Shown here: positions 1 to 64,000 of the stretch, piece by piece
How positions within the stretch are numbered: position 1 is the first letter of the stretch
Layout: each line of letters begins with the position of its first letter
Assembly (NCBI RefSeq): GCF_014207985.1
Contig: NZ_JACHMI010000001.1
Location: forward strand, 286,001 to 350,000
From: Nonomuraea rubra
Lineage (GTDB): Bacteria > Actinomycetota > Actinomycetes > Streptosporangiales > Streptosporangiaceae
Direction: 5' to 3'
Length of the DNA: 64,000 nt
The notes under the pieces: generated by a model
The model's database searches: none
Seen by the model: only the letters and a program-made list of their open reading frames with translations
Told to the model about the DNA's origin: nothing
Made by a program: the position numbers and the translations under genes

Positions 1-1
1 C

Positions 2-244
2 GCCACCCGCCTCCTCGGCCAGGTCCGCACCCCCGCCGACCCGCTGAGCGCCCGGGAGCTGGAGATCCTGCGGCTCATCGCCGACGGCGCGACCAACCGC
101 GAGGCCGCCGCGCGGCTGTTCATCAGCGAGGCCACGGTCAAGAGCCACGTGCTGCACATCTACACCAAGCTGGGGGTCAACGACCGCGCGGCCGCCGTCG
201 CCACGGCCTTCCGGCGCGGGCTGCTCACCGTGGAGAACGACTGA
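2..244 (+). CDS. LuxR-family response regulator, C-terminal part (cut by left edge)
   Basis: Only the last 80 codons are present; the gene enters from the left edge and stops with TGA. The visible part is a complete LuxR/GerE DNA-binding domain: an LSARELEILRLIADG start, NREAAARLFISEATVKSH as the recognition region, then an HIYTKLGVNDRAAAVATA tail. This arrangement is typical of NarL-type response regulators, with the receiver domain expected off the window. A two-component role is inferred because the phosphoacceptor domain and any partner kinase cannot be seen. Confidence 0.85.
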   Translation, partial: ATRLLGQVRTPADPLSARELEILRLIADGATNREAAARLFISEATVKSHVLHIYTKLGVNDRAAAVATAFRRGLLTVEND

Positions 245-307
245 CGGGGGTGTCGGTGGCGTCCGGTAGCTTCCACGCTACCCCGGCACCGATCGAGGAG
301 AGCCCGC

Positions 308-1486
308 ATGTCGCACGCCACCGCCGAGGACTACGCATGGCAGCACGGCTGGGAGGAGATCTACACCGTCACGTTCGTCCTGGGGCTGGACGAGCGCGAG
401 ACGCTGCGCAGGTTCGGCGTTGCCGAGCAGGACATGCGCCCGTACTCCTGGGAGGAGTTATGGGAGCGCGTCGAGGAGACCGACGGGTGTTGTGACGTGG
501 TCGTCGCGGCGCGCGCGGGCGACTGGACGGTCGCGTTCGAGCTCCGCGGCTGGGAGGGCGTCAGATGGGTGACGCTGCGGGAGCTGTCGCGCGGCGGCGA
601 GGCCGTGGCGGTCATGCGGCACGACTACGCGGCCTCCCACCGGTTCATGCACGCCGTGGACGGTGAGGTGCGGACGGGTTTCCGCCCGCAGTGGCCGCAG
701 GAGCGGTGGGGCACGCGGCCCGACGCGCTGAACGGGCACATGGCGGAGCTGGGGCTGCCGACGGAGCCGGAGGACGAGCTCGACACCTGGGACGAGGTGG
801 TGCCGGCCTCGCTGGCCCTGGCCGGCCGGATCAGCGGGGTGCTGTTCGACACCGAGGTGCTGGGGGAGCCGATGTTCGGCGGGATCATCACCGCCCCGGT
901 GCCGGACGACCCGCCGACGGGGGATCCGCTGGCGGGCCATCCGCTGCGGGGGCACGACGCGGAGCTGGCCGAGGCGATCGACGCGGCCGATCCCGGGGTG
1001 CGGCGGGTGGCGGTGATCGCGGAGGCGCGGCGGTTGTGCCGGGTGGCGGGGGTCGAGGAGCATCCGGTGCTGGCCGAGGCCCTGGGCCGGGCGCAGCGCG
1101 GGGAGAGCGTGGACGAGCGGGGCATGGACCGGCTCGTCCGCCTCTGGGAGGCCGACCTCACGGGGCAGCCGATCGATCGGGAGACCGGTGAGTGGATCGC
1201 CGACCCGTGCGCCGAGTCCCACCGGTCACCGGGCGGCAGGTACAGCGTGACGTTCGTCGACTCCCGGACGGGAGAGCGGACGTGCCCGACCTGCACGCCG
1301 TGGCGGCGGCCGAGCGGGGAGGAGCGCGACAGTGCCCGCGCCCGGTGGCGGGCGGCCACGGCGGTCCGCGACACGTTCCTGTCAGATGAGCGCAAGGCCG
1401 CGTACGACGTGCACCTCACCGCGGCCGCCACCGACCCGGAGCACGCGGCGGCGGTCGTCCGCGTGCTCCGGGGCGAGGGTCACTGA
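308..1486 (+). CDS. DUF6461-type protein of unknown function
   Basis: A 392-residue protein with an ATG start and a GGAGAG ribosome site just upstream. The first 190 residues (HGWEEIYTVTFVLGLDERETLRRFG, then EVAGDWTVAFELRGWEG-like text) resemble the DUF6461 family common in actinomycetes. The remainder is acidic and Arg/Ala-rich with a CPTC motif near residue 323 that could bind metal, followed by DTFLSDERKAAYDVHLTAAATDPEHAAAVVRVL, a helical tail. No signal peptide or membrane segment is visible. Function is unknown; the assignment rests on recalled family resemblance. Its 3' end overlaps the convergent arabinofuranosidase gene by 7 bp. Confidence 0.7.
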   Translation: MSHATAEDYAWQHGWEEIYTVTFVLGLDERETLRRFGVAEQDMRPYSWEELWERVEETDGCCDVVVAARAGDWTVAFELRGWEGVRWVTLRELSRGGEAVAVMRHDYAASHRFMHAVDGEVRTGFRPQWPQERWGTRPDALNGHMAELGLPTEPEDELDTWDEVVPASLALAGRISGVLFDTEVLGEPMFGGIITAPVPDDPPTGDPLAGHPLRGHDAELAEAIDAADPGVRRVAVIAEARRLCRVAGVEEHPVLAEALGRAQRGESVDERGMDRLVRLWEADLTGQPIDRETGEWIADPCAESHRSPGGRYSVTFVDSRTGERTCPTCTPWRRPSGEERDSARARWRAATAVRDTFLSDERKAAYDVHLTAAATDPEHAAAVVRVLRGEGH

Positions 1487-3519
1487 CTGGTGCAGACCGT
1501 GCCGTTCAATGTGAAGACGGACGGAAGCACGTTGGGGCCGCTGTAGTTGCCCACGAACCCGATCGTGGTGGTGGCTCCCGTGGCGAGCGACGGGTTGGCG
1601 GGCTCGTTGACGGCCTTGACGTCCGATCCGGACTGGGTCCAGACGGCGCTCCAGCCGCTCCCGAAGCTCTGCCACGGCCGGGGCCAGCTGAACGACAGGG
1701 TCCAGCCGTTCATCGGGGCGCCGTGGTTGGTGATGTCGATGGAGCCGACGTAGCCGCTGGCCCAGTCCGTCTGGATGGTCAGCTTGACGGAGCAGGAGCT
1801 GGTGGCGGGGGTGCCGGTGGTGAAGGTGAGCGGGGGCGAGGGGTCGGAGGAGGCGCCGCCGGTGTCCCTGGCGATCACGTTGACCGTGTAGCGGGTGCCC
1901 GGCTTGAGGTTGCGGACCGTGAGGGTGGTGCCGGTGGTCTCGCCGAGCTGCTCGGAGACGGCGCCGTGCTGGCGGTGGAGCTCGTACTTGGCGATCGGGC
2001 GGGTGCCGGGCCTGGCGGCGGGCCAGGTGATCGTGGCGGTCCGGTCCGTGACGGCGGTGACGGCCGGCTGGCCGGGGGTGCCGGGGCGGCCCGCCTGTAC
2101 CGACGACGGCTTGAGGATGACGGTGGTCAGGGAGAGGGGCGGCAGCGTCTGGGTGGTCGCGGTGCCGGAGGTGGAGGTGGTGATGCCGGTCGCGCCGTTC
2201 GTGTGGGACAGGACGGTGGGCGCGCCAGCGGCGGGGGCGAAGCCGGAGTAGCCGAGCTCGACCGGGTACGACGTGTCGGACGAGGTGTTGATCATCATGA
2301 CGGCCAGGTCGCCGTTCGGGCGGCGGGCCGCGTGCGCGGTGACCTCCGGCTGGTCCGTCGCGGCGCGGACGAAGCGGTCACCCGGGCGGGCGAACCTGCT
2401 CATCATCTGCAACGCGTAGTACGGCGCGAACGGGGTGTTCAGCGCCGGCTCGCAGACGCTGCCGTCGGAGGTGCACCCTCCGCTCGACAGCAGGCCGAAG
2501 TCGCCGTAGTCGGTGTGCCCCTCGACCTCGGTGACGGTGCCGATGCCGTTGTGCACGTTCCACCAGTCCACCGTGAACACGCCGTTGGCCAGCAGCGTCG
2601 CGTACGCGTCGGCGGCGGCCAGCGCGCCCGGCTGGGTGTTGGTGCCGTTGCTGCTGGAGCCGGTGTTGAACTCGGTCATCGCGATGCCGATCCGCTCCGA
2701 GCCCGGCCCGGCGTACCTGGCGAGCTGCTCGCGGGTGAGCTGGATCATGTCGGGGATGTGGCCGGTCCTGTCGAGGGCGCCGGGGTACCAGTGCAGGATG
2801 ACGAAGTCGATCTTCGATCCGGCGGTGGAGAGCACGACCTTGTTCCAGGAGCCGCTGTCGCCCTCGGCCACGATGGCGTCGGGCCAGTTCGCGGGCGTGG
2901 TCAGCACGGCGCCGATCTTGATGGTGGGATCGACGGCCTTCATCGCGTCGGCGTAGGCGACGACGTGGCGGGCGTACTCGTTCGGGCTCTTGTCGGCGTG
3001 GTCGTCCGCCTCCCAGGCGGAGCCGTAGTGGCCGTTGCCGTAGTTCTCGTTGCCGATCTCCCAGTACTTGACGCCGTACCCCTTGGTGACGTTGGCGTGG
3101 CGTACCCAGGCCGCGGCCTCCTCGGCGGTGCCGGTGCCGTAGTTGGCGGTGACCATCGGCTGCGCCCCGGTACGGCGGACGCCGCTCATGAAGGAGTCGA
3201 AGTCGGTGTTCGGCGCCACGTAGCCGCCGGGGGCGGTGTGGTCGGCCCAGTGGTAGATGTCGGAGTAGGAGCCGCCGGGGTAGCGCAGCAGCTTCATGCC
3301 CGCGTCCTTGAGCAGGTCGGCGGTCTCGTTCGTACCCAGGTTGGTATCCCAGATCGCGTGGTTGGTGCCGAGGCCCGTCTCAGGGACGGTGGCCAGTGCG
3401 GCGCGGGCGTTCACCGTCACCTCGACGGCGGCGGGCTCGTCCGCGTACGCGGCGGGAGCGTTCAGGGCGGTCAGCGTCAGCAGGGCTGCCAACGTGGCTC
3501 GCAGGGGGATCTTCGGCAT
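1480..3519 (-). CDS. Secreted alpha-L-arabinofuranosidase-like glycosidase with FN3 and CBM2
   Basis: 679 residues. A Sec signal peptide (residues 1-26, ending AYA-DEP) is followed by a clan GH-A catalytic domain to about residue 470. WEIGNENYG carries the likely acid/base Glu158 and AMTEFN the likely nucleophile Glu283, the pattern of GH51-type arabinofuranosidases. An FN3 linker (about 480-568) and a C-terminal CBM2 (about 574-679, with two flanking Cys and conserved Trp residues) would anchor it to cellulose or xylan. It probably releases arabinose side chains from plant polysaccharide outside the cell. It is divergent from the regulator at 3656, and a GAAACTTTC palindrome lies between them. 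The exact substrate is not proven by sequence. Confidence 0.85.
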   Translation of the reverse strand: MPKIPLRATLAALLTLTALNAPAAYADEPAAVEVTVNARAALATVPETGLGTNHAIWDTNLGTNETADLLKDAGMKLLRYPGGSYSDIYHWADHTAPGGYVAPNTDFDSFMSGVRRTGAQPMVTANYGTGTAEEAAAWVRHANVTKGYGVKYWEIGNENYGNGHYGSAWEADDHADKSPNEYARHVVAYADAMKAVDPTIKIGAVLTTPANWPDAIVAEGDSGSWNKVVLSTAGSKIDFVILHWYPGALDRTGHIPDMIQLTREQLARYAGPGSERIGIAMTEFNTGSSSNGTNTQPGALAAADAYATLLANGVFTVDWWNVHNGIGTVTEVEGHTDYGDFGLLSSGGCTSDGSVCEPALNTPFAPYYALQMMSRFARPGDRFVRAATDQPEVTAHAARRPNGDLAVMMINTSSDTSYPVELGYSGFAPAAGAPTVLSHTNGATGITTSTSGTATTQTLPPLSLTTVILKPSSVQAGRPGTPGQPAVTAVTDRTATITWPAARPGTRPIAKYELHRQHGAVSEQLGETTGTTLTVRNLKPGTRYTVNVIARDTGGASSDPSPPLTFTTGTPATSSCSVKLTIQTDWASGYVGSIDITNHGAPMNGWTLSFSWPRPWQSFGSGWSAVWTQSGSDVKAVNEPANPSLATGATTTIGFVGNYSGPNVLPSVFTLNGTVCTSQ

Positions 3520-3622
3520 CGGCGCACCTCGTGCTGGATTTGCGGGTATTCAGCTCGACGCCTCCTCCTGACCAGGAAGCATCATGATCATGGGCGGTGC
3601 CCGCACGGGCGTCAATCGAGGC

Positions 3623-3633
3623 TGAAACTTTCA
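3623..3633. promoter_or_regulatory. TGAAACTTTCA palindrome, possible xylanolytic operator
   Basis: An 11-bp perfect palindrome, TGAAA-C-TTTCA, sits between the divergent arabinofuranosidase and TrmB/LuxR-type regulator genes. Its core GAAACTTTC matches the GAAA(C/G)TTTC box described upstream of xylanase genes in Streptomyces, which binds LacI-type repressors. Placement fits control of a hemicellulase. No LacI gene is adjacent, so the regulator is unknown. Confidence 0.45.
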
Positions 3634-3655
3634 CGCGCCTGCCATGATGGACAGC

Positions 3656-4633
3656 ATGCTGGAGGCAGCCGGGCTGGATGAACTGGAGGAACGGGCGTAC
3701 CGGTTACTCGTACGGGCGGGCGAGGCGGACGCCGCCGGCCTCGCCGAGGAGCTGGGAATCACGACGGAGTCGGCGCGGGCCGCGCTGGCCGGCATGCGGG
3801 AGGCGGGCCTGGCCCGCGAGGTGGCCGCCGGCAGGTACGCGCCGGTGGCGCCCGAGGTCGCGCTCGGCCCCCGCCTGGTACGCCGGCAGGAGACGATCGA
3901 CTGGGCGCGGCAGGCCGTGGAGCAGCTCGCCGAGGAGTACCGCGCCAGCCTGCGCCGCAGCGACGCCGACCGGCTGATCGAGGTGCTGCCGAGCCGCGCC
4001 GCGCTCCGCGAGCAGGTCCGCCATCTCCAGGACAGCGCCCGGGAGGAGGTGCTGTACTTCTGCCGCGCCGGCCACGTGGTCATGCCCTCGGTGGACAACA
4101 CCGAGGAGCTGGAGGCGCTCGGCCGCGGCGTCGGCTACCGGGTCATCTACGAGCAGGCCCTGCTGGAGGAGCCCGGCATGGTGGCCAACGTGGCCTACGG
4201 GATCAAGCTGGGCGAGCAGGCCCGGGCCGTACGCGCGCTGCCGGTGCGGATGATGATCGCCGACCGGTCCATCGCGCTGCTGCCGCTGGTGCAGCACGCG
4301 GAGGGGGTGACCGAGACGACGGCCGCGCTGGTGCGGGGCAGCAGCCTGCTGGAGGCGCTGATCGCGCTGTTCGAGGCGCAGTGGGAGCGGGCCACGCCGA
4401 TCAGGTTCCTGGAGGACGGGCAGGTCACCGACACCCCGTCCTGCCCGCTGGACGCCGACGAGCTGTACCTGCTGTCGCTGCTGGTCGCCGGCGTGCCGGA
4501 GAAGACGATCGCCAGCCAGCTCGGGCTCAGCCTGCGTACGGTGCAGCGCCGCGTCTACCACCTGATGCGGCTCGCGGGCGCGCAGACCAGGATGCAACTG
4601 GCCTGGCATGCGGCCCGCGAGCGCTGGTTGTGA
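3656..4633 (+). CDS. TrmB/LuxR-type transcriptional regulator
   Basis: About 325 residues. The N-terminal 65 residues form a TrmB-like winged helix (LDELEERAYRLLVRAGEADAAGLAEELGI). The middle resembles the phospholipase-D-like effector region of TrmB-type proteins. Residues about 265-325 form a LuxR/GerE-like helix-turn-helix (LDADELYLLSLLVAGVPEKTIASQLGLSLRTVQRRV). This double-HTH design is widespread in actinomycetes and usually controls a neighbouring gene. I chose ATG 3656; ATG 3644 is an alternative. It is divergent from the glycosidase and ends 5 bp before the 39-bp repeat at the protease 3' end. The effector is unknown. Confidence 0.75.
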   Translation: MLEAAGLDELEERAYRLLVRAGEADAAGLAEELGITTESARAALAGMREAGLAREVAAGRYAPVAPEVALGPRLVRRQETIDWARQAVEQLAEEYRASLRRSDADRLIEVLPSRAALREQVRHLQDSAREEVLYFCRAGHVVMPSVDNTEELEALGRGVGYRVIYEQALLEEPGMVANVAYGIKLGEQARAVRALPVRMMIADRSIALLPLVQHAEGVTETTAALVRGSSLLEALIALFEAQWERATPIRFLEDGQVTDTPSCPLDADELYLLSLLVAGVPEKTIASQLGLSLRTVQRRVYHLMRLAGAQTRMQLAWHAARERWL

Positions 4634-4637
4634 GCCC

Positions 4638-4715
4638 TTACCTGACTCCGTACGCCCCGGTGACGGTCTGCTCGAACTACTTGACCCCGTACGCCCTGGT
4701 GACGGTCTGCTCGAA
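4638..4715. repeat. 39-bp tandem duplication of the protease gene 3' end
   Basis: Two adjacent 39-bp units, 4638-4676 and 4677-4715, differ at four positions, all transitions. On the minus strand the unit at 4677-4715 encodes the last 12 residues of the protease (FEQTVTRAYGVK) plus TAG. The unit beyond the stop would encode FEQTVTGAYGVR plus TAA. The second unit is therefore an untranslated copy of the gene's own end, and the four changes imply it is not recent. Confidence 0.9.
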
Positions 4716-7700
4716 GCGGCCGCCCGAGGCGCCCGTCGCGGTCACCCGCAGCGACACGCCCGTCTCGGTGGCCCGGTGGGAGACCAGCGCGGTCCACCGG
4801 CCGTGGCCGAGGGGCAGGAGCGGCAGCCTCCGCCAGGTCGTGCCGTCGTCGTAGGACAGCTCGGCCGTCAGCGTCCTGGCGTCGCGGGCGGTGAAGCCGA
4901 GCGAGACCGGGAGCGTCCGGCGGACCCGGCCCTCCAGGTCGGCGGGCACGTCGTAGTCCACGCCGAGCAGCGGCAGCGGGCCGTCACCGCGCGCGGACCG
5001 GAACGTCCACGCGGTGCGGGTGGCGGTGGCGTAGCGCCAGTTCTCCGACGTGCGGGTGGTGTCCAGCTCCAGGCGGTACTCGGCCTCGCCCTCGGCGGCG
5101 GGGAAGTCGCCGCGCAGGCTGTCGCGCTGCTCCACCAGCTCGCCGTCGCGGTAGAACCGGGCCACGGCGGTGTCCTTGTCGCCGCTGCCGCCCTTGTACC
5201 CGGCGTGCCCGGCAGCGTCCACGAACTCGGGCACGTGCAGCGACAGCACGTCCCCCGCCCGGGTCGCGGTGCGGACGGCGGGGCGCACGACCGGCGCGAA
5301 CCAGCTCTCCTCGACCCGCTCACCCGCCCGGTACGTCCTCGGCTCGGCGGTCAGGCCGCCACGCAACCGGCTCTGCGACTCCCAGGTGAGCATGTGCTGC
5401 ACCACGTGCTGCCACTGCGTGTCCCCCGAGCTGACGTACTCGGCCCTGCGCAGCGGCGTCGGCACCATCCGCTGCGTCTCCATCTGCAGGTCCAGGTCGT
5501 ACTGCTGCCACGGCCGCCAGCCGAACCGCTGGTCCTTGCCGTACCGGGCGCCGCCGGACTCGTGGTAGCCGGAGCTGACCAGCGCGGTGTTGCGCCGGCT
5601 CACGTCGTGCACGACCCGCTCGGGCACTCGGCCCGTGGAGACCTGCATGACCTCGTAGAGGTACGGCGTCGCGAACGTCCCCGTGACCTCCAGCACGCCG
5701 CCCTTCAGCAGCGCCTGCCCGCGGTCGTGCGTGACCAGCAGCGTGGGCAGCGGGTCCCGGGTACCGGTCGGCTGCCACGGCTGCCACATGGCGCGGCCGT
5801 CGGGCCCCACCACGATCGCCGCCACCGCCCCGGCCGCGGCCAGGTCGTCCAGCTTGGACGTCCAGTCGCCGAACACCTTGCTGGTGATCACGGCGGCCTT
5901 GCCCTTCAGGTCGGGGTCATCGGCGTTCGCCAGCGTCCAGCGCTGCCTGCCGGCGATCTCCGGTGACCTGATCGCCGGCCGGACCACGAGCGGGTCGCGG
6001 CCGAGCCGGGCCTGGACCCGGGGCGCGGCGAGCTGCCAGCGCGAGGCGAACTCGAACGTGCCATTCGTGACCTGCCGGGTGGGGGTGACGGCGAGGCCCT
6101 CTACGGAGGGGAAGTTCATGGCGCCCAGGGAGATCTTCCTGGAGCCGTAGGTGCGGTGGGTGAAGTAGGTGGAGATGCCCTCCTGCATCACCGGCTGCGC
6201 GGTCCTGATCTCGACGGGCACCGCGGTCCTGGCGTCGAGCACCACCTCCAGGTCCGCGCCGACCTGCAGCTCGGGCATGACGACGAGGGTGTCGACGGGC
6301 AGCTCGTCGCTGCTCTCGCCGATGATCGCCTGCGTGTGGTACGTGCCCTCCGGCACCTCGACCGTCCAGCCCTCGTGCTCCCGCATGATGTAGCCGTACG
6401 CGTCGTCCCTGCTCGCGGCGCCGTACATGGCGATCAGCGGCACCCGGGCCGGGCTGCCGTCGCGGTCCACGGCGGTGAAGTGCACCCGGTGCGTCCTGCC
6501 GCGCCTGGTCAGGGCGAGCGTGGTGTGCGCGACCGAGGAGCCGTCGGAGGCGGTGACATAGCCGGCGTGCCTGCCGTGGGCGAGCCTGCCCAGGTCCACG
6601 CGGGCCTCGACGGACGCGCTGGCGCCCGCCTCGACGGTGAGCGTGGTGGCCGACAGGGTGACGGCTCCCTCGCCGGGGGCGGTGCCGTCCAGGTTGGTGA
6701 GGGCGGGGGTGAGCGTGAGCGTCACCGGGGACTGGCCGTGGTTGGTGTAGGTGATGGTGCCGCCGGGGGTGCCCGTCTCTCCGTCCTCGTGCACGCCGAG
6801 GCTGAGGGAGGCGGTGGCGGTGACCGGCTGGCGTACGGCCCGGGCCACGTCCAGGCGGCCGCCGCCCTGCTCGTACGGGGTCTGCCCGTCGATCGTCCTC
6901 GCCGTGGAGACCAGGGCGTCCTTGAGCTGCCCGGCCTTCCACCCGGGATGCCGCTGGGCCAGGATCGCCGCCGCGCCCGCCACGTGCGGCGTGGCCATGG
7001 ACGTGCCGGAGAGCCTGGTGTGCAGGTCGTCCACGGGCGTGCCGAGGCCGGTGCCGCTCGCCCTGGCGGCCGTGATGTTCACGCCGGGCGCGGTGATGTC
7101 GGGCTTGATCGCCTCGTCCAGGCGGGGGCCGCGGCTGGAGAACGGCGCGAGGGCGTCGGCGGCGTCCACGGCGCCGACGGTCAGCGCGGAGGTGGCCGCG
7201 CCGGGCGAGCCGACCGTGTACTCGTCGCCGTCGTTGCCCGCGGCGATCACGAACAGGGCGCCGGTCTGCGCCGTCAGCGTGTCCACGGCGAGGCTGAGCG
7301 GGTCGGTGCCGTCGGTGGGGCCGCCGCCGAGGCTCATGCTGACGATGTCGGCGCCGCTGTCCCTGGCGGCCCACTCCATGCCGGCCAGCACCTGCGACTC
7401 GGAGCCGCTGCCGTTCCTGTCCAGCACCTTGCCGATCGCCAGGTCGGCACCGGGGGCGACGCCCTTGCGCAGGCCGCCCGAGGCGGCGCCGGTGCCCGCT
7501 ACGGTGGCGGCGACGTGGGTGCCGTGGCCGTGCTCGTCCTTGGCCGAGGGGTCGCCGGTGAAGTTGCGGGTCTCCGTGATCTTCCCGGCGACGTCGGGGT
7601 GGGCCTCGTCGATCCCGGTGTCGAGGACGGCGACCTTGACACCCTTGCCGTCGTAGCCGTCCTGCCACGCCTGCGGCGCGCCCACCTGCGGGACGCTGTG

Positions 7701-8246
7701 CTCCAGCGACGCCTTGACCTTGCCGTCGAGCCACACCTTGGCCAGCCCGTCACGCAGCTTCGGCTCGCCGCCGCCGTTCCACAGGGTGGGCAGGGCGTCC
7801 TTGTCGGCACGCAGCGTGCGCGCGTTGACGCTGCGCAGCGTGATGGCCTTCGCGCCGCTGTCCGCGTACGACAGGATGAGCGGCAGCACGTCGCTGCTCT
7901 CGTCGTCGTAGCCCTGCTCGATCAGCTCGCCGACCGAGAACAGCCGCTCGTCCACGAGGCCGCGGGAGACGTACGGCACCATGTCGGCGGGCGTGATCAC
8001 CAGGTCGCCGTTCTCCTCCTCGGTGAAGAACCTGACGTCCTCGCGCCCCTTGCCCGGCTCGACGGTCGCGGCGCGCTTGCCACCGGCGAACTCCCGCACG
8101 GTCACCACGTCACCGGTGATCAGCGTTACCCGGTGCTCCTCGCCGGCGGGCAGGGGCGCGGCGGCCCGGGCCGGCCCGGGGACGGCTAACATCGCCAGGC
8201 CCAGGCCCAGGCCCGAGGCGGCGGCGATGCGGGGAATCCATCTCAT
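4677..8246 (-). CDS. Secreted subtilisin-like (S8) serine peptidase, very large
   Basis: 1,189 residues from ATG 8246, chosen because MRWIPRIAAASGLGLGLAML begins a clear signal peptide; the open frame extends 45 codons further upstream. A pro-region (about 30-170) with VTLITGDVV is followed by the S8 catalytic domain with Asp209 (AVLDTGID), His241 (HGTHVA), oxyanion Asn338 (AAGNDG) and Ser416 (SGTSMATPHVAG). All catalytic residues are present. The roughly 700 residues beyond are beta-rich (FN3-like and PA-like stretches, for example DLAAAGAVAAIVV) and match the long exported actinomycete subtilases. It is likely a nutritional or maturation protease outside the cell. Divergent from the HAD gene. 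Confidence 0.9.
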   Translation of the reverse strand: MRWIPRIAAASGLGLGLAMLAVPGPARAAAPLPAGEEHRVTLITGDVVTVREFAGGKRAATVEPGKGREDVRFFTEEENGDLVITPADMVPYVSRGLVDERLFSVGELIEQGYDDESSDVLPLILSYADSGAKAITLRSVNARTLRADKDALPTLWNGGGEPKLRDGLAKVWLDGKVKASLEHSVPQVGAPQAWQDGYDGKGVKVAVLDTGIDEAHPDVAGKITETRNFTGDPSAKDEHGHGTHVAATVAGTGAASGGLRKGVAPGADLAIGKVLDRNGSGSESQVLAGMEWAARDSGADIVSMSLGGGPTDGTDPLSLAVDTLTAQTGALFVIAAGNDGDEYTVGSPGAATSALTVGAVDAADALAPFSSRGPRLDEAIKPDITAPGVNITAARASGTGLGTPVDDLHTRLSGTSMATPHVAGAAAILAQRHPGWKAGQLKDALVSTARTIDGQTPYEQGGGRLDVARAVRQPVTATASLSLGVHEDGETGTPGGTITYTNHGQSPVTLTLTPALTNLDGTAPGEGAVTLSATTLTVEAGASASVEARVDLGRLAHGRHAGYVTASDGSSVAHTTLALTRRGRTHRVHFTAVDRDGSPARVPLIAMYGAASRDDAYGYIMREHEGWTVEVPEGTYHTQAIIGESSDELPVDTLVVMPELQVGADLEVVLDARTAVPVEIRTAQPVMQEGISTYFTHRTYGSRKISLGAMNFPSVEGLAVTPTRQVTNGTFEFASRWQLAAPRVQARLGRDPLVVRPAIRSPEIAGRQRWTLANADDPDLKGKAAVITSKVFGDWTSKLDDLAAAGAVAAIVVGPDGRAMWQPWQPTGTRDPLPTLLVTHDRGQALLKGGVLEVTGTFATPYLYEVMQVSTGRVPERVVHDVSRRNTALVSSGYHESGGARYGKDQRFGWRPWQQYDLDLQMETQRMVPTPLRRAEYVSSGDTQWQHVVQHMLTWESQSRLRGGLTAEPRTYRAGERVEESWFAPVVRPAVRTATRAGDVLSLHVPEFVDAAGHAGYKGGSGDKDTAVARFYRDGELVEQRDSLRGDFPAAEGEAEYRLELDTTRTSENWRYATATRTAWTFRSARGDGPLPLLGVDYDVPADLEGRVRRTLPVSLGFTARDARTLTAELSYDDGTTWRRLPLLPLGHGRWTALVSHRATETGVSLRVTATGASGGRFEQTVTRAYGVK

Positions 8247-8395
8247 GAGCGAACCGATCTGTCGTGCTGCTGTGCTCGCACACGAGAATGCGGGATCATG
8301 CCTGCTCGGAGCAGCCCCTTCTGCCTGGGTAAACAGCGACATGTCGTGAACATGACAGCCTGCGGGCCCTCCCGGTCGCACGGCAGGATGGCCCC

Positions 8396-9100
8396 ATGCG
8401 CCGCACCCACATCCTCTTCGACTTCTTCGGCACGCTCGTCGAGTACTCGGCCAGCCGCACCGAGCAGGGCTACGACTCCACGTACGCGCTGCTGCGCCGG
8501 CTCGGCGCGAGCCTGCCGTACGAGGAGTTCCTCGGCACCTGGTCGCGGGTGTCGGCCGCGTTCGACCGGCTCAGCGACCGGGACGACCGCGAGTTCTCGA
8601 TGGCCCAGGCGGGCACGGCGTTCCTCCGCGAGGTGCTGGCGCGCGAGCCGGGCCCTGACGAGGTCGAGGAGTTCGTCACTGCGTACGTGGGGGAGTGGAA
8701 CGCGGGCGTGCACTACCTTCCCGGGCTGGCCGGGCTCGTCGAGGAGCTGTCGGCGGACTACCGGCTCGCCGTCGTGACGAACACGCACCTGGCCACGCTC
8801 GTCCCAGGCCACCTGGCGGCGATGGGGCTGCTGGAGGCGTTCGACGCGGTCGTCACCTCGGTGGAGGTGGGATGGCGCAAGCCGCATCCCGAGATCTACG
8901 CCACGGCGCTGGACGCGCTGGGGACCACGGCCGGGTCCGCCGTGTTCGTGGGCGACACGTACGGGCCCGACTTCGCCGGCCCCGAGCGGTGCGGCATGAC
9001 GGCCTACCTCATCGACCCGGACCGGCGGGCGCCAGGGGTGCCGGAGGAGCGGCGGCTGGGGTCGGTGTTCGACCTTCCAGGGCGGCTGAAACAGGCGTGA
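8396..9100 (+). CDS. HAD-family hydrolase
   Basis: 234 residues. Motif I is FDFFGTLV with nucleophile Asp9, followed by a helical cap (about 18-95), motif II VVTNTH, motif III Lys in GWRKPHPEIY, and motif IV VGDTYGPDF. The residue two after Asp9 is Phe11 rather than the Asp that acts as acid/base in HAD phosphatases. 2-haloacid dehalogenases also have an aromatic residue there, so phosphatase activity should not be assumed. The gene is followed after 14 bp by the fructosamine-kinase-like gene, suggesting co-transcription and possible sugar-phosphate or repair chemistry. Confidence 0.85.
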   Translation: MRRTHILFDFFGTLVEYSASRTEQGYDSTYALLRRLGASLPYEEFLGTWSRVSAAFDRLSDRDDREFSMAQAGTAFLREVLAREPGPDEVEEFVTAYVGEWNAGVHYLPGLAGLVEELSADYRLAVVTNTHLATLVPGHLAAMGLLEAFDAVVTSVEVGWRKPHPEIYATALDALGTTAGSAVFVGDTYGPDFAGPERCGMTAYLIDPDRRAPGVPEERRLGSVFDLPGRLKQA

Positions 9101-9114
9101 TCTAGAGTCTGATC

Positions 9115-9972
9115 ATGGAATTGCTGCTGGCCCGGCTGCGCGCGGCGGGGTTCGAGGCCGAGTCCGTACGGGCGGCGCCCGGCGGCGTGGTGGCGTCGGC
9201 GGGGATGGCGCGGCTGCGCGACGGGTCCCAGGTGTTCGCCAAGACGCTGCGTACGGCCGCCTCGGACCTGTTCGAGATCGAGGCGGCGGGGCTGCGCGCG
9301 CTGCGTGAGCTGGGCGGCGTCACCACCCCCGAGGTGCTGGCCGTGACCCCCGACCTGCTCGTGCTGGAGCCGCTGCCGCCGCGCCGCGACGAGGACGAGC
9401 GGTTCTGGGAGGAGCTGGCGCTCGCGGTCGCCGGCCTGCACGCCGGCACGGTGGGTGAGCGGTTCGGCTGGCACCGGGACGGCTGGCTGGGCCGCCTGCG
9501 CCAGGACAACACCTGGGACGGCGACGGGCACGCCTGGTTCGCCGAGCGCCGGATCCTGCGCTGGCTGCCGGAGCCGCTGGTGGAGGCGGCGCTGGACCGC
9601 GAGGAGCGCCTGGCGCTCGAACGCCTCTGCGCGGCCCTGCCCGACCTGCTGCCGCCCGCCCCGCCGGTGCTCACGCACGGCGACCTGTGGCGCGAGAACG
9701 TCCTCTGCGGCCCCGCCGGCGGCCCCGCGCTGATCGACCCGGCCGTCTCCTACAGCTGGGCGGAGGCCGACCTCAGCATGTTGTGGTGCTCGCCGCGCCC
9801 ACCGGCCGCCGCGCGTTTCTTCGAGGTGTACGCCGCCACCGCGCCCCTGCCGGACGGCTGGCAGGGGCGCATGCGGCTCTACCACCTGCGCGAGCTGCTG
9901 AGCAGCATCGCCCACGACGACAACGCCAGGGAGTGCGCCGAGGAGGTGCGGGAGATCATCGCCCCCTTCTAG
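9115..9972 (+). CDS. Fructosamine-kinase / aminoglycoside-phosphotransferase-like protein
   Basis: 285 residues with an APH-type kinase fold. VFAKTL holds the ATP-binding Lys, THGDLWRENVL near residue 186 holds the catalytic Asp and the Asn, and ALIDPAVSY is the metal-binding DPA element. LHAGTVGERFGWHRDGWLGRLRQDN is the signature of the fructosamine kinase family (Fructosamin_kin), which phosphorylates ketosamine adducts on proteins or small molecules and so reverses glycation. It lies 14 bp after the HAD gene. Its stop overlaps the convergent secreted-protein gene by 4 bp. The substrate is inferred from family only. Confidence 0.82.
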   Translation: MELLLARLRAAGFEAESVRAAPGGVVASAGMARLRDGSQVFAKTLRTAASDLFEIEAAGLRALRELGGVTTPEVLAVTPDLLVLEPLPPRRDEDERFWEELALAVAGLHAGTVGERFGWHRDGWLGRLRQDNTWDGDGHAWFAERRILRWLPEPLVEAALDREERLALERLCAALPDLLPPAPPVLTHGDLWRENVLCGPAGGPALIDPAVSYSWAEADLSMLWCSPRPPAAARFFEVYAATAPLPDGWQGRMRLYHLRELLSSIAHDDNARECAEEVREIIAPF

Positions 9973-10766
9973 TTGTACCTGTACAGCCTCGTGGCCTTGC
10001 GCCGGCCGTGGTCGAACACCGAGGCCCGGTACATGCTGATGGACAGGTCGCCGTGCTCCGCCTTGCCGCAGGTCCCGAGGCCGGCGAGCTGGTGGATCTC
10101 GTAGCGGGTGGTCGGGTCCCCCGCCACGAAGTACTCGGCGCGGGCCTGGTACTCGTCGGCCTTCGTGTCGCAGGCGTAGACGAACGTCTTGCGCTCGGCG
10201 AAGCAGACGGTCGCGGCGGCCTTCGTCGAGGTGCACGTCCTGGACTTGGCGCGGGCCTCGGCGGGGGTGGTGCGAGTGTCCCGCTTAACCGGATATTTCG
10301 CGACATTTCGGACGGTCTTCCAGCGGCCGAACTTGACCCGGCGGTTGCCCGAGTACACGGCGGCGCGGAACGTCACGACCCTGCCGATCTCGCGGCTGCC
10401 GCGCACCTCGCCCTCGCGGCCCAGGTTGTGGATGACGTACTTGGTGCCGAGGTAGCCGTTCAGGTAGTACTCCACCGCGGGATGGCGGTGGTCGTCGGCC
10501 GTGTCCTCGATCGTGATGCCGGGGCGGTCGCTCCCGTCGGGGCCGACGCACGCCTCCGCGCCCTTGAGCCGTACGCACACCGGCTCGGCGGCGGACGCCG
10601 TGGACGTGGCGGCCGGTTCGGTCACCCGGGCCGGCTCGGCGGTGGCCACCGCCCGGGCCTGCTGGACCGCCGGGCGGGGCGGCGAGACCGTGGCCGCCGC
10701 CCCATCGGTGCTGAACGCGGTGGCCACCATCACGGCCGCCGCCAGAACTGTGCGACGTAACGCCAC
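9969..10766 (-). CDS. Secreted protein of unknown function
   Basis: About 265 residues from GTG 10766 (GAGG just upstream; GTG 10790 is also possible). It opens with a Sec signal, LRRTVLAAAVMVATAFSTDGAAA, then an Ala/Pro/Thr-rich linker to about residue 65. The mature part is a beta-rich domain with six or more Cys (CVRLKGAEACVG, SRTCTS, TVCF, YACD, GTCGK) that could form disulfides. YYLNGYLGTKYVIHNL and YEIHQLAGL look like two related half-repeats. I do not recognise the family. It probably acts outside the cell. Confidence 0.7.
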   Translation of the reverse strand: MALRRTVLAAAVMVATAFSTDGAAATVSPPRPAVQQARAVATAEPARVTEPAATSTASAAEPVCVRLKGAEACVGPDGSDRPGITIEDTADDHRHPAVEYYLNGYLGTKYVIHNLGREGEVRGSREIGRVVTFRAAVYSGNRRVKFGRWKTVRNVAKYPVKRDTRTTPAEARAKSRTCTSTKAAATVCFAERKTFVYACDTKADEYQARAEYFVAGDPTTRYEIHQLAGLGTCGKAEHGDLSISMYRASVFDHGRRKATRLYRYN

Positions 10767-10862
10767 AACCTCACCAGCCTCACCTGTCACAGTGCTTTTG
10801 CCTGGGTGAGACGCGAGAAATGCGGTGAAGGTTCCGAATTGTTCAGCGAACGTTCAGAAAAG

Positions 10863-10904
10863 CCCGGTGCCGGCGCGCCCCCGAGCGAGGACGCCGGCAC
10901 CGGG
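10863..10904 (-). terminator. Rho-independent-type terminator after the 10914 gene
   Basis: A perfect 13-bp stem, CCCGGTGCCGGCG paired with CGCCGGCACCGGG, encloses a 16-nt loop. On the minus strand it is followed by CTTTTCTG and it lies 9 bp after the membrane-protein stop codon. Confidence 0.8.
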
Positions 10905-10913
10905 AAGCGAGGG

Positions 10914-11402
10914 TCAGTCCTGCCGCCTCTTCGGCGTGACGCTGGCCAGCAGCAGGAGCAGCGCGCTCTGGGCGAGCATGCCGGGGGCGAGCGGCGGCGC
11001 CGCCCCGACCGACTTCGTCAGCGCGTTCCACCACTGGGTGAGCGGCGAGTACGTGTCCCACTGGGGATCCATCGCCCCCATGCCGTGGTTGACCGACACG
11101 TGCGTGAAGACGCCGTACAGCGAGGCGAGCAGGACGATCGCCGCGAGCACGCGCACGACCGTGAGCGCCGGCCCGGCGTCGCGCAGCAGGAGCAGCACCA
11201 GCCCGGCCACCTGGAGTGCCAGGGCCACCCAGGGGATGAGCTGCACGGGGCTTTCCCAGTGGCGTTCGAAGGCGAGCTCCAGCGCGGCGCCCACGATGCC
11301 GATCGCGACCAGCGCCAGCAGGCCGAGCCTGAGCAGTGGGGTGCCCGGGGTGGCGAGCCGGCGCGAGTGCCGCGCGGTCGTCTGAGGGGGAGTTGAGGTC
11401 AT
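10914..11402 (-). CDS. Small integral membrane protein, unknown
   Basis: 162 residues from ATG 11402 (MTSTPPQTTARHSRRL). Four hydrophobic helices are visible: LLRLGLLALVAIGIVGAALEL, VQLIPWVALALQVAGLVLLLL, LTVVRVLAAIVLLASLYGVFT and APGMLAQSALLLLLASV. The positive N-terminus predicts N-in topology. No catalytic motif is seen. It stands alone with its own strong terminator. The family is not recognised; DoxX-like or DUF membrane proteins of this size are common, but I cannot assign one. Confidence 0.7.
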   Translation of the reverse strand: MTSTPPQTTARHSRRLATPGTPLLRLGLLALVAIGIVGAALELAFERHWESPVQLIPWVALALQVAGLVLLLLRDAGPALTVVRVLAAIVLLASLYGVFTHVSVNHGMGAMDPQWDTYSPLTQWWNALTKSVGAAPPLAPGMLAQSALLLLLASVTPKRRQD

Positions 11403-11612
11403 GTGCGGGACCACCGTCCGATGCGAGGTCTCTTCCGAGGTCGCCTCAAACGTCTCCAGGCATCCTCAGAGGAATCTGGGCGAATTCTGAAGATCTGGTG
11501 AGAAGTCGCCGGGAGGGGAGGGCTGCACGACATCTTCACGACATTCGCACACGGGCCTGGTGGAGTGCGCGGGCCGTGCGGGGTGTGCTCGGAAGGAGAC
11601 GTCCACGAGGGG

Positions 11613-12434
11613 GTGCCGCGCTTGGAGAACTGGATCGATCAGCCGATCACCGATCCCGCCGTTCCCGGGCGGGACGGGCGGCGCCTGCCCGTCGCGCTGT
11701 CGCTCCTGCTCGGGCGGACCGACCCCGAGCCGCCGCGCTGGGTGCGGTACCTGTTCGGCTTCGGCGGGCTCTGCGCCGCCGTGTCAGGGGCGGTTCTCGG
11801 CCTGGTGTCGCTCGACACCGGCCACGGGACCTCGGGCCTGGCCGCCATGCTGGCCTTCCTCACCGGGGTCCTGTTCGTCGGCATCTCCCTGCCGAACCCG
11901 GCCGAGCGCCTGGCCCGCCGGTACGCCGGCCGCTACGTCATCCCCGCCGAGCTGGACGAGCCCGCCCTCGACCTGCTGGCCAGGGCCAGGAGAGCCGTCC
12001 TGGACGTGACCGGCTCCCGCGTGCACCGCCAGGGCCTGCTCGACGCCATCGCCAACGACGTCGTGCTGCCCGACCGTCTGTGGGAGATCGCCCGCCTCGT
12101 CCGCATCCACACCGACCTGCGCGCCGAGCAGGGCCAGGCGCTGACCGAGGTGATCACCCCGGAGCTGACCGCCGTGCTCGAACCCCAGCAGGAGGCGCTG
12201 CGCCGCTCGGTGGCGGCGGTCACGGAGCGGGTGTGGGAGCTGGAGTCGTACGCCTCCCGCGTCCGCGCGGCCGACTCCGCGTTACGGGCGAGCGAGCTGC
12301 AGCGGAGCAACGGCAGGTACCTGGACCTGCTGGCCCAGACGGGCGACACGGAGGGCGTGCGCGCTCTGGCCGCCCAGGCGGACGCCCTGGCCGCCACCCT
12401 GCGCGAGGCCGTCGCCGCCGGCAGGACCCTGTGA
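11613..12434 (+). CDS. Membrane-anchored coiled-coil protein, unknown
   Basis: About 273 residues from GTG 11613 (GGAAGGAG 14 nt upstream). TTG 11622 with GAGGGGG 8 nt before it is an equally credible start. Two hydrophobic segments, YLFGFGGLCAAVSGAVLGLVSL and LAAMLAFLTGVLFVGISL, lie within residues 45-95. They are followed by a long helical, charged region with heptad-like spacing (QQEALRRSVAAVTERVWELESYASRVRAADSAL). This suggests a membrane hairpin with a cytoplasmic coiled coil. No known domain is recognised. Confidence 0.7.
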   Translation: MPRLENWIDQPITDPAVPGRDGRRLPVALSLLLGRTDPEPPRWVRYLFGFGGLCAAVSGAVLGLVSLDTGHGTSGLAAMLAFLTGVLFVGISLPNPAERLARRYAGRYVIPAELDEPALDLLARARRAVLDVTGSRVHRQGLLDAIANDVVLPDRLWEIARLVRIHTDLRAEQGQALTEVITPELTAVLEPQQEALRRSVAAVTERVWELESYASRVRAADSALRASELQRSNGRYLDLLAQTGDTEGVRALAAQADALAATLREAVAAGRTL

Positions 12435-12463
12435 TCGGTACGACCGCCGGGCCGTACCGATCA
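12432..12463. terminator. Bidirectional terminator between convergent genes
   Basis: A perfect 11-bp inverted repeat, TGATCGGTACG / CGTACCGATCA, with a 10-nt loop. It begins inside the stop codon of the upstream plus-strand gene and lies 15 bp from the stop of lpdA on the minus strand, so it can serve both. Confidence 0.75.
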
Positions 12464-12477
12464 GCCTCGAAGCGCCT

Positions 12478-13857
<1,380 letters not shown>

Positions 13858-13896
13858 GAGTCGGACCATACCGCTCGCCTGACTCTGCCCCTGACC

Positions 13897-14271
13897 TCAG
13901 ACCTCCACCTTGTACGACAGGGTGAGCTCATCTGCGGGAACACCGCGTATTCCCCAGTTGACCTTGGGCGTCTCGATGATGTTGATCTCCACGTCCTCAG
14001 GATCGAATCCCGATTTGTCGTAGATTGCCCGGATCAGCGCCCGCTTGGCGTCGTCGCTGCGGCCCGTGAAGCAGAGCACCTCGATGATGAGATAACGCTC
14101 ACTCCGCTGCGGGCAGACGAAGTCGTCCGCGTCCAGCAGCAGGAACCGGTGGAACCGCTTGTCCTCCGGCATGCCCCACGCGCTCACCAGGCAGGACTGG
14201 AGGAGATCGGAGAGCTCCCGCTGCCGCCCGGCCCACACGTCCCTGCGCCCGTACACCTTCACCTGTGCCAT
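13897..14271 (-). CDS. Tautomerase-fold family protein
   Basis: 124 residues. VKVYGRRDVW, DKRFHRFLLLDADDF, RYLIIEVLCFTGRSDDAKRALIRAIYDK and NIIETPKVNWGIRG match the Tautomerase_2-like family. That fold normally uses an N-terminal Pro exposed by Met removal as its catalytic base. Here residue 2 is Ala (MAQVKVYG), so the classical tautomerase mechanism is doubtful. The start is fixed by the 21-bp spacing to the divergent response regulator and by a leaderless-type promoter. A much longer overlapping minus-strand open frame reaching into pyrD is an artefact of GC bias. The physiological substrate is unknown. Confidence 0.8.
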   Translation of the reverse strand: MAQVKVYGRRDVWAGRQRELSDLLQSCLVSAWGMPEDKRFHRFLLLDADDFVCPQRSERYLIIEVLCFTGRSDDAKRALIRAIYDKSGFDPEDVEINIIETPKVNWGIRGVPADELTLSYKVEV

Positions 14272-14292
14272 GGTCGGACAATATAGAGGACT
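14272..14292. promoter_or_regulatory. Compact symmetric divergent promoter
   Basis: Only 21 bp separate the ATG of the tautomerase-like gene and the GTG of the response regulator. The centre is CAATATAG. A plus-strand -10-like CAATAT (14279-14284) ends 8 nt before GTG 14293, and a minus-strand -10-like TATATT (14285-14280) ends 8 nt before ATG 14271. The two -10 elements overlap and are placed symmetrically, which predicts two near-leaderless transcripts. No convincing -35 boxes are visible. Confidence 0.5.
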
Positions 14293-14943
14293 GTGATCCG
14301 CATACTCCTGGCCGACGACGAGGCCATGATCAGGGCAGGGGTCCGGGCGATCCTGCAGTCCGACCCCGAGCTGGAGGTCGTGGCCGAGGCCGGCGACGGC
14401 AGGCAGGCGGTCGACCTGGCCATCAGCCACCACCCCGACGTCGCGCTGCTCGACATCCGCATGCCGAGGCTCGACGGGCTCGCCGCCGCGGCCGAGATGC
14501 GCAGGGCCGCGCCGGGCACGGCGGTGGTGATGCTGACGACGTTCGGCGAGGACGACTACATCGCCAAGGCCCTCGACCTGGGGGCCAGCGGCTTCCTGCT
14601 CAAGTCGGGCGACCCGCGCGAGCTCATCGCCGGGATCCACGCCGTCGCCGGCGGGGCCGCTTACCTGTCGCCCAAGGTCGCCCAGCGGGTCATCGCGCAG
14701 CTCTCGGGCGGCAGGATGGCCAGGGGCGCGCTGGCCCGCGACCGCATCGGGGCGCTCACCGACCGCGAGCGCGAGGTGCTCGCCCTGGTGGGGGCGGGCC
14801 TGTCCAACGCCGAGATCGCCCGCGAACTGCACATCGTGGAGGGCACGGTGAAGGCGTACGTGAGCGCCATCCTCACCCGGCTCGACGTGCGCAACCGCGT
14901 CCAGGCCGCGATCATCGCCCACGAGGCCGGCTTGGTAGCCTGA
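14293..14943 (+). CDS. NarL/LuxR-family response regulator (orphan)
   Basis: 216 residues from GTG 14293. The receiver domain (1-120) has the acidic pair Asp8/Asp9, phosphoacceptor Asp54 (ALLDIRMPRLDG), the conserved Thr in MLTTF and Lys in LLKSG. The output domain (about 150-210) is a LuxR HTH (LTDREREVLALVGAGLSNAEIARELHIVEGTVKAYVSAIL). No histidine kinase is adjacent, so it is an orphan regulator in this window. It is divergent from the tautomerase-like gene and may control it. pyrD begins 3 bp after its stop. Confidence 0.92.
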   Translation: MIRILLADDEAMIRAGVRAILQSDPELEVVAEAGDGRQAVDLAISHHPDVALLDIRMPRLDGLAAAAEMRRAAPGTAVVMLTTFGEDDYIAKALDLGASGFLLKSGDPRELIAGIHAVAGGAAYLSPKVAQRVIAQLSGGRMARGALARDRIGALTDREREVLALVGAGLSNAEIARELHIVEGTVKAYVSAILTRLDVRNRVQAAIIAHEAGLVA

Positions 14944-14946
14944 CCC

Positions 14947-16002
14947 GTGATGTATCGCCTCGTGTTCTCGCAGGTCTTGCGGCGTCTCGACGCCGAGGCC
15001 GTGCACCATTTCACCGTGAGCGCCCTCGCGCTCCTCGCCCGGCTGCCGCTGGTCAAGCGGCTGCTGCACCGGGTGCTCGCGCCGCACGACCCGGCCCTGC
15101 GCGTGACCGCGTTCGGCGTGCACTTCCCCGGGCCGCTCGGGCTGGCCGCCGGCTTCGACAAGGACGCCGCCTGCGCCGAGGCCGTCTCCGCGCTCGGCTT
15201 CGGGCACGTCGAGGTCGGCACCATCACCGCCCACGGCCAGCCGGGCAACCCGCGCCCCCGCCTGTTCCGGCTGGTGCCGCAGCACGCGGTGATCAACCGG
15301 ATGGGCTTCAACAACGCCGGTGCCGTGGCCGCCGCCCGCAGGCTGCGCCGTACGCGCGGCGTGCCGGTCGTGGTCGGGGTGAACATCGGCAAGACCAAGG
15401 TCGTCCCCGAGGCCGAGGCCACGGCCGACTACGTGGCCAGCGCCAGGCAGCTCGCCCCGCTGGCCGACTACCTCGTGGTCAACGTCAGCTCGCCCAACAC
15501 GCCGGGGCTGCGCAACCTCCAGGCCGTCTCGCTCCTGCGGCCCCTGCTCACCGCCGTCAAGGAGGTGGCCGACGGGACGCCGCGCCGTACGCCGCTGCTC
15601 GTCAAGATCGCCCCCGACCTGGCGGACGAGGACGTCGACGCGGTCGCCGAGCTGGCCCTGGAGCTGGGGCTCGACGGCATCATCGCGACCAACACCACGA
15701 TCAAGCACGGCGGCGAGACCGGCGGCCTGTCGGGCCGCCCGCTCAAGGCCCGCTCCCTGGAGGTGCTGCGCCGCCTGCGCGCCAAGGTCGGCGACCGCAT
15801 CACGCTGGTGTCGGCGGGCGGCGTGGAGGACGTGGACGACGTCTGGGAGCGCCTGCTGGCCGGGGCCACCCTGGTCCAGGGCTACACGGGCTGGATCTAC
15901 GGCGGCCCCCTGTGGGCCGCGCGCATCCACCGGCAGCTCCTGCGCCGCGTACGCCGCCACGGCCTCAAGTCGGTCACGGAGGCCATCGGCCGCACGGCCT
16001 GA
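14947..16002 (+). CDS. pyrD: Dihydroorotate dehydrogenase (quinone), class 2
   Basis: 351 residues starting GTG-ATG. The N-terminal amphipathic helix pair (residues 1-40) of membrane-associated class 2 enzymes is present. The FMN barrel follows with LAAGFDKDA, NRMGFNNAG, the catalytic Ser in VNVSSPNTPGLR, the Lys in LLVKIAPDL and phosphate-binding SAGGVEDVDDV. It oxidises dihydroorotate to orotate in pyrimidine synthesis and passes electrons to quinone. The gene begins 3 bp after the response-regulator stop, so it is probably co-transcribed with it. The GNAT gene follows after 10 bp. Confidence 0.95.
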   Translation: MMYRLVFSQVLRRLDAEAVHHFTVSALALLARLPLVKRLLHRVLAPHDPALRVTAFGVHFPGPLGLAAGFDKDAACAEAVSALGFGHVEVGTITAHGQPGNPRPRLFRLVPQHAVINRMGFNNAGAVAAARRLRRTRGVPVVVGVNIGKTKVVPEAEATADYVASARQLAPLADYLVVNVSSPNTPGLRNLQAVSLLRPLLTAVKEVADGTPRRTPLLVKIAPDLADEDVDAVAELALELGLDGIIATNTTIKHGGETGGLSGRPLKARSLEVLRRLRAKVGDRITLVSAGGVEDVDDVWERLLAGATLVQGYTGWIYGGPLWAARIHRQLLRRVRRHGLKSVTEAIGRTA

Positions 16003-16012
16003 AGCCCCTATC

Positions 16013-16576
16013 GTGGTGACGGTGATCGAACCAGTTCAGCTCGACGACCACGTCGTCCTCCGCCTCGTGACCGAGCACGACGCCGAGGCGCTGCAGGCCG
16101 CCTACGTACGCAACCGTGACCACCTGGCGCGCTGGGAGCCGCGCAGGCCGGACGAGTTCTTCACCGTGGAGGGCCAGGCCACGCGCCTCAAGGCCCTGCT
16201 GGAGCAGCAGGCCAGGGGCCAGGCGGTGGCCTGGGTGCTGGCCGACGGCGATCGCGTCGTGGGCCGCATGACGCTGAACGACATCGTCCGCGGCCCGTTC
16301 CTCAACGCCCACCTCGGCTACTGGATCGACGCCGAGTACCTGGGCCGCGGGCTGGCCACGAAGGCGGTGCGCGAGGTGTGCAGGATCGCCGACCAGGAGC
16401 TCGGCCTGCACAGGGTCGCGGCGGCCACGCTGCTGGGCAACGAGGCGTCGCAGAGCGTGCTGCGCAAGTGCGGGTTCGAGCTGTTCGGCACCGCTCCGCG
16501 CTACCTGGAGATCGACGGCCGGTGGCAGGACCACCGGCAGTACCAGCTCATACTCAACGACCGCCCTGCCTTCTGA
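16013..16576 (+). CDS. GNAT N-acetyltransferase, RimJ-like
   Basis: 187 residues. The fold shows the RimJ/RimL pattern: RLVTEHDAEALQAAYVRNRDHLARWEPRRPDEFFT at the N-terminus, NAHLGYWIDAEYLGRGLATKAVREVCRIA holding the acetyl-CoA pyrophosphate loop (GRGLAT), and RVAAATLLGNEASQSVLRKCGFELFG at the C-terminus. Homologues acetylate the N-terminal amino groups of ribosomal proteins or small molecules. GTG codons at 16013, 16016 and 16022 make the exact start uncertain. It follows pyrD by 10 bp and converges with the hexosaminidase gene. Confidence 0.87.
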   Translation: MVTVIEPVQLDDHVVLRLVTEHDAEALQAAYVRNRDHLARWEPRRPDEFFTVEGQATRLKALLEQQARGQAVAWVLADGDRVVGRMTLNDIVRGPFLNAHLGYWIDAEYLGRGLATKAVREVCRIADQELGLHRVAAATLLGNEASQSVLRKCGFELFGTAPRYLEIDGRWQDHRQYQLILNDRPAF

Positions 16577-18169
16577 TCAGATGCTGGGCCGCGTCGACTC
16601 CGCGTGGTGGGTCATGGCGTCGATGCGGGCCATCACCTCGGTGACGCGTACGCCGCTGGGCCGGTGCGGGCGGCGCCGCTGCCACGGGTGCGGCCCGCTC
16701 AGCGGCCGGTACTCGACCCCGAGCGCGTCCAGCCGCCCCAGGTGCTCGGCCAGCCGCCCGTCGAAGTCCGCCGAGACCTCGCCCGACCAGGCCACCTCCG
16801 CCAGCGCGCAGGCCCGCGGCCACAGCCGGTAGTCCACCGTGCGGGCGTCGGGCACGCGCTCGGTCCAGAGCTGCGCCTGCACCCCCAGGACGCGGCCCCG
16901 CTCCTCCTCCGTCCACTCGGCGGGCGCCGGCGAGAACGCCGCCACGTCCGCCACGGTGATCGCGTCGCCGATGGCCATCGGCTCGTCGGGCGAGGAGGCC
17001 TCGGCGTAGTCGAAGTACAGCGGGAACACCGGCGTCGCCACCACGTCGTGCCCGGCGGCGGCCGCCCGGCGGCCCACGTTCATGCCGCGCCACGGCATCA
17101 CGATCGTGTCCTGCCGCAGGCCGCCGCTGACGAACGCCTCGTCCCACACCACGGCCCGCGCGCCCCGCTCGGCCAGCGCGTCCGCCAGCCGCCGCAGGAA
17201 CCACGCCTGCAGGTCGTTGGCGGTCTCCAGCCCCAGCGACTCGCGGTAGGCGGCGATCTCCGGCGACCGCGTCCAGTGGTCCAGCACGACCTCGTCGCCG
17301 CCGATGTGCACGTACGGGGTCTCGCCCAGCGCCCCCAGCAGCTCGTCGAAGATCGTCGTCAGGAACTCCACGGTCGGCGGCAGCGGCGACAGGATCGCGG
17401 GGGAGATGCCCCAGCGGTCGAGCACGTCGTGCCGCTCCCCGGTGGCCCCGAACTCGGGGTAGGCCGCCAGGATCGCCGACGCGTGCCCGGGCACGTCGAT
17501 CTCGGGCACGATCGTGACGCAGCGCGAGCGGGCGTAGGCGGCCAGCTCGGCCAGGTCGTCGAGCGTGTAGAAGCCGCCGTGCGGCACGTCGTCGTAGGTC
17601 TCCGGCTCGCGGTAGTAGTTGGTCGCCGTACGCGGCCGGTGCGAGGCGACCTCGTGCAGCAGCGGGTACGCCCGGCTCTCCACCCGCCACCCCTGGTCGT
17701 CCACCAGGTGCAGGTGCAGCCGGTTCAGCTTGTGCGCGGCCATCAGGTCGATCAGCCGCAGGACCTCCCGCTTGGGGAAGAAGTGCCGCGCCACGTCGAG
17801 GTGCAGCCCCCGCCAGGCGAAGCGCGGCGCGTCCTCGATCCGCACTCCGGGAACGGGCCACGACCCGCCGCCGGAGAACCGGTAGGAGGCGTCGGGCAGC
17901 AACTGGTGCAGCGACTGCGCCGCGTAGAACGCGCCCGCCCGGCCGCCCGCCGCGATCTCCACGCCCCGGGAGCCGACCGTCAGCCGGTAGGCCTCCTCGC
18001 CCAGCCCGGGATCCCGCCGGACGTCGATCTCGCCGGAGTCGCCGGGCAGCGGGTCGAGCCGGGCCAGAGCCGCGCGTACGGAGTCCACCAGGTCGCCGGA
18101 CACCGTGGCGCCCGAGGTCAGCGTGTAGGAAGCGGAGAGATCACTGAGCAGTTGAGGGCGAGGAATCAT
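16577..18169 (-). CDS. Beta-N-acetylhexosaminidase, GH20
   Basis: 530 residues. A GH20b-like N-terminal domain (about 1-108) precedes a TIM barrel with RGLHLDVARHF, HLHLVDDQGWR, VPEIDVPGHA and the catalytic pair Asp292-Glu293 in HIGGDEV. The Asp orients the substrate 2-acetamido group and the Glu is the acid. No signal peptide is seen, so it probably acts in the cytoplasm on GlcNAc-containing wall or chitin fragments. Its ATG overlaps the stop codon of the upstream amidase gene (ATGA), implying translational coupling and a joint role in wall-fragment turnover. Confidence 0.92.
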   Translation of the reverse strand: MIPRPQLLSDLSASYTLTSGATVSGDLVDSVRAALARLDPLPGDSGEIDVRRDPGLGEEAYRLTVGSRGVEIAAGGRAGAFYAAQSLHQLLPDASYRFSGGGSWPVPGVRIEDAPRFAWRGLHLDVARHFFPKREVLRLIDLMAAHKLNRLHLHLVDDQGWRVESRAYPLLHEVASHRPRTATNYYREPETYDDVPHGGFYTLDDLAELAAYARSRCVTIVPEIDVPGHASAILAAYPEFGATGERHDVLDRWGISPAILSPLPPTVEFLTTIFDELLGALGETPYVHIGGDEVVLDHWTRSPEIAAYRESLGLETANDLQAWFLRRLADALAERGARAVVWDEAFVSGGLRQDTIVMPWRGMNVGRRAAAAGHDVVATPVFPLYFDYAEASSPDEPMAIGDAITVADVAAFSPAPAEWTEEERGRVLGVQAQLWTERVPDARTVDYRLWPRACALAEVAWSGEVSADFDGRLAEHLGRLDALGVEYRPLSGPHPWQRRRPHRPSGVRVTEVMARIDAMTHHAESTRPSI

Positions 18170-18996
18170 GCTTCCAGATAGTGCTGCAACCCGTTCGCCA
18201 GCGCCAGGGCGATCTTCTGCCGGAACTGCGGACTCTGGAACTTGGCCGCCTCGTCGGGATTGCGCATGTTGCCGCTCTCGAACAGCACCTTCGGCACCGT
18301 GGAGAGGTTGAGCCCGCCGATGTCACTGCGGTAGTCCAGCGCGTTCTTGCCGATGTAGTTGGAGTACGGGATCCCCGTGCCCTTCCTGTACGCGTCGCGC
18401 ACGGCGATCCCCAGCTTGCCGGAGGCGCCCACGACCTTGTCGACCGGCCCGTTGATCTTCTTGGGCAGGATGACGTGGAAGCCGCGGTGCCTGGCGTTGT
18501 TGGAGCCGTCGGCGTGCACGGAGATCGCGGCGTCGGCCTTGGCCCTGTTGCCGATGGCGGCCCGCTCGGTGATGCAGGGCCCGACGCCGTTGTTGCTGTC
18601 CCTGGTCAGCTTCACGGTGGCGCCCCGGCGTTCGAGGATCCTCTTCATCCGCTGGGAGACGTCCCAGGTGAAGGCCGCCTCGGTGTATCCGCTGCGGGTC
18701 TGGGTGCCGGTGGTGTCGCAGGCCTTCCACTGAGTCAGCACGTTGACCTTGCGGTTGATCTCGGCGGGGTGGCGGTAGTTGGCGCCGTTGTGGCCGGGGT
18801 CGATGACGATGACCTTGCCGTCGAGCGGCTTGGCGTCCGGTGGCGCCTCCCTGGCGGGTGCCGAGGAGGGCGAAGCCTGCGCCTGCGTGGTCGTGAGGGC
18901 GGCCTGACCTGCCGCGGCGCCACCGGATCCGGTGCCGCCACACGCGGAGGCGATCAGGCCGCAAACGGCGAGGACTGAGGCTGGTAGAGCACGCAT
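18166..18996 (-). CDS. N-acetylmuramoyl-L-alanine amidase (Amidase_3), probable lipoprotein
   Basis: 276 residues from ATG 18996 (MRALPASVLAVCGLIASACGG); an upstream ATG 16 codons earlier would hide the signal. Hydrophobic residues 4-16 and Cys19 form a weak lipobox (ASAC), so export and lipid anchoring are likely. The Amidase_3 zinc site is visible: His in IDPGHNG, a Glu near PAEINRK, His in ISVHADGS and the catalytic Glu in VLFESGNMRN. It cleaves the bond between MurNAc and the stem peptide. Its stop overlaps the start of the GH20 hexosaminidase, an unusual coupling of an exported with a cytoplasmic enzyme. Confidence 0.88.
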   Translation of the reverse strand: MRALPASVLAVCGLIASACGGTGSGGAAAGQAALTTTQAQASPSSAPAREAPPDAKPLDGKVIVIDPGHNGANYRHPAEINRKVNVLTQWKACDTTGTQTRSGYTEAAFTWDVSQRMKRILERRGATVKLTRDSNNGVGPCITERAAIGNRAKADAAISVHADGSNNARHRGFHVILPKKINGPVDKVVGASGKLGIAVRDAYRKGTGIPYSNYIGKNALDYRSDIGGLNLSTVPKVLFESGNMRNPDEAAKFQSPQFRQKIALALANGLQHYLEA

Positions 18997-19083
18997 GCCG
19001 TCCAACTTACGGCAGAGCGGGAGCTGCAGCCCGTCTAATGCCAAGTGTGGCGAGTCCCTGTGATCGTCACCAGTACGACGAAG

Positions 19084-19332
19084 TCACCAGACGCGCTCGC
19101 CGGCCTCCTGCCGTTCGAGCAGGGCGGCCAGCTCCCGCGCGTCCTCGGCGTCGAGCCCGAGGACGACGCGGGGGCGGCCCCACGGATGGTCCAGCGAGTG
19201 GGCGACGTAGCTGGCGACGGACTCGGCGCCGCCGTCGGCGCCGCGTCCCCTGCCCGCCCGCCACTGACCCCAGGCGCGCTCGAGCTCGGCCGCCGCGCGC
19301 TGGGCACAGGACACCAGTTCCGGATCACGCAT
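19084..19332 (-). CDS. Small conserved actinomycete protein, unknown
   Basis: 82 residues: an N-terminal helix (MRDPELVSCAQRAAAELERAWGQWRAGRG), then SVASYVAHSLDHPWGRPRVVLGLDAEDARELAALL. The minus-strand reading has protein-like composition with alternating amphipathic elements, whereas the overlapping plus-strand frame does not. I have an impression of similar small proteins in Streptosporangiales, but no function is known. No membrane segment or metal motif is visible. It stands alone between the amidase and the LacI regulator. Confidence 0.55.
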   Translation of the reverse strand: MRDPELVSCAQRAAAELERAWGQWRAGRGRGADGGAESVASYVAHSLDHPWGRPRVVLGLDAEDARELAALLERQEAGERVW

Positions 19333-19404
19333 GACTGTTCCCCCGGATCAGACCGTGACCGGACCGGATCCGGCCACATTTAGCATGACCCTGACGAGTA
19401 AACC

Positions 19405-19430
19405 GCCGTGTGGCCGCGCCGCCACACGGC
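19405..19430 (-). terminator. Terminator after the LacI-family gene
   Basis: A perfect 9-bp stem, GCCGTGTGG / CCACACGGC, with an 8-nt loop, 23 bp after the LacI-type stop. On the minus strand it is followed by GGTTTACT. Confidence 0.65.
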
Positions 19431-19452
19431 TTGACCCAGCCTTGGGGCATCC

Positions 19453-20502
19453 TTAGGCAGGTCCCGTGCTCCGTCGCACGATCAGCTCTGGGCGGACCTC
19501 GCGCATGCGCGCGACCTTGGCGGGATCCCCGATCCGGTCGCTCAGCAACGCCGCCGCCGACCTGCCCATGCTGCGGCGGGCCTGGTCGACCGAGGTCAGC
19601 GAGATGTGGTGGGAGGCCGACAGGTGCGTGTTGTCGTAGCCGACCACCGAAAGGTCCTGGGGCACGCGCAGGCCCAGCTCGCCGGCGGCCGAGAGCACGC
19701 CGAGCGCTACCACGTCATTGGCGGCGAAGATCGCCGTGGGCCTGGGGTCGCGGGTCAGCAGCGCCATCGCCGCCTCCCTGCCGCCCTCTTCGGTCGAGTC
19801 CGCGGCCTCGACCATGATGTACGGCGCCAGCGAGTGCCTGCGCATCGCCACGAGATAACCCTCGCAGCGCGACGATCGCCGGCCCTCGATGTGCGCGATT
19901 CTCTTGTGGCCGTGCTCGACCAGGTGGTCGATGGCCAGACGGGCGCCGAGCTGGTCGTCGTCGACCACGATGTCGACGCCGTCGAGCTCGATGTCACGTT
20001 CCCCCACGACGACCGTGGGCGTGTACGCGGTGGCCTCGATCAGCGTCTCGCTGGTCGGCGGGATGCCGAGCAGGACCAGCCCGTCGACCCGCAGTTCAAG
20101 GAAGGCCTCCACGGCCTCGTCCTCGAACGCCGGGTCCCACTGGCTGTTCCCGATCAGCATGCGCAGCCCGTCGCCGTGCAGGCTCTCCTGCAGGCCGTCG
20201 AGGAACTCCGCGTAGAACGGGTTGTGCAGGTCGGCGACGAGTGCGCCCACCAGATGGGTACGGCCTTCGACCAGGCTCCTGGCGACCGCGTTCGGCCGGT
20301 AGCCGAGCTCTCGGGCGGCTTGCAAGACGGCCTGGCGCCGGTGCTCGCTCACGTGCGGGGATCCGCGCAGCACGAGTGAGACCAGCGATTTCGACACGCC
20401 GGCTCGTTCGGCGACGTTACGGATGGTCGGTCTGGGCCGAGGCAGTGCGTCTACCTCTCTTAGCTCAGTGATGGTTGAAGTGTTGACGGGCGGTCCTGAC
20501 AT
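19453..20502 (-). CDS. LacI-family transcriptional repressor
   Basis: 349 residues from ATG 20502, with GGGGGAG 4 nt upstream deciding the start. The LacI HTH is at about residues 25-75 (TIRNVAERAGVSKSLVSLVLRGSPHVSEHRRQAVLQAARELGYRPNAVARSLVEGRT). It is followed by a periplasmic-binding-protein-like effector domain (LVGALVADLHNPFYAEFLDGLQESL, DGLVLLGIP, AIFAANDVVALGVL, VVGYDNTHLSA). It should bind a sugar or related ligand. No transporter or catabolic operon is beside it, so the regulon is elsewhere. Divergent from the TetR gene at 20670. Confidence 0.92.
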   Translation of the reverse strand: MSGPPVNTSTITELREVDALPRPRPTIRNVAERAGVSKSLVSLVLRGSPHVSEHRRQAVLQAARELGYRPNAVARSLVEGRTHLVGALVADLHNPFYAEFLDGLQESLHGDGLRMLIGNSQWDPAFEDEAVEAFLELRVDGLVLLGIPPTSETLIEATAYTPTVVVGERDIELDGVDIVVDDDQLGARLAIDHLVEHGHKRIAHIEGRRSSRCEGYLVAMRRHSLAPYIMVEAADSTEEGGREAAMALLTRDPRPTAIFAANDVVALGVLSAAGELGLRVPQDLSVVGYDNTHLSASHHISLTSVDQARRSMGRSAAALLSDRIGDPAKVARMREVRPELIVRRSTGPA

Positions 20503-20644
20503 GTGTCTCCCCCGCGATGCGGATATGGGCACCTGTCTGACCAAACGATCGAGTTAGCCGCAGGGTACGGCCTTCGTTACGGATTGCCTCAACCTCGGCT
20601 ACGAAAGCCGGACATTGACTGAAAGCTTCCACGTCAGCTATTGG

Positions 20645-20665
20645 GTACGGCGTCGGATACCGTAC
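20645..20665. promoter_or_regulatory. Inverted repeat before the TetR gene, likely auto-operator
   Basis: GTACGG (20645-20650) and CCGTAC (20660-20665) form a perfect 6-bp inverted repeat with a 9-nt spacer, ending 4 nt before the GTG of the TetR-family gene. A -10-like TACCGT (20658-20663) overlaps the right arm, so bound protein would block the promoter. Confidence 0.45.
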
Positions 20666-20669
20666 AGAT

Positions 20670-21320
20670 GTGACACCCGGGAAGTCAGCCGAGACGGCAC
20701 GGCCGGCGCGGCGCAGGCTCAGCGTGGACCGGCGTCGGGAAGAGCTCATGGCGGCGGCGCTGGAGCTGTTCAGCACCCGCGACGCGGAGGACGTCTCGAT
20801 CGACGACGTGGCGTCGGCGGCGGGGGCTTCGCGGGCCCTGGTCTACCACTACTTCGGCGGCAAGCAGGAGCTCTACGTGGCCGCGCTGAGGAGCGCGGCG
20901 GAGCAGCTGGAGTCCCGGCTGCGGCCCCAGGGGGGCGGCAGGCCGCTGGAGGAGCTGGCCTCCGGGCTGGAGCGCTACTTCGACTTCGTCGAGGAGCACG
21001 CGGCGGGCTTCGCCGCGCTGTTGCGGGGCGGCCCCGCGAACAGGACCGGCGAGGTCGGCGAGATCGTCGACGGGGTGCGCAGGCGGCTCTTCCGCCTGAT
21101 CCAGAAGCAGATGGGCGTCGAGGAGCCGAGCCCGGTGCTGCGCACGACGCTGCGGTCGTGGATCGCCTCCGTCGAGACGGCGGGCCTCGACTGGCTGGAG
21201 CATCGCGACCTCGAACGGCCGATGCTGGAGAAAATGCTGGTGGAGCACATGGCCGCGCTGCTCGGGGTCGCGGCCGCCCATGACGGCGACGTCGCCAGGC
21301 TGCTGGAGCGGCTGGCGTGA
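20670..21320 (+). CDS. TetR-family transcriptional regulator
   Basis: 216 residues from GTG 20670. The N-terminal HTH is clear: LMAAALELFSTRDAEDVSIDDVASAAGASRALVYHYFGGKQELYVAALRSA. The C-terminal ligand domain is helical (LEELASGLERYFDFVEEHAAGFAALLRGG) and resembles actinomycete TetR regulators of lipid genes. An inverted repeat lies directly before its start, suggesting autoregulation. It is divergent from LacI and followed by bldC on the opposite strand, so its target is not obvious. Confidence 0.9.
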   Translation: MTPGKSAETARPARRRLSVDRRREELMAAALELFSTRDAEDVSIDDVASAAGASRALVYHYFGGKQELYVAALRSAAEQLESRLRPQGGGRPLEELASGLERYFDFVEEHAAGFAALLRGGPANRTGEVGEIVDGVRRRLFRLIQKQMGVEEPSPVLRTTLRSWIASVETAGLDWLEHRDLERPMLEKMLVEHMAALLGVAAAHDGDVARLLERLA

Positions 21321-21394
21321 GCAGGTGACGGGGGCGTAGCGGCAGGGAAGAGTGGCGCCGGCGCGGGCGGCGCCATCCTCCCCGTCGTCACAGC

Positions 21395-21427
21395 GGTGGA
21401 CCGGGCCACGTGGCGACCTGGTCCACC
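21395..21427. terminator. GC-rich hairpin between convergent tetR and bldC
   Basis: GGTGGACC (21395-21402) pairs perfectly with GGTCCACC (21420-21427). The 17-nt loop itself contains the palindrome CCACGTGG. It sits 75 bp after the TetR stop and 38 bp after the bldC stop and could terminate either. Confidence 0.5.
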
Positions 21428-21443
21428 CCCTTCAAACCCCCCT

Positions 21444-21461
21444 GAGGTCGGTACCGACCTC
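21444..21461 (-). terminator. 18-bp perfect palindrome directly after bldC
   Basis: GAGGTCGGTACCGACCTC starts 3 nt after the bldC stop codon. In RNA it gives a 7-bp stem with a GUAC loop, followed on the minus strand by AGGGGGGTTTG. It is probably a terminator, or an mRNA 3'-end stabiliser. Confidence 0.6.
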
Positions 21462-21464
21462 CCG

Positions 21465-21668
21465 CTACTCGGAACGCTGCTGCGGAATCCCCGCGAGCAG
21501 CGCGCGAACCTCGGTCTCCCGGTAACGCCGATGACCGCCGAGGGTACGAATCGACGTCAACTTGCCCGCCTTGGCCCACCGCGTAACGGTCTTGGGGTCG
21601 ACCCTGAACATGGTCGCGACCTCAGCGGGCGTGAGCAGTGGCTCGGCCTCGGGTGTACGAGCTGACAT
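21465..21668 (-). CDS. bldC: BldC, MerR-like developmental regulator
   Basis: 67 residues: LLTPAEVATMFRVDPKTVTRWAKAGKLTSIRTLGGHRRYRETEVRALLAG. This is a single MerR-type winged HTH without an effector domain, with the length and sequence of Streptomyces BldC. BldC binds tandem direct repeats cooperatively and delays differentiation by controlling many promoters. The ribosome site GGAGGAGAGG lies 8 nt before ATG 21668. It has a 322-bp upstream region and a palindrome immediately after the stop. Confidence 0.93.
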   Translation of the reverse strand: MSARTPEAEPLLTPAEVATMFRVDPKTVTRWAKAGKLTSIRTLGGHRRYRETEVRALLAGIPQQRSE

Positions 21669-21990
21669 TTGTGCGGCCTCTCCTCCGTGTGGACCGGCGT
21701 AGCGATCCTGTGACTGCCTTTGCGCGTGTCACGGATGTCCCCCTATGGCGCAGAGCGTGCGGCTTTTCTGAGCCATATGCGGCATCACCCGATGTGACCA
21801 TACCGCCACGCAGAGCGATTGGCGAGCCCTTCTTTGACCCAACTGCCCGCCCCCGTGGCCATGTCACGCTCGGTGATTCTAGCGACACGGTTCGTGGTAT
21901 CGCAGTGAAAACGGCAAACTACTCAGTTCGCAGAAGAGAGCAGCCGCGAGACGTGACCTACTCATGCAGGTCAGACGGCCGTATTGGGGC
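21669..21990. other. Non-coding bldC upstream region (322 bp)
   Basis: No credible gene is present. It lies between the start of bldC and the stop of the conserved gene at 21991 and must contain the bldC promoter on the minus strand. It is noticeably less GC-rich than its surroundings. I see short imperfect elements, for example TCAC-CCGAT-GTGA near 21786-21798, and a widely spaced GTGAC/GTCAC pair near 21709-21732, but none I can assign to a regulator. Confidence 0.6.
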
Positions 21991-22854
21991 TCAGTTGGCA
22001 GATTCCAGCAGTTGCATTGACTTCCACCGCAGGATGACCCTCTGGTACATGGCGTAGGCAAGTTCTTCTTGACCCGTGTCCAGGCCCGTCAGAGCCGCGG
22101 AAAGCTCCGCGACGGACTGGTCGGCCTGCAGCGCGTCGTCGTCCATGAGGTGGACGAGCCCGCCGTAGTCGAGCTCCACCAGCGAGTGCGGGTGGAACTC
22201 CTCCAGCCACCTGGCGACGTCCTCCACGTCGAAGTTGGCCGCGACGTCGCCCAGATGCCTGCGCAGCACGCTCAGCGCCCGTGCCGCGCGCCGTCTGGCC
22301 TGGGCCATGGAGGTGACGTAGATCAGGTTACGCCCGGTAGTGGTGGTCACGTCCTGTCCCGGGTTGGCGGAGCCGAGCACCAGCCAGCGCTCGTTCCCAT
22401 CAAACGGCACGAACCACGATGGCGGCACGTGCCACGCCGTGGTGCGGATGTGCGTGCGCAGCGCGTCGGAACCGGCCTGCCGCTTGTAACGGTCGAAGTC
22501 GTCGGCCGTCTGCTCGGCGATCGGCTTGGGCACCAGATGGTCCATCAGTTTCGCGGGAGTGCTGCCACGAAGCCGTGAGAACGCCAGCCACGAGCGCAAA
22601 CGGGTTTGCCAGGGACAGACATAGAGCCGGTCCTCAACGCGCCGGAGATAGGCGTTGGGGCTCTCCTGGGCGGGAACGGGTTGAGGGGGCATGCCGAGCA
22701 GGCGCATGACGGACTCGCCGTGCTCCGCATTGAGCGCGTTCGCGCGGCGCGGGCGGTCACGTGAGTCGGCGTAGTCGGCCCACACCTTGCGCTCGGACTC
22801 GGCGAACGCGGTCAGTGGCTCATAGACACGGAGGTAGGCGGCATAGGGCAGCAC
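21991..22854 (-). CDS. Conserved actinomycete protein of unknown function upstream of bldC
   Basis: 287 residues with no signal or membrane segment. The sequence is well structured: [29 protein letters not shown], a Trp-rich centre ([30 protein letters not shown]), then [26 protein letters not shown] and a helical C-terminus. [21 protein letters not shown] is the most distinctive block. I do not recognise a domain with known function, but its position directly upstream of bldC on the same strand suggests a conserved neighbourhood. Possible involvement in development is inference from context only. Confidence 0.75.
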
Positions 22855-22961
22855 GGAGGCATCGTGTCACGAAGCGAACCTGCGTGCACCGTCGAGGCTT
22901 ACTACTCTGTGAAGCGATCTCCGCCGCGACGGTGCGGCGGACCGGACAGGGAGTCACTACC

Positions 22962-24041
<1,080 letters not shown>

Positions 24042-24107
24042 CGCCCCGCGCCCATACGGCGTACCGAGCTGGGCACAAAACAGGTACGGTAATAGGCGAA
24101 CGATAGG

Positions 24108-24173
24108 CTGACGCCCGTAGTCAGGCGGCGTCAGTGTGTGGTGCGTTAGCGACGAGGGGTCGGGGACGACCCC
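24108..24173 (+). other. Structured 5' leader before the DUF3073 gene
   Basis: Two perfect hairpins occur in the 90 nt before the ATG. CTGACGCC (24108-24115) pairs with GGCGTCAG (24127-24134). GGGGTCG (24156-24162) pairs with CGACCCC (24167-24173) around a GGGA loop. The second ends 19 nt before the start codon, just upstream of the GAGGGGG ribosome site. The first could alternatively terminate the dehydrogenase transcript. Confidence 0.5.
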
Positions 24174-24192
24174 ACACGAGGGGGTCGAGCCA

Positions 24193-24423
24193 ATGGGGCG
24201 CGGCCGAGCAAAGGCCAAGCAGGTCAAGGTTGCTCGCCAGCTGAAGTACAACAGCGGTGGCACGGATCTTGACCGTCTTCGCGACGAACTCGGGGTCGGA
24301 GACTCCAGCCGCAATGACGACGCCGACGACCTCAACGATGAGCTGGCGGATCGCTATGCCGATTACGCCGATGACTATGGTGCCGGAGACGACGACGATG
24401 GCCGTACGTCCGGCCGCCGATAG
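24193..24423 (+). CDS. DUF3073 small acidic protein
   Basis: 76 residues: a basic N-terminus MGRGRAKAKQVKVARQLKY, then NSGGTDLDRLRDEL and an extremely acidic Asp-rich tail (DDADDLNDELADRYADYADDYGAGDDDDG). This is the DUF3073 family, conserved in actinobacteria near purM/purF, as here. The bipolar charge suggests nucleic-acid or protein binding, but no function is established. GAGGGGG lies 8 nt upstream of ATG 24193. Both its leader and trailer contain stable RNA hairpins. Confidence 0.9.
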   Translation: MGRGRAKAKQVKVARQLKYNSGGTDLDRLRDELGVGDSSRNDDADDLNDELADRYADYADDYGAGDDDDGRTSGRR

Positions 24424-24433
24424 CCGTTCTCCT

Positions 24434-24483
24434 GAGTGAGGTGGCCGAGGGGCCCGGCGGCGCAGGTGCCGGGATCCTCGCTC
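24434..24483 (+). other. Long bulged hairpin in the DUF3073 3' region
   Basis: GAGTGAGG (24434-24441) pairs with CCTCGCTC (24476-24483) with one G-U. An inner CCCGGC (24453-24458) pairs with GCCGGG (24468-24473). The result is a 50-nt two-tier stem between the stop codon and the terminator. The internal GGTGGCCGAG is reminiscent of a tRNA D-arm, but no tRNA cloverleaf can be drawn. Confidence 0.45.
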
Positions 24484-24494
24484 ACGCTCGTCGG

Positions 24495-24516
24495 GCCCCA
24501 CGGGCAACCGTGGGGC
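24495..24516 (+). terminator. Strong terminator after the DUF3073 gene
   Basis: A perfect 9-bp stem, GCCCCACGG / CCGTGGGGC, closed by a GCAA tetraloop and followed by TTTCG. Confidence 0.85.
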
Positions 24517-24668
24517 TTTCGTCACGTGGGTCGGAAAGCAGCGAACAGGACGCATCACGATCACCTGAGTGATGCGTCCTGTTCCGCGTGCACGGGCTCG
24601 GGCGCTCGTGGATTCCCCGCGTGCGCCGGGCCGGCGTCCGTGCGCCCGGCCCGGCGTCCGCCGAGGGC

Positions 24669-25694
24669 TCAGCGGTAGCGGGCCTGCCCGCTGCCAGGCA
24701 CGATCTCGCCCATCACCCAGGCGTCCAGGCCGTGACCGGCCAGCAACCGGATGGCCGCGTCCGCCGCATCCGCGGGCAGCACGGCAGCCATGCCGACGCC
24801 GAGGTTGAACGTGCGGTCCAGGTCGCGCTGCGCGATCTTCCCGTACGACGCCAGCACGCCGAAGATCGCCGGCGGCGTCCACGACGAGCGGTCCAGCAGC
24901 GCGTCCAGCCCCGTCGGCAGCGAACGCGAGAGGTTGCCCTCGATCCCGCCCCCGGTGATGTGCGCGTAGGCGTGCACCTCGACCGCCCGGGCCAGCTCCA
25001 GGCAGGGCAGCGAGTAGATGCGCGTGGGCTCCAGCAGCTCCTCGCCCAGCGGCCGGCCCAGCTCGGGCAGGACGGTGTCGAGCGACAGGGAGCTCTCCCG
25101 CAGCACGTGGCGGACCAGCGAGTAGCCGTTGGAGTGCACCCCCGAGGAGGCCATCCCCAGCACCACGTCCCCGGCGGCCACCCGCTCAGGGCCGAGCATG
25201 GCGGACGCCTCCACCACGCCGGTGCCCGCCCCCGCCAGGTCGTACTCGTCGGGACCCATCGCGCCGGGGTGCTCGGCCGTCTCGCCGCCCACCAGCGCGG
25301 CCCCGGCCAGGCGGCAGCCCTCGGCCACGCCGCCGACGATCTCGGCGATGCGCTCGGGCACCACCTTCCCGCAGGCGATGTAGTCGGTCATGAACAGCGG
25401 CTCGGCCCCGCAGACCACCAGGTCGTCGAGGACCATGCCGACCAGGTCGATGCCGATCGTGTCGTGCTTGCCGTACCGCTGGGCGATCATGACCTTGGTG
25501 CCCACGCCGTCGGTGGAGGTGGCCAGCAGCGGGCGCCGGTACTTCAGCAGGGCCGAGGCGTCGAACAGGCCGGCGAAGCCGCTGGCGTCGTCGACCACCT
25601 CGGGCCGCCGCGAGCGCGCCACCTTGTCCTTCATCAGCTCGACGGCCCGCTCGCCCGCCTCGATGTCCACGCCGGCGGCCTCATAGGAACTCAC
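24669..25694 (-). CDS. purM: Phosphoribosylformylglycinamidine cyclo-ligase
   Basis: 341 residues from GTG 25694. The AIRS-family ATP-binding signatures are TSTDGVGTKVMIA, YGKHDTIGIDLVGMVLDDLVVCGAEPLFMTDYIACG, LVGGETAEHPGAM, GMASSGVHSNGYSLVR and HITGGGIEGNLSRSLP. It closes FGAM to AIR with ATP in purine synthesis. The GTG overlaps the purF stop codon (GTGA), so translation is coupled to purF. The apparent open frame continues far upstream within purF and should not be used. Confidence 0.96.
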   Translation of the reverse strand: MSSYEAAGVDIEAGERAVELMKDKVARSRRPEVVDDASGFAGLFDASALLKYRRPLLATSTDGVGTKVMIAQRYGKHDTIGIDLVGMVLDDLVVCGAEPLFMTDYIACGKVVPERIAEIVGGVAEGCRLAGAALVGGETAEHPGAMGPDEYDLAGAGTGVVEASAMLGPERVAAGDVVLGMASSGVHSNGYSLVRHVLRESSLSLDTVLPELGRPLGEELLEPTRIYSLPCLELARAVEVHAYAHITGGGIEGNLSRSLPTGLDALLDRSSWTPPAIFGVLASYGKIAQRDLDRTFNLGVGMAAVLPADAADAAIRLLAGHGLDAWVMGEIVPGSGQARYR

Positions 25695-27127
25695 GCTTTG
25701 CTCTCCAACACGAACTTGCCCACGTTGTCCTGGTCGATCGGGATCGGGTACTCGCCCGTGAAGCAGGCCCGGCAGAGCCGGTCGGCCGGGATGGTGGTGG
25801 CCTTGGTGAGGCCCTCCAGGGAGATGTAGCCGAGCGAGTCGGCGCCCAGCGAGGCGCGGATCTCCTCGACCGACAGCGAGCCCGCGATCAGCTCCGCCCT
25901 GGTGGCGAAGTCGATGCCGTAGAAGCACGGCCACTTCACGGGCGGCGAGGAGATGCGTACGTGCACCTCGCGCGCCCCCGCCTCGCGCAACATCTTGACG
26001 ATGGCCCGCTGGGTGTTGCCGCGCACGATCGAGTCGTCCACGACCACCAGGCGCTTGCCCTCCACGACCTCGCGCAGCGGGTTGAGCTTGAGCCGGATGC
26101 CGAGCTGGCGGATGGTCTGCGAGGGCTGGATGAACGTGCGGCCCACGTAGGAGTTCTTCACCAGGCCCTGGCCGTACGGGATGCCGCTCTCCTGGGCGTA
26201 GCCCACGGCGGCGGGCGTGCCCGACTCCGGCGTGGGGATGACCAGGTCGGCCTCCACCGGGTGCTCGCGGGCCAGCACGCGGCCGACCTCGACCCGGGTG
26301 ACCTGGACGCCGCGCCCGGCGATGGTGGTGTCGGGGCGGGCGAGGTAGACGTACTCGAACAGGCAGCCCTTCGGCTCGGCCAGCGCGAAGCGGCGGGACC
26401 TGACGCCCTGCTCGTCGATCGTGAGCAGCTCGCCGGGCTCGACCTCGCGGACGAACGTGGCGCCCACGATGTCGAGCGCGGCCGTCTCCGAGGCCACCAC
26501 CCAGCCGCGCTCCAGGCGGCCCAGCACCAGCGGGCGGATGCCCTGCGGGTCGCGGGCCGCGTAGAGCGTCTTCTCGTCCATGAAGACCAGCGTGTAGGCG
26601 CCCTTGACCTGCGGCAGCAGCTCGGCGGCGGCGTCCTCGACCGAGCGGCTGCGGTCCTGCGCGAGCAGCGTGGTCAGGACCTCGGTGTCGGTGGTCGCGC
26701 GGATGGAGCCGGGAGCCAGGCGCTGGGCCAGCTCCGGGGTGTTGATGAGGTTGCCGTTGTGGGCCAGCGCCAGGCCGCCCACCTCGGTGGAGCTCAGCGT
26801 GGGCTGCGCGTTCTCCCACACGCTGGATCCGGTCGTGGAGTAGCGGCAGTGGCCGATGGCCAGGTGACCGCGCAGGGTGCTGAGCACCGACTCGTCGAAG
26901 ACCTGGGCGACCAGCCCCATGTCCTTGTAGACGAGAATGCGGCTGCCTTCGCTGACCGCGATGCCCGCGGACTCCTGGCCGCGGTGCTGCAACGCGTACA
27001 GCCCGTAGTAGGTGAGTTTGGAAACTTCCTCGCCCGGAGCCCAGACGCCGAAGACACCGCAGGCGTCTTTAGGAGCGCGGTCATGGGGGTCCAGGTCATG
27101 GCCGAGCCGGCCGTCGCCCTTCAGCAC
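25691..27127 (-). CDS. purF: Amidophosphoribosyltransferase
   Basis: 478 residues from GTG 27127 (VLKGDGRLGHDLDP) with TGAGG 5 nt upstream. A 22-residue propeptide precedes the nucleophile Cys23 (DACGVFGVWAPGEE), which is exposed on processing. The glutaminase domain runs to about 260. The PRPP site VVVDDSIVRGNTQRAIV lies in the type I PRTase domain. Cys residues in GCLFEY, WPCFYG and LCRACF correspond to the 4Fe-4S ligands of the Bacillus-type enzyme. It commits PRPP to purine synthesis and is normally feedback-inhibited by nucleotides. It is coupled to purM. Confidence 0.95.
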   Translation of the reverse strand: MLKGDGRLGHDLDPHDRAPKDACGVFGVWAPGEEVSKLTYYGLYALQHRGQESAGIAVSEGSRILVYKDMGLVAQVFDESVLSTLRGHLAIGHCRYSTTGSSVWENAQPTLSSTEVGGLALAHNGNLINTPELAQRLAPGSIRATTDTEVLTTLLAQDRSRSVEDAAAELLPQVKGAYTLVFMDEKTLYAARDPQGIRPLVLGRLERGWVVASETAALDIVGATFVREVEPGELLTIDEQGVRSRRFALAEPKGCLFEYVYLARPDTTIAGRGVQVTRVEVGRVLAREHPVEADLVIPTPESGTPAAVGYAQESGIPYGQGLVKNSYVGRTFIQPSQTIRQLGIRLKLNPLREVVEGKRLVVVDDSIVRGNTQRAIVKMLREAGAREVHVRISSPPVKWPCFYGIDFATRAELIAGSLSVEEIRASLGADSLGYISLEGLTKATTIPADRLCRACFTGEYPIPIDQDNVGKFVLESKA

Positions 27128-27177
27128 ATGCCTCAGTTTAGGTCGGCCGCTTCCGTGCTCGCACACCCGGGGTGAGA

Positions 27178-27921
27178 TCAGATGGCGTGGGCTGACCTGC
27201 CCGCATTCGAACCGTCTCGGATGATCTCTCCCGTGAGGTTGTGGTTGGCCGCCGAGCCGAGGAAGACGATCAGCGCCGCCATGTCGTCGGCGGTGGACAG
27301 CCGGCGGGTGGGCGTGCGGGCCGCGAGCCGGTCGAGTACGTCCTGCGGGAACTCGCGGACGCCGGTGACCGTGAGGCCCGCGACGGCCACGTTCACCAGG
27401 ATGCCGTCCCTGCCCGCCTCCCAGGCCAGGGCCCTGGCCAGGCCGTGCAGGGCCATCTTCGCGGTGCCGTAGGGGCCGGGCCCCGGCACGCCCTCCTCGG
27501 CGATGCCGGAGGAGACGAGCACGATCCGCCCCCACCGCCTGCGCCGCATCTCCGGCAGCACCGCCTGGACGAGCAGGGCGTTGCCGACCACGTTGGCGTG
27601 CATGGCGGCGGACCACTCGGCCGCGGGCACGTCCTCGAACGCCATGCTGCCCGGCTGGACGTTCCCCCAGCGGACGGCGTTCGCGACGAGCGCGTCCACC
27701 GGCCCCGCCTGCGCCACGGCGGGCGCGATGGTGGCGTGGTCCTCCAGGTCGAGGTGGACGGCCGCGCCCCGGGTGCCCTCCTGCTCGATGCGCTTGACGA
27801 CCTCGGCGGCGCGGTCGGCGCCCGTGTTGTAGGTGATCGTGACGTCCGCGCCGGTTCTGGCGTACGCGAGCGCGGTGGCGGCGCCGATGCCGGACGAGCC
27901 GCCGGTGACGAGTACGTGCAT
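27178..27921 (-). CDS. SDR-family oxidoreductase
   Basis: 247 residues. The classical SDR pattern is seen: TGGSSGIGAATALAYARTGADV (cofactor loop), DALVANAVRWGNV in place of the usual NNAG, catalytic Ser in VLVSSGI, and Tyr/Lys in PYGTAKMAL. NAD(P)H-dependent reduction of a carbonyl is likely; the substrate is unknown. AAAGGAG lies 6 nt upstream of the ATG. The gene lies 71 bp after a MarR regulator on the same strand, and two tandem palindromes occupy the gap, so MarR control is likely. Confidence 0.9.
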   Translation of the reverse strand: MHVLVTGGSSGIGAATALAYARTGADVTITYNTGADRAAEVVKRIEQEGTRGAAVHLDLEDHATIAPAVAQAGPVDALVANAVRWGNVQPGSMAFEDVPAAEWSAAMHANVVGNALLVQAVLPEMRRRRWGRIVLVSSGIAEEGVPGPGPYGTAKMALHGLARALAWEAGRDGILVNVAVAGLTVTGVREFPQDVLDRLAARTPTRRLSTADDMAALIVFLGSAANHNLTGEIIRDGSNAGRSAHAI

Positions 27922-27934
27922 GTGAACTCCTTTA

Positions 27935-27958
27935 TTAGCCGACTAATTAGCCAGCTAA
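27935..27958. promoter_or_regulatory. Two tandem TTAG-N4-CTAA palindromes, likely MarR operator
   Basis: TTAGCCGACTAA (27935-27946) is immediately followed by TTAGCCAGCTAA (27947-27958). Each is a palindrome with TTAG/CTAA arms, and they differ only in the central bases. The pair lies 14-37 bp upstream of the SDR ATG and just after the MarR gene. On the minus strand it contains TAATTA and CTAATA, plausible -10 sequences that repressor binding would cover. Confidence 0.7.
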
Positions 27959-27992
27959 GTGCATGTGCTGCCGAACGGACAAGGGCGTTTCG

Positions 27993-28409
27993 CTAGCAGT
28001 GAAAGCGGGGCGTGGCGCGCAGGAACCGGGCGAGCAGCTCGCGCTCCTCGGCCGTGAAGCCGCGCTGGAGGTCCTCGTCCAGCTGGGCCCAGATGCCCTC
28101 CACCGGCTCGCGCAGGGCCTTGCCCGTCTCCGTGAGGTACACGCGGCCGATCCGGGGGCGGTCGGGGTCGGGGGCGCGGTAGACGATCCCGGAGCGCTCC
28201 AGGCGCTGGAGGGTCTTGGTGACGGTCGGCGGCTCGACGCCCAGCCTGGCGATCAGCTCGCCCTGCGTCAGGCCGTCCTCCCGCCACAGCTGGTTGAGCA
28301 GCAGCTCCTGGCCCACGTGCAGGCCGAGCGGGATCAGCGCGGCGGCGAGCTGGTTGCGGTGGGCCTTCATGAGCTTGATGAGCGCGTACGTCAGGGTCTC
28401 GTCCAGCAT
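27993..28409 (-). CDS. MarR-family transcriptional regulator
   Basis: 138 residues. A dimerisation helix (MLDETLTYALIKLMKAHRNQLAAAL) is followed by the MarR winged HTH: GLTQGELIARLGVEPPTVTKTLQRLERSGIVYRAPDPDRPRIGRVYLTETGKAL, including the wing Asp-Arg-Pro-Arg. MarR proteins usually repress a neighbouring gene until a phenolic or lipophilic ligand binds. GGAGGCAAG lies upstream of the start. The SDR gene downstream and the tandem palindromes between them define the probable target. Confidence 0.92.
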   Translation of the reverse strand: MLDETLTYALIKLMKAHRNQLAAALIPLGLHVGQELLLNQLWREDGLTQGELIARLGVEPPTVTKTLQRLERSGIVYRAPDPDRPRIGRVYLTETGKALREPVEGIWAQLDEDLQRGFTAEERELLARFLRATPRFHC

Positions 28410-28550
28410 GCACTCATCTTGCCTCCCGCCTGGCGCTTTGGCGCATGGTGACCCAAGGATGAGGCGCCTTTTACCGTGTCGCGTGGTTTAGCCGACGGCT
28501 TCCGCGAAAGGGTGAAGTATCCGGCATGCAGACCCTCGGGAGACGCAGAC

Positions 28551-29729
28551 GTGACCACACCTGAGGACCCGAACGAGCCCCGCGAGGGGCAGCGCCCGCG
28601 CGAGGACCGGCCGCGGGAGGGCCAACCCGAGAGCGCACCTCCTCAGCACGAGCCCGAGTGGTGGAGCGAGGGCACGCTGCCGGAGGACGAGCGGCCGCCC
28701 GCGCTCCGGCCGTACGAGCCGTACGCGGGCGGGCCCACGGGCGGCGACCAGCCTCCGGGGGGCGCGCCTGAGCGGGAGCCTGGGGGTGTGCCCGGGCACG
28801 GGCCGGGGGAGGAGGAGCCGATCTCGCCCGTTCCGCCCGTGGTGCCCCGTCCCGACGTGCCGCCGACGCACGAGCCCAGGCCGGCCGGGGAGCCGTCCCA
28901 TCCCGACCTGCCCACCTCGCCGGAGACGCCGGAGCCCACGGGCGGCGACGCGGAGGCCACCCAGGTGTACCCGATCCCCGGCGCCACCCCGTCCTATCCG
29001 GGCTGGGGCGGAGCGCCGCAGGAGGAGCCGCCCGCCAGGCAGGGGCCCTCGCGCTACGAGCAGGGCGACCAGCCGTACTTCGCGCCGCCAGGGGCGGGAA
29101 CCCCGTCAGGGGAAGGCCCGGCGGCGTGGGAGAGCACGCCGCCCGGAGGGATACCGGTAGCCGGCGCGCAGGCCCAGGGCGGTCAGGAGGGCACGCCGCC
29201 CGGCCGGCCGCCCGACCGGGAGCACACCGTTCCGCCGGGACAGGAGCCGGACCCGACGGTGCCGGGCACGACGCCCTCCAGCCCGTACGGCGGCCCGCCC
29301 GGCTACCCGCCACCCCCGCCCCCAGGAGCCCCCTACGGCTCCCCACCCGGCCAGTACGGCCAGTACGGGCAACCCGGCCAACCCGGCCAGTACGGCCCCT
29401 ACGGCCAGTACGAGCAGCCGAAGCCCGGCAGCGGCCTGGCCACGGCCTCGCTCGTCCTCGGCGTGGCCAGCCCCTTCCTGGTGTTCGTCTGCTTCACCGG
29501 CCTGATCACCGCGATCCTGTCGATCGTCTTCGGCTGGGTGGCACTGGTGAAGCGCGCGGGCAAGGGCCGGGCCATCGCCGGCATCGTGATCAGCGTCCTG
29601 TCGCTGATCCTGTTCGCGATCGTGGCCATCTGGTTCTGGAACGTGGTCCAGGAGTGCGCCCACCTGCCGGGCCAGCTCGCCGACCGGTGCTTCGAGGACA
29701 AGTTTCCCTGGATGAGCGGCACCCGCTAA
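28551..29729 (+). CDS. Proline-rich membrane protein with C-terminal DUF4190 domain
   Basis: 392 residues from GTG 28551 (GGGAG 8 nt upstream). Residues 1-290 are a low-complexity Pro/Gly/Glu-rich segment ending in short repeats (GQYGQYGQPGQPGQYGPYGQYEQP). Two hydrophobic helices follow within the last 100 residues (LATASLVLGVASPFLVFVCFTGLITAILSIVFG and AIAGIVISVLSLILFAIVAIWFW), joined by a KRAGKGRA loop: the DUF4190 pattern. Actinomycetes have many such proteins and their role is unknown. The disordered part is probably cytoplasmic. The stop overlaps the convergent gene by 4 bp. Confidence 0.8.
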   Translation: MTTPEDPNEPREGQRPREDRPREGQPESAPPQHEPEWWSEGTLPEDERPPALRPYEPYAGGPTGGDQPPGGAPEREPGGVPGHGPGEEEPISPVPPVVPRPDVPPTHEPRPAGEPSHPDLPTSPETPEPTGGDAEATQVYPIPGATPSYPGWGGAPQEEPPARQGPSRYEQGDQPYFAPPGAGTPSGEGPAAWESTPPGGIPVAGAQAQGGQEGTPPGRPPDREHTVPPGQEPDPTVPGTTPSSPYGGPPGYPPPPPPGAPYGSPPGQYGQYGQPGQPGQYGPYGQYEQPKPGSGLATASLVLGVASPFLVFVCFTGLITAILSIVFGWVALVKRAGKGRAIAGIVISVLSLILFAIVAIWFWNVVQECAHLPGQLADRCFEDKFPWMSGTR

Positions 29730-30163
29730 AGCGGCAGATATTCGGAAAGGTCGGCTCGGGAGCCGCTGGCCGACACCGCGCCTTTGGCCATGGCTTCGTC
29801 CCAGGTCAACCGCCCGAGCGCGAGCTCGATCCAGGTCCGCCCGTCCATCTCCACCACGTTCGGCGGCGTGCCCCGCGTGTGCCGGGGCCCGGCGATGGCC
29901 TGGACGGCCGCGTACGGCGGCACGCGCACCTCGACCGTCCGCCCGGGCGCCGCGCTCGCCAGCCGGTCGAGCAGGTGACGCACCGCCATCCGCCCGGCGT
30001 CGCGCTCGGGCTGGAGCCCGCGGTCGTAGGCGGCCAGCACGGCGGCCACGAGCGCGTCGGGCAGCGCGGACGCGGGCCCGTCGTACGGGGGCTCGTCGAG
30101 CGCGACGAGCTGGCCGTCGAGGGCCGCTCTCAGCTTTTCCTGATCCATCTTGCGTGGTGGCAC
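29726..30163 (-). CDS. Sterol-carrier-family-like protein (MDMPI/SCP-like)
   Basis: 145 residues from GTG 30163 (VPPRKMDQEKLRAALDG); ATG 30148 is an alternative. The C-terminal two-thirds, VEVRVPPYAAVQAIAGPRHTRGTPPNVVEMDGRTWIELALGRLTWDEAMAKGAVSASGSRADLSEYLPL, match a small actinobacterial family annotated as sterol carrier proteins. The ARHTRGTPPNVVE-like block is diagnostic. It probably binds a hydrophobic ligand or coenzyme-linked substrate; no enzyme motif is visible. It is divergent from phoX. Confidence 0.7.
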   Translation of the reverse strand: MPPRKMDQEKLRAALDGQLVALDEPPYDGPASALPDALVAAVLAAYDRGLQPERDAGRMAVRHLLDRLASAAPGRTVEVRVPPYAAVQAIAGPRHTRGTPPNVVEMDGRTWIELALGRLTWDEAMAKGAVSASGSRADLSEYLPL

Positions 30164-30186
30164 CCTGCCATTCTCTCCCGGGAAGC

Positions 30187-30230
30187 GTTCATCGAGACGG
30201 AGGTCATCGTTCACCTCCGGTTTCGACGGC
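30187..30230 (+). promoter_or_regulatory. PHO-box-like 11-bp direct repeats upstream of phoX
   Basis: Four consecutive 11-bp units start at 30187, 30198, 30209 and 30220. Units one and three begin GTTCATC and GTTCACC, and unit four begins GTTTCGA. Streptomyces PhoP boxes consist of 11-bp direct repeats whose first seven bases approach GTTCACC. The second unit is degenerate. The array ends 48 bp before the phoX start, suited to PhoP activation under phosphate limitation. Confidence 0.6.
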
Positions 30231-30277
30231 GAACGTAGCCTCCCGGCGGTACAACCGCGCACATATATGGAGGACCT

Positions 30278-32350
30278 GTGGCGAACCCCAACGCGGGGCC
30301 GCGGCTACTGCCGCTGCTTTCCACCCCGCACAAAGGTGGCCGTTCCGCGTTGACCTGTCAGTTCCGCTGCGGAAACGCGTGCGCGCATGACGTGGCCAAC
30401 ACCGCCGACAACGCCTACTTCGGCGACGTGGTGAAGGAGGCGCTGTCCCGCCGTGGCGTGCTGCGCGCGGGCGCGCTCGGCGCGATCGTGGTGGGCACGG
30501 GCGTGGCGGGTGCGGTGCCGGCCCTGGCCGACGAGCCCGAGGCGGCCGCCAAGCACGGCTGGAACGGCGGCGGCGGCAGCGACATCCGCTTCACCGCCGT
30601 TCAGCCGAACACGGACGACCAGCTGACCGTCCCGGAAGGCTACAAGTCCTCCGTGGTCGTCCGCTGGGGCGACCCGGTGCTGCCCGACGCGCCGGAGTTC
30701 GACTTCGACAACCAGACCGCCGACGCCCAGAGCAAGCAGTTCGGCTACAACTGCGACTTCGTGACCGTCTTCCCGATGGGCCGGGACCGCGCCCTGATGT
30801 GGGTCAACCACGAGTACTCCGACGAGAGCCTGATGTTCCGCGGTTACACCGGCGGCGCGGCGGCGACCGAGGAGCAGATCAAGATCGGCCTGGCCGCTCA
30901 CGGCGGCTCGGTCGTGGAGATCGAGCGGGCCGGCAACACCGGCGAGTGGAAGCTGGTCACCAGGGGCCGCCGCCGCTACAACCGCCGCATCACCGCCCAG
31001 ACCGAGATGCGGTTCAGCGGCCCCGCCGCGGGCAGCGACCTGCTCAAGACGGCCGCCGACACCAAGGGCAGCACGCCCATCGGCATGCTGAACAACTGCG
31101 CGGGCGGCACCACCCCGTGGGGCACGGTGCTGACCGCCGAGGAGAACTTCAACCAGTACTTCGTCAACGGCGACAAGGTGCCCGAGGCGCAGAAGCCGTA
31201 CATCGCCCGCTACGCGATCACGACCGGCACCCCCTCCTCCAGCCGCCGGTTCGACCGTGTCGAGGAGCGCTTCGACCTGGCCAAGCACCCGAACGAGGTC
31301 AACAGGTTCGGGTGGATCGTGGAGATCGACCCGTTCGACCCCGACTCCACGCCGATCAAGCGCACGGCGCTCGGCCGCTTCGCCCACGAGGCCGCCACCA
31401 CGACGCTGGCCCGCGACGGCCGCCTGGTCGTCTACATGGGTGACGACTCGCGCTTCGAGTACATCTACAAGTTCGTCTCCAAGGACCGCTACATCCCCGG
31501 CTTCGACCGCCACAACCGGGAGCTGCTGGACGAGGGCACCCTGTACGTGGCCAAGTTCACCGGCGACAGCCCGAAGACCGAGATCGACGGCTCCGGCAAG
31601 CTGCCCGCCGACGGCCAGTTCGACGGCTCCGGCGAGTGGATCCCGCTGGTCTCGGGCGACAGGTCGTTCGTGGACGGCATGACCGCCGAGGAGGTGCTGG
31701 TCTACACCCGTTCGGCCGCCGACAAGGTGGGCGCGACGAAGATGGACCGCCCCGAGGACGTCGAGCGCAACCCGGTCACCGGCGGCGTCTACGTGGCCCT
31801 GACCAACAACACCAACCGCACCGCGGCCCAGGTGGACGAGGCCAACCCGCGCCCGTCGAACAAGCACGGCCACGTCCTGGAGATCGTGGAGCGGCGCAAC
31901 GACGCGAGCGAGAAGACGTTCGCCTGGTCGCTGCCGCTGGTCTGCGGTGACCCGAACGACGCCAGCACCTACTTCGCCGGCTTCGACAAGTCCAAGGTCT
32001 CGCCGATCTCCTGCCCGGACAACGTGACGTTCGACAAGGACGGCAACCTCTGGATCTCCACGGACGGCAACGCCCTGGAGAAGAACGACGGCCTGTTCGT
32101 CATGCCGGTCAGGGGCAAGGAGCGCGGCTACGTGCGCCAGTTCCTCACCGTGCCGGTCGGCGCCGAGACCTGCGGCCCGCTCGTCTCCAGCGACCAGCGC
32201 AGCGTCTTCGTGGCGGTGCAGCACCCGGGCGAGACGGACGACGCCAGCCCGGAGACCCCGAGCAGCCACTGGCCCGACGGCGGCAGCAGCCAGCCCCGCC
32301 CGTCCGTGGCCGTGGTCTGGCACGCCAGGAACAAGAAGATCGGGTCTTGA
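30278..32350 (+). CDS. phoX: PhoX-family alkaline phosphatase, Tat-exported
   Basis: 690 residues from GTG 30278 with GGAGG 6 nt upstream. A twin-arginine signal SRRGVLRAGALGAIVVGTGVAG lies at about residues 58-80, after an unusually long N-terminal extension. The mature protein is the PhoX/DUF839 beta-propeller (PEGYKSSVVVRWGDP, MWVNHEYSD, NNCAGGTTPWGTVLTAEENFNQYF, RFAHEAATTTLARDGRLVVYMGDDSRFEYIYKF, MDRPEDVERNP). Characterised members use Ca and Fe and release phosphate from esters outside the membrane. PHO-box-like repeats upstream support phosphate-starvation control. Confidence 0.92.
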   Translation: MANPNAGPRLLPLLSTPHKGGRSALTCQFRCGNACAHDVANTADNAYFGDVVKEALSRRGVLRAGALGAIVVGTGVAGAVPALADEPEAAAKHGWNGGGGSDIRFTAVQPNTDDQLTVPEGYKSSVVVRWGDPVLPDAPEFDFDNQTADAQSKQFGYNCDFVTVFPMGRDRALMWVNHEYSDESLMFRGYTGGAAATEEQIKIGLAAHGGSVVEIERAGNTGEWKLVTRGRRRYNRRITAQTEMRFSGPAAGSDLLKTAADTKGSTPIGMLNNCAGGTTPWGTVLTAEENFNQYFVNGDKVPEAQKPYIARYAITTGTPSSSRRFDRVEERFDLAKHPNEVNRFGWIVEIDPFDPDSTPIKRTALGRFAHEAATTTLARDGRLVVYMGDDSRFEYIYKFVSKDRYIPGFDRHNRELLDEGTLYVAKFTGDSPKTEIDGSGKLPADGQFDGSGEWIPLVSGDRSFVDGMTAEEVLVYTRSAADKVGATKMDRPEDVERNPVTGGVYVALTNNTNRTAAQVDEANPRPSNKHGHVLEIVERRNDASEKTFAWSLPLVCGDPNDASTYFAGFDKSKVSPISCPDNVTFDKDGNLWISTDGNALEKNDGLFVMPVRGKERGYVRQFLTVPVGAETCGPLVSSDQRSVFVAVQHPGETDDASPETPSSHWPDGGSSQPRPSVAVVWHARNKKIGS

Positions 32351-32377
32351 CCTCAACTTAACTTGAGGCCATAGCGT
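32347..32377 (+). promoter_or_regulatory. SoxR-box promoter of the ABC exporter gene
   Basis: CCTCAACTTAACTTGAGG (32351-32368) differs at one base (position 7) from the classical 18-bp SoxR site. It lies between a -35 TTGACC (32347-32352) and a -10 TAGCGT (32372-32377) separated by 19 bp, the over-long spacer typical of MerR-type activated promoters. The predicted transcription start is at or next to ATG 32385, implying a leaderless mRNA. Confidence 0.75.
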
Positions 32378-32384
32378 CCATGCC

Positions 32385-34268
32385 ATGAGCATGGAAGTGA
32401 CCGCCTGGCATCAGCTGTACTCGATGAACAACCGGCCTGAGCGTCGCTCTGTATCCAGGGCGACGCTCAGGCGTATCGGCGCCTTCGCGCGCCCCCACCG
32501 GCGCAGGCTGGCGCTGTTCCTGCTGCTCAGCGTGGTGATGGCGGGCCTGGCGGTGGGAGCGCCGCTGCTGGCGGGGCGGGTGGTGGACGCCGTCTTCGCC
32601 GGCGAGCCGCTCGGCGTGGTCGTCACGGTGGCGCTGGCGATCGCGGGCCTGGCGATCGCGGAGGCGGGCCTGGGCCTGGTGAACCGGTGGCTGTCAGCGG
32701 GCCTGGGCGAGGACCTGATCCTCGACCTGCGTACGGCCGTCTTCGACCACGTGCAGCGCATGCCGATCGCGTTCTTCATGCGGACCCGCACCGGCGCGCT
32801 GGTCAGCCGGCTGAACAACGACGTGATCGGCGCCCAGCGCGCCTTCACCGACACGCTGTCGGGCGTGGTGGGCAACGTCGTGACGCTCATGCTGACGCTC
32901 GTCGCGATGATCGGCATCTCCTGGCAGATCACGCTGCTGGCGCTGCTGCTCCTGCCCGTGTTCGTGCTGCCGGCCCGGCGGATGGGCACCAGGATCGCCC
33001 GGCTGCGGCGGGAGGCGGCCGACCACAACGCGGCCATGGGCACCCAGATGACCGAGCGGTTCTCCGCGCCCGGCGCGACGCTGGTCAAGCTGTTCGGCCG
33101 GCCCGCCCACGAGTCGGCCGAGTTCGCGGGCAGGGCCCGCCGCGTGCGCGACATCGGGGTGCGCTCTGCCATGACCCAGTCGGCCTTCGTCACCGCGCTG
33201 ACGCTGGTCTCGGCGCTGGCGCTGGCCCTGGTGTACGGCCTCGGCGGCTTCTACGCCCTGGCCGGGCAGCTCGCCCCCGGCGCGCTGGTGTCCATGGCCA
33301 TGCTGCTGACCCGCCTGTACGCGCCCCTGACGGCCCTGGCCAGCGCCCGCGTGGACGTGATGAGCGCGGTCGTCAGCTTCGAGCGCGTCTTCGAGGTGCT
33401 CGACCTGGAGCCGCTCATCCAGGACAAGCCGGACGCCCGGAAGGTGCCGGAAGGCCCGGTCTCGGTGGAGTTCGACGACGTGCGCTTCGCCTACCCCTCG
33501 GCCGACAAGGTCTCGCTGGCCTCGCTGGAGGAGGTCGCCACGCTCGACACGCGCGGCGGCGTCGAGGTGCTGCACGGCGTCTCGTTCCGGGCCGAACCCG
33601 GGCAGATGGTGGCGCTGGTCGGCTCGTCGGGGGCGGGCAAGTCCACGATCGCGCAGCTCCTGCCCAGGCTGTACGACGTCGACTCCGGCGCCGTACGGCT
33701 CGGCGGCGTGGACGTACGCGACCTGACCGCGGACTCGATCCGCGACACGCTCGGCATGGTCACCCAGGACGGTCACCTCTTCCACGAGACGATCCGCGCC
33801 AACCTGCTGCTGGCCAGGCCGGAGGCGGGCGAGGAGGAGATCTGGGACGCGCTCACCCGCGCCCGGCTGGCCACGCTCATCCGGTCGCTGCCCGACGGGC
33901 TCGACACGGTCGTGGGCGAGCGCGGCTACCGGCTGTCCGGCGGGGAGCGCCAGCGGCTGACGATCGCCCGCCTCCTGCTGGCCAGGCCGAGGGTGGTGAT
34001 CCTGGACGAGGCCACCGCGGCGCTCGACTCCACCTCCGAGGCGGCGGTACAGGCGGCGCTGGGCGAGGCCCTGGAGGGCAGGACGGCCGTGGTGATCGCG
34101 CACCGGCTGTCCACCGTCCGCGCCGCCGACCTGATCCTGGTGATCGAGGACGGCCAGGTGGTCGAGCGCGGCACGCACGGCGAACTGCTCGCCGCCGGGG
34201 GCCGCTACGAGGAGCTGTACCGCACTCAGTTCGAGGACCCGACGGTCTCCGGGGTCGCGGCGGCCTGA
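32385..34268 (+). CDS. ABC exporter, fused membrane and ATPase domains
   Basis: 627 residues. Six membrane helices lie in residues 40-320 (ABC type IV exporter fold, with LISRLNND-like coupling text NNDVIGAQRAF). The ATPase domain follows with Walker A GSSGAGKST (about 413), signature LSGGERQR (about 517), Walker B VVILDEAT (about 537) and the His switch AHRLS. The order TMD-NBD is that of drug and lipid half-transporters that work as dimers. The SoxR-box promoter suggests a role in exporting redox-active compounds. The last 43 bp overlap the convergent MFS gene. Confidence 0.92.
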   Translation: MSMEVTAWHQLYSMNNRPERRSVSRATLRRIGAFARPHRRRLALFLLLSVVMAGLAVGAPLLAGRVVDAVFAGEPLGVVVTVALAIAGLAIAEAGLGLVNRWLSAGLGEDLILDLRTAVFDHVQRMPIAFFMRTRTGALVSRLNNDVIGAQRAFTDTLSGVVGNVVTLMLTLVAMIGISWQITLLALLLLPVFVLPARRMGTRIARLRREAADHNAAMGTQMTERFSAPGATLVKLFGRPAHESAEFAGRARRVRDIGVRSAMTQSAFVTALTLVSALALALVYGLGGFYALAGQLAPGALVSMAMLLTRLYAPLTALASARVDVMSAVVSFERVFEVLDLEPLIQDKPDARKVPEGPVSVEFDDVRFAYPSADKVSLASLEEVATLDTRGGVEVLHGVSFRAEPGQMVALVGSSGAGKSTIAQLLPRLYDVDSGAVRLGGVDVRDLTADSIRDTLGMVTQDGHLFHETIRANLLLARPEAGEEEIWDALTRARLATLIRSLPDGLDTVVGERGYRLSGGERQRLTIARLLLARPRVVILDEATAALDSTSEAAVQAALGEALEGRTAVVIAHRLSTVRAADLILVIEDGQVVERGTHGELLAAGGRYEELYRTQFEDPTVSGVAAA

Positions 34269-35644
34269 GGCTCCCCGGGCGGCGCCTGCTGGGGGCGCAG
34301 CGAGTAGAGCGCGAGCGGGATGGCCGCCAGCACCACGACCGCGGCGACGACCAGCGTGAACCGGTAGCCGTCGAGGAACGCGGGCAGCGGTGCCAGGCCG
34401 CTCGCGTTCTGCCTGGCGGTCAGCAGCGCTCCCAGCACGGTGATGCCGAGCAGCCCGAACACCTCGCGGGAGACGTTGAGCACGCCAGAGGCGACGCCTG
34501 AGCGCTCCCTGGGCATGCCGCTGACGACGGCGGAGGTCAGGGGGACGAGCAGGCCGCCGCCGAGGCCGTACAGGATGAACCAGGGCGCCACGTCCGCGAA
34601 GCCGGCGCCGGCGCCGACGCGGGAGATGAGGTAGATCGCGGTGCCCATGAGCGCCATCCCGAGCGCGACCGTGCGCCCGATGCCGAGCCGCGCGCTGACC
34701 TGCTGCGACAGGATCGCCACCACGCCCATGACCAGCGCCATCGGCACGAAGGACGCGCCTGCTTGGGTGGGGGTGAAGCCGAGCACGTTCTGCAGCCACA
34801 GGGCGCTGAAGAAGTAGATCCCGAACACGCCGAACGTCCAGATGCCGCTGGTCAGCACGCCGCCGGTGAAGACGCGCGACCTGAACAGCGAGATCGCGAT
34901 CATCGGCTCGGCCGCCCGCGCCTCGACCGCGACGAAGCCCGCGACCGCCGCCGCGAACACGCCGAACGCGGCCAGGATCGGCGCCGAGCCCCAGCCGAGT
35001 GCCTCGCCCTCGATGAGCGCGAACGTCAGCGCGAACAGGGCCAGCGCCGACAGGGCCAGACCGGGCAGGTCGAGGCTGTGGCGCACCCGCGTGACGGCCG
35101 GCCGCACGGCCCAGAGCGCGAGGCCGGCCGTGACCACCCCGATCGGCACGTTGATCAGGTAGATCCAGCCCCAGTGCAGGTTCTCGCTGATGAGGCCGCC
35201 CAGGGTGGGCCCGAGGGCCATGGAGAGCGCCCCCGAGGCGCTCCAGATGCCCACTGCCCTGCCGCGCTCGGCGGGGTCGGGAAAGATCTGGCTGATCAGC
35301 GACAGCGTGGTCGGCGTCAGCAGCGCGGCGCCGACGCCCTGCACGGCCCGCGCCGCGATCAGCATCCCGCCGGAGGTGGCCAGCCCGGCCGCGAGCGAGG
35401 CCAGCGTGAAGACGGCCAGCCCGGCGAGGAAGACCCTGCGGGCGCCCAGCACGTCCGCGAGCCGCCCGCCGGCCAGCATGAGCCCGGCGAAGACCAGGAT
35501 GTACGAGCTCACGATCCACTCCAGCCCGGAGATCGTCAGCCCCAGGTCCCGCTGGATCGTCGGCAACGCGACATTGCCCACGTTGTTGTCCAGATACGTC
35601 ATGAACGTGCCCAGGGTCACGGCAGCCAGTGCCCACCATCGCAT
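34226..35644 (-). CDS. MFS drug exporter, DHA2-like (14 TM)
   Basis: 472 residues. TM1 has TFMTYLDNNVGNVALPTI (DHA2 motif D1), followed by motif A GGRLADVLGARRV, GVGAALLTPTTLSLI, motif C GALSMALGPTLGGLI and 13-14 hydrophobic helices. This is the EmrB/QacA type that extrudes lipophilic drugs by proton antiport. GGAGGGAATCACC precedes the ATG. It is divergent from a TetR gene, and the intergenic region carries an inverted repeat plus a third half-site, the usual layout of a drug-inducible efflux pair. Confidence 0.92.
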   Translation of the reverse strand: MRWWALAAVTLGTFMTYLDNNVGNVALPTIQRDLGLTISGLEWIVSSYILVFAGLMLAGGRLADVLGARRVFLAGLAVFTLASLAAGLATSGGMLIAARAVQGVGAALLTPTTLSLISQIFPDPAERGRAVGIWSASGALSMALGPTLGGLISENLHWGWIYLINVPIGVVTAGLALWAVRPAVTRVRHSLDLPGLALSALALFALTFALIEGEALGWGSAPILAAFGVFAAAVAGFVAVEARAAEPMIAISLFRSRVFTGGVLTSGIWTFGVFGIYFFSALWLQNVLGFTPTQAGASFVPMALVMGVVAILSQQVSARLGIGRTVALGMALMGTAIYLISRVGAGAGFADVAPWFILYGLGGGLLVPLTSAVVSGMPRERSGVASGVLNVSREVFGLLGITVLGALLTARQNASGLAPLPAFLDGYRFTLVVAAVVVLAAIPLALYSLRPQQAPPGEPQAAATPETVGSSN

Positions 35645-35657
35645 GGTGATTCCCTCC

Positions 35658-35706
35658 TATACAGCGTACTTGTACGCCGTATAGTGGAACTTGTACGACG
35701 TATAGT
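35658..35706. promoter_or_regulatory. TetR operator array between MFS and TetR genes
   Basis: TATACAGCGTAC (35658-35669) and GTACGCCGTATA (35672-35683) form a 12-bp inverted repeat with one mismatch and a 2-nt spacer. A direct repeat of the right half, TTGTACGCCGTATAGT (35670-35685) and TTGTACGACGTATAGT (35691-35706), follows with a 21-bp period, i.e. two helical turns. The array spans both divergent promoters. Confidence 0.75.
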
Positions 35707-35717
35707 TGTCAACCGTG

Positions 35718-36362
35718 ATGGGAAAACTGACCGCGCAGGCGATCGCGGAGCGAGCCCTGGAGATCGGCGACACCGAGGGCCTCGACGCCGTGACCATCCG
35801 CCGCCTGGCCACGGATCTCGGCGTGACCCCGATGGCGCTCTACTGGCACTACAAGAACAAGGAACAGTTGCTCGTCGGCATGGCCGACCACCTGATCGGC
35901 GGCTTCGCGCCCTCGCCCGCCGACGAGCGCCCCTGGCAGGCCCAGCTCCGCGAGCTGACCGAGGGCCTGATCAGGACGCTGCGCACGCACCCCTGCGCCA
36001 AGAACGTGCTGGAGCAGATCGATCCCGTCGAGGTCCCCCACTTCCTGGCCGTCTGGGACCGGGCGCTCGGGCTGGCCCGCTCGGCGGGCTTCAGCGTGGA
36101 CGAGAGCTGCCTGATCACCAAGTACCTGCTGCAGAGCGCCATCGCCATCGCCGACGCGCCGGTCCACGGGCGGGCCGATCCCGCATGGGGCGAGCGGATC
36201 AGGACCAAGCAGGTCGGCCTGCAGACGCTGCCCCTGGAGAGGTATCCGCACCTCGTGGAGATGGCCTCGCCGCTCGCGGGGGACATGGACCCGGCCCTGT
36301 ACGACACGTTCGGGGTCGATCTCGTGCTGGCCGGCATAGAGGCGCTCGCGGCCGGACGTTAG
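35718..36362 (+). CDS. TetR-family regulator of the adjacent MFS exporter
   Basis: 214 residues from ATG 35718 (GTG 35715 also possible). The HTH is LDAVTIRRLATDLGVTPMALYWHYKNKEQLLVGMADHLI, and a TetR_C-type ligand domain follows (AKNVLEQIDPVEVPHFLAVWDRALGLARSAGFSVDESCLI). Ligand-responsive repression of the divergent MFS gene and of itself is inferred from the operator array at 35658-35706. The MetF-like gene starts 10 bp downstream on the same strand, so the two may share a transcript. Confidence 0.92.
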   Translation: MGKLTAQAIAERALEIGDTEGLDAVTIRRLATDLGVTPMALYWHYKNKEQLLVGMADHLIGGFAPSPADERPWQAQLRELTEGLIRTLRTHPCAKNVLEQIDPVEVPHFLAVWDRALGLARSAGFSVDESCLITKYLLQSAIAIADAPVHGRADPAWGERIRTKQVGLQTLPLERYPHLVEMASPLAGDMDPALYDTFGVDLVLAGIEALAAGR

Positions 36363-36372
36363 AGTCCAGATC

Positions 36373-37119
36373 ATGCCCTTTGAGCTGATCTGCGAGATCG
36401 AACCGCCCACCAAGCCCGATCTGAAGCACGTACGGCACCAGATCGGCACCCTGAGCAAGATCGCCCACGCGTTCCTCATCCCCGACAACCACATCGGCCG
36501 CGCGACCGTCTCCAGCGTGGCCGTGGCGCACGAGGTCGAGGCGATGGGCGGGCGCGGCATCGCCTGCCTCAACTCGCGCGACCGCAACCTGCTCGGCTTC
36601 CGCCGCGACCTGCTGACGGCGGCGGCGTACGGGGTGGACCAGTTCCTCTTCGTCTACGGCGACAAGCCGACGAGCGGCAACCGGACGAGCGACCTGAACG
36701 TGCGCTCGATGATCGAGGAGGCCCGCGGGTTCTCGCCCGACCTGCGCGTGGGGGCCGCCGCCGGGCTGCGGGCGCTGCCCGCGTGGAAGCGTACGGCCGA
36801 CTTCCTGTTCTCCCAGGTCAGCTTCTCGGTGGAGGAGCAGCTCCGGTGGCGTGAGGAGCATCCGGTCGACGTGCCCGTCTACGCCGGCGTCATGGTCCTG
36901 GCCAGCGAGCGGCACGCGCGCACCCTGGCCGCCGCGATCCCGGACATCGCCCTGCCGGAGGAGCTGGTCGCGAGGGTGGCCGCGGACCGCATGGCCGGCG
37001 TGGAGGCCGCCTGCGAGCAGGTCCTCGCGCTGCGCGACTCCGGGGCCTTCGCCGGCGTGCACCTCGTCCCGGTCGCCCGCTACCGCGACGTCGAGTCCCG
37101 CCTGGCCGCCGCTCTCTGA
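36373..37119 (+). CDS. MetF-like (methylenetetrahydrofolate reductase fold) protein
   Basis: 248 residues. CEIEPPTKPDLKHV at the N-terminus corresponds to the FE(F/I)xPP start of MTHFR. IPDNHIGRATVSSVAVAHEVEAMG, CLNSRDRNLLGFRRDLLTAAAYGVDQFLFVYGDKP and FSQVSFSVEEQLRW follow the MTHFR TIM barrel that binds FAD. It is shorter than typical MetF (about 290), so it may act on folate one-carbon units or a related pterin or flavin substrate. Its 3' end overlaps the convergent MFS gene by 40 bp. It is possibly co-transcribed with the TetR gene. Confidence 0.8.
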   Translation: MPFELICEIEPPTKPDLKHVRHQIGTLSKIAHAFLIPDNHIGRATVSSVAVAHEVEAMGGRGIACLNSRDRNLLGFRRDLLTAAAYGVDQFLFVYGDKPTSGNRTSDLNVRSMIEEARGFSPDLRVGAAAGLRALPAWKRTADFLFSQVSFSVEEQLRWREEHPVDVPVYAGVMVLASERHARTLAAAIPDIALPEELVARVAADRMAGVEAACEQVLALRDSGAFAGVHLVPVARYRDVESRLAAAL

Positions 37120-38549
37120 GGCCGGGCGAGGGCGGCGAGGAGCGCGCCGAGCAGCGCGACCCCGAACAGCACCGCGTACGCCCGCTGGAACCCGTCCATG
37201 AGCTGCCCCACCGCCACCGGCGACAGCGTGGACAGGGTTCCCGCGTACACCTGGGCCCGCACGCCGGGCCCCACGGAGGCGGTCAGCACGCTGAGCGACA
37301 GGCCGACGCTGATCACGATGCCGACGTTCATCACCATCACGCGGAACCCGTTGACCACCCCCAGGCTGCCGGTCGGCAGCGCCCGCATGACCTGCGTGGT
37401 GTTGCCCGTGAGGAACGTCCCGCTGCCGCAGCCCGCCACGAACAGGCCGATCCCGATCACCCAGTACGGCGTCGCCGGATCGGCCGTCAGCATCAGCGTG
37501 CCGAGCCCGGCCGCGCTCAGCACCGCGCCGCCGATCGACAGCGCGTACGGCGACACCCGCTGCCCCAGCATGCCCACGATCGGCGAGGCCAGCCCGATCC
37601 CGACCGGCACCGGCAGCACGCTCAGGCCCGCCGTGAACGCGTCCACGCCCCGGGCGGCCTGGAAGTACAGCGCCACCACCAGGATCAGCGCCGAGCGGGC
37701 CAGCGCGTTGCAGAACGAGGCCAGGTTCGCGTAGGCCAGCAGCCGCCCGCCGAACAGCCGCAGGTCCAGCACCGGGTTCGGGGCCCGCCGCTCGGCCAGC
37801 ACGACCAGCGGCACCAGCACCACGAACGCGCCGGCCCCCGCCAGCACCACGGGGCTGGACAGCCCGCTCGACCCCGCCGTGGACAGCGCCAGCAGCAGCG
37901 CCGACAGCGCCGCGAACACCAGGACGTTGCCCAGCGCGTCCACCGGCTCCTTCGGCTGCCTGGGCATCTTGCGTAAGATCGCCGCGCCCACGCCGAGCGC
38001 CAGGAGCCCGGCGGGCACGTTCACCCAGAAGATCCACTGCCAGCCGGCCGCCTCGGCGATCAGGCCGCCGAGCGTGGGGCCCGCGAGCTGGGCCACCGAC
38101 AGCGTGCCGATGTAGACGCCCATGCCCTGGCTGAGCCGCTCGGGCGGGAACGCGTCAGTGATGATCACGGTGCCGTTCGCGAGGATCATCGCGGCGCCGA
38201 TCGCCTGCAGGACCCGCATCGCGATCAGGAACCACACGTCCGGTGACAGCCCGGCCAGCAGCGAGGCCACCGTGAACAGCGCGAACCCCGCGAGATATAC
38301 CTCACGCCTGCCGAGCAGGTCGGCCACCCGGCCGAACAGCACCAGGCTCGCCGTGTTGACCAGCAGGAACGACAGGAGGATCCAGTTCGACTCCAGCGCG
38401 TCGGCCCGGAAGTGCCGCACGACCGTCGGCAGCGCCACGTTCAGCGTGCTGCCGGCGATGCCGATGAGGACGAGGCCCAGGCTGGTGACCGCGCACACCT
38501 GCCAGGCGTAACGCAGGCGGGTGTCGTCCTGGGGGGTGAGTGCGACCAT
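37080..38549 (-). CDS. MFS transporter, DHA2-like (14 TM)
   Basis: About 489 residues from ATG 38549; GTG 38558 is an alternative. LGLVLIGIAGSTLNVALPTVVRHF, GRVADLLGRREVYLAG (motif A), IGAAMILANGTVIITDAFPPERLSQGMGVY and LAGPTLGGLIAEAAGWQWIFWVNVP (motif C) identify an EmrB/QacA-type exporter with 14 hydrophobic segments. GGAGGGC lies immediately before the ATG, and a -10-like CATAGT (38564-38559) would start the mRNA close to it. A 17-bp palindrome overlaps the promoter and shares 10 bp with the operator of the other MFS gene. Confidence 0.9.
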   Translation of the reverse strand: MVALTPQDDTRLRYAWQVCAVTSLGLVLIGIAGSTLNVALPTVVRHFRADALESNWILLSFLLVNTASLVLFGRVADLLGRREVYLAGFALFTVASLLAGLSPDVWFLIAMRVLQAIGAAMILANGTVIITDAFPPERLSQGMGVYIGTLSVAQLAGPTLGGLIAEAAGWQWIFWVNVPAGLLALGVGAAILRKMPRQPKEPVDALGNVLVFAALSALLLALSTAGSSGLSSPVVLAGAGAFVVLVPLVVLAERRAPNPVLDLRLFGGRLLAYANLASFCNALARSALILVVALYFQAARGVDAFTAGLSVLPVPVGIGLASPIVGMLGQRVSPYALSIGGAVLSAAGLGTLMLTADPATPYWVIGIGLFVAGCGSGTFLTGNTTQVMRALPTGSLGVVNGFRVMVMNVGIVISVGLSLSVLTASVGPGVRAQVYAGTLSTLSPVAVGQLMDGFQRAYAVLFGVALLGALLAALARPQRAAARRDSTSR

Positions 38550-38561
38550 GCCCTCCACTAT

Positions 38562-38578
38562 GACGTACGGCGTACGTC
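38562..38578. promoter_or_regulatory. 17-bp palindrome at the second MFS promoter
   Basis: GACGTACGGCGTACGTC is a perfect inverted repeat around one central base, 12 bp upstream of the MFS start. It contains GTACGCCGTA on the minus strand, the same 10-mer as in the operator at 35672-35681. Confidence 0.6.
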
Positions 38579-38595
38579 CGGTTTCTCCCCAGGGG

Positions 38596-39258
38596 TCACC
38601 TTGCTCTCTTGCGCAACCCCTCCAGGTCGTGGATCACCACGCGCCGCCTGCCCGTCTCGATCAGGCCCCGGTCGCGCAGCGTGCGCAGCGCCTTGCTGAC
38701 GGCCTCGCGGGAGGCTCCGGTCCAGCCGGCCAGCTCGTCCTGCGACAGGGGCAGCGCCACGCGTACGCCGCTGTTGGTCTTCTCGCCGTACCGGTCGGCC
38801 AGCTCCAGCAGCCGCGTCGCCACCCTGCCCGTGGTGTCGAAGGCGCCGTACTCGATGCGCTTGCGGTCGGAGTCGCGCAGCTTGTTGCTGATGAGCTGCA
38901 TGAGCAGGACGGCGATGCGGCCGTGGCTCTCCAGGAAGCCGGGGAAGTCACGTACCACCAGGCCGGCGATCGGCTCCAGCGCGGTCACGGTGGTCGAGCG
39001 GGGTGAGCCGTCGATGGCCGACAGCTCGCCGAGCAGCGCGCCTGGCCCGCGTACGGCCAGCACCACCTCGGTGCCGCCGCTCGTGTGGGAGGAGCACTTG
39101 ACCCTGCCCTCCATCAGCACGAGCACCCAGTCGGACGTGTCGCCCTCGGTCATGATGGTCGTGCCCCGGTCCCAGCGCCGCAGCCTGCCGGCCGAGCGCA
39201 GCGCCTCGACCTCCTCGGCCGTCAGCATGGTGAGGAACTCTCCGGGCTCTGAATCCAT
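38596..39258 (-). CDS. CRP/FNR-family cyclic-nucleotide-responsive regulator
   Basis: 220 residues. The cyclic-nucleotide domain (about 8-120) has the phosphate-binding cassette GELSAIDGSPRSTTV with Glu78, Arg87 and Ser88, matching the cAMP-contact residues Glu72, Arg82 and Ser83 of E. coli CRP. The C-terminal HTH (about 160-205) is LSQDELAGWTGASREAVSKALRTLRDRGLIETGRRRVVI. Cyclic-nucleotide binding is therefore probable. It begins 33 bp after a class III cyclase gene on the same strand, suggesting that product and receptor are made together. Confidence 0.93.
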   Translation of the reverse strand: MDSEPGEFLTMLTAEEVEALRSAGRLRRWDRGTTIMTEGDTSDWVLVLMEGRVKCSSHTSGGTEVVLAVRGPGALLGELSAIDGSPRSTTVTALEPIAGLVVRDFPGFLESHGRIAVLLMQLISNKLRDSDRKRIEYGAFDTTGRVATRLLELADRYGEKTNSGVRVALPLSQDELAGWTGASREAVSKALRTLRDRGLIETGRRRVVIHDLEGLRKRAR

Positions 39259-39291
39259 GCGCCCGATTATGTCGGTACCTGCACCGTCCTA

Positions 39292-41313
39292 CTATGTCAT
39301 TTCCGTCAGAACGTAGGCCGTGACGAGCTCCTCCTTGCCCTTGAGGTTGAGCGGCCCCAGAGGCTTCACCTTCGCGCCCTCGCCCAGTTGCCCGTACGTC
39401 GTCTCGCCGATCACCACCGTGCCCGGCTCGGCGAGGGTCTGGAGCCTGGCGGCCACGTTCACGGCGTCGCCCATGGCGTTGAAGCCGCGCAGCTCCGGGC
39501 TGCCGATGTTGCCGACCAGGGCGGGCCCGGTGTTGACGCCCACCCGGAACGTCGGCCACTCGACCGTGTCGACCTTCCAGGCCATCTCCTCGGCGATCTC
39601 GGCCGCCGCCTGCTGCATCTGCAGCGCCGCCTTGCAGGCCTGCCGCGCGTGCCCGTCCTGCGACGCGGGGGCGTTGAACAGGGCCAGCAGCGCGTCGCCG
39701 ACGAACTGCACGATCGTGCCGCCGTTGTTCAGGATGCAGGGGACGGCGGCCGTGTGGTAGCGGTTCAGCATCTCGACGATCTCGCCGGGGGTGACCTTCT
39801 CCGAGAACGTGGTGAAGCCCTTGAGATCGGCGAAGAGCGCGGTCAGCTCCTTGAGCTGGCCGCCCAGCTCCGCCTGCGCGGGGTCGGCGAGCAGCGCGTG
39901 CGCCACGTCCGGCGACATGTACTGGTGGAAGAGCGTGTGCAGCTCCTGGTAGAGCCGGGCGTTCTCCAGGGAGATCGACAGCTGCCCGGCCAGCGTCGCG
40001 GCCAGCGCCTCGTCCTGGCTGGTACGCCCGATCGGCACCTCCAGCACGCCCGCCAGGTTGCCCTTGACGGTCAGCGGGAAGGCCAGGAGCTGGTCGCGCC
40101 TGATCGGGTTGCCGTCGGTGAACGCGTAGTCGCGCGAGCCGATCTGCGTCCTGCCCTCCGAGACCAGGGCGATCTTGACGTCCCCGTACGCCTGCCGTAC
40201 CCGCTCCAGCGACACCGTCAGCAGCTCGTTCTCCGGCAGCCCGACCTTGGTCTGCGCGCTCACCGCCACCAGCGCGGCCAGCCGCTCCGAAAGCTCCCGC
40301 TCGTTGGCCAGCGCCTCGCCCGCCCGGTCGAGCACCGCGGCCTGGCCCTCGTTGAGCCGGAACTTGCCCGACAGCCGGGTCGCGGCCAGCGGCTCGCCCC
40401 GGCGTACGTGCTCGACCAGCTCCTCCAGCGCCTCGTCGTAGTCGCGCTGGATGCGCCGTACGGTCGCCGACAGCGCCACCGAGTCGAACAGGCCCGCGCT
40501 CGACCCCTCCCGCCTGAACTGCAGGTACGCGCTGTAGGCGACGAAGACGAAGGCCAGGGTGAGCAGGATGTGCCACTCCCACCACGACAGGTGCCAGTTG
40601 AGCTGCGACATGCCCGCGATCATGGATTCGGCCAGCAGCGCGTACGCGGTGATCAGGCTGATCAGCATGGCCGCCGGCCGCCGCCGGTGCAGCAGGAACA
40701 TCATCACGCTCGCCGCCACGTACAGCAGCAGGCCGGGCACCGAGGCCCACACCAGCCAGTCCATCGGCGAGACCATGGGCGGCTCGCTGAGCGCCGTCAG
40801 GCCCGGGACCAGCGACACCACACCCCAGAGCACCATGAACCCGACCAGCGCCCCCCGGACGAAGTGCTGCGCCCCGAGCACGGCCTTGGCGGCCTGCTCC
40901 CGCAGCGGCAGCGCCGAGGCGAACGCGAACGCCGAGGCGATCGTGAGGCCCACCTGCTGCCCGAGGTCGAACCCGATGGAGCCGGTCGGCAGGATGACCT
41001 TCGGCGTGGCCAGCCCGTGCAGGAAGAAGAACCCGGCACTGCTCAGGAAGACCATGGAGACCAGGAACAGCCGCGCGTCCTGCCGGCGCCTGGAGGCCTC
41101 GCTGATGAGCACGCCGAGCGCCACGTTGACGCCGGCGACCAGGAGGATCAGCCAGAAGTGGCTCGCGTTGTGCTGCCAGAAGACGTTGATGTGCGGCTGG
41201 GCCAGCAGCAGCCAGAGGCCGAGCAGGGGCAGGAGGAGATGGATGGCCCAGACCACGCCGCGTACGGGCTGGGTGGCCGGGGGAAGGTAGGGCGTGGAAC
41301 CGCGCGTTGGCAC
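39292..41313 (-). CDS. Membrane-anchored class III nucleotidyl cyclase
   Basis: 673 residues. Seven to eight membrane helices fill residues 18-265. A helical linker and a GAF-like domain (about 330-470; LTVSLERVRQAYGDVKIALVSEG) precede the catalytic domain (about 490-640). Metal-binding Asp496 (FADLKGF) and Asp540 (FVGDALLALF) are present, as are Asn619 and Arg623 (NVAARL). The purine-specifying positions are Gln536 (TIVQFVGD) and Asn612 (FNAMGD) instead of Lys and Asp/Thr. It should make cAMP, possibly with relaxed ATP/GTP selectivity, in response to a membrane or GAF signal. A CRP-type receptor gene follows. Confidence 0.9.
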   Translation of the reverse strand: MPTRGSTPYLPPATQPVRGVVWAIHLLLPLLGLWLLLAQPHINVFWQHNASHFWLILLVAGVNVALGVLISEASRRRQDARLFLVSMVFLSSAGFFFLHGLATPKVILPTGSIGFDLGQQVGLTIASAFAFASALPLREQAAKAVLGAQHFVRGALVGFMVLWGVVSLVPGLTALSEPPMVSPMDWLVWASVPGLLLYVAASVMMFLLHRRRPAAMLISLITAYALLAESMIAGMSQLNWHLSWWEWHILLTLAFVFVAYSAYLQFRREGSSAGLFDSVALSATVRRIQRDYDEALEELVEHVRRGEPLAATRLSGKFRLNEGQAAVLDRAGEALANERELSERLAALVAVSAQTKVGLPENELLTVSLERVRQAYGDVKIALVSEGRTQIGSRDYAFTDGNPIRRDQLLAFPLTVKGNLAGVLEVPIGRTSQDEALAATLAGQLSISLENARLYQELHTLFHQYMSPDVAHALLADPAQAELGGQLKELTALFADLKGFTTFSEKVTPGEIVEMLNRYHTAAVPCILNNGGTIVQFVGDALLALFNAPASQDGHARQACKAALQMQQAAAEIAEEMAWKVDTVEWPTFRVGVNTGPALVGNIGSPELRGFNAMGDAVNVAARLQTLAEPGTVVIGETTYGQLGEGAKVKPLGPLNLKGKEELVTAYVLTEMT

Positions 41314-41511
41314 AGACCTGATTATCCACGGGCGCCCGGTGTCTCCAATGCGTCCTTTTACTCACCCAAGTCGGAGACAATCCGTCAATCCGGTCAGTAA
41401 CGCTCTGTTTCGTGATGTATACGTTATGTAGTTCCTGTCATCCCTTGGAACGTTCGAAGCGTGAATCTCATGCACAACATGAGCATCACTCGTTCCCTGG
41501 GAAGGAAAGCC

Positions 41512-42417
41512 GTGGCTATCAAGGTTCGTGGCGGGCGCGCGATCACGCTCGCCGCTGTCGGGGCGCTGGCCGCCTCGCTCCTCACCGTCGGTGGCGTCGC
41601 CACCGCGTCGTCCGCCACCGCCGCCGAGGTGCACGCCTGTGTGCACAAGAAGACGCGGTACGCGCGCATCGTCAACCCGGCGACGAAGTGCAGGAAGACG
41701 GAGGAGCGGATCCTGATCGGCGGCTCCGGCACCTCGACCACCACCGTCCAGACGGGCGAGCAGGGCCGCCAGGGCGAGCGCGGCCCGGCCGGCCCTCAGG
41801 GCAAGCAGGGCGTCCAGGGCGAGACGGGGCCCGTCGGGCCGCAGGGCAAGCAGGGCGTCGCGGGCCCGCAGGGCCCGAAGGGCGAGCAAGGGCCGAAGGG
41901 CGAGCAGGGGCCCAAGGGCGAGCAGGGCGAGCCGGGCAAGACGGGCGCCACCGGCCCACAGGGTGAGCCCGGCAAGACCGGCGCGCAGGGCGAGCCGGGC
42001 AAGACCGGCGCGACCGGCCCCGCCGGACCTCAGGGTCCGAAGGGCGACAAGGGGGAGAAGGGCGAGCCCGGCAACGGCGCCACCTACACGACCCACGTCG
42101 TCAAGGAGTTCGTCAACGGGACCGGCACCGAGACCGTGAGCTGCGGCAACGGCGTGGTGACGGGCGGCGGCTTCTCGTTCACCACGTTCAAGAACGCGAT
42201 CGTGACCAGCAGCGCGCCCTCGGGCGCCTCCAGCTGGACGGTCACCGTGGCCAAGGACGACAACGGCGGCGGCAACGACTACGACAGGCAGGCCGCCGCC
42301 CCGTCGGCCTCGCCCACGAACGCCCCTGCCGAGAAGGACGCGCAGACCTACGGCCACGGCGGCAACGGCACCAGCGTCAGCGGCAACATCTACGTCGTCT
42401 GCCTGAAGAAGGCGTAA
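41512..42417 (+). CDS. Secreted collagen-like protein
   Basis: 301 residues from GTG 41512, chosen for GGAAGG 8 nt upstream and the ideal signal peptide [24 protein letters not shown]; starts at 41461-41479 are possible. A Cys-containing globular segment ([27 protein letters not shown]) precedes 35 uninterrupted Gly-X-Y triplets, rich in GPQ, GKQ, GEP and GKT. A C-terminal beta-rich domain ([18 protein letters not shown] ... [10 protein letters not shown]) has two Cys. Charged KGE/KGD triplets favour a stable triple helix without hydroxyproline. Surface display or matrix function is inferred; no wall-anchoring motif is present. Confidence 0.88.
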
Positions 42418-42423
42418 CGCCGA

Positions 42424-42453
42424 AGGGCCGGCACGGAACCCCGTGCCGGCCCT
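42424..42453. terminator. Bidirectional terminator between collagen-like gene and purL
   Basis: A perfect 13-bp stem, AGGGCCGGCACGG / CCGTGCCGGCCCT, with an AACC loop. It lies 6 bp after the collagen-like stop and 11 bp from the purL stop. Confidence 0.85.
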
Positions 42454-42464
42454 CCAGGAAGGCC

Positions 42465-44710
<2,246 letters not shown>

Positions 44711-44714
<4 letters not shown>

Positions 44715-45391
44715 GCGTTCACCAGGTTCTTCAGGATGGAGGTGAAGATGCCGAGACCGTCGGTGCTCGGGGCGCCGACCAGGTCCTCGACGGCGTGCTC
44801 GGGGTGCGGCATGAGGCCGACCACGTTGCCCGCCTCGTTGCGGATGCCGGCGATGTCGTTGAGCGAGCCGTTGGGGTTGCCGACGTAGCGGAACACCACG
44901 TGGCCGCCCGCCTCCAGCGCGGCCAGCGTGTCGTCGGAGGCCACGTAGCGGCCTTCGCCGTGCTTGACCGGCAGCACGATCTCCTGGCCGGGCGTGAACG
45001 AGTTCGTCCACGCGGTCGCGGTCTGCTCCACCTTGAGCCGCTGGTCGCGGCAGACGTAGTGGAGCGAGGCGTTACGGGTCAGCGCGCCGGGCAGCAGGTG
45101 CGCCTCGCACAGGATCTGGAACCCGTTGCAGGTGCCGATCACGGGCAGCCCCGCCCTGGCGGCCGGGACGAGCTCCTCCATGAGCGGCGCGAAACGCGAG
45201 ATGGCGCCGCAGCGCAGGTAGTCGCCGTAGGAGAAGCCGCCGGGCAGGAAGACGGCGTCGACTCCCTTCAGGTCGTGGTCGGCGTGCCACAACGGGACCG
45301 CCTCCGCGCCCACGAGGCGCACGGCTCTGGCGGCGTCCTGGTCGTCGAGAGTTCCTGGAAACGTGACTACGCCCACACGGGCAGCGCTCAT
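44711..45391 (-). CDS. purQ: Phosphoribosylformylglycinamidine synthase, glutaminase subunit PurQ
   Basis: 226 residues from ATG 45391 with GGAGGGG 8 nt upstream. It is a class I amidotransferase with nucleophile Cys88 in GTCNGFQIL and His/Glu in [26 protein letters not shown] is diagnostic for PurQ. It hydrolyses glutamine and channels ammonia to PurL. It is coupled to purL by a 4-bp overlap. The purS gene, usually adjacent, is separated by an anti-sigma-type ATPase gene. Confidence 0.96.
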
Positions 45392-45532
45392 GACTGTCGT
45401 CCCCTCCGGAGGAATGCGCGCGCGCACCACCGTCCCTTCGGGGCGGACGGCGGTGTCTTCAGGTTATCGGGTGCTCCCAGGTGGTCCGCATCGGCTCGCC
45501 CGGCACGCGTACGCGCAGCTCAGACGGCCGGC

Positions 45533-45970
45533 TCAGACGGCGGCCAGCTCGCGGGGACGGGCGTCGGCGCCGTCGTCCCAGGCGAGGTGCTTGCGCAGGT
45601 GGACCGTGGTGCCCCGGCCCGGGGTGACGCCGAAGGAGATCTCGTCCACGACGGAGCGCATGATCAGCAGGCCGCGGCCGTTCTCGGTGTCCGGAGGCGG
45701 AAAGGAGTGAGGCATCGTCGGGACACCGTCACCGTTGTCGGCCACGCGCACGTCGCACTGGCCGGCGCCGATGGCGGCCGTCACCTCGTACCGGTTGGCC
45801 GGCCCTCCGTGCCGGACCGCGTTGGAGCACGCCTCGGACACGGCGAGCAGCATGTCGGCGATGCACGTCTCGCTCACGTTGAGTGAACGCATGGCGTCGC
45901 CAAGCACTCGCCTGACCATCGGTATGCCGATCGCATCCCGAGGCAGTGCCAACGAGAACTCAATATCCAC
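45533..45970 (-). CDS. RsbW/SpoIIAB-like ATP-binding protein (anti-sigma kinase type)
   Basis: 145 residues from GTG 45970 with CGGAGGAG 5 nt upstream. A GHKL ATPase fold is shown by EACSNAVRHG (N box), VADNGDGVP (G1) and NGRGLLIMRSVVDEISFG (G2). The N-terminal DAIGIPMVRRVLGDAMRSLNV matches the many Streptomyces RsbW-like proteins that bind sigma factors or phosphorylate anti-anti-sigma proteins. No sigma factor or STAS partner is adjacent. It sits between purS and purQ, an unexpected location. Confidence 0.88.
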   Translation of the reverse strand: MDIEFSLALPRDAIGIPMVRRVLGDAMRSLNVSETCIADMLLAVSEACSNAVRHGGPANRYEVTAAIGAGQCDVRVADNGDGVPTMPHSFPPPDTENGRGLLIMRSVVDEISFGVTPGRGTTVHLRKHLAWDDGADARPRELAAV

Positions 45971-46104
45971 CGGACTCCTCCGGGTGCCGGAATCTCACCT
46001 GGAGTAGGTTTCCCTGAGAAAACGGGGCTAACCGCAAAATCACGTTGTTGTTATTTAGTGTTGGCACGCCCGTGGCATTGTGGCACGTCACAACCGGGCT
46101 TTAA

Positions 46105-46128
46105 CCGCCCCAGGGGAAATCGGGGCGG
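46105..46128 (-). terminator. Hairpin just after purS
   Basis: CCGCCCC (46105-46111) pairs with GGGGCGG (46122-46128) around a 10-nt loop, 10 nt after the purS stop. On the minus strand it is followed by TTAAAGCC. It could end or attenuate the purS transcript before the anti-sigma-type gene and purQL. Confidence 0.55.
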
Positions 46129-46138
46129 CAAATGTGCC

Positions 46139-46384
46139 TTAGCCCTCGACCCGGACGCTGTAGTCCTCGATGACCGTGTTGGCGAGCAACGTTTCGGCCA
46201 TCTTGCGCACCTCGTCGAGCGCCGCCTCGTCGGCCGGGCCGTCAAGCTCGACCTCGAAGCGCTTGCCCTGGCGCACGGCCGAGACGCCGGAGAAGCCGAG
46301 CCTGGGCAGCGCCCTGGCGATGGCCTGGCCCTGCGGATCGAGGATCTCGGGCTTCAACATGACGTCCACGATGACGCGGGCCAC
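46139..46384 (-). CDS. purS: Phosphoribosylformylglycinamidine synthase, PurS subunit
   Basis: 81 residues from GTG 46384 (AGGAGG 7 nt upstream): VDVMLKPEILDPQGQAIARALPRLGFSGVSAVRQGKRFEVELDG, the PurS signature. PurS dimers bridge PurL and PurQ and guide ammonia. In many genomes purS, purQ and purL are contiguous. Here a hairpin and a 438-bp GHKL ATPase gene lie between purS and purQ. It is divergent from the 2-oxoacid dehydrogenase operon. Confidence 0.95.
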   Translation of the reverse strand: MARVIVDVMLKPEILDPQGQAIARALPRLGFSGVSAVRQGKRFEVELDGPADEAALDEVRKMAETLLANTVIEDYSVRVEG

Positions 46385-46547
46385 TGCGTTCCTCCTGGGA
46401 GCGGTGGGTGGATGGGAAGCACAGCCTACCGGCGCGTGTGGCTGTCACTACAACGGGAACGGGGAGGACATGGGGCTTGCGCACAGGGCTGTGACGTCTG
46501 CCACGATGGCCCCAAACGCGTACGAACCACCACCTAGCGGTTCGTCG

Positions 46548-46566
46548 TTAGGTAAGGCTGGCCTAA
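46548..46566. promoter_or_regulatory. Iron-box-like palindrome (DmdR/IdeR type) upstream of E1 alpha
   Basis: TTAGGTAAGGCTGGCCTAA matches 16 of 19 positions of the actinobacterial iron-box consensus bound by DtxR-family regulators. It is palindromic in its outer TTAGG/CCTAA arms. It lies 48 bp upstream of the E1 alpha ATG, within promoter distance, and about 160 bp from the divergent purS start. Confidence 0.6.
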
Positions 46567-46614
46567 GGTGGCAACCCCATCCATAGTCCGGCCCCTGACC
46601 AGCAGGAGTGGCGC

Positions 46615-47697
46615 ATGACCATAGACGCCTCGGGAGCATCTCCTGAGCTCGTCCAGCTGCTCACCCCCGAGGGCGAGCGGGTCGAGCATCCCGACTACGA
46701 CATCGACCTGACCCCGGAGGAGATCAGGTCGCTCTACCGCGACCTCGTGCTCGTCCGGCGGATCGACCTGGAGGCCGTGGCGCTGCAGCGCCAGGGCGAG
46801 CTGGGCATCTGGGCCTCGCTGCTCGGCCAGGAGGCCGCCCAGATCGGCTCGGGCCGCGCTTTGACCGACACCGACATGGCGTTCCCCACCTACCGCGAGC
46901 ACGGCGTGGCGTGGTGCCGCGACGTCGACCCCGTCAAGCTGCTCGGCCTGTTCAGGGGCGTCAACCACGGGGGATGGGACCCCAAGGAGCACAACTTCCA
47001 CCTGTACACGATCGTGATCGGCAGCCAGACCCTGCACGCGGTCGGCTACGCGATGGGCATCCAGCGCGACGACGCCAGCGCCGCCACCATCGTCTACTTC
47101 GGCGACGGCGCCACCTCCCAGGGCGACGTGAACGAGTCGTTCATCTGGGCCAGCGTCTTCAACGCGCCGATCGTGTTCTTCTGCCAGAACAACCAGTGGG
47201 CCATCTCCGAGCCGCTGGAGAAGCAGACCCGCATCCCCCTCTACCGGCGGGCCTCCGGGTTCGGCTTTCCGGGCATCAGGGTCGACGGCAACGACGTGTT
47301 CGCCTGCCTCGCGGTGACCCGCAAGGCGCTCGAAGCCGCCCGTACCGGGCAGGGGCCGACGCTCATCGAGGCGTACACGTACCGGATGGGCGCCCACACC
47401 ACCACCGACGACCCCACGCGGTACCGCGTGGCCAGCGAGCTGGAGGCGTGGAAGCTCAAGGACCCGATCGAGCGGGTCAAGGCGTACCTGTTCAGGAACG
47501 AGCACGCCGACCAGGCCTACTTCGACTCCGTCGACGCCGAGGCCGACCAGCTCGGCGCGGACCTGCGCAGGCGCTGCCTGGCCATGCCGGATCCCGAGCC
47601 GCTCGACATCTTCGACCACGTCTACCGCGAGCCCCACGCCCTGATCGACCAGGAGCGCGCCCAGTTCGCCGCGTACTTGGAGGGGTTCGAGAAGTGA
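46615..47697 (+). CDS. 2-oxoacid dehydrogenase E1 component, alpha subunit (pyruvate or branched-chain)
   Basis: 360 residues, ATG 46615 with AGGAG upstream. The thiamine-diphosphate motif is GDGATSQGDVNESFIWASVFNAPIVFFCQNN. LGQEAAQIGSGRAL, PTYREHGVAWCRDVDP and YRMGAHTTTDDPTRYR are typical of the alpha2beta2 E1 family. It decarboxylates a 2-oxoacid and passes the acyl group to E2. Sequence alone does not separate PDH from BCKDH; the actinobacterial homologues have been named both ways. Its stop overlaps the E1 beta start (GTGA). Confidence 0.92.
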   Translation: MTIDASGASPELVQLLTPEGERVEHPDYDIDLTPEEIRSLYRDLVLVRRIDLEAVALQRQGELGIWASLLGQEAAQIGSGRALTDTDMAFPTYREHGVAWCRDVDPVKLLGLFRGVNHGGWDPKEHNFHLYTIVIGSQTLHAVGYAMGIQRDDASAATIVYFGDGATSQGDVNESFIWASVFNAPIVFFCQNNQWAISEPLEKQTRIPLYRRASGFGFPGIRVDGNDVFACLAVTRKALEAARTGQGPTLIEAYTYRMGAHTTTDDPTRYRVASELEAWKLKDPIERVKAYLFRNEHADQAYFDSVDAEADQLGADLRRRCLAMPDPEPLDIFDHVYREPHALIDQERAQFAAYLEGFEK

Positions 47698-48674
47698 CCG
47701 TTCTTTCGTTGTCGAAGGCTTTGAACGAGGGCATGCGCAAGGCCATGGAGGACGACCCCAAGGTCCTCATCATGGGCGAGGACGTCGGCAAGCTGGGCGG
47801 CGTGTTCCGCGTCACCGACGGGCTGCAGAAGGACTTCGGCGAGGACCGCGTGATCGACACGCCGCTGGCCGAGTCGGGCATCATCGGCACGGCGATCGGG
47901 CTTGCGCTGCGCGGGTACCGGCCGGTGTGCGAGATCCAGTTCGACGGGTTCGTCTTCCCGGCCGCCGACCAGATCATCACGCAGCTCGCCAAGATGCCGA
48001 TGCGCTCGCTGGGCGCGATCAAGCTGCCGGTCGTCGTACGCATCCCCTGCGGCGGCGGCATCGGCGCGGTCGAGCACCACAGCGAGTCGCCCGAGGCGTA
48101 CTTCACCCACACGGCCGGCCTGCGCGTCGTCGCCTGCTCCAACCCGGCCGACGCGTACACCATGATCCAGCAGGCCATCCGCAGCGACGACCCGGTGCTC
48201 TTCTTCGAGCCCAAGCGCCGCTACTGGGAGAAGGCCGACATCGACACCTCCTCCACCGACTGGTGGACCCCGCTCCACGCCGCCAAGGTCGTCCGTCCCG
48301 GATCCGACGTCACGCTGCTGGCCTACGGCCCCATGGTCAAGACGTGCCTGGAGGCGGCCACGGCGGCCGAGGACGACGGGCGCTCGCTGGAGGTCATCGA
48401 CCTGCGCTCGCTCAACCCGCTGGACGAGCCCGTCGTGATGGACTCCGCACGCCGCACCGGGCGGGTCGTGGTCGTCCACGAGGCCCCCGTCAACAGCGGC
48501 TTCGGCGCCGAGCTCGCCGCCCGGATCACCGAGCAGTGCTTCTACCACCTGGAGTCGCCCGTGCTGCGGGTCGGCGGCTTCTCCACCCCGTACCCCCCGT
48601 CCAAGCTGGAGGAGCACTACCTGCCCGACCTGGACCGGGTGCTCGACGCCGTCGACCGGACCTTCGGGTACTGA
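47694..48674 (+). CDS. 2-oxoacid dehydrogenase E1 component, beta subunit
   Basis: 326 residues from GTG 47694, coupled to E1 alpha by a 4-bp overlap. MGEDVGKLGGVFRVTDGLQKDFGEDRVIDTPLAESGIIGTAIGLALRGYRPVCEIQFDGFVFPAADQI is the beta-subunit signature, and IPCGGGIGAVEHHSESPEAYF is the E1 beta active-site loop. The C-terminal domain contains VIDLRSLNPLD. It forms the heterotetramer with the alpha subunit. The open frame continuing upstream inside the alpha gene is spurious. Confidence 0.94.
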   Translation: MTVLSLSKALNEGMRKAMEDDPKVLIMGEDVGKLGGVFRVTDGLQKDFGEDRVIDTPLAESGIIGTAIGLALRGYRPVCEIQFDGFVFPAADQIITQLAKMPMRSLGAIKLPVVVRIPCGGGIGAVEHHSESPEAYFTHTAGLRVVACSNPADAYTMIQQAIRSDDPVLFFEPKRRYWEKADIDTSSTDWWTPLHAAKVVRPGSDVTLLAYGPMVKTCLEAATAAEDDGRSLEVIDLRSLNPLDEPVVMDSARRTGRVVVVHEAPVNSGFGAELAARITEQCFYHLESPVLRVGGFSTPYPPSKLEEHYLPDLDRVLDAVDRTFGY

Positions 48675-48686
48675 GGGGGTTGCGCG

Positions 48687-50186
48687 ATGCGACGCGAGTT
48701 CAAGCTTCCTGACGTCGGCGAGGGGCTGACGGAGGCCGAGATCGTCCGCTGGCACGTCAAGGCGGGCGACACGGTCAAGGTCAACCAGATCGTGGTGGAG
48801 ATCGAGACGGCCAAGTCGATCGTCGAGCTGCCCATCCCGTGGGACGGCGTGGTGGCCGGCCTGATGGCCGAGGAGGGCGACACGATCGACGTCGGCGTCA
48901 CCATCATCGCCGTGGACACCACCGAGGAGGGCGGCGCACCCGCCGCTCCTTCCGCCTCGGGGGTGCCGTCCGGCGCCGAGACGCCCGCCCAGGCCTCCCG
49001 CGACCTCGCCGCCCTGGCGGACGACATGGTCCCGAAGCCGCCGGCGGAGGGCGCGGTGGAGCCCGGCGCCCACGGCAGCCCGGCCCCCAAGGAGGAGCGC
49101 CAGGCGGTCCTGGTGGGTTACGGCGTCAAGACCGGCACCACCAAGCGCCGCCCCCGCAAGCAACCGTCCCGCGGCATCGCCGCCAACCCGGTCGCCAACC
49201 CGTCCCGCGTGGAAGTGGACGGCCCGCCCTCCACCCCCTCAGAGGAAGCAGGCGCGGCGGGCGCGGGTGTCGCGGCCGCTCCCGGCGCCGGGCCGGCGAA
49301 AAGCGGCACGGCGCCCAGCCGGGTGGCCGTCCTGGCCAAGCCCCCGGTCCGCAAACTGGCCAAGGACCTGGGCGTGGACCTGGCCTCCCTGACAGGCACG
49401 GGCCCCCAGGGCTCGATCACCCGGGACGACGTCCACGCCGCTGCCCAGGCCCCGGCCGAGGAGCCGGCACCCACGACATCCCCCCGCCGCGAAGAGCGCA
49501 TCCCCATCAAGGGCGTACGCAAGGCGACCGCCCAGGCCATGGTCACCAGCGCCTTCACCGCCCCGCACGTCACCGAGTTCCTCCAGGTGGACATGACGGG
49601 CACCATGGAAGCGGTCCGCCGCCTGCGCACGATGGCGGACTTCGCGGAGGTCAAGGTCTCCCCGCTGCTCCTGGTCACCAGGGCGGTCCTGACGGCGGTC
49701 AGACGCCACCCGCTGATCAACTCGGCCTGGGACGAGCAGTCCGGCGAGATCGTGGTCAAGCACTACGTGAACCTCGGCATCGCCGCCGCCACCCCCCGCG
49801 GCCTCCTGGTCCCCAACATCAAGGACGCCCAGGCCCTGTCGCTCCCCGCCCTGGCCACGGCCCTGGCCCAGCTCACGGAGACGGCCAGAGCGGGGCGCAC
49901 CCAACCGGCGGAGATGTCCGGCGGCACCATCACCATCACCAACGTCGGCGTCTTCGGCGTGGACACCGGCACCCCGATCATCAACCCCGGTGAGGCCGCC
50001 ATCCTCGCCGTGGGCCAGATCAGGGACCTGCCGTGGGTGGTGGACGGCGAGCTGGCGGTGCGCAAGGTGGCGACCCTGTCGCTCTCGTTCGACCACCGCA
50101 TCGTCGACGGCGAGCTCGGCTCGCTCTTCCTCGCGGACGTGGGCGCGATGCTGGAGGACCCCCTCCGCATGCTCGCCTGGAGCTGA
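48687..50186 (+). CDS. 2-oxoacid dehydrogenase E2 acyltransferase
   Basis: 499 residues. A single lipoyl domain (1-78) carries Lys43 in IETAKSIVELP. A long Pro/Ala/Gly-rich linker follows, then the peripheral-subunit-binding domain VAVLAKPPVRKLAKDLGVDLASLTGTGPQGSITRDDV (about 212-250), another linker and the catalytic core ending SFDHRIVDGELGSLFLADV with His near residue 470. It transfers the acyl group to CoA. The E3 partner (lpdA) is elsewhere in the window. It starts 12 bp after E1 beta and closes the operon. Confidence 0.94.
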   Translation: MRREFKLPDVGEGLTEAEIVRWHVKAGDTVKVNQIVVEIETAKSIVELPIPWDGVVAGLMAEEGDTIDVGVTIIAVDTTEEGGAPAAPSASGVPSGAETPAQASRDLAALADDMVPKPPAEGAVEPGAHGSPAPKEERQAVLVGYGVKTGTTKRRPRKQPSRGIAANPVANPSRVEVDGPPSTPSEEAGAAGAGVAAAPGAGPAKSGTAPSRVAVLAKPPVRKLAKDLGVDLASLTGTGPQGSITRDDVHAAAQAPAEEPAPTTSPRREERIPIKGVRKATAQAMVTSAFTAPHVTEFLQVDMTGTMEAVRRLRTMADFAEVKVSPLLLVTRAVLTAVRRHPLINSAWDEQSGEIVVKHYVNLGIAAATPRGLLVPNIKDAQALSLPALATALAQLTETARAGRTQPAEMSGGTITITNVGVFGVDTGTPIINPGEAAILAVGQIRDLPWVVDGELAVRKVATLSLSFDHRIVDGELGSLFLADVGAMLEDPLRMLAWS

Positions 50187-50205
50187 GGAGCCCTGGAGCC
50201 AAGGA

Positions 50206-50250
50206 GTACGGCGACCGCCGGGAGGACCCCTCTCCCGGCGATCGCCGTAC
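50206..50250 (+). terminator. Terminator of the 2-oxoacid dehydrogenase operon
   Basis: 19-nt arms (50206-50224 and 50232-50250) pair with a single mismatch around a 7-nt loop. The outer part is GTACGGCGA/TCGCCGTAC. It lies 19 bp after the E2 stop. No T-run follows, as is usual in this GC range. Confidence 0.75.
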
Positions 50251-50323
50251 GGCGGGGGACGCCCGCACCCATTGACGTCAGAGCGCCCAGGTCCCCGCCA
50301 GATACATCGATAAGGTGGCGAAT

Positions 50324-50617
50324 ATGATTCGCCACATCGTGCTGTTCACCTGGACCGAGACCGCGACGGCCGAGCAGAAGGCCGCCGTCACGGCTGAGCT
50401 GCGCAAACTCCCCGACCTCATCCCGCAGCTGCGCTCGTACACGGTCGGCGCGGACGCGGGCATCAACCAGGGCAACCATGAGTACGCCGTGGTGGCGGAC
50501 TTCGACGACACCGACGACTACCTGGTCTACCGCGACCACCCCGACCACCAGAAGGTGATCGCCGACTACATCAGGCCGATCCTCGCGAGCCGCGCCGCCG
50601 TGCAGCTGAGCATCTAG
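50324..50617 (+). CDS. Dabb (stress-responsive A/B barrel) family protein
   Basis: 97 residues from ATG 50324 (MIRHIVLFTWTETATAEQKAAVTAELRKLPDLIPQLRSYTVGADAGI). HEYAVVADFDDTDDYLVYRDHPDHQKVIADYIRPI completes the dimeric ferredoxin-like alpha/beta barrel. Members include stress proteins and some monooxygenase-like enzymes; the function of this single-domain type is not established. AAGGTGG lies upstream. Its stop overlaps the convergent NADAR pseudogene by 4 bp. Confidence 0.85.
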   Translation: MIRHIVLFTWTETATAEQKAAVTAELRKLPDLIPQLRSYTVGADAGINQGNHEYAVVADFDDTDDYLVYRDHPDHQKVIADYIRPILASRAAVQLSI

Positions 50618-51502
50618 TCCATGAGCCGATCGGCCTGGAGCTCGGATCTGACCAGCTCCAGGAGGCGGCCCATCCAGTTGCGTCCCGAGGCGCTCCAATG
50701 GCTTGAGACCCACCCGTTGTCGTAGTGGATGCGCGCGGTGCCCGTACCGATCAGGATCTCCGCGAGCTCCGGATACTGGGTGAACTTGGCGCGCAGCAGC
50801 CGCGCCATGACGGCGACGCGCACGTTCGCCCAGCCCTCGACGCGAGCACTCTCCCTGGCGAGGCTCTCCGCGTCGTACGGACGCCCGGCCGCCGCGATCC
50901 GCTCACGGGCGGCGGGATCGGCGGTCGACAGGGCCCAGTAGGCATGGTGACCGTCGGATACCGCACGCCCGCGACCTCGATCTCCGCCGGATGCTCGTTC
51001 CGCAGCGCCACCACGCCGGAACCCGGGGGACGGACGACCTCGTAGAGGGTGATCGAGGCTGTTTCGGCCGGCTCGGTGTCATCGGCCGGCGCAGGTCGTG
51101 GCGTGCTCTGACGGCTCAGAGCCTCCTCGAAGTAGGCGATCGCCCACTCCCGCGCGTCCTCGGTCACGATCAGGGGACGTTCGGGCCGCCACTTCACGGG
51201 CAACGGTTCGCCCGGCTCGGTGATCAGGGTCAGGAGCGGCACATCGACGGCTTGGCCATCTTCCAGGACGCCGGCTGGTGTGCAGACGCCTGGGCCCCGC
51301 GCGGGATCGACGTGGCCACCCATCCCGTCTCCAGGTGCCGGCGCAGCCCGTCCAGGTCCGTCAGGCCCCAGGCGTCGATCGCGCCGTCGGCGTACACGAT
51401 CAGCTCGGTCAGGAAGTAGTGGTCGCCGTTGCGGATGAACACGGGCCGTGACAGGCCGTCGATCCGCTCCCCGTCGACCTCTCTGAACGTCCGGTTCAGC
51501 AC
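50614..51502 (-). pseudogene. Broken NADAR-type gene with an N-terminal DUF7638-like region
   Basis: Three minus-strand reading frames combine into one protein. Frame one (from GTG 51502) reads VDGERIDGLSRPVFIRNG and ELIVYADGAIDAWGLTDLDGL, then stops near 51230. Frame two resumes at DVPLLTLITEPGEPL and ends around VAGVRYPTVT near 50945. Frame three continues HAYWALSTADPAARERI ... RVAVMARLLRAKFTQYPELAEIL ... GRNWMGRLLELVRSEL, the C-terminus of a NADAR domain. The second break is explained by loss of one C (ACCAT for ACCCAT). Two frameshifts make it non-functional unless they are assembly errors. NADAR proteins act in NAD/ADP-ribose chemistry. Confidence 0.75.
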
Positions 51503-51528
51503 GGCCGAGAGCCTAGACGCTCGATCGC

Positions 51529-51753
51529 TCAGACGTCAGGCGGGTTGTTCTCGCGGTGCATCAGCCTGTTGTCCGAAGTCTGGCCCCGCCGCGGGGCCAG
51601 CACGATGCTCAGCACGATTCCCACGCCACCGACGATCATGAAAATGAGGCCGATGACGTCCATGTGGACGCTCTGACCGAACACGTCGGGCTCGATCGCG
51701 AACCTCAGGATGGCGCCAAGCGTGAGGAAGAAGATGCTTACCCCGACACCCAT
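51529..51753 (-). CDS. DUF6458-like small membrane protein
   Basis: 74 residues from ATG 51753 with GGAGGT 4 nt upstream deciding the start. MGVGVSIFFLTLGAILRFAI and VIGLIFMIVGGVGIVLSIVL are two hydrophobic helices separated by a short polar loop; a basic/polar tail follows (APRRGQTSDNRLMHREN). The pattern G(I/V)GxSIFxxxLGAIL then V(I/V)Gxxxxxxxxxxx matches DUF6458, common in actinobacteria and of unknown role. Confidence 0.8.
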   Translation of the reverse strand: MGVGVSIFFLTLGAILRFAIEPDVFGQSVHMDVIGLIFMIVGGVGIVLSIVLAPRRGQTSDNRLMHRENNPPDV

Positions 51754-51824
51754 GACGACCTCCAGGCAAACGGCGAGTACAGCCTCGGTCATACCCGGCT
51801 ATCGCCGATCACACCCGTCGCTTC

Positions 51825-52763
51825 TCACGCAAGGCAGGACAATGGCTGCCCGCCGTTGTAGGTGATCATGTCGAGGATGGCGGTGGCCAGGTCGATCGGC
51901 GCCCCCAGGGGGTGCCCGTCGAGCTCGGCGTAGGCGCGGTGCAGGTTGCCCACGATGCGCTCGGCGTCGAGCAGCCCGGCCCACTCGCCGAGGTCGGTCT
52001 CCCTGGCGGCCTCCAGCGGCGTCAGGCCCGCCTCCCTGCCCCGCCTGGCGGTCTCCTGGACGAACCGCAGGTAACCCTCGACCGGCTCGTACGCCTCGGG
52101 CCCGCACACCTCGCCGTGCCCCGGCACGATGGTCTCCGCGCCGAGCCCTCGAAGCTGCTCGACGGCCTGGAGCGCCCCGGCCACGGAGCCCATCAGCACG
52201 AACGGGGTGCCGCCGTTGAAGACCAGGTCGCCGGAGAACAGCAGCCGCCGCTCCGGGATCCACACGTACGAGTCGTTGGTGGTGTGGGCGGCGTGGCCGA
52301 CGTGCCGTACCTCGCAGCGCAGCTCGTCGGAGTGCACGGTGATCCGGTCGGTGAAGGTGAGGAACGGCGGGGTCGGCTCCATCTTGCCCCACTCCACCCC
52401 GGGCGACCAGGCGGCGCGGTAGGCGGGCACGCCGTCGGCGATGATCTGCTCGCGCACGCCCTCGTGCCCGACGATCGTGGCCTCGGGGAACAGCCAGTTG
52501 CCGAACGTGTGGTCACCGTGGTGGTGGGTGTTGACCAGCGTGGTGATCGGCCGGTCGGTGACCTTGCCGATGGCATCGCGGAAGGCGCGCGTACGGCGCT
52601 CGGTCGAGCAGGCGTCGACGACGACGACGCCGCGCCGCCCGGCCAGGAACCCGGTGTTGTTGATCCACCAGCTCCCGTCGGGCTGCAGGTAGGCGTAGAC
52701 GCCGTCGGACACCTCTTCGACGCGTGGCGGCGGCAGGGGATGGTCGTGCGCGGAGGAGCTCAT
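51825..52763 (-). CDS. MBL-fold metallo-hydrolase
   Basis: 312 residues from ATG 52763 (MSSSAHDHPLPPPRVEEVSDGVYAYLQ). The zinc motif is H80-x-H82-x-D84-H85 (NTHHHGDHTFGNW). Further ligands are expected in VGHAAHTTND, LLFSGDLVFNGGTPF and IVPGHGEVCGP. The C-terminal helices resemble the quinoprotein-relay-like or SoxH-type MBL subgroup. It hydrolyses an ester, thioester or lactam; no substrate can be named. It is upstream of no obvious operon partner. Confidence 0.87.
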   Translation of the reverse strand: MSSSAHDHPLPPPRVEEVSDGVYAYLQPDGSWWINNTGFLAGRRGVVVVDACSTERRTRAFRDAIGKVTDRPITTLVNTHHHGDHTFGNWLFPEATIVGHEGVREQIIADGVPAYRAAWSPGVEWGKMEPTPPFLTFTDRITVHSDELRCEVRHVGHAAHTTNDSYVWIPERRLLFSGDLVFNGGTPFVLMGSVAGALQAVEQLRGLGAETIVPGHGEVCGPEAYEPVEGYLRFVQETARRGREAGLTPLEAARETDLGEWAGLLDAERIVGNLHRAYAELDGHPLGAPIDLATAILDMITYNGGQPLSCLA

Positions 52764-52808
52764 GGCAAGGAACGTACAAGACGGCGTGCCGAGGACCCCG
52801 CACAAGGC

Positions 52809-52842
52809 GGCAGGGCGCCCGCTCGCGGTCGGGCGCCCTGCC
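52809..52842 (-). terminator. Terminator after the acyl-CoA dehydrogenase gene
   Basis: A perfect 13-bp stem, GGCAGGGCGCCCG / CGGGCGCCCTGCC, with an 8-nt loop, about 35 bp after the stop codon on the minus strand. Confidence 0.8.
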
Positions 52843-52877
52843 GGTGTGACTGCCGCGGGTGGCAGCGAGGTGGTGGC

Positions 52878-54683
52878 TCAGAAGGCCTCTTCGGGCAGCT
52901 CCATCAGCTCCAGGCCGGTGGCGGCGAGCACGCGCCGCTCGGCGGCCAGCCGGGGCAGCACGGTCTGGGCGAAGAACGAGGCGGCCCCGACCTTGCCCTG
53001 GTAGAACGGGTCCTCGCCCTCGCCGAGCTTGGCCAGCGCCACCTCGGCCTGGCGCAGCAGCAGCCAGCCGATGATGAGGTCGCCGAGCGCGAGCAGCAGC
53101 CTGGTCGTGTTCAGCCCGACCTTGTAGACCTCCTCGGGGGCCTCCAGCGAGCCGAGCGCCCAGCCCGCCATGGTGTCGCCCATGGCCTTGACCTCGGCCG
53201 CGGCCTCGGCGAGCAGCTTGCGCTCCTCCTTGAGCCGCCCGTTGCCCGCCTCGGACCCGGCGAACTCGTTGATCTCGGCCAGCAGCGCGCCGACCGCGGC
53301 GCCCTGGTTGCGCAGGATCTTCCTGAAGAACAGGTCCTGACCCTGGATGGCGGTCGTGCCCTCGTACAGGGAGTCGATCTTCGCGTCGCGGATGTACTGC
53401 TCGATCGGGTATTCCTGGAGGTAGCCGGAGCCGCCGAGGGTCTGCAGGGAGCGGGAGAGCAGCTCGTACGACCGCTCGGAGCCGACGCCCTTGACGATGG
53501 GCAGCAGCAGGTCGTTCATGGCGTGGGCGTGCCGGTCGTCCGGGTCGATGAGCAGGGTGTCCTGGAACGTGGCCGTGTAGAGCACCAGCGCCCGCATGCC
53601 CTCGGCGTACGCCTTCTGCAGCATGAGCTCGCGCCGCACGTCGGGGTGGTGGGTGATGGTCACCCGGGGCGAGGCCTTGTCGGCCATCTTCGCCAGGTCG
53701 GCGCCCTGGACGCGGGACTTGGCGTACTCGAGGGCGTTCAGGTAGCCGGTGGAGAGCGTGGCGATGGCCTTGGTGCCGACCATCATGCGGGCGTGCTCGA
53801 TCACCATGAACATCTGCTTGATGCCCTCGTGCACCTCGCCGACCAGCCAGCCGACCGCGGGGTGCTTGTCGCCGAAGGTCAGCTCGCAGGTCGTGGAGAC
53901 CTTCAGGCCCATCTTCTTCTCGACGTTGGTGACGTAGACGCCGTTGCGCTCGCCGAGCTCGCCGGTCTCCAGGTTCACGTGGAACTTCGGCACCAGGAAC
54001 ATCGACAGGCCCTTGGTGCCGGGGCCGTGGCCTTCGGGGCGGGCCAGCACGAGGTGGAAGATGTTGTCGGACATGTCGTGCTCGGCGCTGGTGATGAAGC
54101 GCTTGACGCCCTCGATGTGCCAGGTCCCGTCGGGCTGGCGTACCGCCTTCGTGCGCCCGGCGCCCACGTCGGAGCCCGCGTCGGGCTCGGTGAGCACCAT
54201 GGTGGCGCCCCAGTTCTTCTCGATGGCCAGCTCCGCGAAGCGCTTCTGCTCCGGGGTGCCCACCTTCCACAGGGTGTAGGCGAAGTTGGGGCCGGCCGCG
54301 TACATGTACAGGGCGGGGTTCGCGCCCAGCACCATCTCGGCGGTGGCCCAGGCCAGGGTGCGCGGGATGCCCGGGCCGCCCAGGTCGGTGGGCAGGTCGA
54401 GGTGCGCCCAGCCGCCGTCGACCAGCGCCTTGTACGACTTCTTGAACCCTTCCGGCACCTTGACCGTCGAGGTGGCCGCGTCGAACACCGGCGGGTTCCT
54501 GTCGCCCTCCTCGAAGGAGTCGGCGAGCACTCCGGTGGCGAGCCGGTTCATCTCGTCCAGCACGCTGCGTGCGACGTCCTCATCCACTTCCGAGAAGGGT
54601 CCGGTACCGAGGATCTCGCCTCTCCCGAAGACCTCGAAGAGGTTGAATTCCAGGTCACGCACGTTGCTCTGGTAGTGGCCCAT
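52878..54683 (-). CDS. Acyl-CoA dehydrogenase, FadE5-like
   Basis: 601 residues, longer than the usual 380-400. An N-terminal extension ([25 protein letters not shown]) and a C-terminal helical domain (about 470-600) place it with the large FadE5-type enzymes of actinobacteria. [16 protein letters not shown] and FITSAEHDM are FAD/substrate motifs, and Glu441 in [14 protein letters not shown] is the probable catalytic base. It oxidises acyl-CoA to enoyl-CoA in beta-oxidation. GGAGAT lies 8 nt upstream of the ATG. Palindromes at 54722-54755 suggest TetR-type control. Confidence 0.92.
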
Positions 54684-54721
54684 GGGCGTCGATCTCCTTG
54701 AACCGAGGCATTTCTACTGGT

Positions 54722-54755
54722 GAGTAACCTTACTCTGAAATGCTACCCGCGGGTA
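54722..54755. promoter_or_regulatory. Two palindromes in the acyl-CoA dehydrogenase promoter
   Basis: GAGTAACCTTACTC (54722-54735) is an inverted repeat GAGTAA/TTACTC with a CC spacer. TACCCGCGGGTA (54744-54755) is a perfect 12-bp palindrome. Both lie 39-72 bp upstream of the dehydrogenase ATG and 30-64 bp upstream of the divergent methyltransferase start. They are plausible operators for fatty-acid-responsive repressors; no regulator gene is adjacent. Confidence 0.6.
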
Positions 54756-54785
54756 ACCCGTCATATGCGTGGCATGCTCATCTCC

Positions 54786-55583
54786 ATGGACGCCGCAGAA
54801 CTCGCCGCCCGGTGGCGGGAGCGCCTGGAATCGTGGGCGATTCCGGACGAGATCCTGGCCAAGGCCCCCGTGGATCCGTGGAGTCACTCGCCGGAGAGGT
54901 TCGGCACCCGTACGGACAGGGCGCTGGCCGAGCCCGACGACGGTCCCACCATGACCCGCCTGTCCGAGGCGCTGCCCGAGAAGGGCACGCTGCTCGACGT
55001 CGGCTCCGGCCCCGGCGCGGCCTCCCTGCCGCTGCACGCGCGCATCGGCCACCTCTACGCGGTCGACACCTCCGCGTCCATGCTTGAAGGGCTCACGGCC
55101 AGGGCGGAGAAGCTGGGGGTGCCTGTCACGGCGGTCGAGGGCCGCTGGCCCGACGTCTCCGACCAGGTGCCGGTGGCCGACGCGGCCGTGGCGGCGCACG
55201 TCGTCTACAACGTGCCCGACCTGGCCGGCTTCCTGCTCGCGCTGGACGCCCGTACGCAGGGGCGGGTGGTCCTGGAGCTGCCGCACCGCCACCCGATGAG
55301 CTGGATGACGCCGCTGTGGCAGCACTTCCACGGTGTCGACCGGCCGGTGCGCCCCATCGCGGAGGACTGCGTGGCGCTGGCGGCGGCGCTCGGCTTCAAC
55401 GTGCAGGTGGAGGAGAGGGAAGCCCCGCTGGAACGTTTCATGTCGCTGGAGGAGCTGGCCGCCAGCGCGGTGCGCAGGGTGTGCCTCGACCCCTCACGGG
55501 CGGACGAGGTGGCGCGGACGGCGGCCGAGCTCGGCATGTGGCCGGTGCCGCGCGACCGGTGGGTCACGATCTGGTGGGAATGA
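54786..55583 (+). CDS. Class I SAM-dependent methyltransferase
   Basis: About 265 residues from ATG 54786 (MDAAELAARWRERLESWAIPDEILAKAP); ATG 54774 and GTG 54720 are also in frame. The SAM-binding motif is LLDVGSGPGAASLPLHARIGHLYAVDTSASML. AAVAAHVVYNVPDLAGFLLAL corresponds to motif II/post-II, and RGRVVLELPHRHPM follows. The acceptor substrate is not evident. It is divergent from the acyl-CoA dehydrogenase, with palindromic sites between them, so they may share a regulator. Confidence 0.85.
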   Translation: MDAAELAARWRERLESWAIPDEILAKAPVDPWSHSPERFGTRTDRALAEPDDGPTMTRLSEALPEKGTLLDVGSGPGAASLPLHARIGHLYAVDTSASMLEGLTARAEKLGVPVTAVEGRWPDVSDQVPVADAAVAAHVVYNVPDLAGFLLALDARTQGRVVLELPHRHPMSWMTPLWQHFHGVDRPVRPIAEDCVALAAALGFNVQVEEREAPLERFMSLEELAASAVRRVCLDPSRADEVARTAAELGMWPVPRDRWVTIWWE

Positions 55584-55625
55584 CCGGTCCATCCGGCACG
55601 TTCACGTAGATGAGCGGTTGAGCTC

Positions 55626-55694
55626 CCGGACGAGACGCGCCGTACCCGGAACGCCAAGACGACGCACTCCAAGTCAGTCTCGTCTCTCAGGGAG
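55626..55694 (+). promoter_or_regulatory. Guanidine-III (ykkC-III) riboswitch upstream of gdx
   Basis: The aptamer spans 55626-55665. CCGGACGAG, then GCGCCGTACCCGG, then a short linker and AAGACG-ACGC closely follow the Thermobifida-type ykkC-III consensus, with both strands of the CCGG helix and the pseudoknot strands; one A-C mismatch is seen in the GCGCCGT/ACGACGC helix. Downstream, GTCTCGTC (55677-55684), just before the AGGGAG ribosome site, is fully complementary to GACGAGAC (55629-55636) in the aptamer, a possible switching helix. Confidence 0.8.
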
Positions 55695-55702
55695 TGCTTC
55701 TC

Positions 55703-56017
55703 ATGGCGTGGATCGTCCTCGTGCTGGCCGGCCTCTTCGAGGTCACCATGGCCCTCTCGCTCAAGCTCAGCAACGGTTTCACGCACCTGTGGTGGACGCT
55801 GTCGTTCCTGGCCACGGCCGTGCTCAGCTTCGGCCTGCTCTCGTACGCGCTCAGAACGCTGGAGGTCGGCACCGCGTACGCCGTCTGGACCGGCGTCGGC
55901 GCGGCCGGCACCGCGCTGCTCGGCATGATCGCCATGGGCGACGAGGTGTCACCGGCGCGGCTCGTCTCCATCGCCCTCATCCTGGCCGGGGTCATCGGGC
56001 TGAAGACACTGGCTTAA
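55703..56017 (+). CDS. gdx: Guanidinium exporter, SMR family (Gdx/SugE-like)
   Basis: 104 residues from ATG 55703 with AGGGAG 8 nt upstream. Four transmembrane helices are visible. The essential Glu13 lies in TM1 (AGLFEVTMALSLKLSNGF), and GTAYAVWTGVGAAGTALLGM and LVSIALILAGVIGLKTL match the SugE/Gdx branch of small multidrug resistance proteins. Gdx dimers exchange guanidinium for protons. The guanidine-III riboswitch directly upstream independently supports guanidinium as the substrate. Confidence 0.9.
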   Translation: MAWIVLVLAGLFEVTMALSLKLSNGFTHLWWTLSFLATAVLSFGLLSYALRTLEVGTAYAVWTGVGAAGTALLGMIAMGDEVSPARLVSIALILAGVIGLKTLA

Positions 56018-56047
56018 CGCCTTTGACGGTGTCTATTGTGTGATCTC

Positions 56048-56428
56048 GTGATCGAGATTCATGCTGTAACCATCGACGCCGCCGACCCGTACGCCATCGC
56101 GAGCTGGTGGAGCGAGGCCACCGGGCTACCGCTGGGCGAGGGGGACGAGCCGGGCGACGACGAGGTCATGCTGCGTACGCATCAGGACCCGTTCCTGCTG
56201 TTCATCCGCGTCCCCGAGGGCAAGACCGTCAAGAACCGGGTGCACCTCGACGTCAACGGCACCGAGGGCAGGACCCGTGACCAGGAGGTCGAGCGGCTCG
56301 TCGGGCTCGGCGCGACCGTCCACGACGATCTCCGCAAGCCCGACGGCACCGGCTGGGTCACCATGCTCGACCCCGAGGGCAACGAGTTCTGCGTGTGCAG
56401 GAGTACCGCGGAGAGGGAGGCTCAGTAG
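56048..56428 (+). CDS. VOC (glyoxalase/bleomycin-resistance fold) family protein
   Basis: 126 residues from GTG 56048. IHAVTIDAADPYAIASWWSEATGLPLG and RVHLDVNGTEGRTRDQEVERLVGLGATVHDDLRKPDGTGWVTMLDPEGNEFCVCR show the paired beta-alpha-beta-beta-beta units. A metal site could involve His3, His in VHLDV and the Glu of GNEFCV. This subgroup is very common in actinomycetes and includes unknown-substrate enzymes and binding proteins. It follows gdx by 30 bp and may be read through from it. Confidence 0.85.
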   Translation: MIEIHAVTIDAADPYAIASWWSEATGLPLGEGDEPGDDEVMLRTHQDPFLLFIRVPEGKTVKNRVHLDVNGTEGRTRDQEVERLVGLGATVHDDLRKPDGTGWVTMLDPEGNEFCVCRSTAEREAQ

Positions 56429-56430
56429 GG

Positions 56431-56883
56431 TCACCGGGCCGACTGCGCTCGTCCCCGCATCGTGAGCGTCAGGACGCCGGCGATCAGGTAGACGAGCGCG
56501 CCGCGCCACAGCGCGTCGAAGGCCGAGCCGAACACCCCTTCGTTGTCGAGCACGAGCTGCACCGGGTAGTCCAGCACGGCCACGATGCCGGCCGGCAGCA
56601 GCGCGAACTTGAACGGGTGCTTGAGCGACCAGAGCCGCGCCTGGCGGGTCACCCGGTCGCCCTCCTCGGGCTTGGACACCGCGCCGATCGCGGCGACCAG
56701 CGCGAACAGGCTGATCCCCAGGCCCAGTGACCACACCAGGCCGGCGGTGCCGGTGAGCCAGCCCACGCCGAAGCTGACGGCGGCCGCGGCGCCGCCGCTG
56801 ACGGCGGCGGTCTTCCAAGGGGCGCCGCGCAGGGCGGCGGCGGACAGCGATACCTCATCGCGTCGACTGATTTCATTGCTCAT
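56431..56883 (-). CDS. Integral membrane protein of unknown function
   Basis: 150 residues from ATG 56883 (MSNEISRRDEVSLSAAALRGAPWKTAAVSGGAAAAVSFGVGW). Four hydrophobic helices can be placed: WKTAAVSGGAAAAVSFGVGWLTG, LVWSLGLGISLFALVAAIGAV, FALLPAGIVAVLDYPVQLVL and LWRGALVYLIAGVLTLTM, with a charged KPEEGDRVTRQARLWSLKHPFK cytoplasmic loop. No catalytic motif is seen. It converges with the VOC gene and is divergent from the GNAT gene. Confidence 0.72.
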   Translation of the reverse strand: MSNEISRRDEVSLSAAALRGAPWKTAAVSGGAAAAVSFGVGWLTGTAGLVWSLGLGISLFALVAAIGAVSKPEEGDRVTRQARLWSLKHPFKFALLPAGIVAVLDYPVQLVLDNEGVFGSAFDALWRGALVYLIAGVLTLTMRGRAQSAR

Positions 56884-56965
56884 GCCTTCATGCTGCCTCC
56901 CGCCCGCCCCTGGAGGCATCGGGGTCCGACCCTGAGCTGTCCCTGGGAACTGACATGATGCGGGC

Positions 56966-57889
56966 ATGCGGGATATAGAGATCGTGCGGCTCGGTACGGA
57001 TGAGGGCGAGCGGCTGCGGGCGGTGCGGCTGCGCGCGTTGCAGGACGAGCCGGACGCGTTCGGCTCCTCCTACGGCCGCGAGGTCGGGTTTCCGCCGGAG
57101 AAGTGGGCCGAGCGGCTGGCGAACCCGGACGGGCGCTGGTGGGTGGCCACGCGCGACGGCGCCGACGTGGGGCTGGTGTGCGTGCTGCTGGAGGAGGGCG
57201 CGGCCCACCTGCTGTCCATGTGGGTGGCGCCGGAGGCCAGGCAGGCGGGGGTCGGCTCCCGGCTGGTGGACGTGGCCGTGGAGTGGGCCAGGAGCACCGG
57301 CGTCGAGGAGATCGGCCTGTGGGCGGTGGACCGGAACCACGCGGCCCGCGCCCTCTACGCGCGCAAGGGCTTCACGCGCAGCGGCAAGGTGATGGCGCTG
57401 CCGTCCAACCCCGACCTGATGGAGTCCCACTACGTGCTGTCCCTGATCTTCCGGCAGGCACGCAGGGAGGACGTGCCGGCCATCGTGGCGATGCTGGCCG
57501 ACGACCCGCTCGGCGCCCAGCGGGAGGGGGATCCGAACGACGGGCGCTACCTGGCGGCGTTCGACCGGATCGACGCCGACCCCTACGACGAGCTGATCGT
57601 GGCCGAGCGCGACGGCAAGGTGGTGGGCACGATGCAGCTCACCTACCTGGCGGGGCTGTCGCGGCTGGGCGCCGAGCGGTGCCAGATCGAGGCCGTCAGG
57701 GTCGCCGCCTCCACCCGCGGCCAGGGCCTGGGCCGCAAGATGATCGCGTGGGCGATCGACAGGGCGCGGGCGCGCGGCTGCGCGATGGTGCAGCTCACCT
57801 CCGACAGGTCCCGTACGGACGCGCACCGCTTCTACGACGGCCTCGGCTTCACCGCCTCCCACGTCGGCTACAAGCTCAAACTGGACTGA
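56966..57889 (+). CDS. Tandem-domain GNAT acetyltransferase
   Basis: 307 residues with two GNAT domains. The first (about 1-155) has SMWVAPEARQAGVGSRLVDVAVEWARSTGVEEIGLWAVDRNHAARALYARKGF. The second (about 160-307) has ARREDVPAIVAMLADDPLG, IEAVRVAASTRGQGLGRKMIAWAIDRARARGCAMVQLTSDRSRTDAHRFYDGLGF. Both retain acetyl-CoA-binding Gln/Arg-x-x-Gly-x-Gly/Ala loops, so both could be active. The tandem arrangement recalls MshD-type enzymes, but the identity to mycothiol synthase is not evident. It overlaps the convergent oxidoreductase gene by 14 bp. Confidence 0.85.
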   Translation: MRDIEIVRLGTDEGERLRAVRLRALQDEPDAFGSSYGREVGFPPEKWAERLANPDGRWWVATRDGADVGLVCVLLEEGAAHLLSMWVAPEARQAGVGSRLVDVAVEWARSTGVEEIGLWAVDRNHAARALYARKGFTRSGKVMALPSNPDLMESHYVLSLIFRQARREDVPAIVAMLADDPLGAQREGDPNDGRYLAAFDRIDADPYDELIVAERDGKVVGTMQLTYLAGLSRLGAERCQIEAVRVAASTRGQGLGRKMIAWAIDRARARGCAMVQLTSDRSRTDAHRFYDGLGFTASHVGYKLKLD

Positions 57890-59882
57890 TCTCCACGAAG
57901 TTGTCGTGGAAGCCGGGCCCCCTGCCCATGTCGGCGTCCCGCTCGGCCACGACGGCGTTCGGGTTGGCGCCGCCGGGGCTGAGCTTGGGCCAGCGGCCCT
58001 TCGGCGTGGCCACCACCCCGGCCGCCACCCGGTCGCTGATCTCCACGTCCGCCAGGAACTCGCCGCCGTCGTTGTGCACGCGTACCCGGCGCCCGTCCTC
58101 CAGCCCGCGTGCCGCCGCGTCGGCCGGGTTGACCAGCACCGTCGGCTCCTTGGCGCGCCGCAGCAGCTCGGGGTTGTTGCCGAACGTCGTGTTGAGGAAC
58201 GTGTGCGAGGCGGGCGTGACCAGCGTCAGCGGGTACGGCGAGCTCCCGGCGGAGGAGGCCGTGTACGACGGCACGTACGCCTTGCCCGCCGGCGGGAAGC
58301 GCAGCCGCCCGGAAGGCGTCGGGAAGCCCTCGGCGAACGGCGTGAAGGGGCTCGGGTAGTTCATCCGCACCCAGCCCTCCTTGCGCAGCCTGTCCAGCGT
58401 GATGCCCTCCACCGACGGGTGCCCGCTCGCGAGCAGCTGCTCGGCCAGCTCCAGGTCCGAGTCGTACAGCGACGGCTCGGTCATCCCCATGTGCGCGGCC
58501 AGCCGCCGGAACGTCTCCGTCGTGGACAGGCACTCGCCTGGCGGCTCCACGGCCTGCTCGTTCCACAGCAGGTACAGGTGCCCGTAGCCGGCGTGCAGGT
58601 CGTGGTGCTCGGTCTGCATGGTGGCGGGCAGCACGATGTCGGCGTAGTCCACGGTGTCGGTCGGGAAGTGCTCCATGACGACCGTGAACAGGTCCTCGCG
58701 CAGGAGTTGCCGCCTGATGGCGTTCGAGTCGGGGGAGGAGCCGACGGGGTTGGCCGCGTACACCCAGAAGCACTTGACGGACTCGAGCTGCGAGGCCGCC
58801 TTGGTCATGGTCAGCGTGCGCACCGGCGCGGCGAGCAGGTCGTCGCGGCGGTCCACGTTCAGGTGGACGTGGTCGCTGGTGGAGAAGGCGATGCCGCCGC
58901 CGGGGTGGCGCCAGTCGCCGGTGACGCCGGGGATGGCGGCGATCACGCGCAGCGCGGCCCCGCCGCCGGCGTGCCGCTGCAGGCCGTGCGTGGCGCGCAG
59001 CGCGGTCGGGCGGGTGTGCGCGAGCCTCGTCCCCAGCCTGTGGACGGCCTCGGCCGGGATCCCGGTGATCTCGGCCACCCTCTCGACCGGGTGACGCAGG
59101 ATCTCCTCGCGGAAGTCGTCCCAGCCCTCGGTGTGCTCGGCCAGGAACTCCTCGTCCTGGGCGTTCTCGGCCAGCACGACGTTGAGCAGCCCCAGGGCGA
59201 GCGCCCCGTCCGTGCCCGGCCTGATCGCCAGGTGCTCGTCCGCCTGGTCGGCCGTCCTGGTGCGGATGGGGTCGATGGCGACGACGTACGCGCCGTCCGC
59301 CCGCGCGTCCTGGATGAACTTCCACAGGTGGTGGCCGCTGGTGAGCGTGTTCGTGCCCCAGAGCAGGATCAGCTTGGACAGCGCGAAGTTCTCCGGGTCC
59401 ATGCCGGCCGCGGTGCCGAGCGTGCGGCGCAGGCCGGCGTTGCCCGCCGCGGAGCAGATGTTGAGCCAGTGCTTGGAGGCGCCGAGCAGGTTCCAGAACC
59501 GCCGGCCCGCCACGCCCTCGCAACCTTGCAGGTAGCCGAGGGTGCCGGTGCCCAGGTACGGCCAGATGGCCTCGCCGCCGTGCTCCTCGACGATGCCGCG
59601 CAGCCGTACGGAGATCTCGTCGAGCGCCTCTTCCCAGGTGATCCGCTCGAACTGGCCCGAGCCCTTCGGCCCGGTGCGGCGCAGCGGGTACAGGATGCGG
59701 TCCCGGGCCTGGGTGTGCTCCAGGTACCGGTTGACCTTCACGCAGAGCGCGCCCCGGGTGTAGGGCTGGTCGGGGTTGCCGCGCATCTTGACGGCCCGGC
59801 CGTTCTCGACGGTCACCACCCAGGAGCAGGTATCCGGGCAGTCCAGCGGACATGCCCCCAAAACCCTCAATTCACCCGACAT
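57876..59882 (-). CDS. Molybdopterin-dependent oxidoreductase with N-terminal 4Fe-4S
   Basis: 668 residues from ATG 59882 (MSGELRVLGACPLDCPDTCSW). Cys11, Cys15, Cys19 and Cys47 (GALCVK) form the 4Fe-4S ligands. YLGTGTLGYLQGCEGVAGRRFWNLLGAS and LWGTNTLTSGHHLWKFIQDAR belong to the Mo-bis-MGD fold, and the C-terminal PLTLVTPASHTFLNTTFGNNPELLRR and ANPNAVV segments are typical of the FdhF/DMSO-reductase family. No twin-arginine signal is present, so it is cytoplasmic. No electron-transfer or accessory subunit is adjacent. The substrate is unknown. Confidence 0.9.
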   Translation of the reverse strand: MSGELRVLGACPLDCPDTCSWVVTVENGRAVKMRGNPDQPYTRGALCVKVNRYLEHTQARDRILYPLRRTGPKGSGQFERITWEEALDEISVRLRGIVEEHGGEAIWPYLGTGTLGYLQGCEGVAGRRFWNLLGASKHWLNICSAAGNAGLRRTLGTAAGMDPENFALSKLILLWGTNTLTSGHHLWKFIQDARADGAYVVAIDPIRTRTADQADEHLAIRPGTDGALALGLLNVVLAENAQDEEFLAEHTEGWDDFREEILRHPVERVAEITGIPAEAVHRLGTRLAHTRPTALRATHGLQRHAGGGAALRVIAAIPGVTGDWRHPGGGIAFSTSDHVHLNVDRRDDLLAAPVRTLTMTKAASQLESVKCFWVYAANPVGSSPDSNAIRRQLLREDLFTVVMEHFPTDTVDYADIVLPATMQTEHHDLHAGYGHLYLLWNEQAVEPPGECLSTTETFRRLAAHMGMTEPSLYDSDLELAEQLLASGHPSVEGITLDRLRKEGWVRMNYPSPFTPFAEGFPTPSGRLRFPPAGKAYVPSYTASSAGSSPYPLTLVTPASHTFLNTTFGNNPELLRRAKEPTVLVNPADAAARGLEDGRRVRVHNDGGEFLADVEISDRVAAGVVATPKGRWPKLSPGGANPNAVVAERDADMGRGPGFHDNFVEISPV

Positions 59883-60039
59883 GGGACACAGCCTACGTCC
59901 ACCCGCTACCAGGAATTCAGAGGTGAACAGTGGGAAGTGCAGCGTGTAGCCTGCCCCGTGCGACACTGCGGGGACGATTGAGCACACTGGAAGTCAGAGA
60001 TCGTATGGTCCGGCACGGGAAGGTGCGGAATCGCTGTCG

Positions 60040-62472
60040 GTGGCCGATATCAGGGAACGAGATGACACGGAGGGCCTCGCGGAAGGGGAGCCGGCCGTGG
60101 CCGAGTCGCGCGCGGAAAACGACGTCTACGTCGTAGAGCCGCTGCTGCCCCAGCGCCTGCGCCGTCCCTCCGACCTGCTGCGCTTCTTCGCCACGCTCAT
60201 CGTGCTCGGCGCGGTCATCCTGCTCGCCCTCGTCGCCAAGCAGACGCTCATCGGGCTCGAGGCCGACGTCAAGGAGGGCGCCGAGCTCGTGCCGCTGCTG
60301 AGCAGGATCGCCGCCTTCCTCGGCGGCGCGGCCGTGCTCATCGTGCCCACGGCCTTCGCGGTCGAGCGCGTCTTCCACCGCGACGGGCTGCGCGTCGCAG
60401 AAGGGCTGATCGCCGCCATCGTCGGCATGGCCGGGTCGTTCCTGCTCGGGCAGTGGCTCGTCGGCGGCAACGTCGACGACCTGCGCGTGCTGCTCACCGG
60501 AGACCGCCGCATCGAGCCGCTCAACACGCTGCTCACCTCGGTCATCGCCTACTCCACCGCCGTCCGCATCTCCCGCCGCCCGACCTGGCGGATGCTGATG
60601 TGGACCACCATCGCGCTCTACATCCTCGCCCTCTTCTCCGGCCGCCAGATCACCATCCCCAGCGCCATCGTCACCGTCCTGGTCGGCATGGCCATCGGCT
60701 ACGCCACGCTGTACGGCGTCGGCAGCCCCAACACGCGCCCGCCGGGCAACGCCGTGGTCGCCGCCCTGCGCAAGCTGTCGTTCGTGCCCGTCTCCGCCCG
60801 CCGCGTCGAGGACGACCACCAGGGCAGCCGCCGCTACGCCATCGGCCTCAAGGACGGCTCCAGCCTCGACGTCACCGTGCTCGACCGCGACCGGCAGGTG
60901 GCCGGGCTGCCGTACCGGCTGTGGCGGCGCATCAGGCTCAACTCCGAGACCAGGCGCCGCGCCATCAGATCGTTGCGCGCCGAGCTCGAACGCGAGGCCC
61001 TCATGGCGTACGCCGCCCAGGCGGCCGGCGCCAGCACCCCGCGCCTGCTCGGCACCAGCGAGATCGGCACCGAGGCCGCCCTGCTCGCCTACGAGCACAT
61101 CGAGACCCGGCCACTCGACGAGGTGCCCGACGCCGAGATCGACGACGAGCTGCTCGCCCAGATCTGGGAGCAGGTCGAGCTGCTGCAGATCCAGCGCCTG
61201 GCGCACCGCCGGCTCACCGGCGACAGCATCCACCTCGACGGGGCCGGCCGCGTCGTGCTCACCGACGCGCGCAGCGGCGAGGTCGCCGCCGGAGACCTGC
61301 TCCTGCGGCTCGACGTCGCCCAGCTCCTCACCTACCTGGCGCTGCGCGTCGGCCCGGAACGCTCGGTCCGCGCCGCCGCCGACGTCATGGGCCCCGACGC
61401 GCTCGCCGCCGCCATGCCGCTGCTCCAGCAGATCGCGCTGACCAGGGAGACCCGCGCCGCGCTGGCCAAGGCCAAGAACGTGCTGCCCGGCATCCGCGAG
61501 CACATCGTCGCGCTCAAGCCGCAGAGCAAGGTCGAAGAGGTACGCCTCGAACGTTTCCGCCCCCGCACCCTGATCACCATCATCGCCAGCACGCTCGCCG
61601 CGTACATCGTGCTCTACCAGCTCAGCCGGGTGGACGTCTACCACGTGATCACCACGGCCAACTGGGCCTGGTCGGGGCTGGCCCTGGTGGCCTCGTTCGC
61701 CAGCTACGTGGCGGCCGCGTTCATGCTGCGCGGCTTCGTGCCCGAGCACCTGCCGCTCTGGCGTACGGTGCTGGCGCAGTTCGCGGGCTCGTTCGTCAAG
61801 CTCGTCGCGCCCGCCGCCGTGGGCGGCGTCGCGATCAATACCCGCTACCTGCAGAAACGCGGGATCCACCCGGCCAGCGCGGTCGCCAGCGTCGGCGCCT
61901 CGCAGCTCATCATGCTGGTCTTCCACATCATGCTGCTGGCGCTGTTCGCCTACATCACCGGCTCGACCACGCCCACCTCGTTCACCCCGTCGCGCACGCT
62001 CGTCCTCGTGCTGCTCGGGGTGGCGGTGCTGGTCGTCGCCGTGCTCGGCGTGCCGCCGCTGCGCCGGCTGGTCACCGCACGGCTGCGCAAGCTCTTCTCG
62101 AACGTGCTGCCGCGCCTGCTCGACGTGCTCCAGTCGCCGCGCAAGATGGTCGAGGCCTGCTTCGGCACGCTCTCGATCACGCTCACGTTCATCGTCTGCC
62201 TCGACGCCTGCGTGGCCGCGTTCGGCGGCACGCTCAGCTTCACCGCCGTCGCGGTCGTCTTCCTCACGGCCAACGCGATCGGCTCCGCCGCGCCCACACC
62301 CGGAGGTCTGGGCGCGGTCGAAGTCGCACTCGTGGGCGGCCTGACGGTCGCCGGAGTGCTGCCCGAGGTGGCCACCTCGGCCGTGCTGCTGTACCGGCTG
62401 CTCACGTTCTGGCTGCCGGTACTGCCGGGCTGGGCCGCCTTCACCTACCTCCAGCGGAACGAAGCTCTGTGA
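60040..62472 (+). CDS. Flippase-like membrane protein (LPG synthase TM domain) with kinase-like insert
   Basis: 810 residues from GTG 60040. Five to six helices lie in residues 45-235. A soluble region (about 250-500) resembles a degenerate kinase: AYEHIETRPLDEV, then HRRLTGDSIHLDGAGRVVLTDARSGEVAAGDLLLRLDVAQLL, where the usual HxD and DxD/DFG residues are replaced. The C-terminal 280 residues are the LPG_synthase_TM domain (LVAPAAVGGVAINTRYLQKRG ... TANAIGSAAPTPGGLGAVEVALVGGL). It probably flips or senses a lipid. The tail overlaps the convergent reductase by 32 bp. Confidence 0.87.
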   Translation: MADIRERDDTEGLAEGEPAVAESRAENDVYVVEPLLPQRLRRPSDLLRFFATLIVLGAVILLALVAKQTLIGLEADVKEGAELVPLLSRIAAFLGGAAVLIVPTAFAVERVFHRDGLRVAEGLIAAIVGMAGSFLLGQWLVGGNVDDLRVLLTGDRRIEPLNTLLTSVIAYSTAVRISRRPTWRMLMWTTIALYILALFSGRQITIPSAIVTVLVGMAIGYATLYGVGSPNTRPPGNAVVAALRKLSFVPVSARRVEDDHQGSRRYAIGLKDGSSLDVTVLDRDRQVAGLPYRLWRRIRLNSETRRRAIRSLRAELEREALMAYAAQAAGASTPRLLGTSEIGTEAALLAYEHIETRPLDEVPDAEIDDELLAQIWEQVELLQIQRLAHRRLTGDSIHLDGAGRVVLTDARSGEVAAGDLLLRLDVAQLLTYLALRVGPERSVRAAADVMGPDALAAAMPLLQQIALTRETRAALAKAKNVLPGIREHIVALKPQSKVEEVRLERFRPRTLITIIASTLAAYIVLYQLSRVDVYHVITTANWAWSGLALVASFASYVAAAFMLRGFVPEHLPLWRTVLAQFAGSFVKLVAPAAVGGVAINTRYLQKRGIHPASAVASVGASQLIMLVFHIMLLALFAYITGSTTPTSFTPSRTLVLVLLGVAVLVVAVLGVPPLRRLVTARLRKLFSNVLPRLLDVLQSPRKMVEACFGTLSITLTFIVCLDACVAAFGGTLSFTAVAVVFLTANAIGSAAPTPGGLGAVEVALVGGLTVAGVLPEVATSAVLLYRLLTFWLPVLPGWAAFTYLQRNEAL

Positions 62473-63439
62473 CCTTGTCGATCGCGGCCAGCTCGTCCTC
62501 CGTGAAGGCGGGGCCGTCCACGCACGCCACGTTGTCCTCCAGCTGCTTGACGCTGCTGGCGCCGATCAGCACGCTCGTCACCCTCGGGTCCCGCATCGCC
62601 CATGACAGCGCCATCTGAGCCAGCGTCTGCCCGCGCGTCCGCGCGATCTCGTCGAGGTCGCGCGCCAGCTCCCGGTCGATCCGGTCGCTGCTCAGGAACC
62701 GGCTGGTGGCCGCCCGCGAGTCCTCCGGGACGCCCTGGAGGTAACGGTCGGTCAGCAGTCCCTGCGCCAGCGGCGAGAACACGATGCAGCCCATCCCCGC
62801 CTCCTCCAGCGTGTCCAGCAGCCCGTCCTCGATCCACCGGTTGATCATCGAGTAGGACGGCTGGTGGATGAGCAGCGGCGTGCCCAGCTCGCGCATGATC
62901 CGCGCGGCCTGGGCGGTCTGCTCAGGCGAGTAGTTGGAGACGCCCGCGTACAGCGCCTTGCCCGAGCGCACCGCCCGGTCCAGCGCGCCCATCGTCTCCT
63001 CCAGCGGCGTCTCCGGGTCGGGACGGTGGCTGTAGAAGATGTCCACGTACTCCAGCCCCATGCGCTTCAGCGACTGGTCGAGGCTGGACAGCACGTACTT
63101 GCGCGACCCCCACTCGCCGTACGGGCCCGGCCACATGTCGTAGCCGGCCTTGGTGGAGATGACCAGCTCGTCGCGGTAGGCGGCGAAGTCCTCGCGCAGA
63201 ATCCGGCCGAAGTTCCGCTCCGCCGAGCCGTACGGCACGCCGTAGTTGTTGGCCAGGTCGAAGTGCGTCACCCCGAGGTCGAACGCGCGGCGCAGGATCG
63301 CCCGCGAGTTCTCGATCGGCCGGTTGTCGCCGAAGTTGTGCCACAGGCCCAGCGAGACCGCAGGCAGCTTCAGCCCGCTGCGCCCGCTGCGGTTGTACGG
63401 CTGGCGCTCGTAGCGCCGCTCGTCGGCCTGGTACGTCAT
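62441..63439 (-). CDS. Aldo/keto reductase (YghZ/MgrA-like)
   Basis: 332 residues from ATG 63439 (MTYQADERRYERQPYNRSGRSGLKLPAVSLGLWHNFGD). The AKR tetrad is visible: Asp and Tyr in FDLANNYGVPYGSAE, Lys in ISTKAGYDMWPGPYG and His in FYSHRPDPETPLEE. NADPH-binding IGASSVKQLEDNV lies at the C-terminus. The sequence follows L-glyceraldehyde-3-phosphate reductase (YghZ), which detoxifies L-GAP and methylglyoxal; that activity is inferred. Its ATG overlaps the stop of the oligopeptidase gene (ATGA). Confidence 0.93.
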   Translation of the reverse strand: MTYQADERRYERQPYNRSGRSGLKLPAVSLGLWHNFGDNRPIENSRAILRRAFDLGVTHFDLANNYGVPYGSAERNFGRILREDFAAYRDELVISTKAGYDMWPGPYGEWGSRKYVLSSLDQSLKRMGLEYVDIFYSHRPDPETPLEETMGALDRAVRSGKALYAGVSNYSPEQTAQAARIMRELGTPLLIHQPSYSMINRWIEDGLLDTLEEAGMGCIVFSPLAQGLLTDRYLQGVPEDSRAATSRFLSSDRIDRELARDLDEIARTRGQTLAQMALSWAMRDPRVTSVLIGASSVKQLEDNVACVDGPAFTEDELAAIDKVTELRSAGGR

Positions 63440-64000
63440 GACGTGCCCCTCTCGATGATCCACGACAGCGCGAAGGCCTCCTCACGCCACGCGTCGTAAC
63501 GCCCGCTGCGGCCGCCGTGCCCCGCGCCCATCTCGGTCTTGAGCAGGAACGGCCCGCCCTTCGCGGTCGCGCGCAGCCTCGCGATCCACTTCGCCGGCTC
63601 GTGGTAGAGCACGCGCGTGTCGTTGAGGCTGGTGATCGCCAGGATCGGCGGGTACGGCCTGCCGTCGACGTTCTCGTACGGCGAGTACCCCTTCATGTAC
63701 GCGTACACGTCGGAGTCGTGCAGCGGGTCGCCCCACTCGTCCCATTCGATCACGGTCAGCGGCAGCGACGGGTCGAGGATGGTGTTCAGCGCGTCCACGA
63801 ACGGCACCTCGGCCACCACGCCCGCGAACACCTCCGGCGCCAGGTTCGCCACCGCACCCATCAGCAGGCCGCCGGCCGAACCGCCCCTGGCGATGACCCG
63901 GTCGCTCCACCCGGACGCCTTCAGGTGCCTGGCCACGGCCACGAAGTCGGTGAACGTGTTGCGCTTCCTGGTCAGCTTGCCGTCCTCGTACCAGCGGCGG
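63436..64000 (-). CDS. Oligopeptidase B-like S9A peptidase, C-terminal part (cut by right edge)
   Basis: 188 codons of the C-terminal alpha/beta-hydrolase domain are present; the rest lies beyond the window. RRWYEDGKLTRKRNTFTDFVAVARHL leads into the nucleophile in RGGSAGGLLMG, the acid in ITSLNDTRVLYHEPAKW and the His in MGAGHGGRSGRYD, so the catalytic triad is complete. NTFTDFVA and DGSxPYxxxxPYENV-like text are typical of PtrB, which cleaves peptides after Arg and Lys. It is coupled to the aldo/keto reductase by a 4-bp overlap. Confidence 0.92.
   Translation of the reverse strand, partial: RRWYEDGKLTRKRNTFTDFVAVARHLKASGWSDRVIARGGSAGGLLMGAVANLAPEVFAGVVAEVPFVDALNTILDPSLPLTVIEWDEWGDPLHDSDVYAYMKGYSPYENVDGRPYPPILAITSLNDTRVLYHEPAKWIARLRATAKGGPFLLKTEMGAGHGGRSGRYDAWREEAFALSWIIERGTS

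Follow-up and report, generated by a model that had tools for sequence, protein, structure and literature searches.

Upstream of the exporter gene at 55703 in the window (the whole 64,000-nt stretch of DNA that was analysed) lies a Guanidine-III aptamer whose ligand-binding core is exactly complementary to a spacer octamer that is conserved in the genus of the source organism. On balance, we favor the view that the element is a translational ON riboswitch for an SMR exporter, with an off state in which the octamer pairs with the ligand core and a continuation of this helix hides the ribosome site. The riboswitch class is known, and the conserved element, a likely off-switch, does not make it a new kind of system. 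The features of the leader and the gene are:

55609–55668 (+): Guanidine-III (ykkC-III) aptamer, RF01763 (51.7 bits, gathering threshold 36, E 8.1e-8)
55612–55625 (+): 5´ hairpin of the Rfam model, named P0 here, GAGC 55612–15 with GCUC 55622–25 (from sequence)
55622–55627 (+): GCUCCC, candidate outward continuation of the core–spacer helix onto GGGAGU 55690–95 (from the duplex and the leader-to-AUG fold)
55626–55649 (+): pseudoknot helix P1, CCGG 55626–29 with CCGG 55646–49 (identical in 28/28 leaders)
55629–55636 (+): GACGAGAC, 5´ strand of the core–spacer helix, comprising ligand-binding core and linker (from sequence)
55637–55665 (+): P2, GCGCCGU 55637–43 with ACGACGC 55659–65 and a C55640–A55662 mismatch (Rfam alignment)
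55664–55670 (+): GCACUCC, 5´ strand of the second ribosome-site helix, of which G55664 and C55665 are also in P2 (window fold z -2.17, p 0.03)
55677–55684 (+): GUCUCGUC, 3´ strand of the core–spacer helix and best-conserved spacer octamer in the genus (from genus leaders)
55690–55697 (+): ribosome site GGGAG (55690–94), with 55691–97 forming the 3´ strand of the second helix (from sequence)
55703–56017 (+): SMR exporter gene, gdx/sugE-like, 104 aa, ATG start (PF00893; SugE the best NCBIfam model)

The aptamer, the exporter gene and the leaders compared

The original prediction of a Guanidine-III riboswitch was borne out by a covariance search with the Rfam model. The match scores above the gathering threshold, spans the whole model, and is the sole Rfam match at or above gathering threshold in the window. 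The aptamer motif and its coordinates had been given correctly, but the element was made to start at 55626, whereas the full match begins upstream at 55609; 34 nt separate its end from the ATG. A search of the genome returned no further Guanidine-III element and no match to Guanidine-I. Guanidine-III folds as an H-type pseudoknot (PMC5696562), and the P1/P2 pseudoknot can be formed here with four of four pairs in P1 and six of seven in P2, as it can in 28 aligned leaders from the genus. In the same alignment, three of the four P0 pairs are paired at 92.9% and the remaining one at 76.9%. The binding-site bases (two guanines and the ACGA core) are intact, with ACGAG and CCGUACCCGG unaltered in the window. 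C6 and G17 are named as binding-site bases in the literature (PMC7736828; PMC5696562) and would, by our own count, correspond to C55631 and G55642, with G55632 as the other guanine. Judged from its sequence, the RNA at 55609–55668 is a genuine Guanidine-III aptamer, and guanidine binding is predicted.

The product of the downstream gene carries the SMR family domain (PF00893, 91.3 bits vs a cut-off of 23.7). SugE is the best of 21 NCBIfam models at 110.7 bits, which is under the equivalog cut-off of 126, and the closest solved chain is 6wk5, which we take to be Gdx-Clo. Domain, best model and closest chain all agree with the earlier placement of the gene in the Gdx/SugE branch. The protein has Glu13, Met16, Ser42 and Trp62, and guanidinium is probably its substrate. 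The same genome encodes four more SMR relatives, with 43–50% identity. A methyltransferase gene (54720–55583) lies upstream of the aptamer, and a glyoxalase-like gene (PF18029, 56036–56428, + strand) is found immediately 3´ of the exporter.

Of 54 genomes from the same genus, 50 have a Guanidine-III match, as do 135/200 genomes sampled from the family and 124/296 sampled from the class. The main analysis used 260 loci, a subset of these matches, of which 256 were parsed (one of them without a start), giving 248 unique leaders from 72 genera; the fold tests covered 247 of them. Script rules and a typed table, not annotation, supplied the start codons, ribosome sites and genus labels. Long leaders of the genus (spacer of at least 30 nt) number 31, 29 of them with a GACGAGA core, and the aligned set holds 28, with L004 left out for its short-type hairpin. 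The 23 short leaders of the genus comprise 13 gdx leaders and 10 that precede another gene. Twenty later loci entered only the comparison of L251 with L261 and the one-by-one look at genus g20 described below.

Guanidine-III elements also occur before other genes. In ten loci of the genus and three of other genera, the gene after the element encodes a metallo-beta-lactamase-fold protein (PF00753 in the one member tested); a rough rule on sequence counts 13 such loci in 4 genera, among them L036, L038, L040, L042, L043, L160, L168, L205, L207 and L208. By a similarly rough rule, a small membrane-like protein of ~85 aa (QIxGA...LEGxWA) follows in 16 loci from 10 genera (among them L041, L134, L142, L146, L147, L150, L153, L158, L164 and L169), and the one member tested had no Pfam match. 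In genus g6, an arginase-family gene (PF00491, one tested) takes this position (L174, L176, L177 and L182).

Complementarity between ligand core and spacer

GACGAGAC at 55629–55636 and GTCTCGTC at 55677–55684 are exact complements that form eight Watson–Crick pairs, at precisely the positions first proposed, and on paper this pairing and the aptamer are mutually exclusive, as had also been predicted. In the window alone, the match does not reach significance over dinucleotide shuffles of the spacer, which is rich in pyrimidines (p = 0.08, or p = 0.053 with the ribosome site included). The complementarity owes its significance to the relatives. In the spacers of the 29 long leaders of the genus with a GACGAGA core, GTCTCGTC is the most conserved octamer, with a mean of 7.03/8 matches and 14 exact copies; 3000 permuted octamers in the same leaders gave a mean of 4.84 and a maximum of 6.34 matches. 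In a MAFFT alignment of the 28 leaders, 89.7% of helix cells are paired vs 25–51% in slid versions. The original prediction had named loss of the downstream segment from related leaders as the finding that would speak against it, and the segment is retained. It had also proposed covariation as a check, and here the outcome was negative: no pair changed on both sides among the 28 aligned leaders, because the 5´ strand is the near-invariant ligand core and hardly varies within the genus.

A spacer complement of at least 6 nt that reaches the core is found in up to 22/31 long leaders of the genus (~11 expected from dinucleotide shuffles) and in up to 21/44 of those from other genera, g20 not counted (~8 expected). 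It is present in at most one of 63 leaders with spacers of 15–29 nt, where the shortness of the spacers leads to an expectation of only 1–2. A second, lower peak of spacer complementarity falls on the 3´ strand of P2 (up to 14 of the 31 long leaders of the genus, ~8 expected). With each genus counted once, among 94 leaders having at least 15 nt before the ribosome site, complementarity between core and spacer exceeds that of shuffles in 20 of 25 genera (p = 5e-5). When core plus ribosome site were set against the spacer, p ≤0.05 was reached in 18/51 long leaders with a GACGAGA[CT] core, in 3/33 with other cores, and in 0/26 short leaders.

A partner-swap test, from which g20 and very long spacers were left out, points in the same direction. 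The 5´ strand pairs better with its own spacer than with foreign ones in 15/20 genera (p = 0.027), and the observed mean was reached in 0/5000 permutations, a figure that does not control for relatedness. A similar tendency is seen in the control with 26 short leaders (12/16 genera, p = 0.096; 149/5000 permutations). Leaders of g20 were inspected one by one. Fifteen of 16 could be parsed, and five of these have a complement of at least 7 nt to core and linker, three of them at p ≤0.02; nine of the 15 have complements of at most 6 nt, with p >0.15. An apparent compensatory change at two linker positions in L251 was dropped, since its congener L261 lacks it.

Proposed occlusion of the ribosome site

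Without ligand, the spacer octamer GUCUCGUC would pair with the ligand-binding core, and the helix would run on outward such that the ribosome site is covered by GCUCCC from the 5´ margin of the aptamer. Binding of guanidine would stabilize the P1/P2 pseudoknot, thereby withdrawing the 5´ strand of the off-helix and setting the ribosome site free. The site may be hidden by the continuation of the core–spacer helix, by the second helix, or by both. Release of the translation start, as originally proposed, would apply to the extension and not to the 8-bp helix itself, which stops five bases before GGGAG. The continuation of GCUCCC onto GGGAGU is reached past G55628–U55685 and a 4-nt bulge, and it does cover the ribosome site. 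Both parts are present in the minimum-energy fold of the leader to the AUG (-37.3 kcal/mol), which also pairs AUGAG 55610–14 with CUCAU 55700–04, including two bases of the start codon. GCUCCC is partly shared with P0 and P1. The conserved CU of CUCCC was considered as evidence for pairing with the ribosome site and set aside; it is also part of the 5´ hairpin and thus gives no independent support.

The off state as first drawn was incomplete in that it missed a competing helix over the ribosome site, GCACUCC 55664–70 with GGAGUGC 55691–97, which is favored once coding sequence is included. With 15 more coding bases it has a pair probability of 0.99, and forcing the core–spacer helix costs ~6 kcal/mol. 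The off state might consist of this second helix alone, in competition with the 3´ strand of P2 and with the octamer in a subsidiary role, a reading we hold to be rather unlikely. In its favor, besides its dominance in folds with coding sequence and the fold score of the window listed above, the stretch from P2 to the AUG, with the ribosome site held fixed, is more stable than shuffles at p ≤0.05 in 63/247 leaders and in 10/33 of the genus (spacers here cut at 25 nt or more), and the score is negative in 51/71 genera (p = 7e-7). By eye, the helix is clearly seen among many relatives with short spacers (GACG..GCUCC with GGAGC.CGUC), as well as in g20 (GCACC with GGUGC). However, the mean paired fraction of ribosome-site bases is no higher than in shuffles (0.53 vs 0.52, 247 leaders), and the partner swap at genus level is not significant (34/61 genera, p = 0.12). 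The helix overlaps P2 by just two bases, and a forced fold indicates that five of its pairs could persist alongside the bound aptamer. Moreover, it leaves the conserved octamer unexplained, and few long leaders of the genus use it, as the whole-leader folds reveal.

In these folds, core–spacer pairing is seen in 23/31 long leaders of the genus (60 shuffles: mean 18.3, maximum 22) and pairing of the ribosome site with P2 or spacer in 3/31 (shuffled mean 4.6). The short leaders of the genus have 2/23 and 15/23, respectively, the latter vs a shuffled mean of 13.6. In long leaders of other genera, core–spacer folds are within the shuffled range (22/44; mean 18.1, maximum 24). Since shuffles account for much of these counts, the octamer carries more weight for the contrast between long and short leaders than the folds do. 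Together, the data from the genus suggest two alternative wirings of aptamer to gene within one genus. The core–spacer helix as off-helix has to be weighed against its lack of covariation, the preference of folds with coding sequence for the second helix, and the modest gain over shuffles.

Modeling of the switch itself was done in a pseudoknot-free framework. Forcing the aptamer in the window raised the unpaired probability of the ribosome site only from 0.00 to 0.12 and that of the start codon from 0.20 to 0.47. Across 247 leaders, the outcome is mixed: the ribosome site opens by >0.1 in 77 and closes by >0.1 in 64, and among the long leaders of the genus 11/31 open and 9/31 close. Minimum-energy folds also showed the 5´ strand of the aptamer paired with the first part of the coding region. 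Synonymous codons are not chosen in favor of this pairing (mean z -0.29, one leader at p ≤0.05 among the 31 long leaders of the genus), and it was rejected.

Both helices could also form together as an off-state pseudoknot, with the octamer in the 20-nt loop of the ribosome-site hairpin locking onto the core. The geometry would allow it: the helices cross, have no bases in common, leave 6-nt linkers on either side of the octamer, and are each stable as separate duplexes (-12.0 and -11.4 kcal/mol). We still consider it very unlikely, as most long leaders of the genus keep the octamer while the second helix appears in few of their folds. If the aptamer acted chiefly on mRNA stability by standing in the way of RNase E, with the downstream complementarities of little effect, the conserved octamer would go unexplained. 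A review gives both a predicted release of the ribosome site and an RNase E effect for Guanidine-III (PMC12186494), but as the main mode of action here the latter seems highly improbable. Pairing of the octamer with the ligand core, continued over the ribosome site, is the reading we retain. The exact bases to mutate are now named, and the mechanism of the wiring is directly testable.

Exporter lineages and relation to known systems

The A–C mismatch in P2 had been called unusual. It turned out to be ordinary: C55640–A55662 is mismatched in 28/28 aligned leaders of the genus, and the feature goes with the exporter lineage. A reading of the mismatch as a mark of a degraded aptamer was rejected. 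Among 215 classifiable SMR-type leaders (38 others, most before other genes, were unclassified), it is found in 98/100 leaders of AG..E..MA exporters with Met16 (97 C–A in 22 genera and one C–C) and in 1/103 of the main Trp16 group, SG..E..WA. Two small exporter groups have it in one of five leaders together. All seven leaders of the g20 exporters (AG..E..WS, Trp16) carry the mismatch, and it is therefore not tied to Met16 alone. One speculative possibility, to which we give a low probability, is that actinobacterial Guanidine-III comprises two old lineages in which riboswitch and exporter travel together, one with paired P2 and Trp16 and the other with C–A and mostly Met16. The long-leader branch of the second would use the core-complementary spacer as its off switch, and aptamer and exporter of this lineage may suit another guanidinyl compound or threshold. 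That riboswitch and exporter lineages divide along the same line offers a lead on substrate tuning that can be tested.

In Gdx proteins, position 16 is a conserved Trp, and in Qac proteins it is Gly or Ala (PMC7695847). The exporter in the window resembles Gdx-Clo in Glu13, Ser42 and Trp62 but differs from both subtypes in Met16 (PMC7695847), and it scores below the NCBIfam cut-off for SugE.

How Guanidine-II and -III act is less firmly established (PMC5696562). In Thermobifida, the ribosome site is 16 nt from the aptamer and the region near it is prone to secondary structure (PMC5696562). A literature search by title found no paper on the present core–spacer expression platform, although the validation paper may discuss such. 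Like other members of RF01763, the element in the window matches the whole model, precedes an SMR gene and has the P1/P2 pseudoknot. It differs in the C–A mismatch in P2, which is common to its lineage, and in its expression platform, for which the present analysis leaves two candidate helices, whereas for Thermobifida only a propensity for structure near the ribosome site is noted (PMC5696562).
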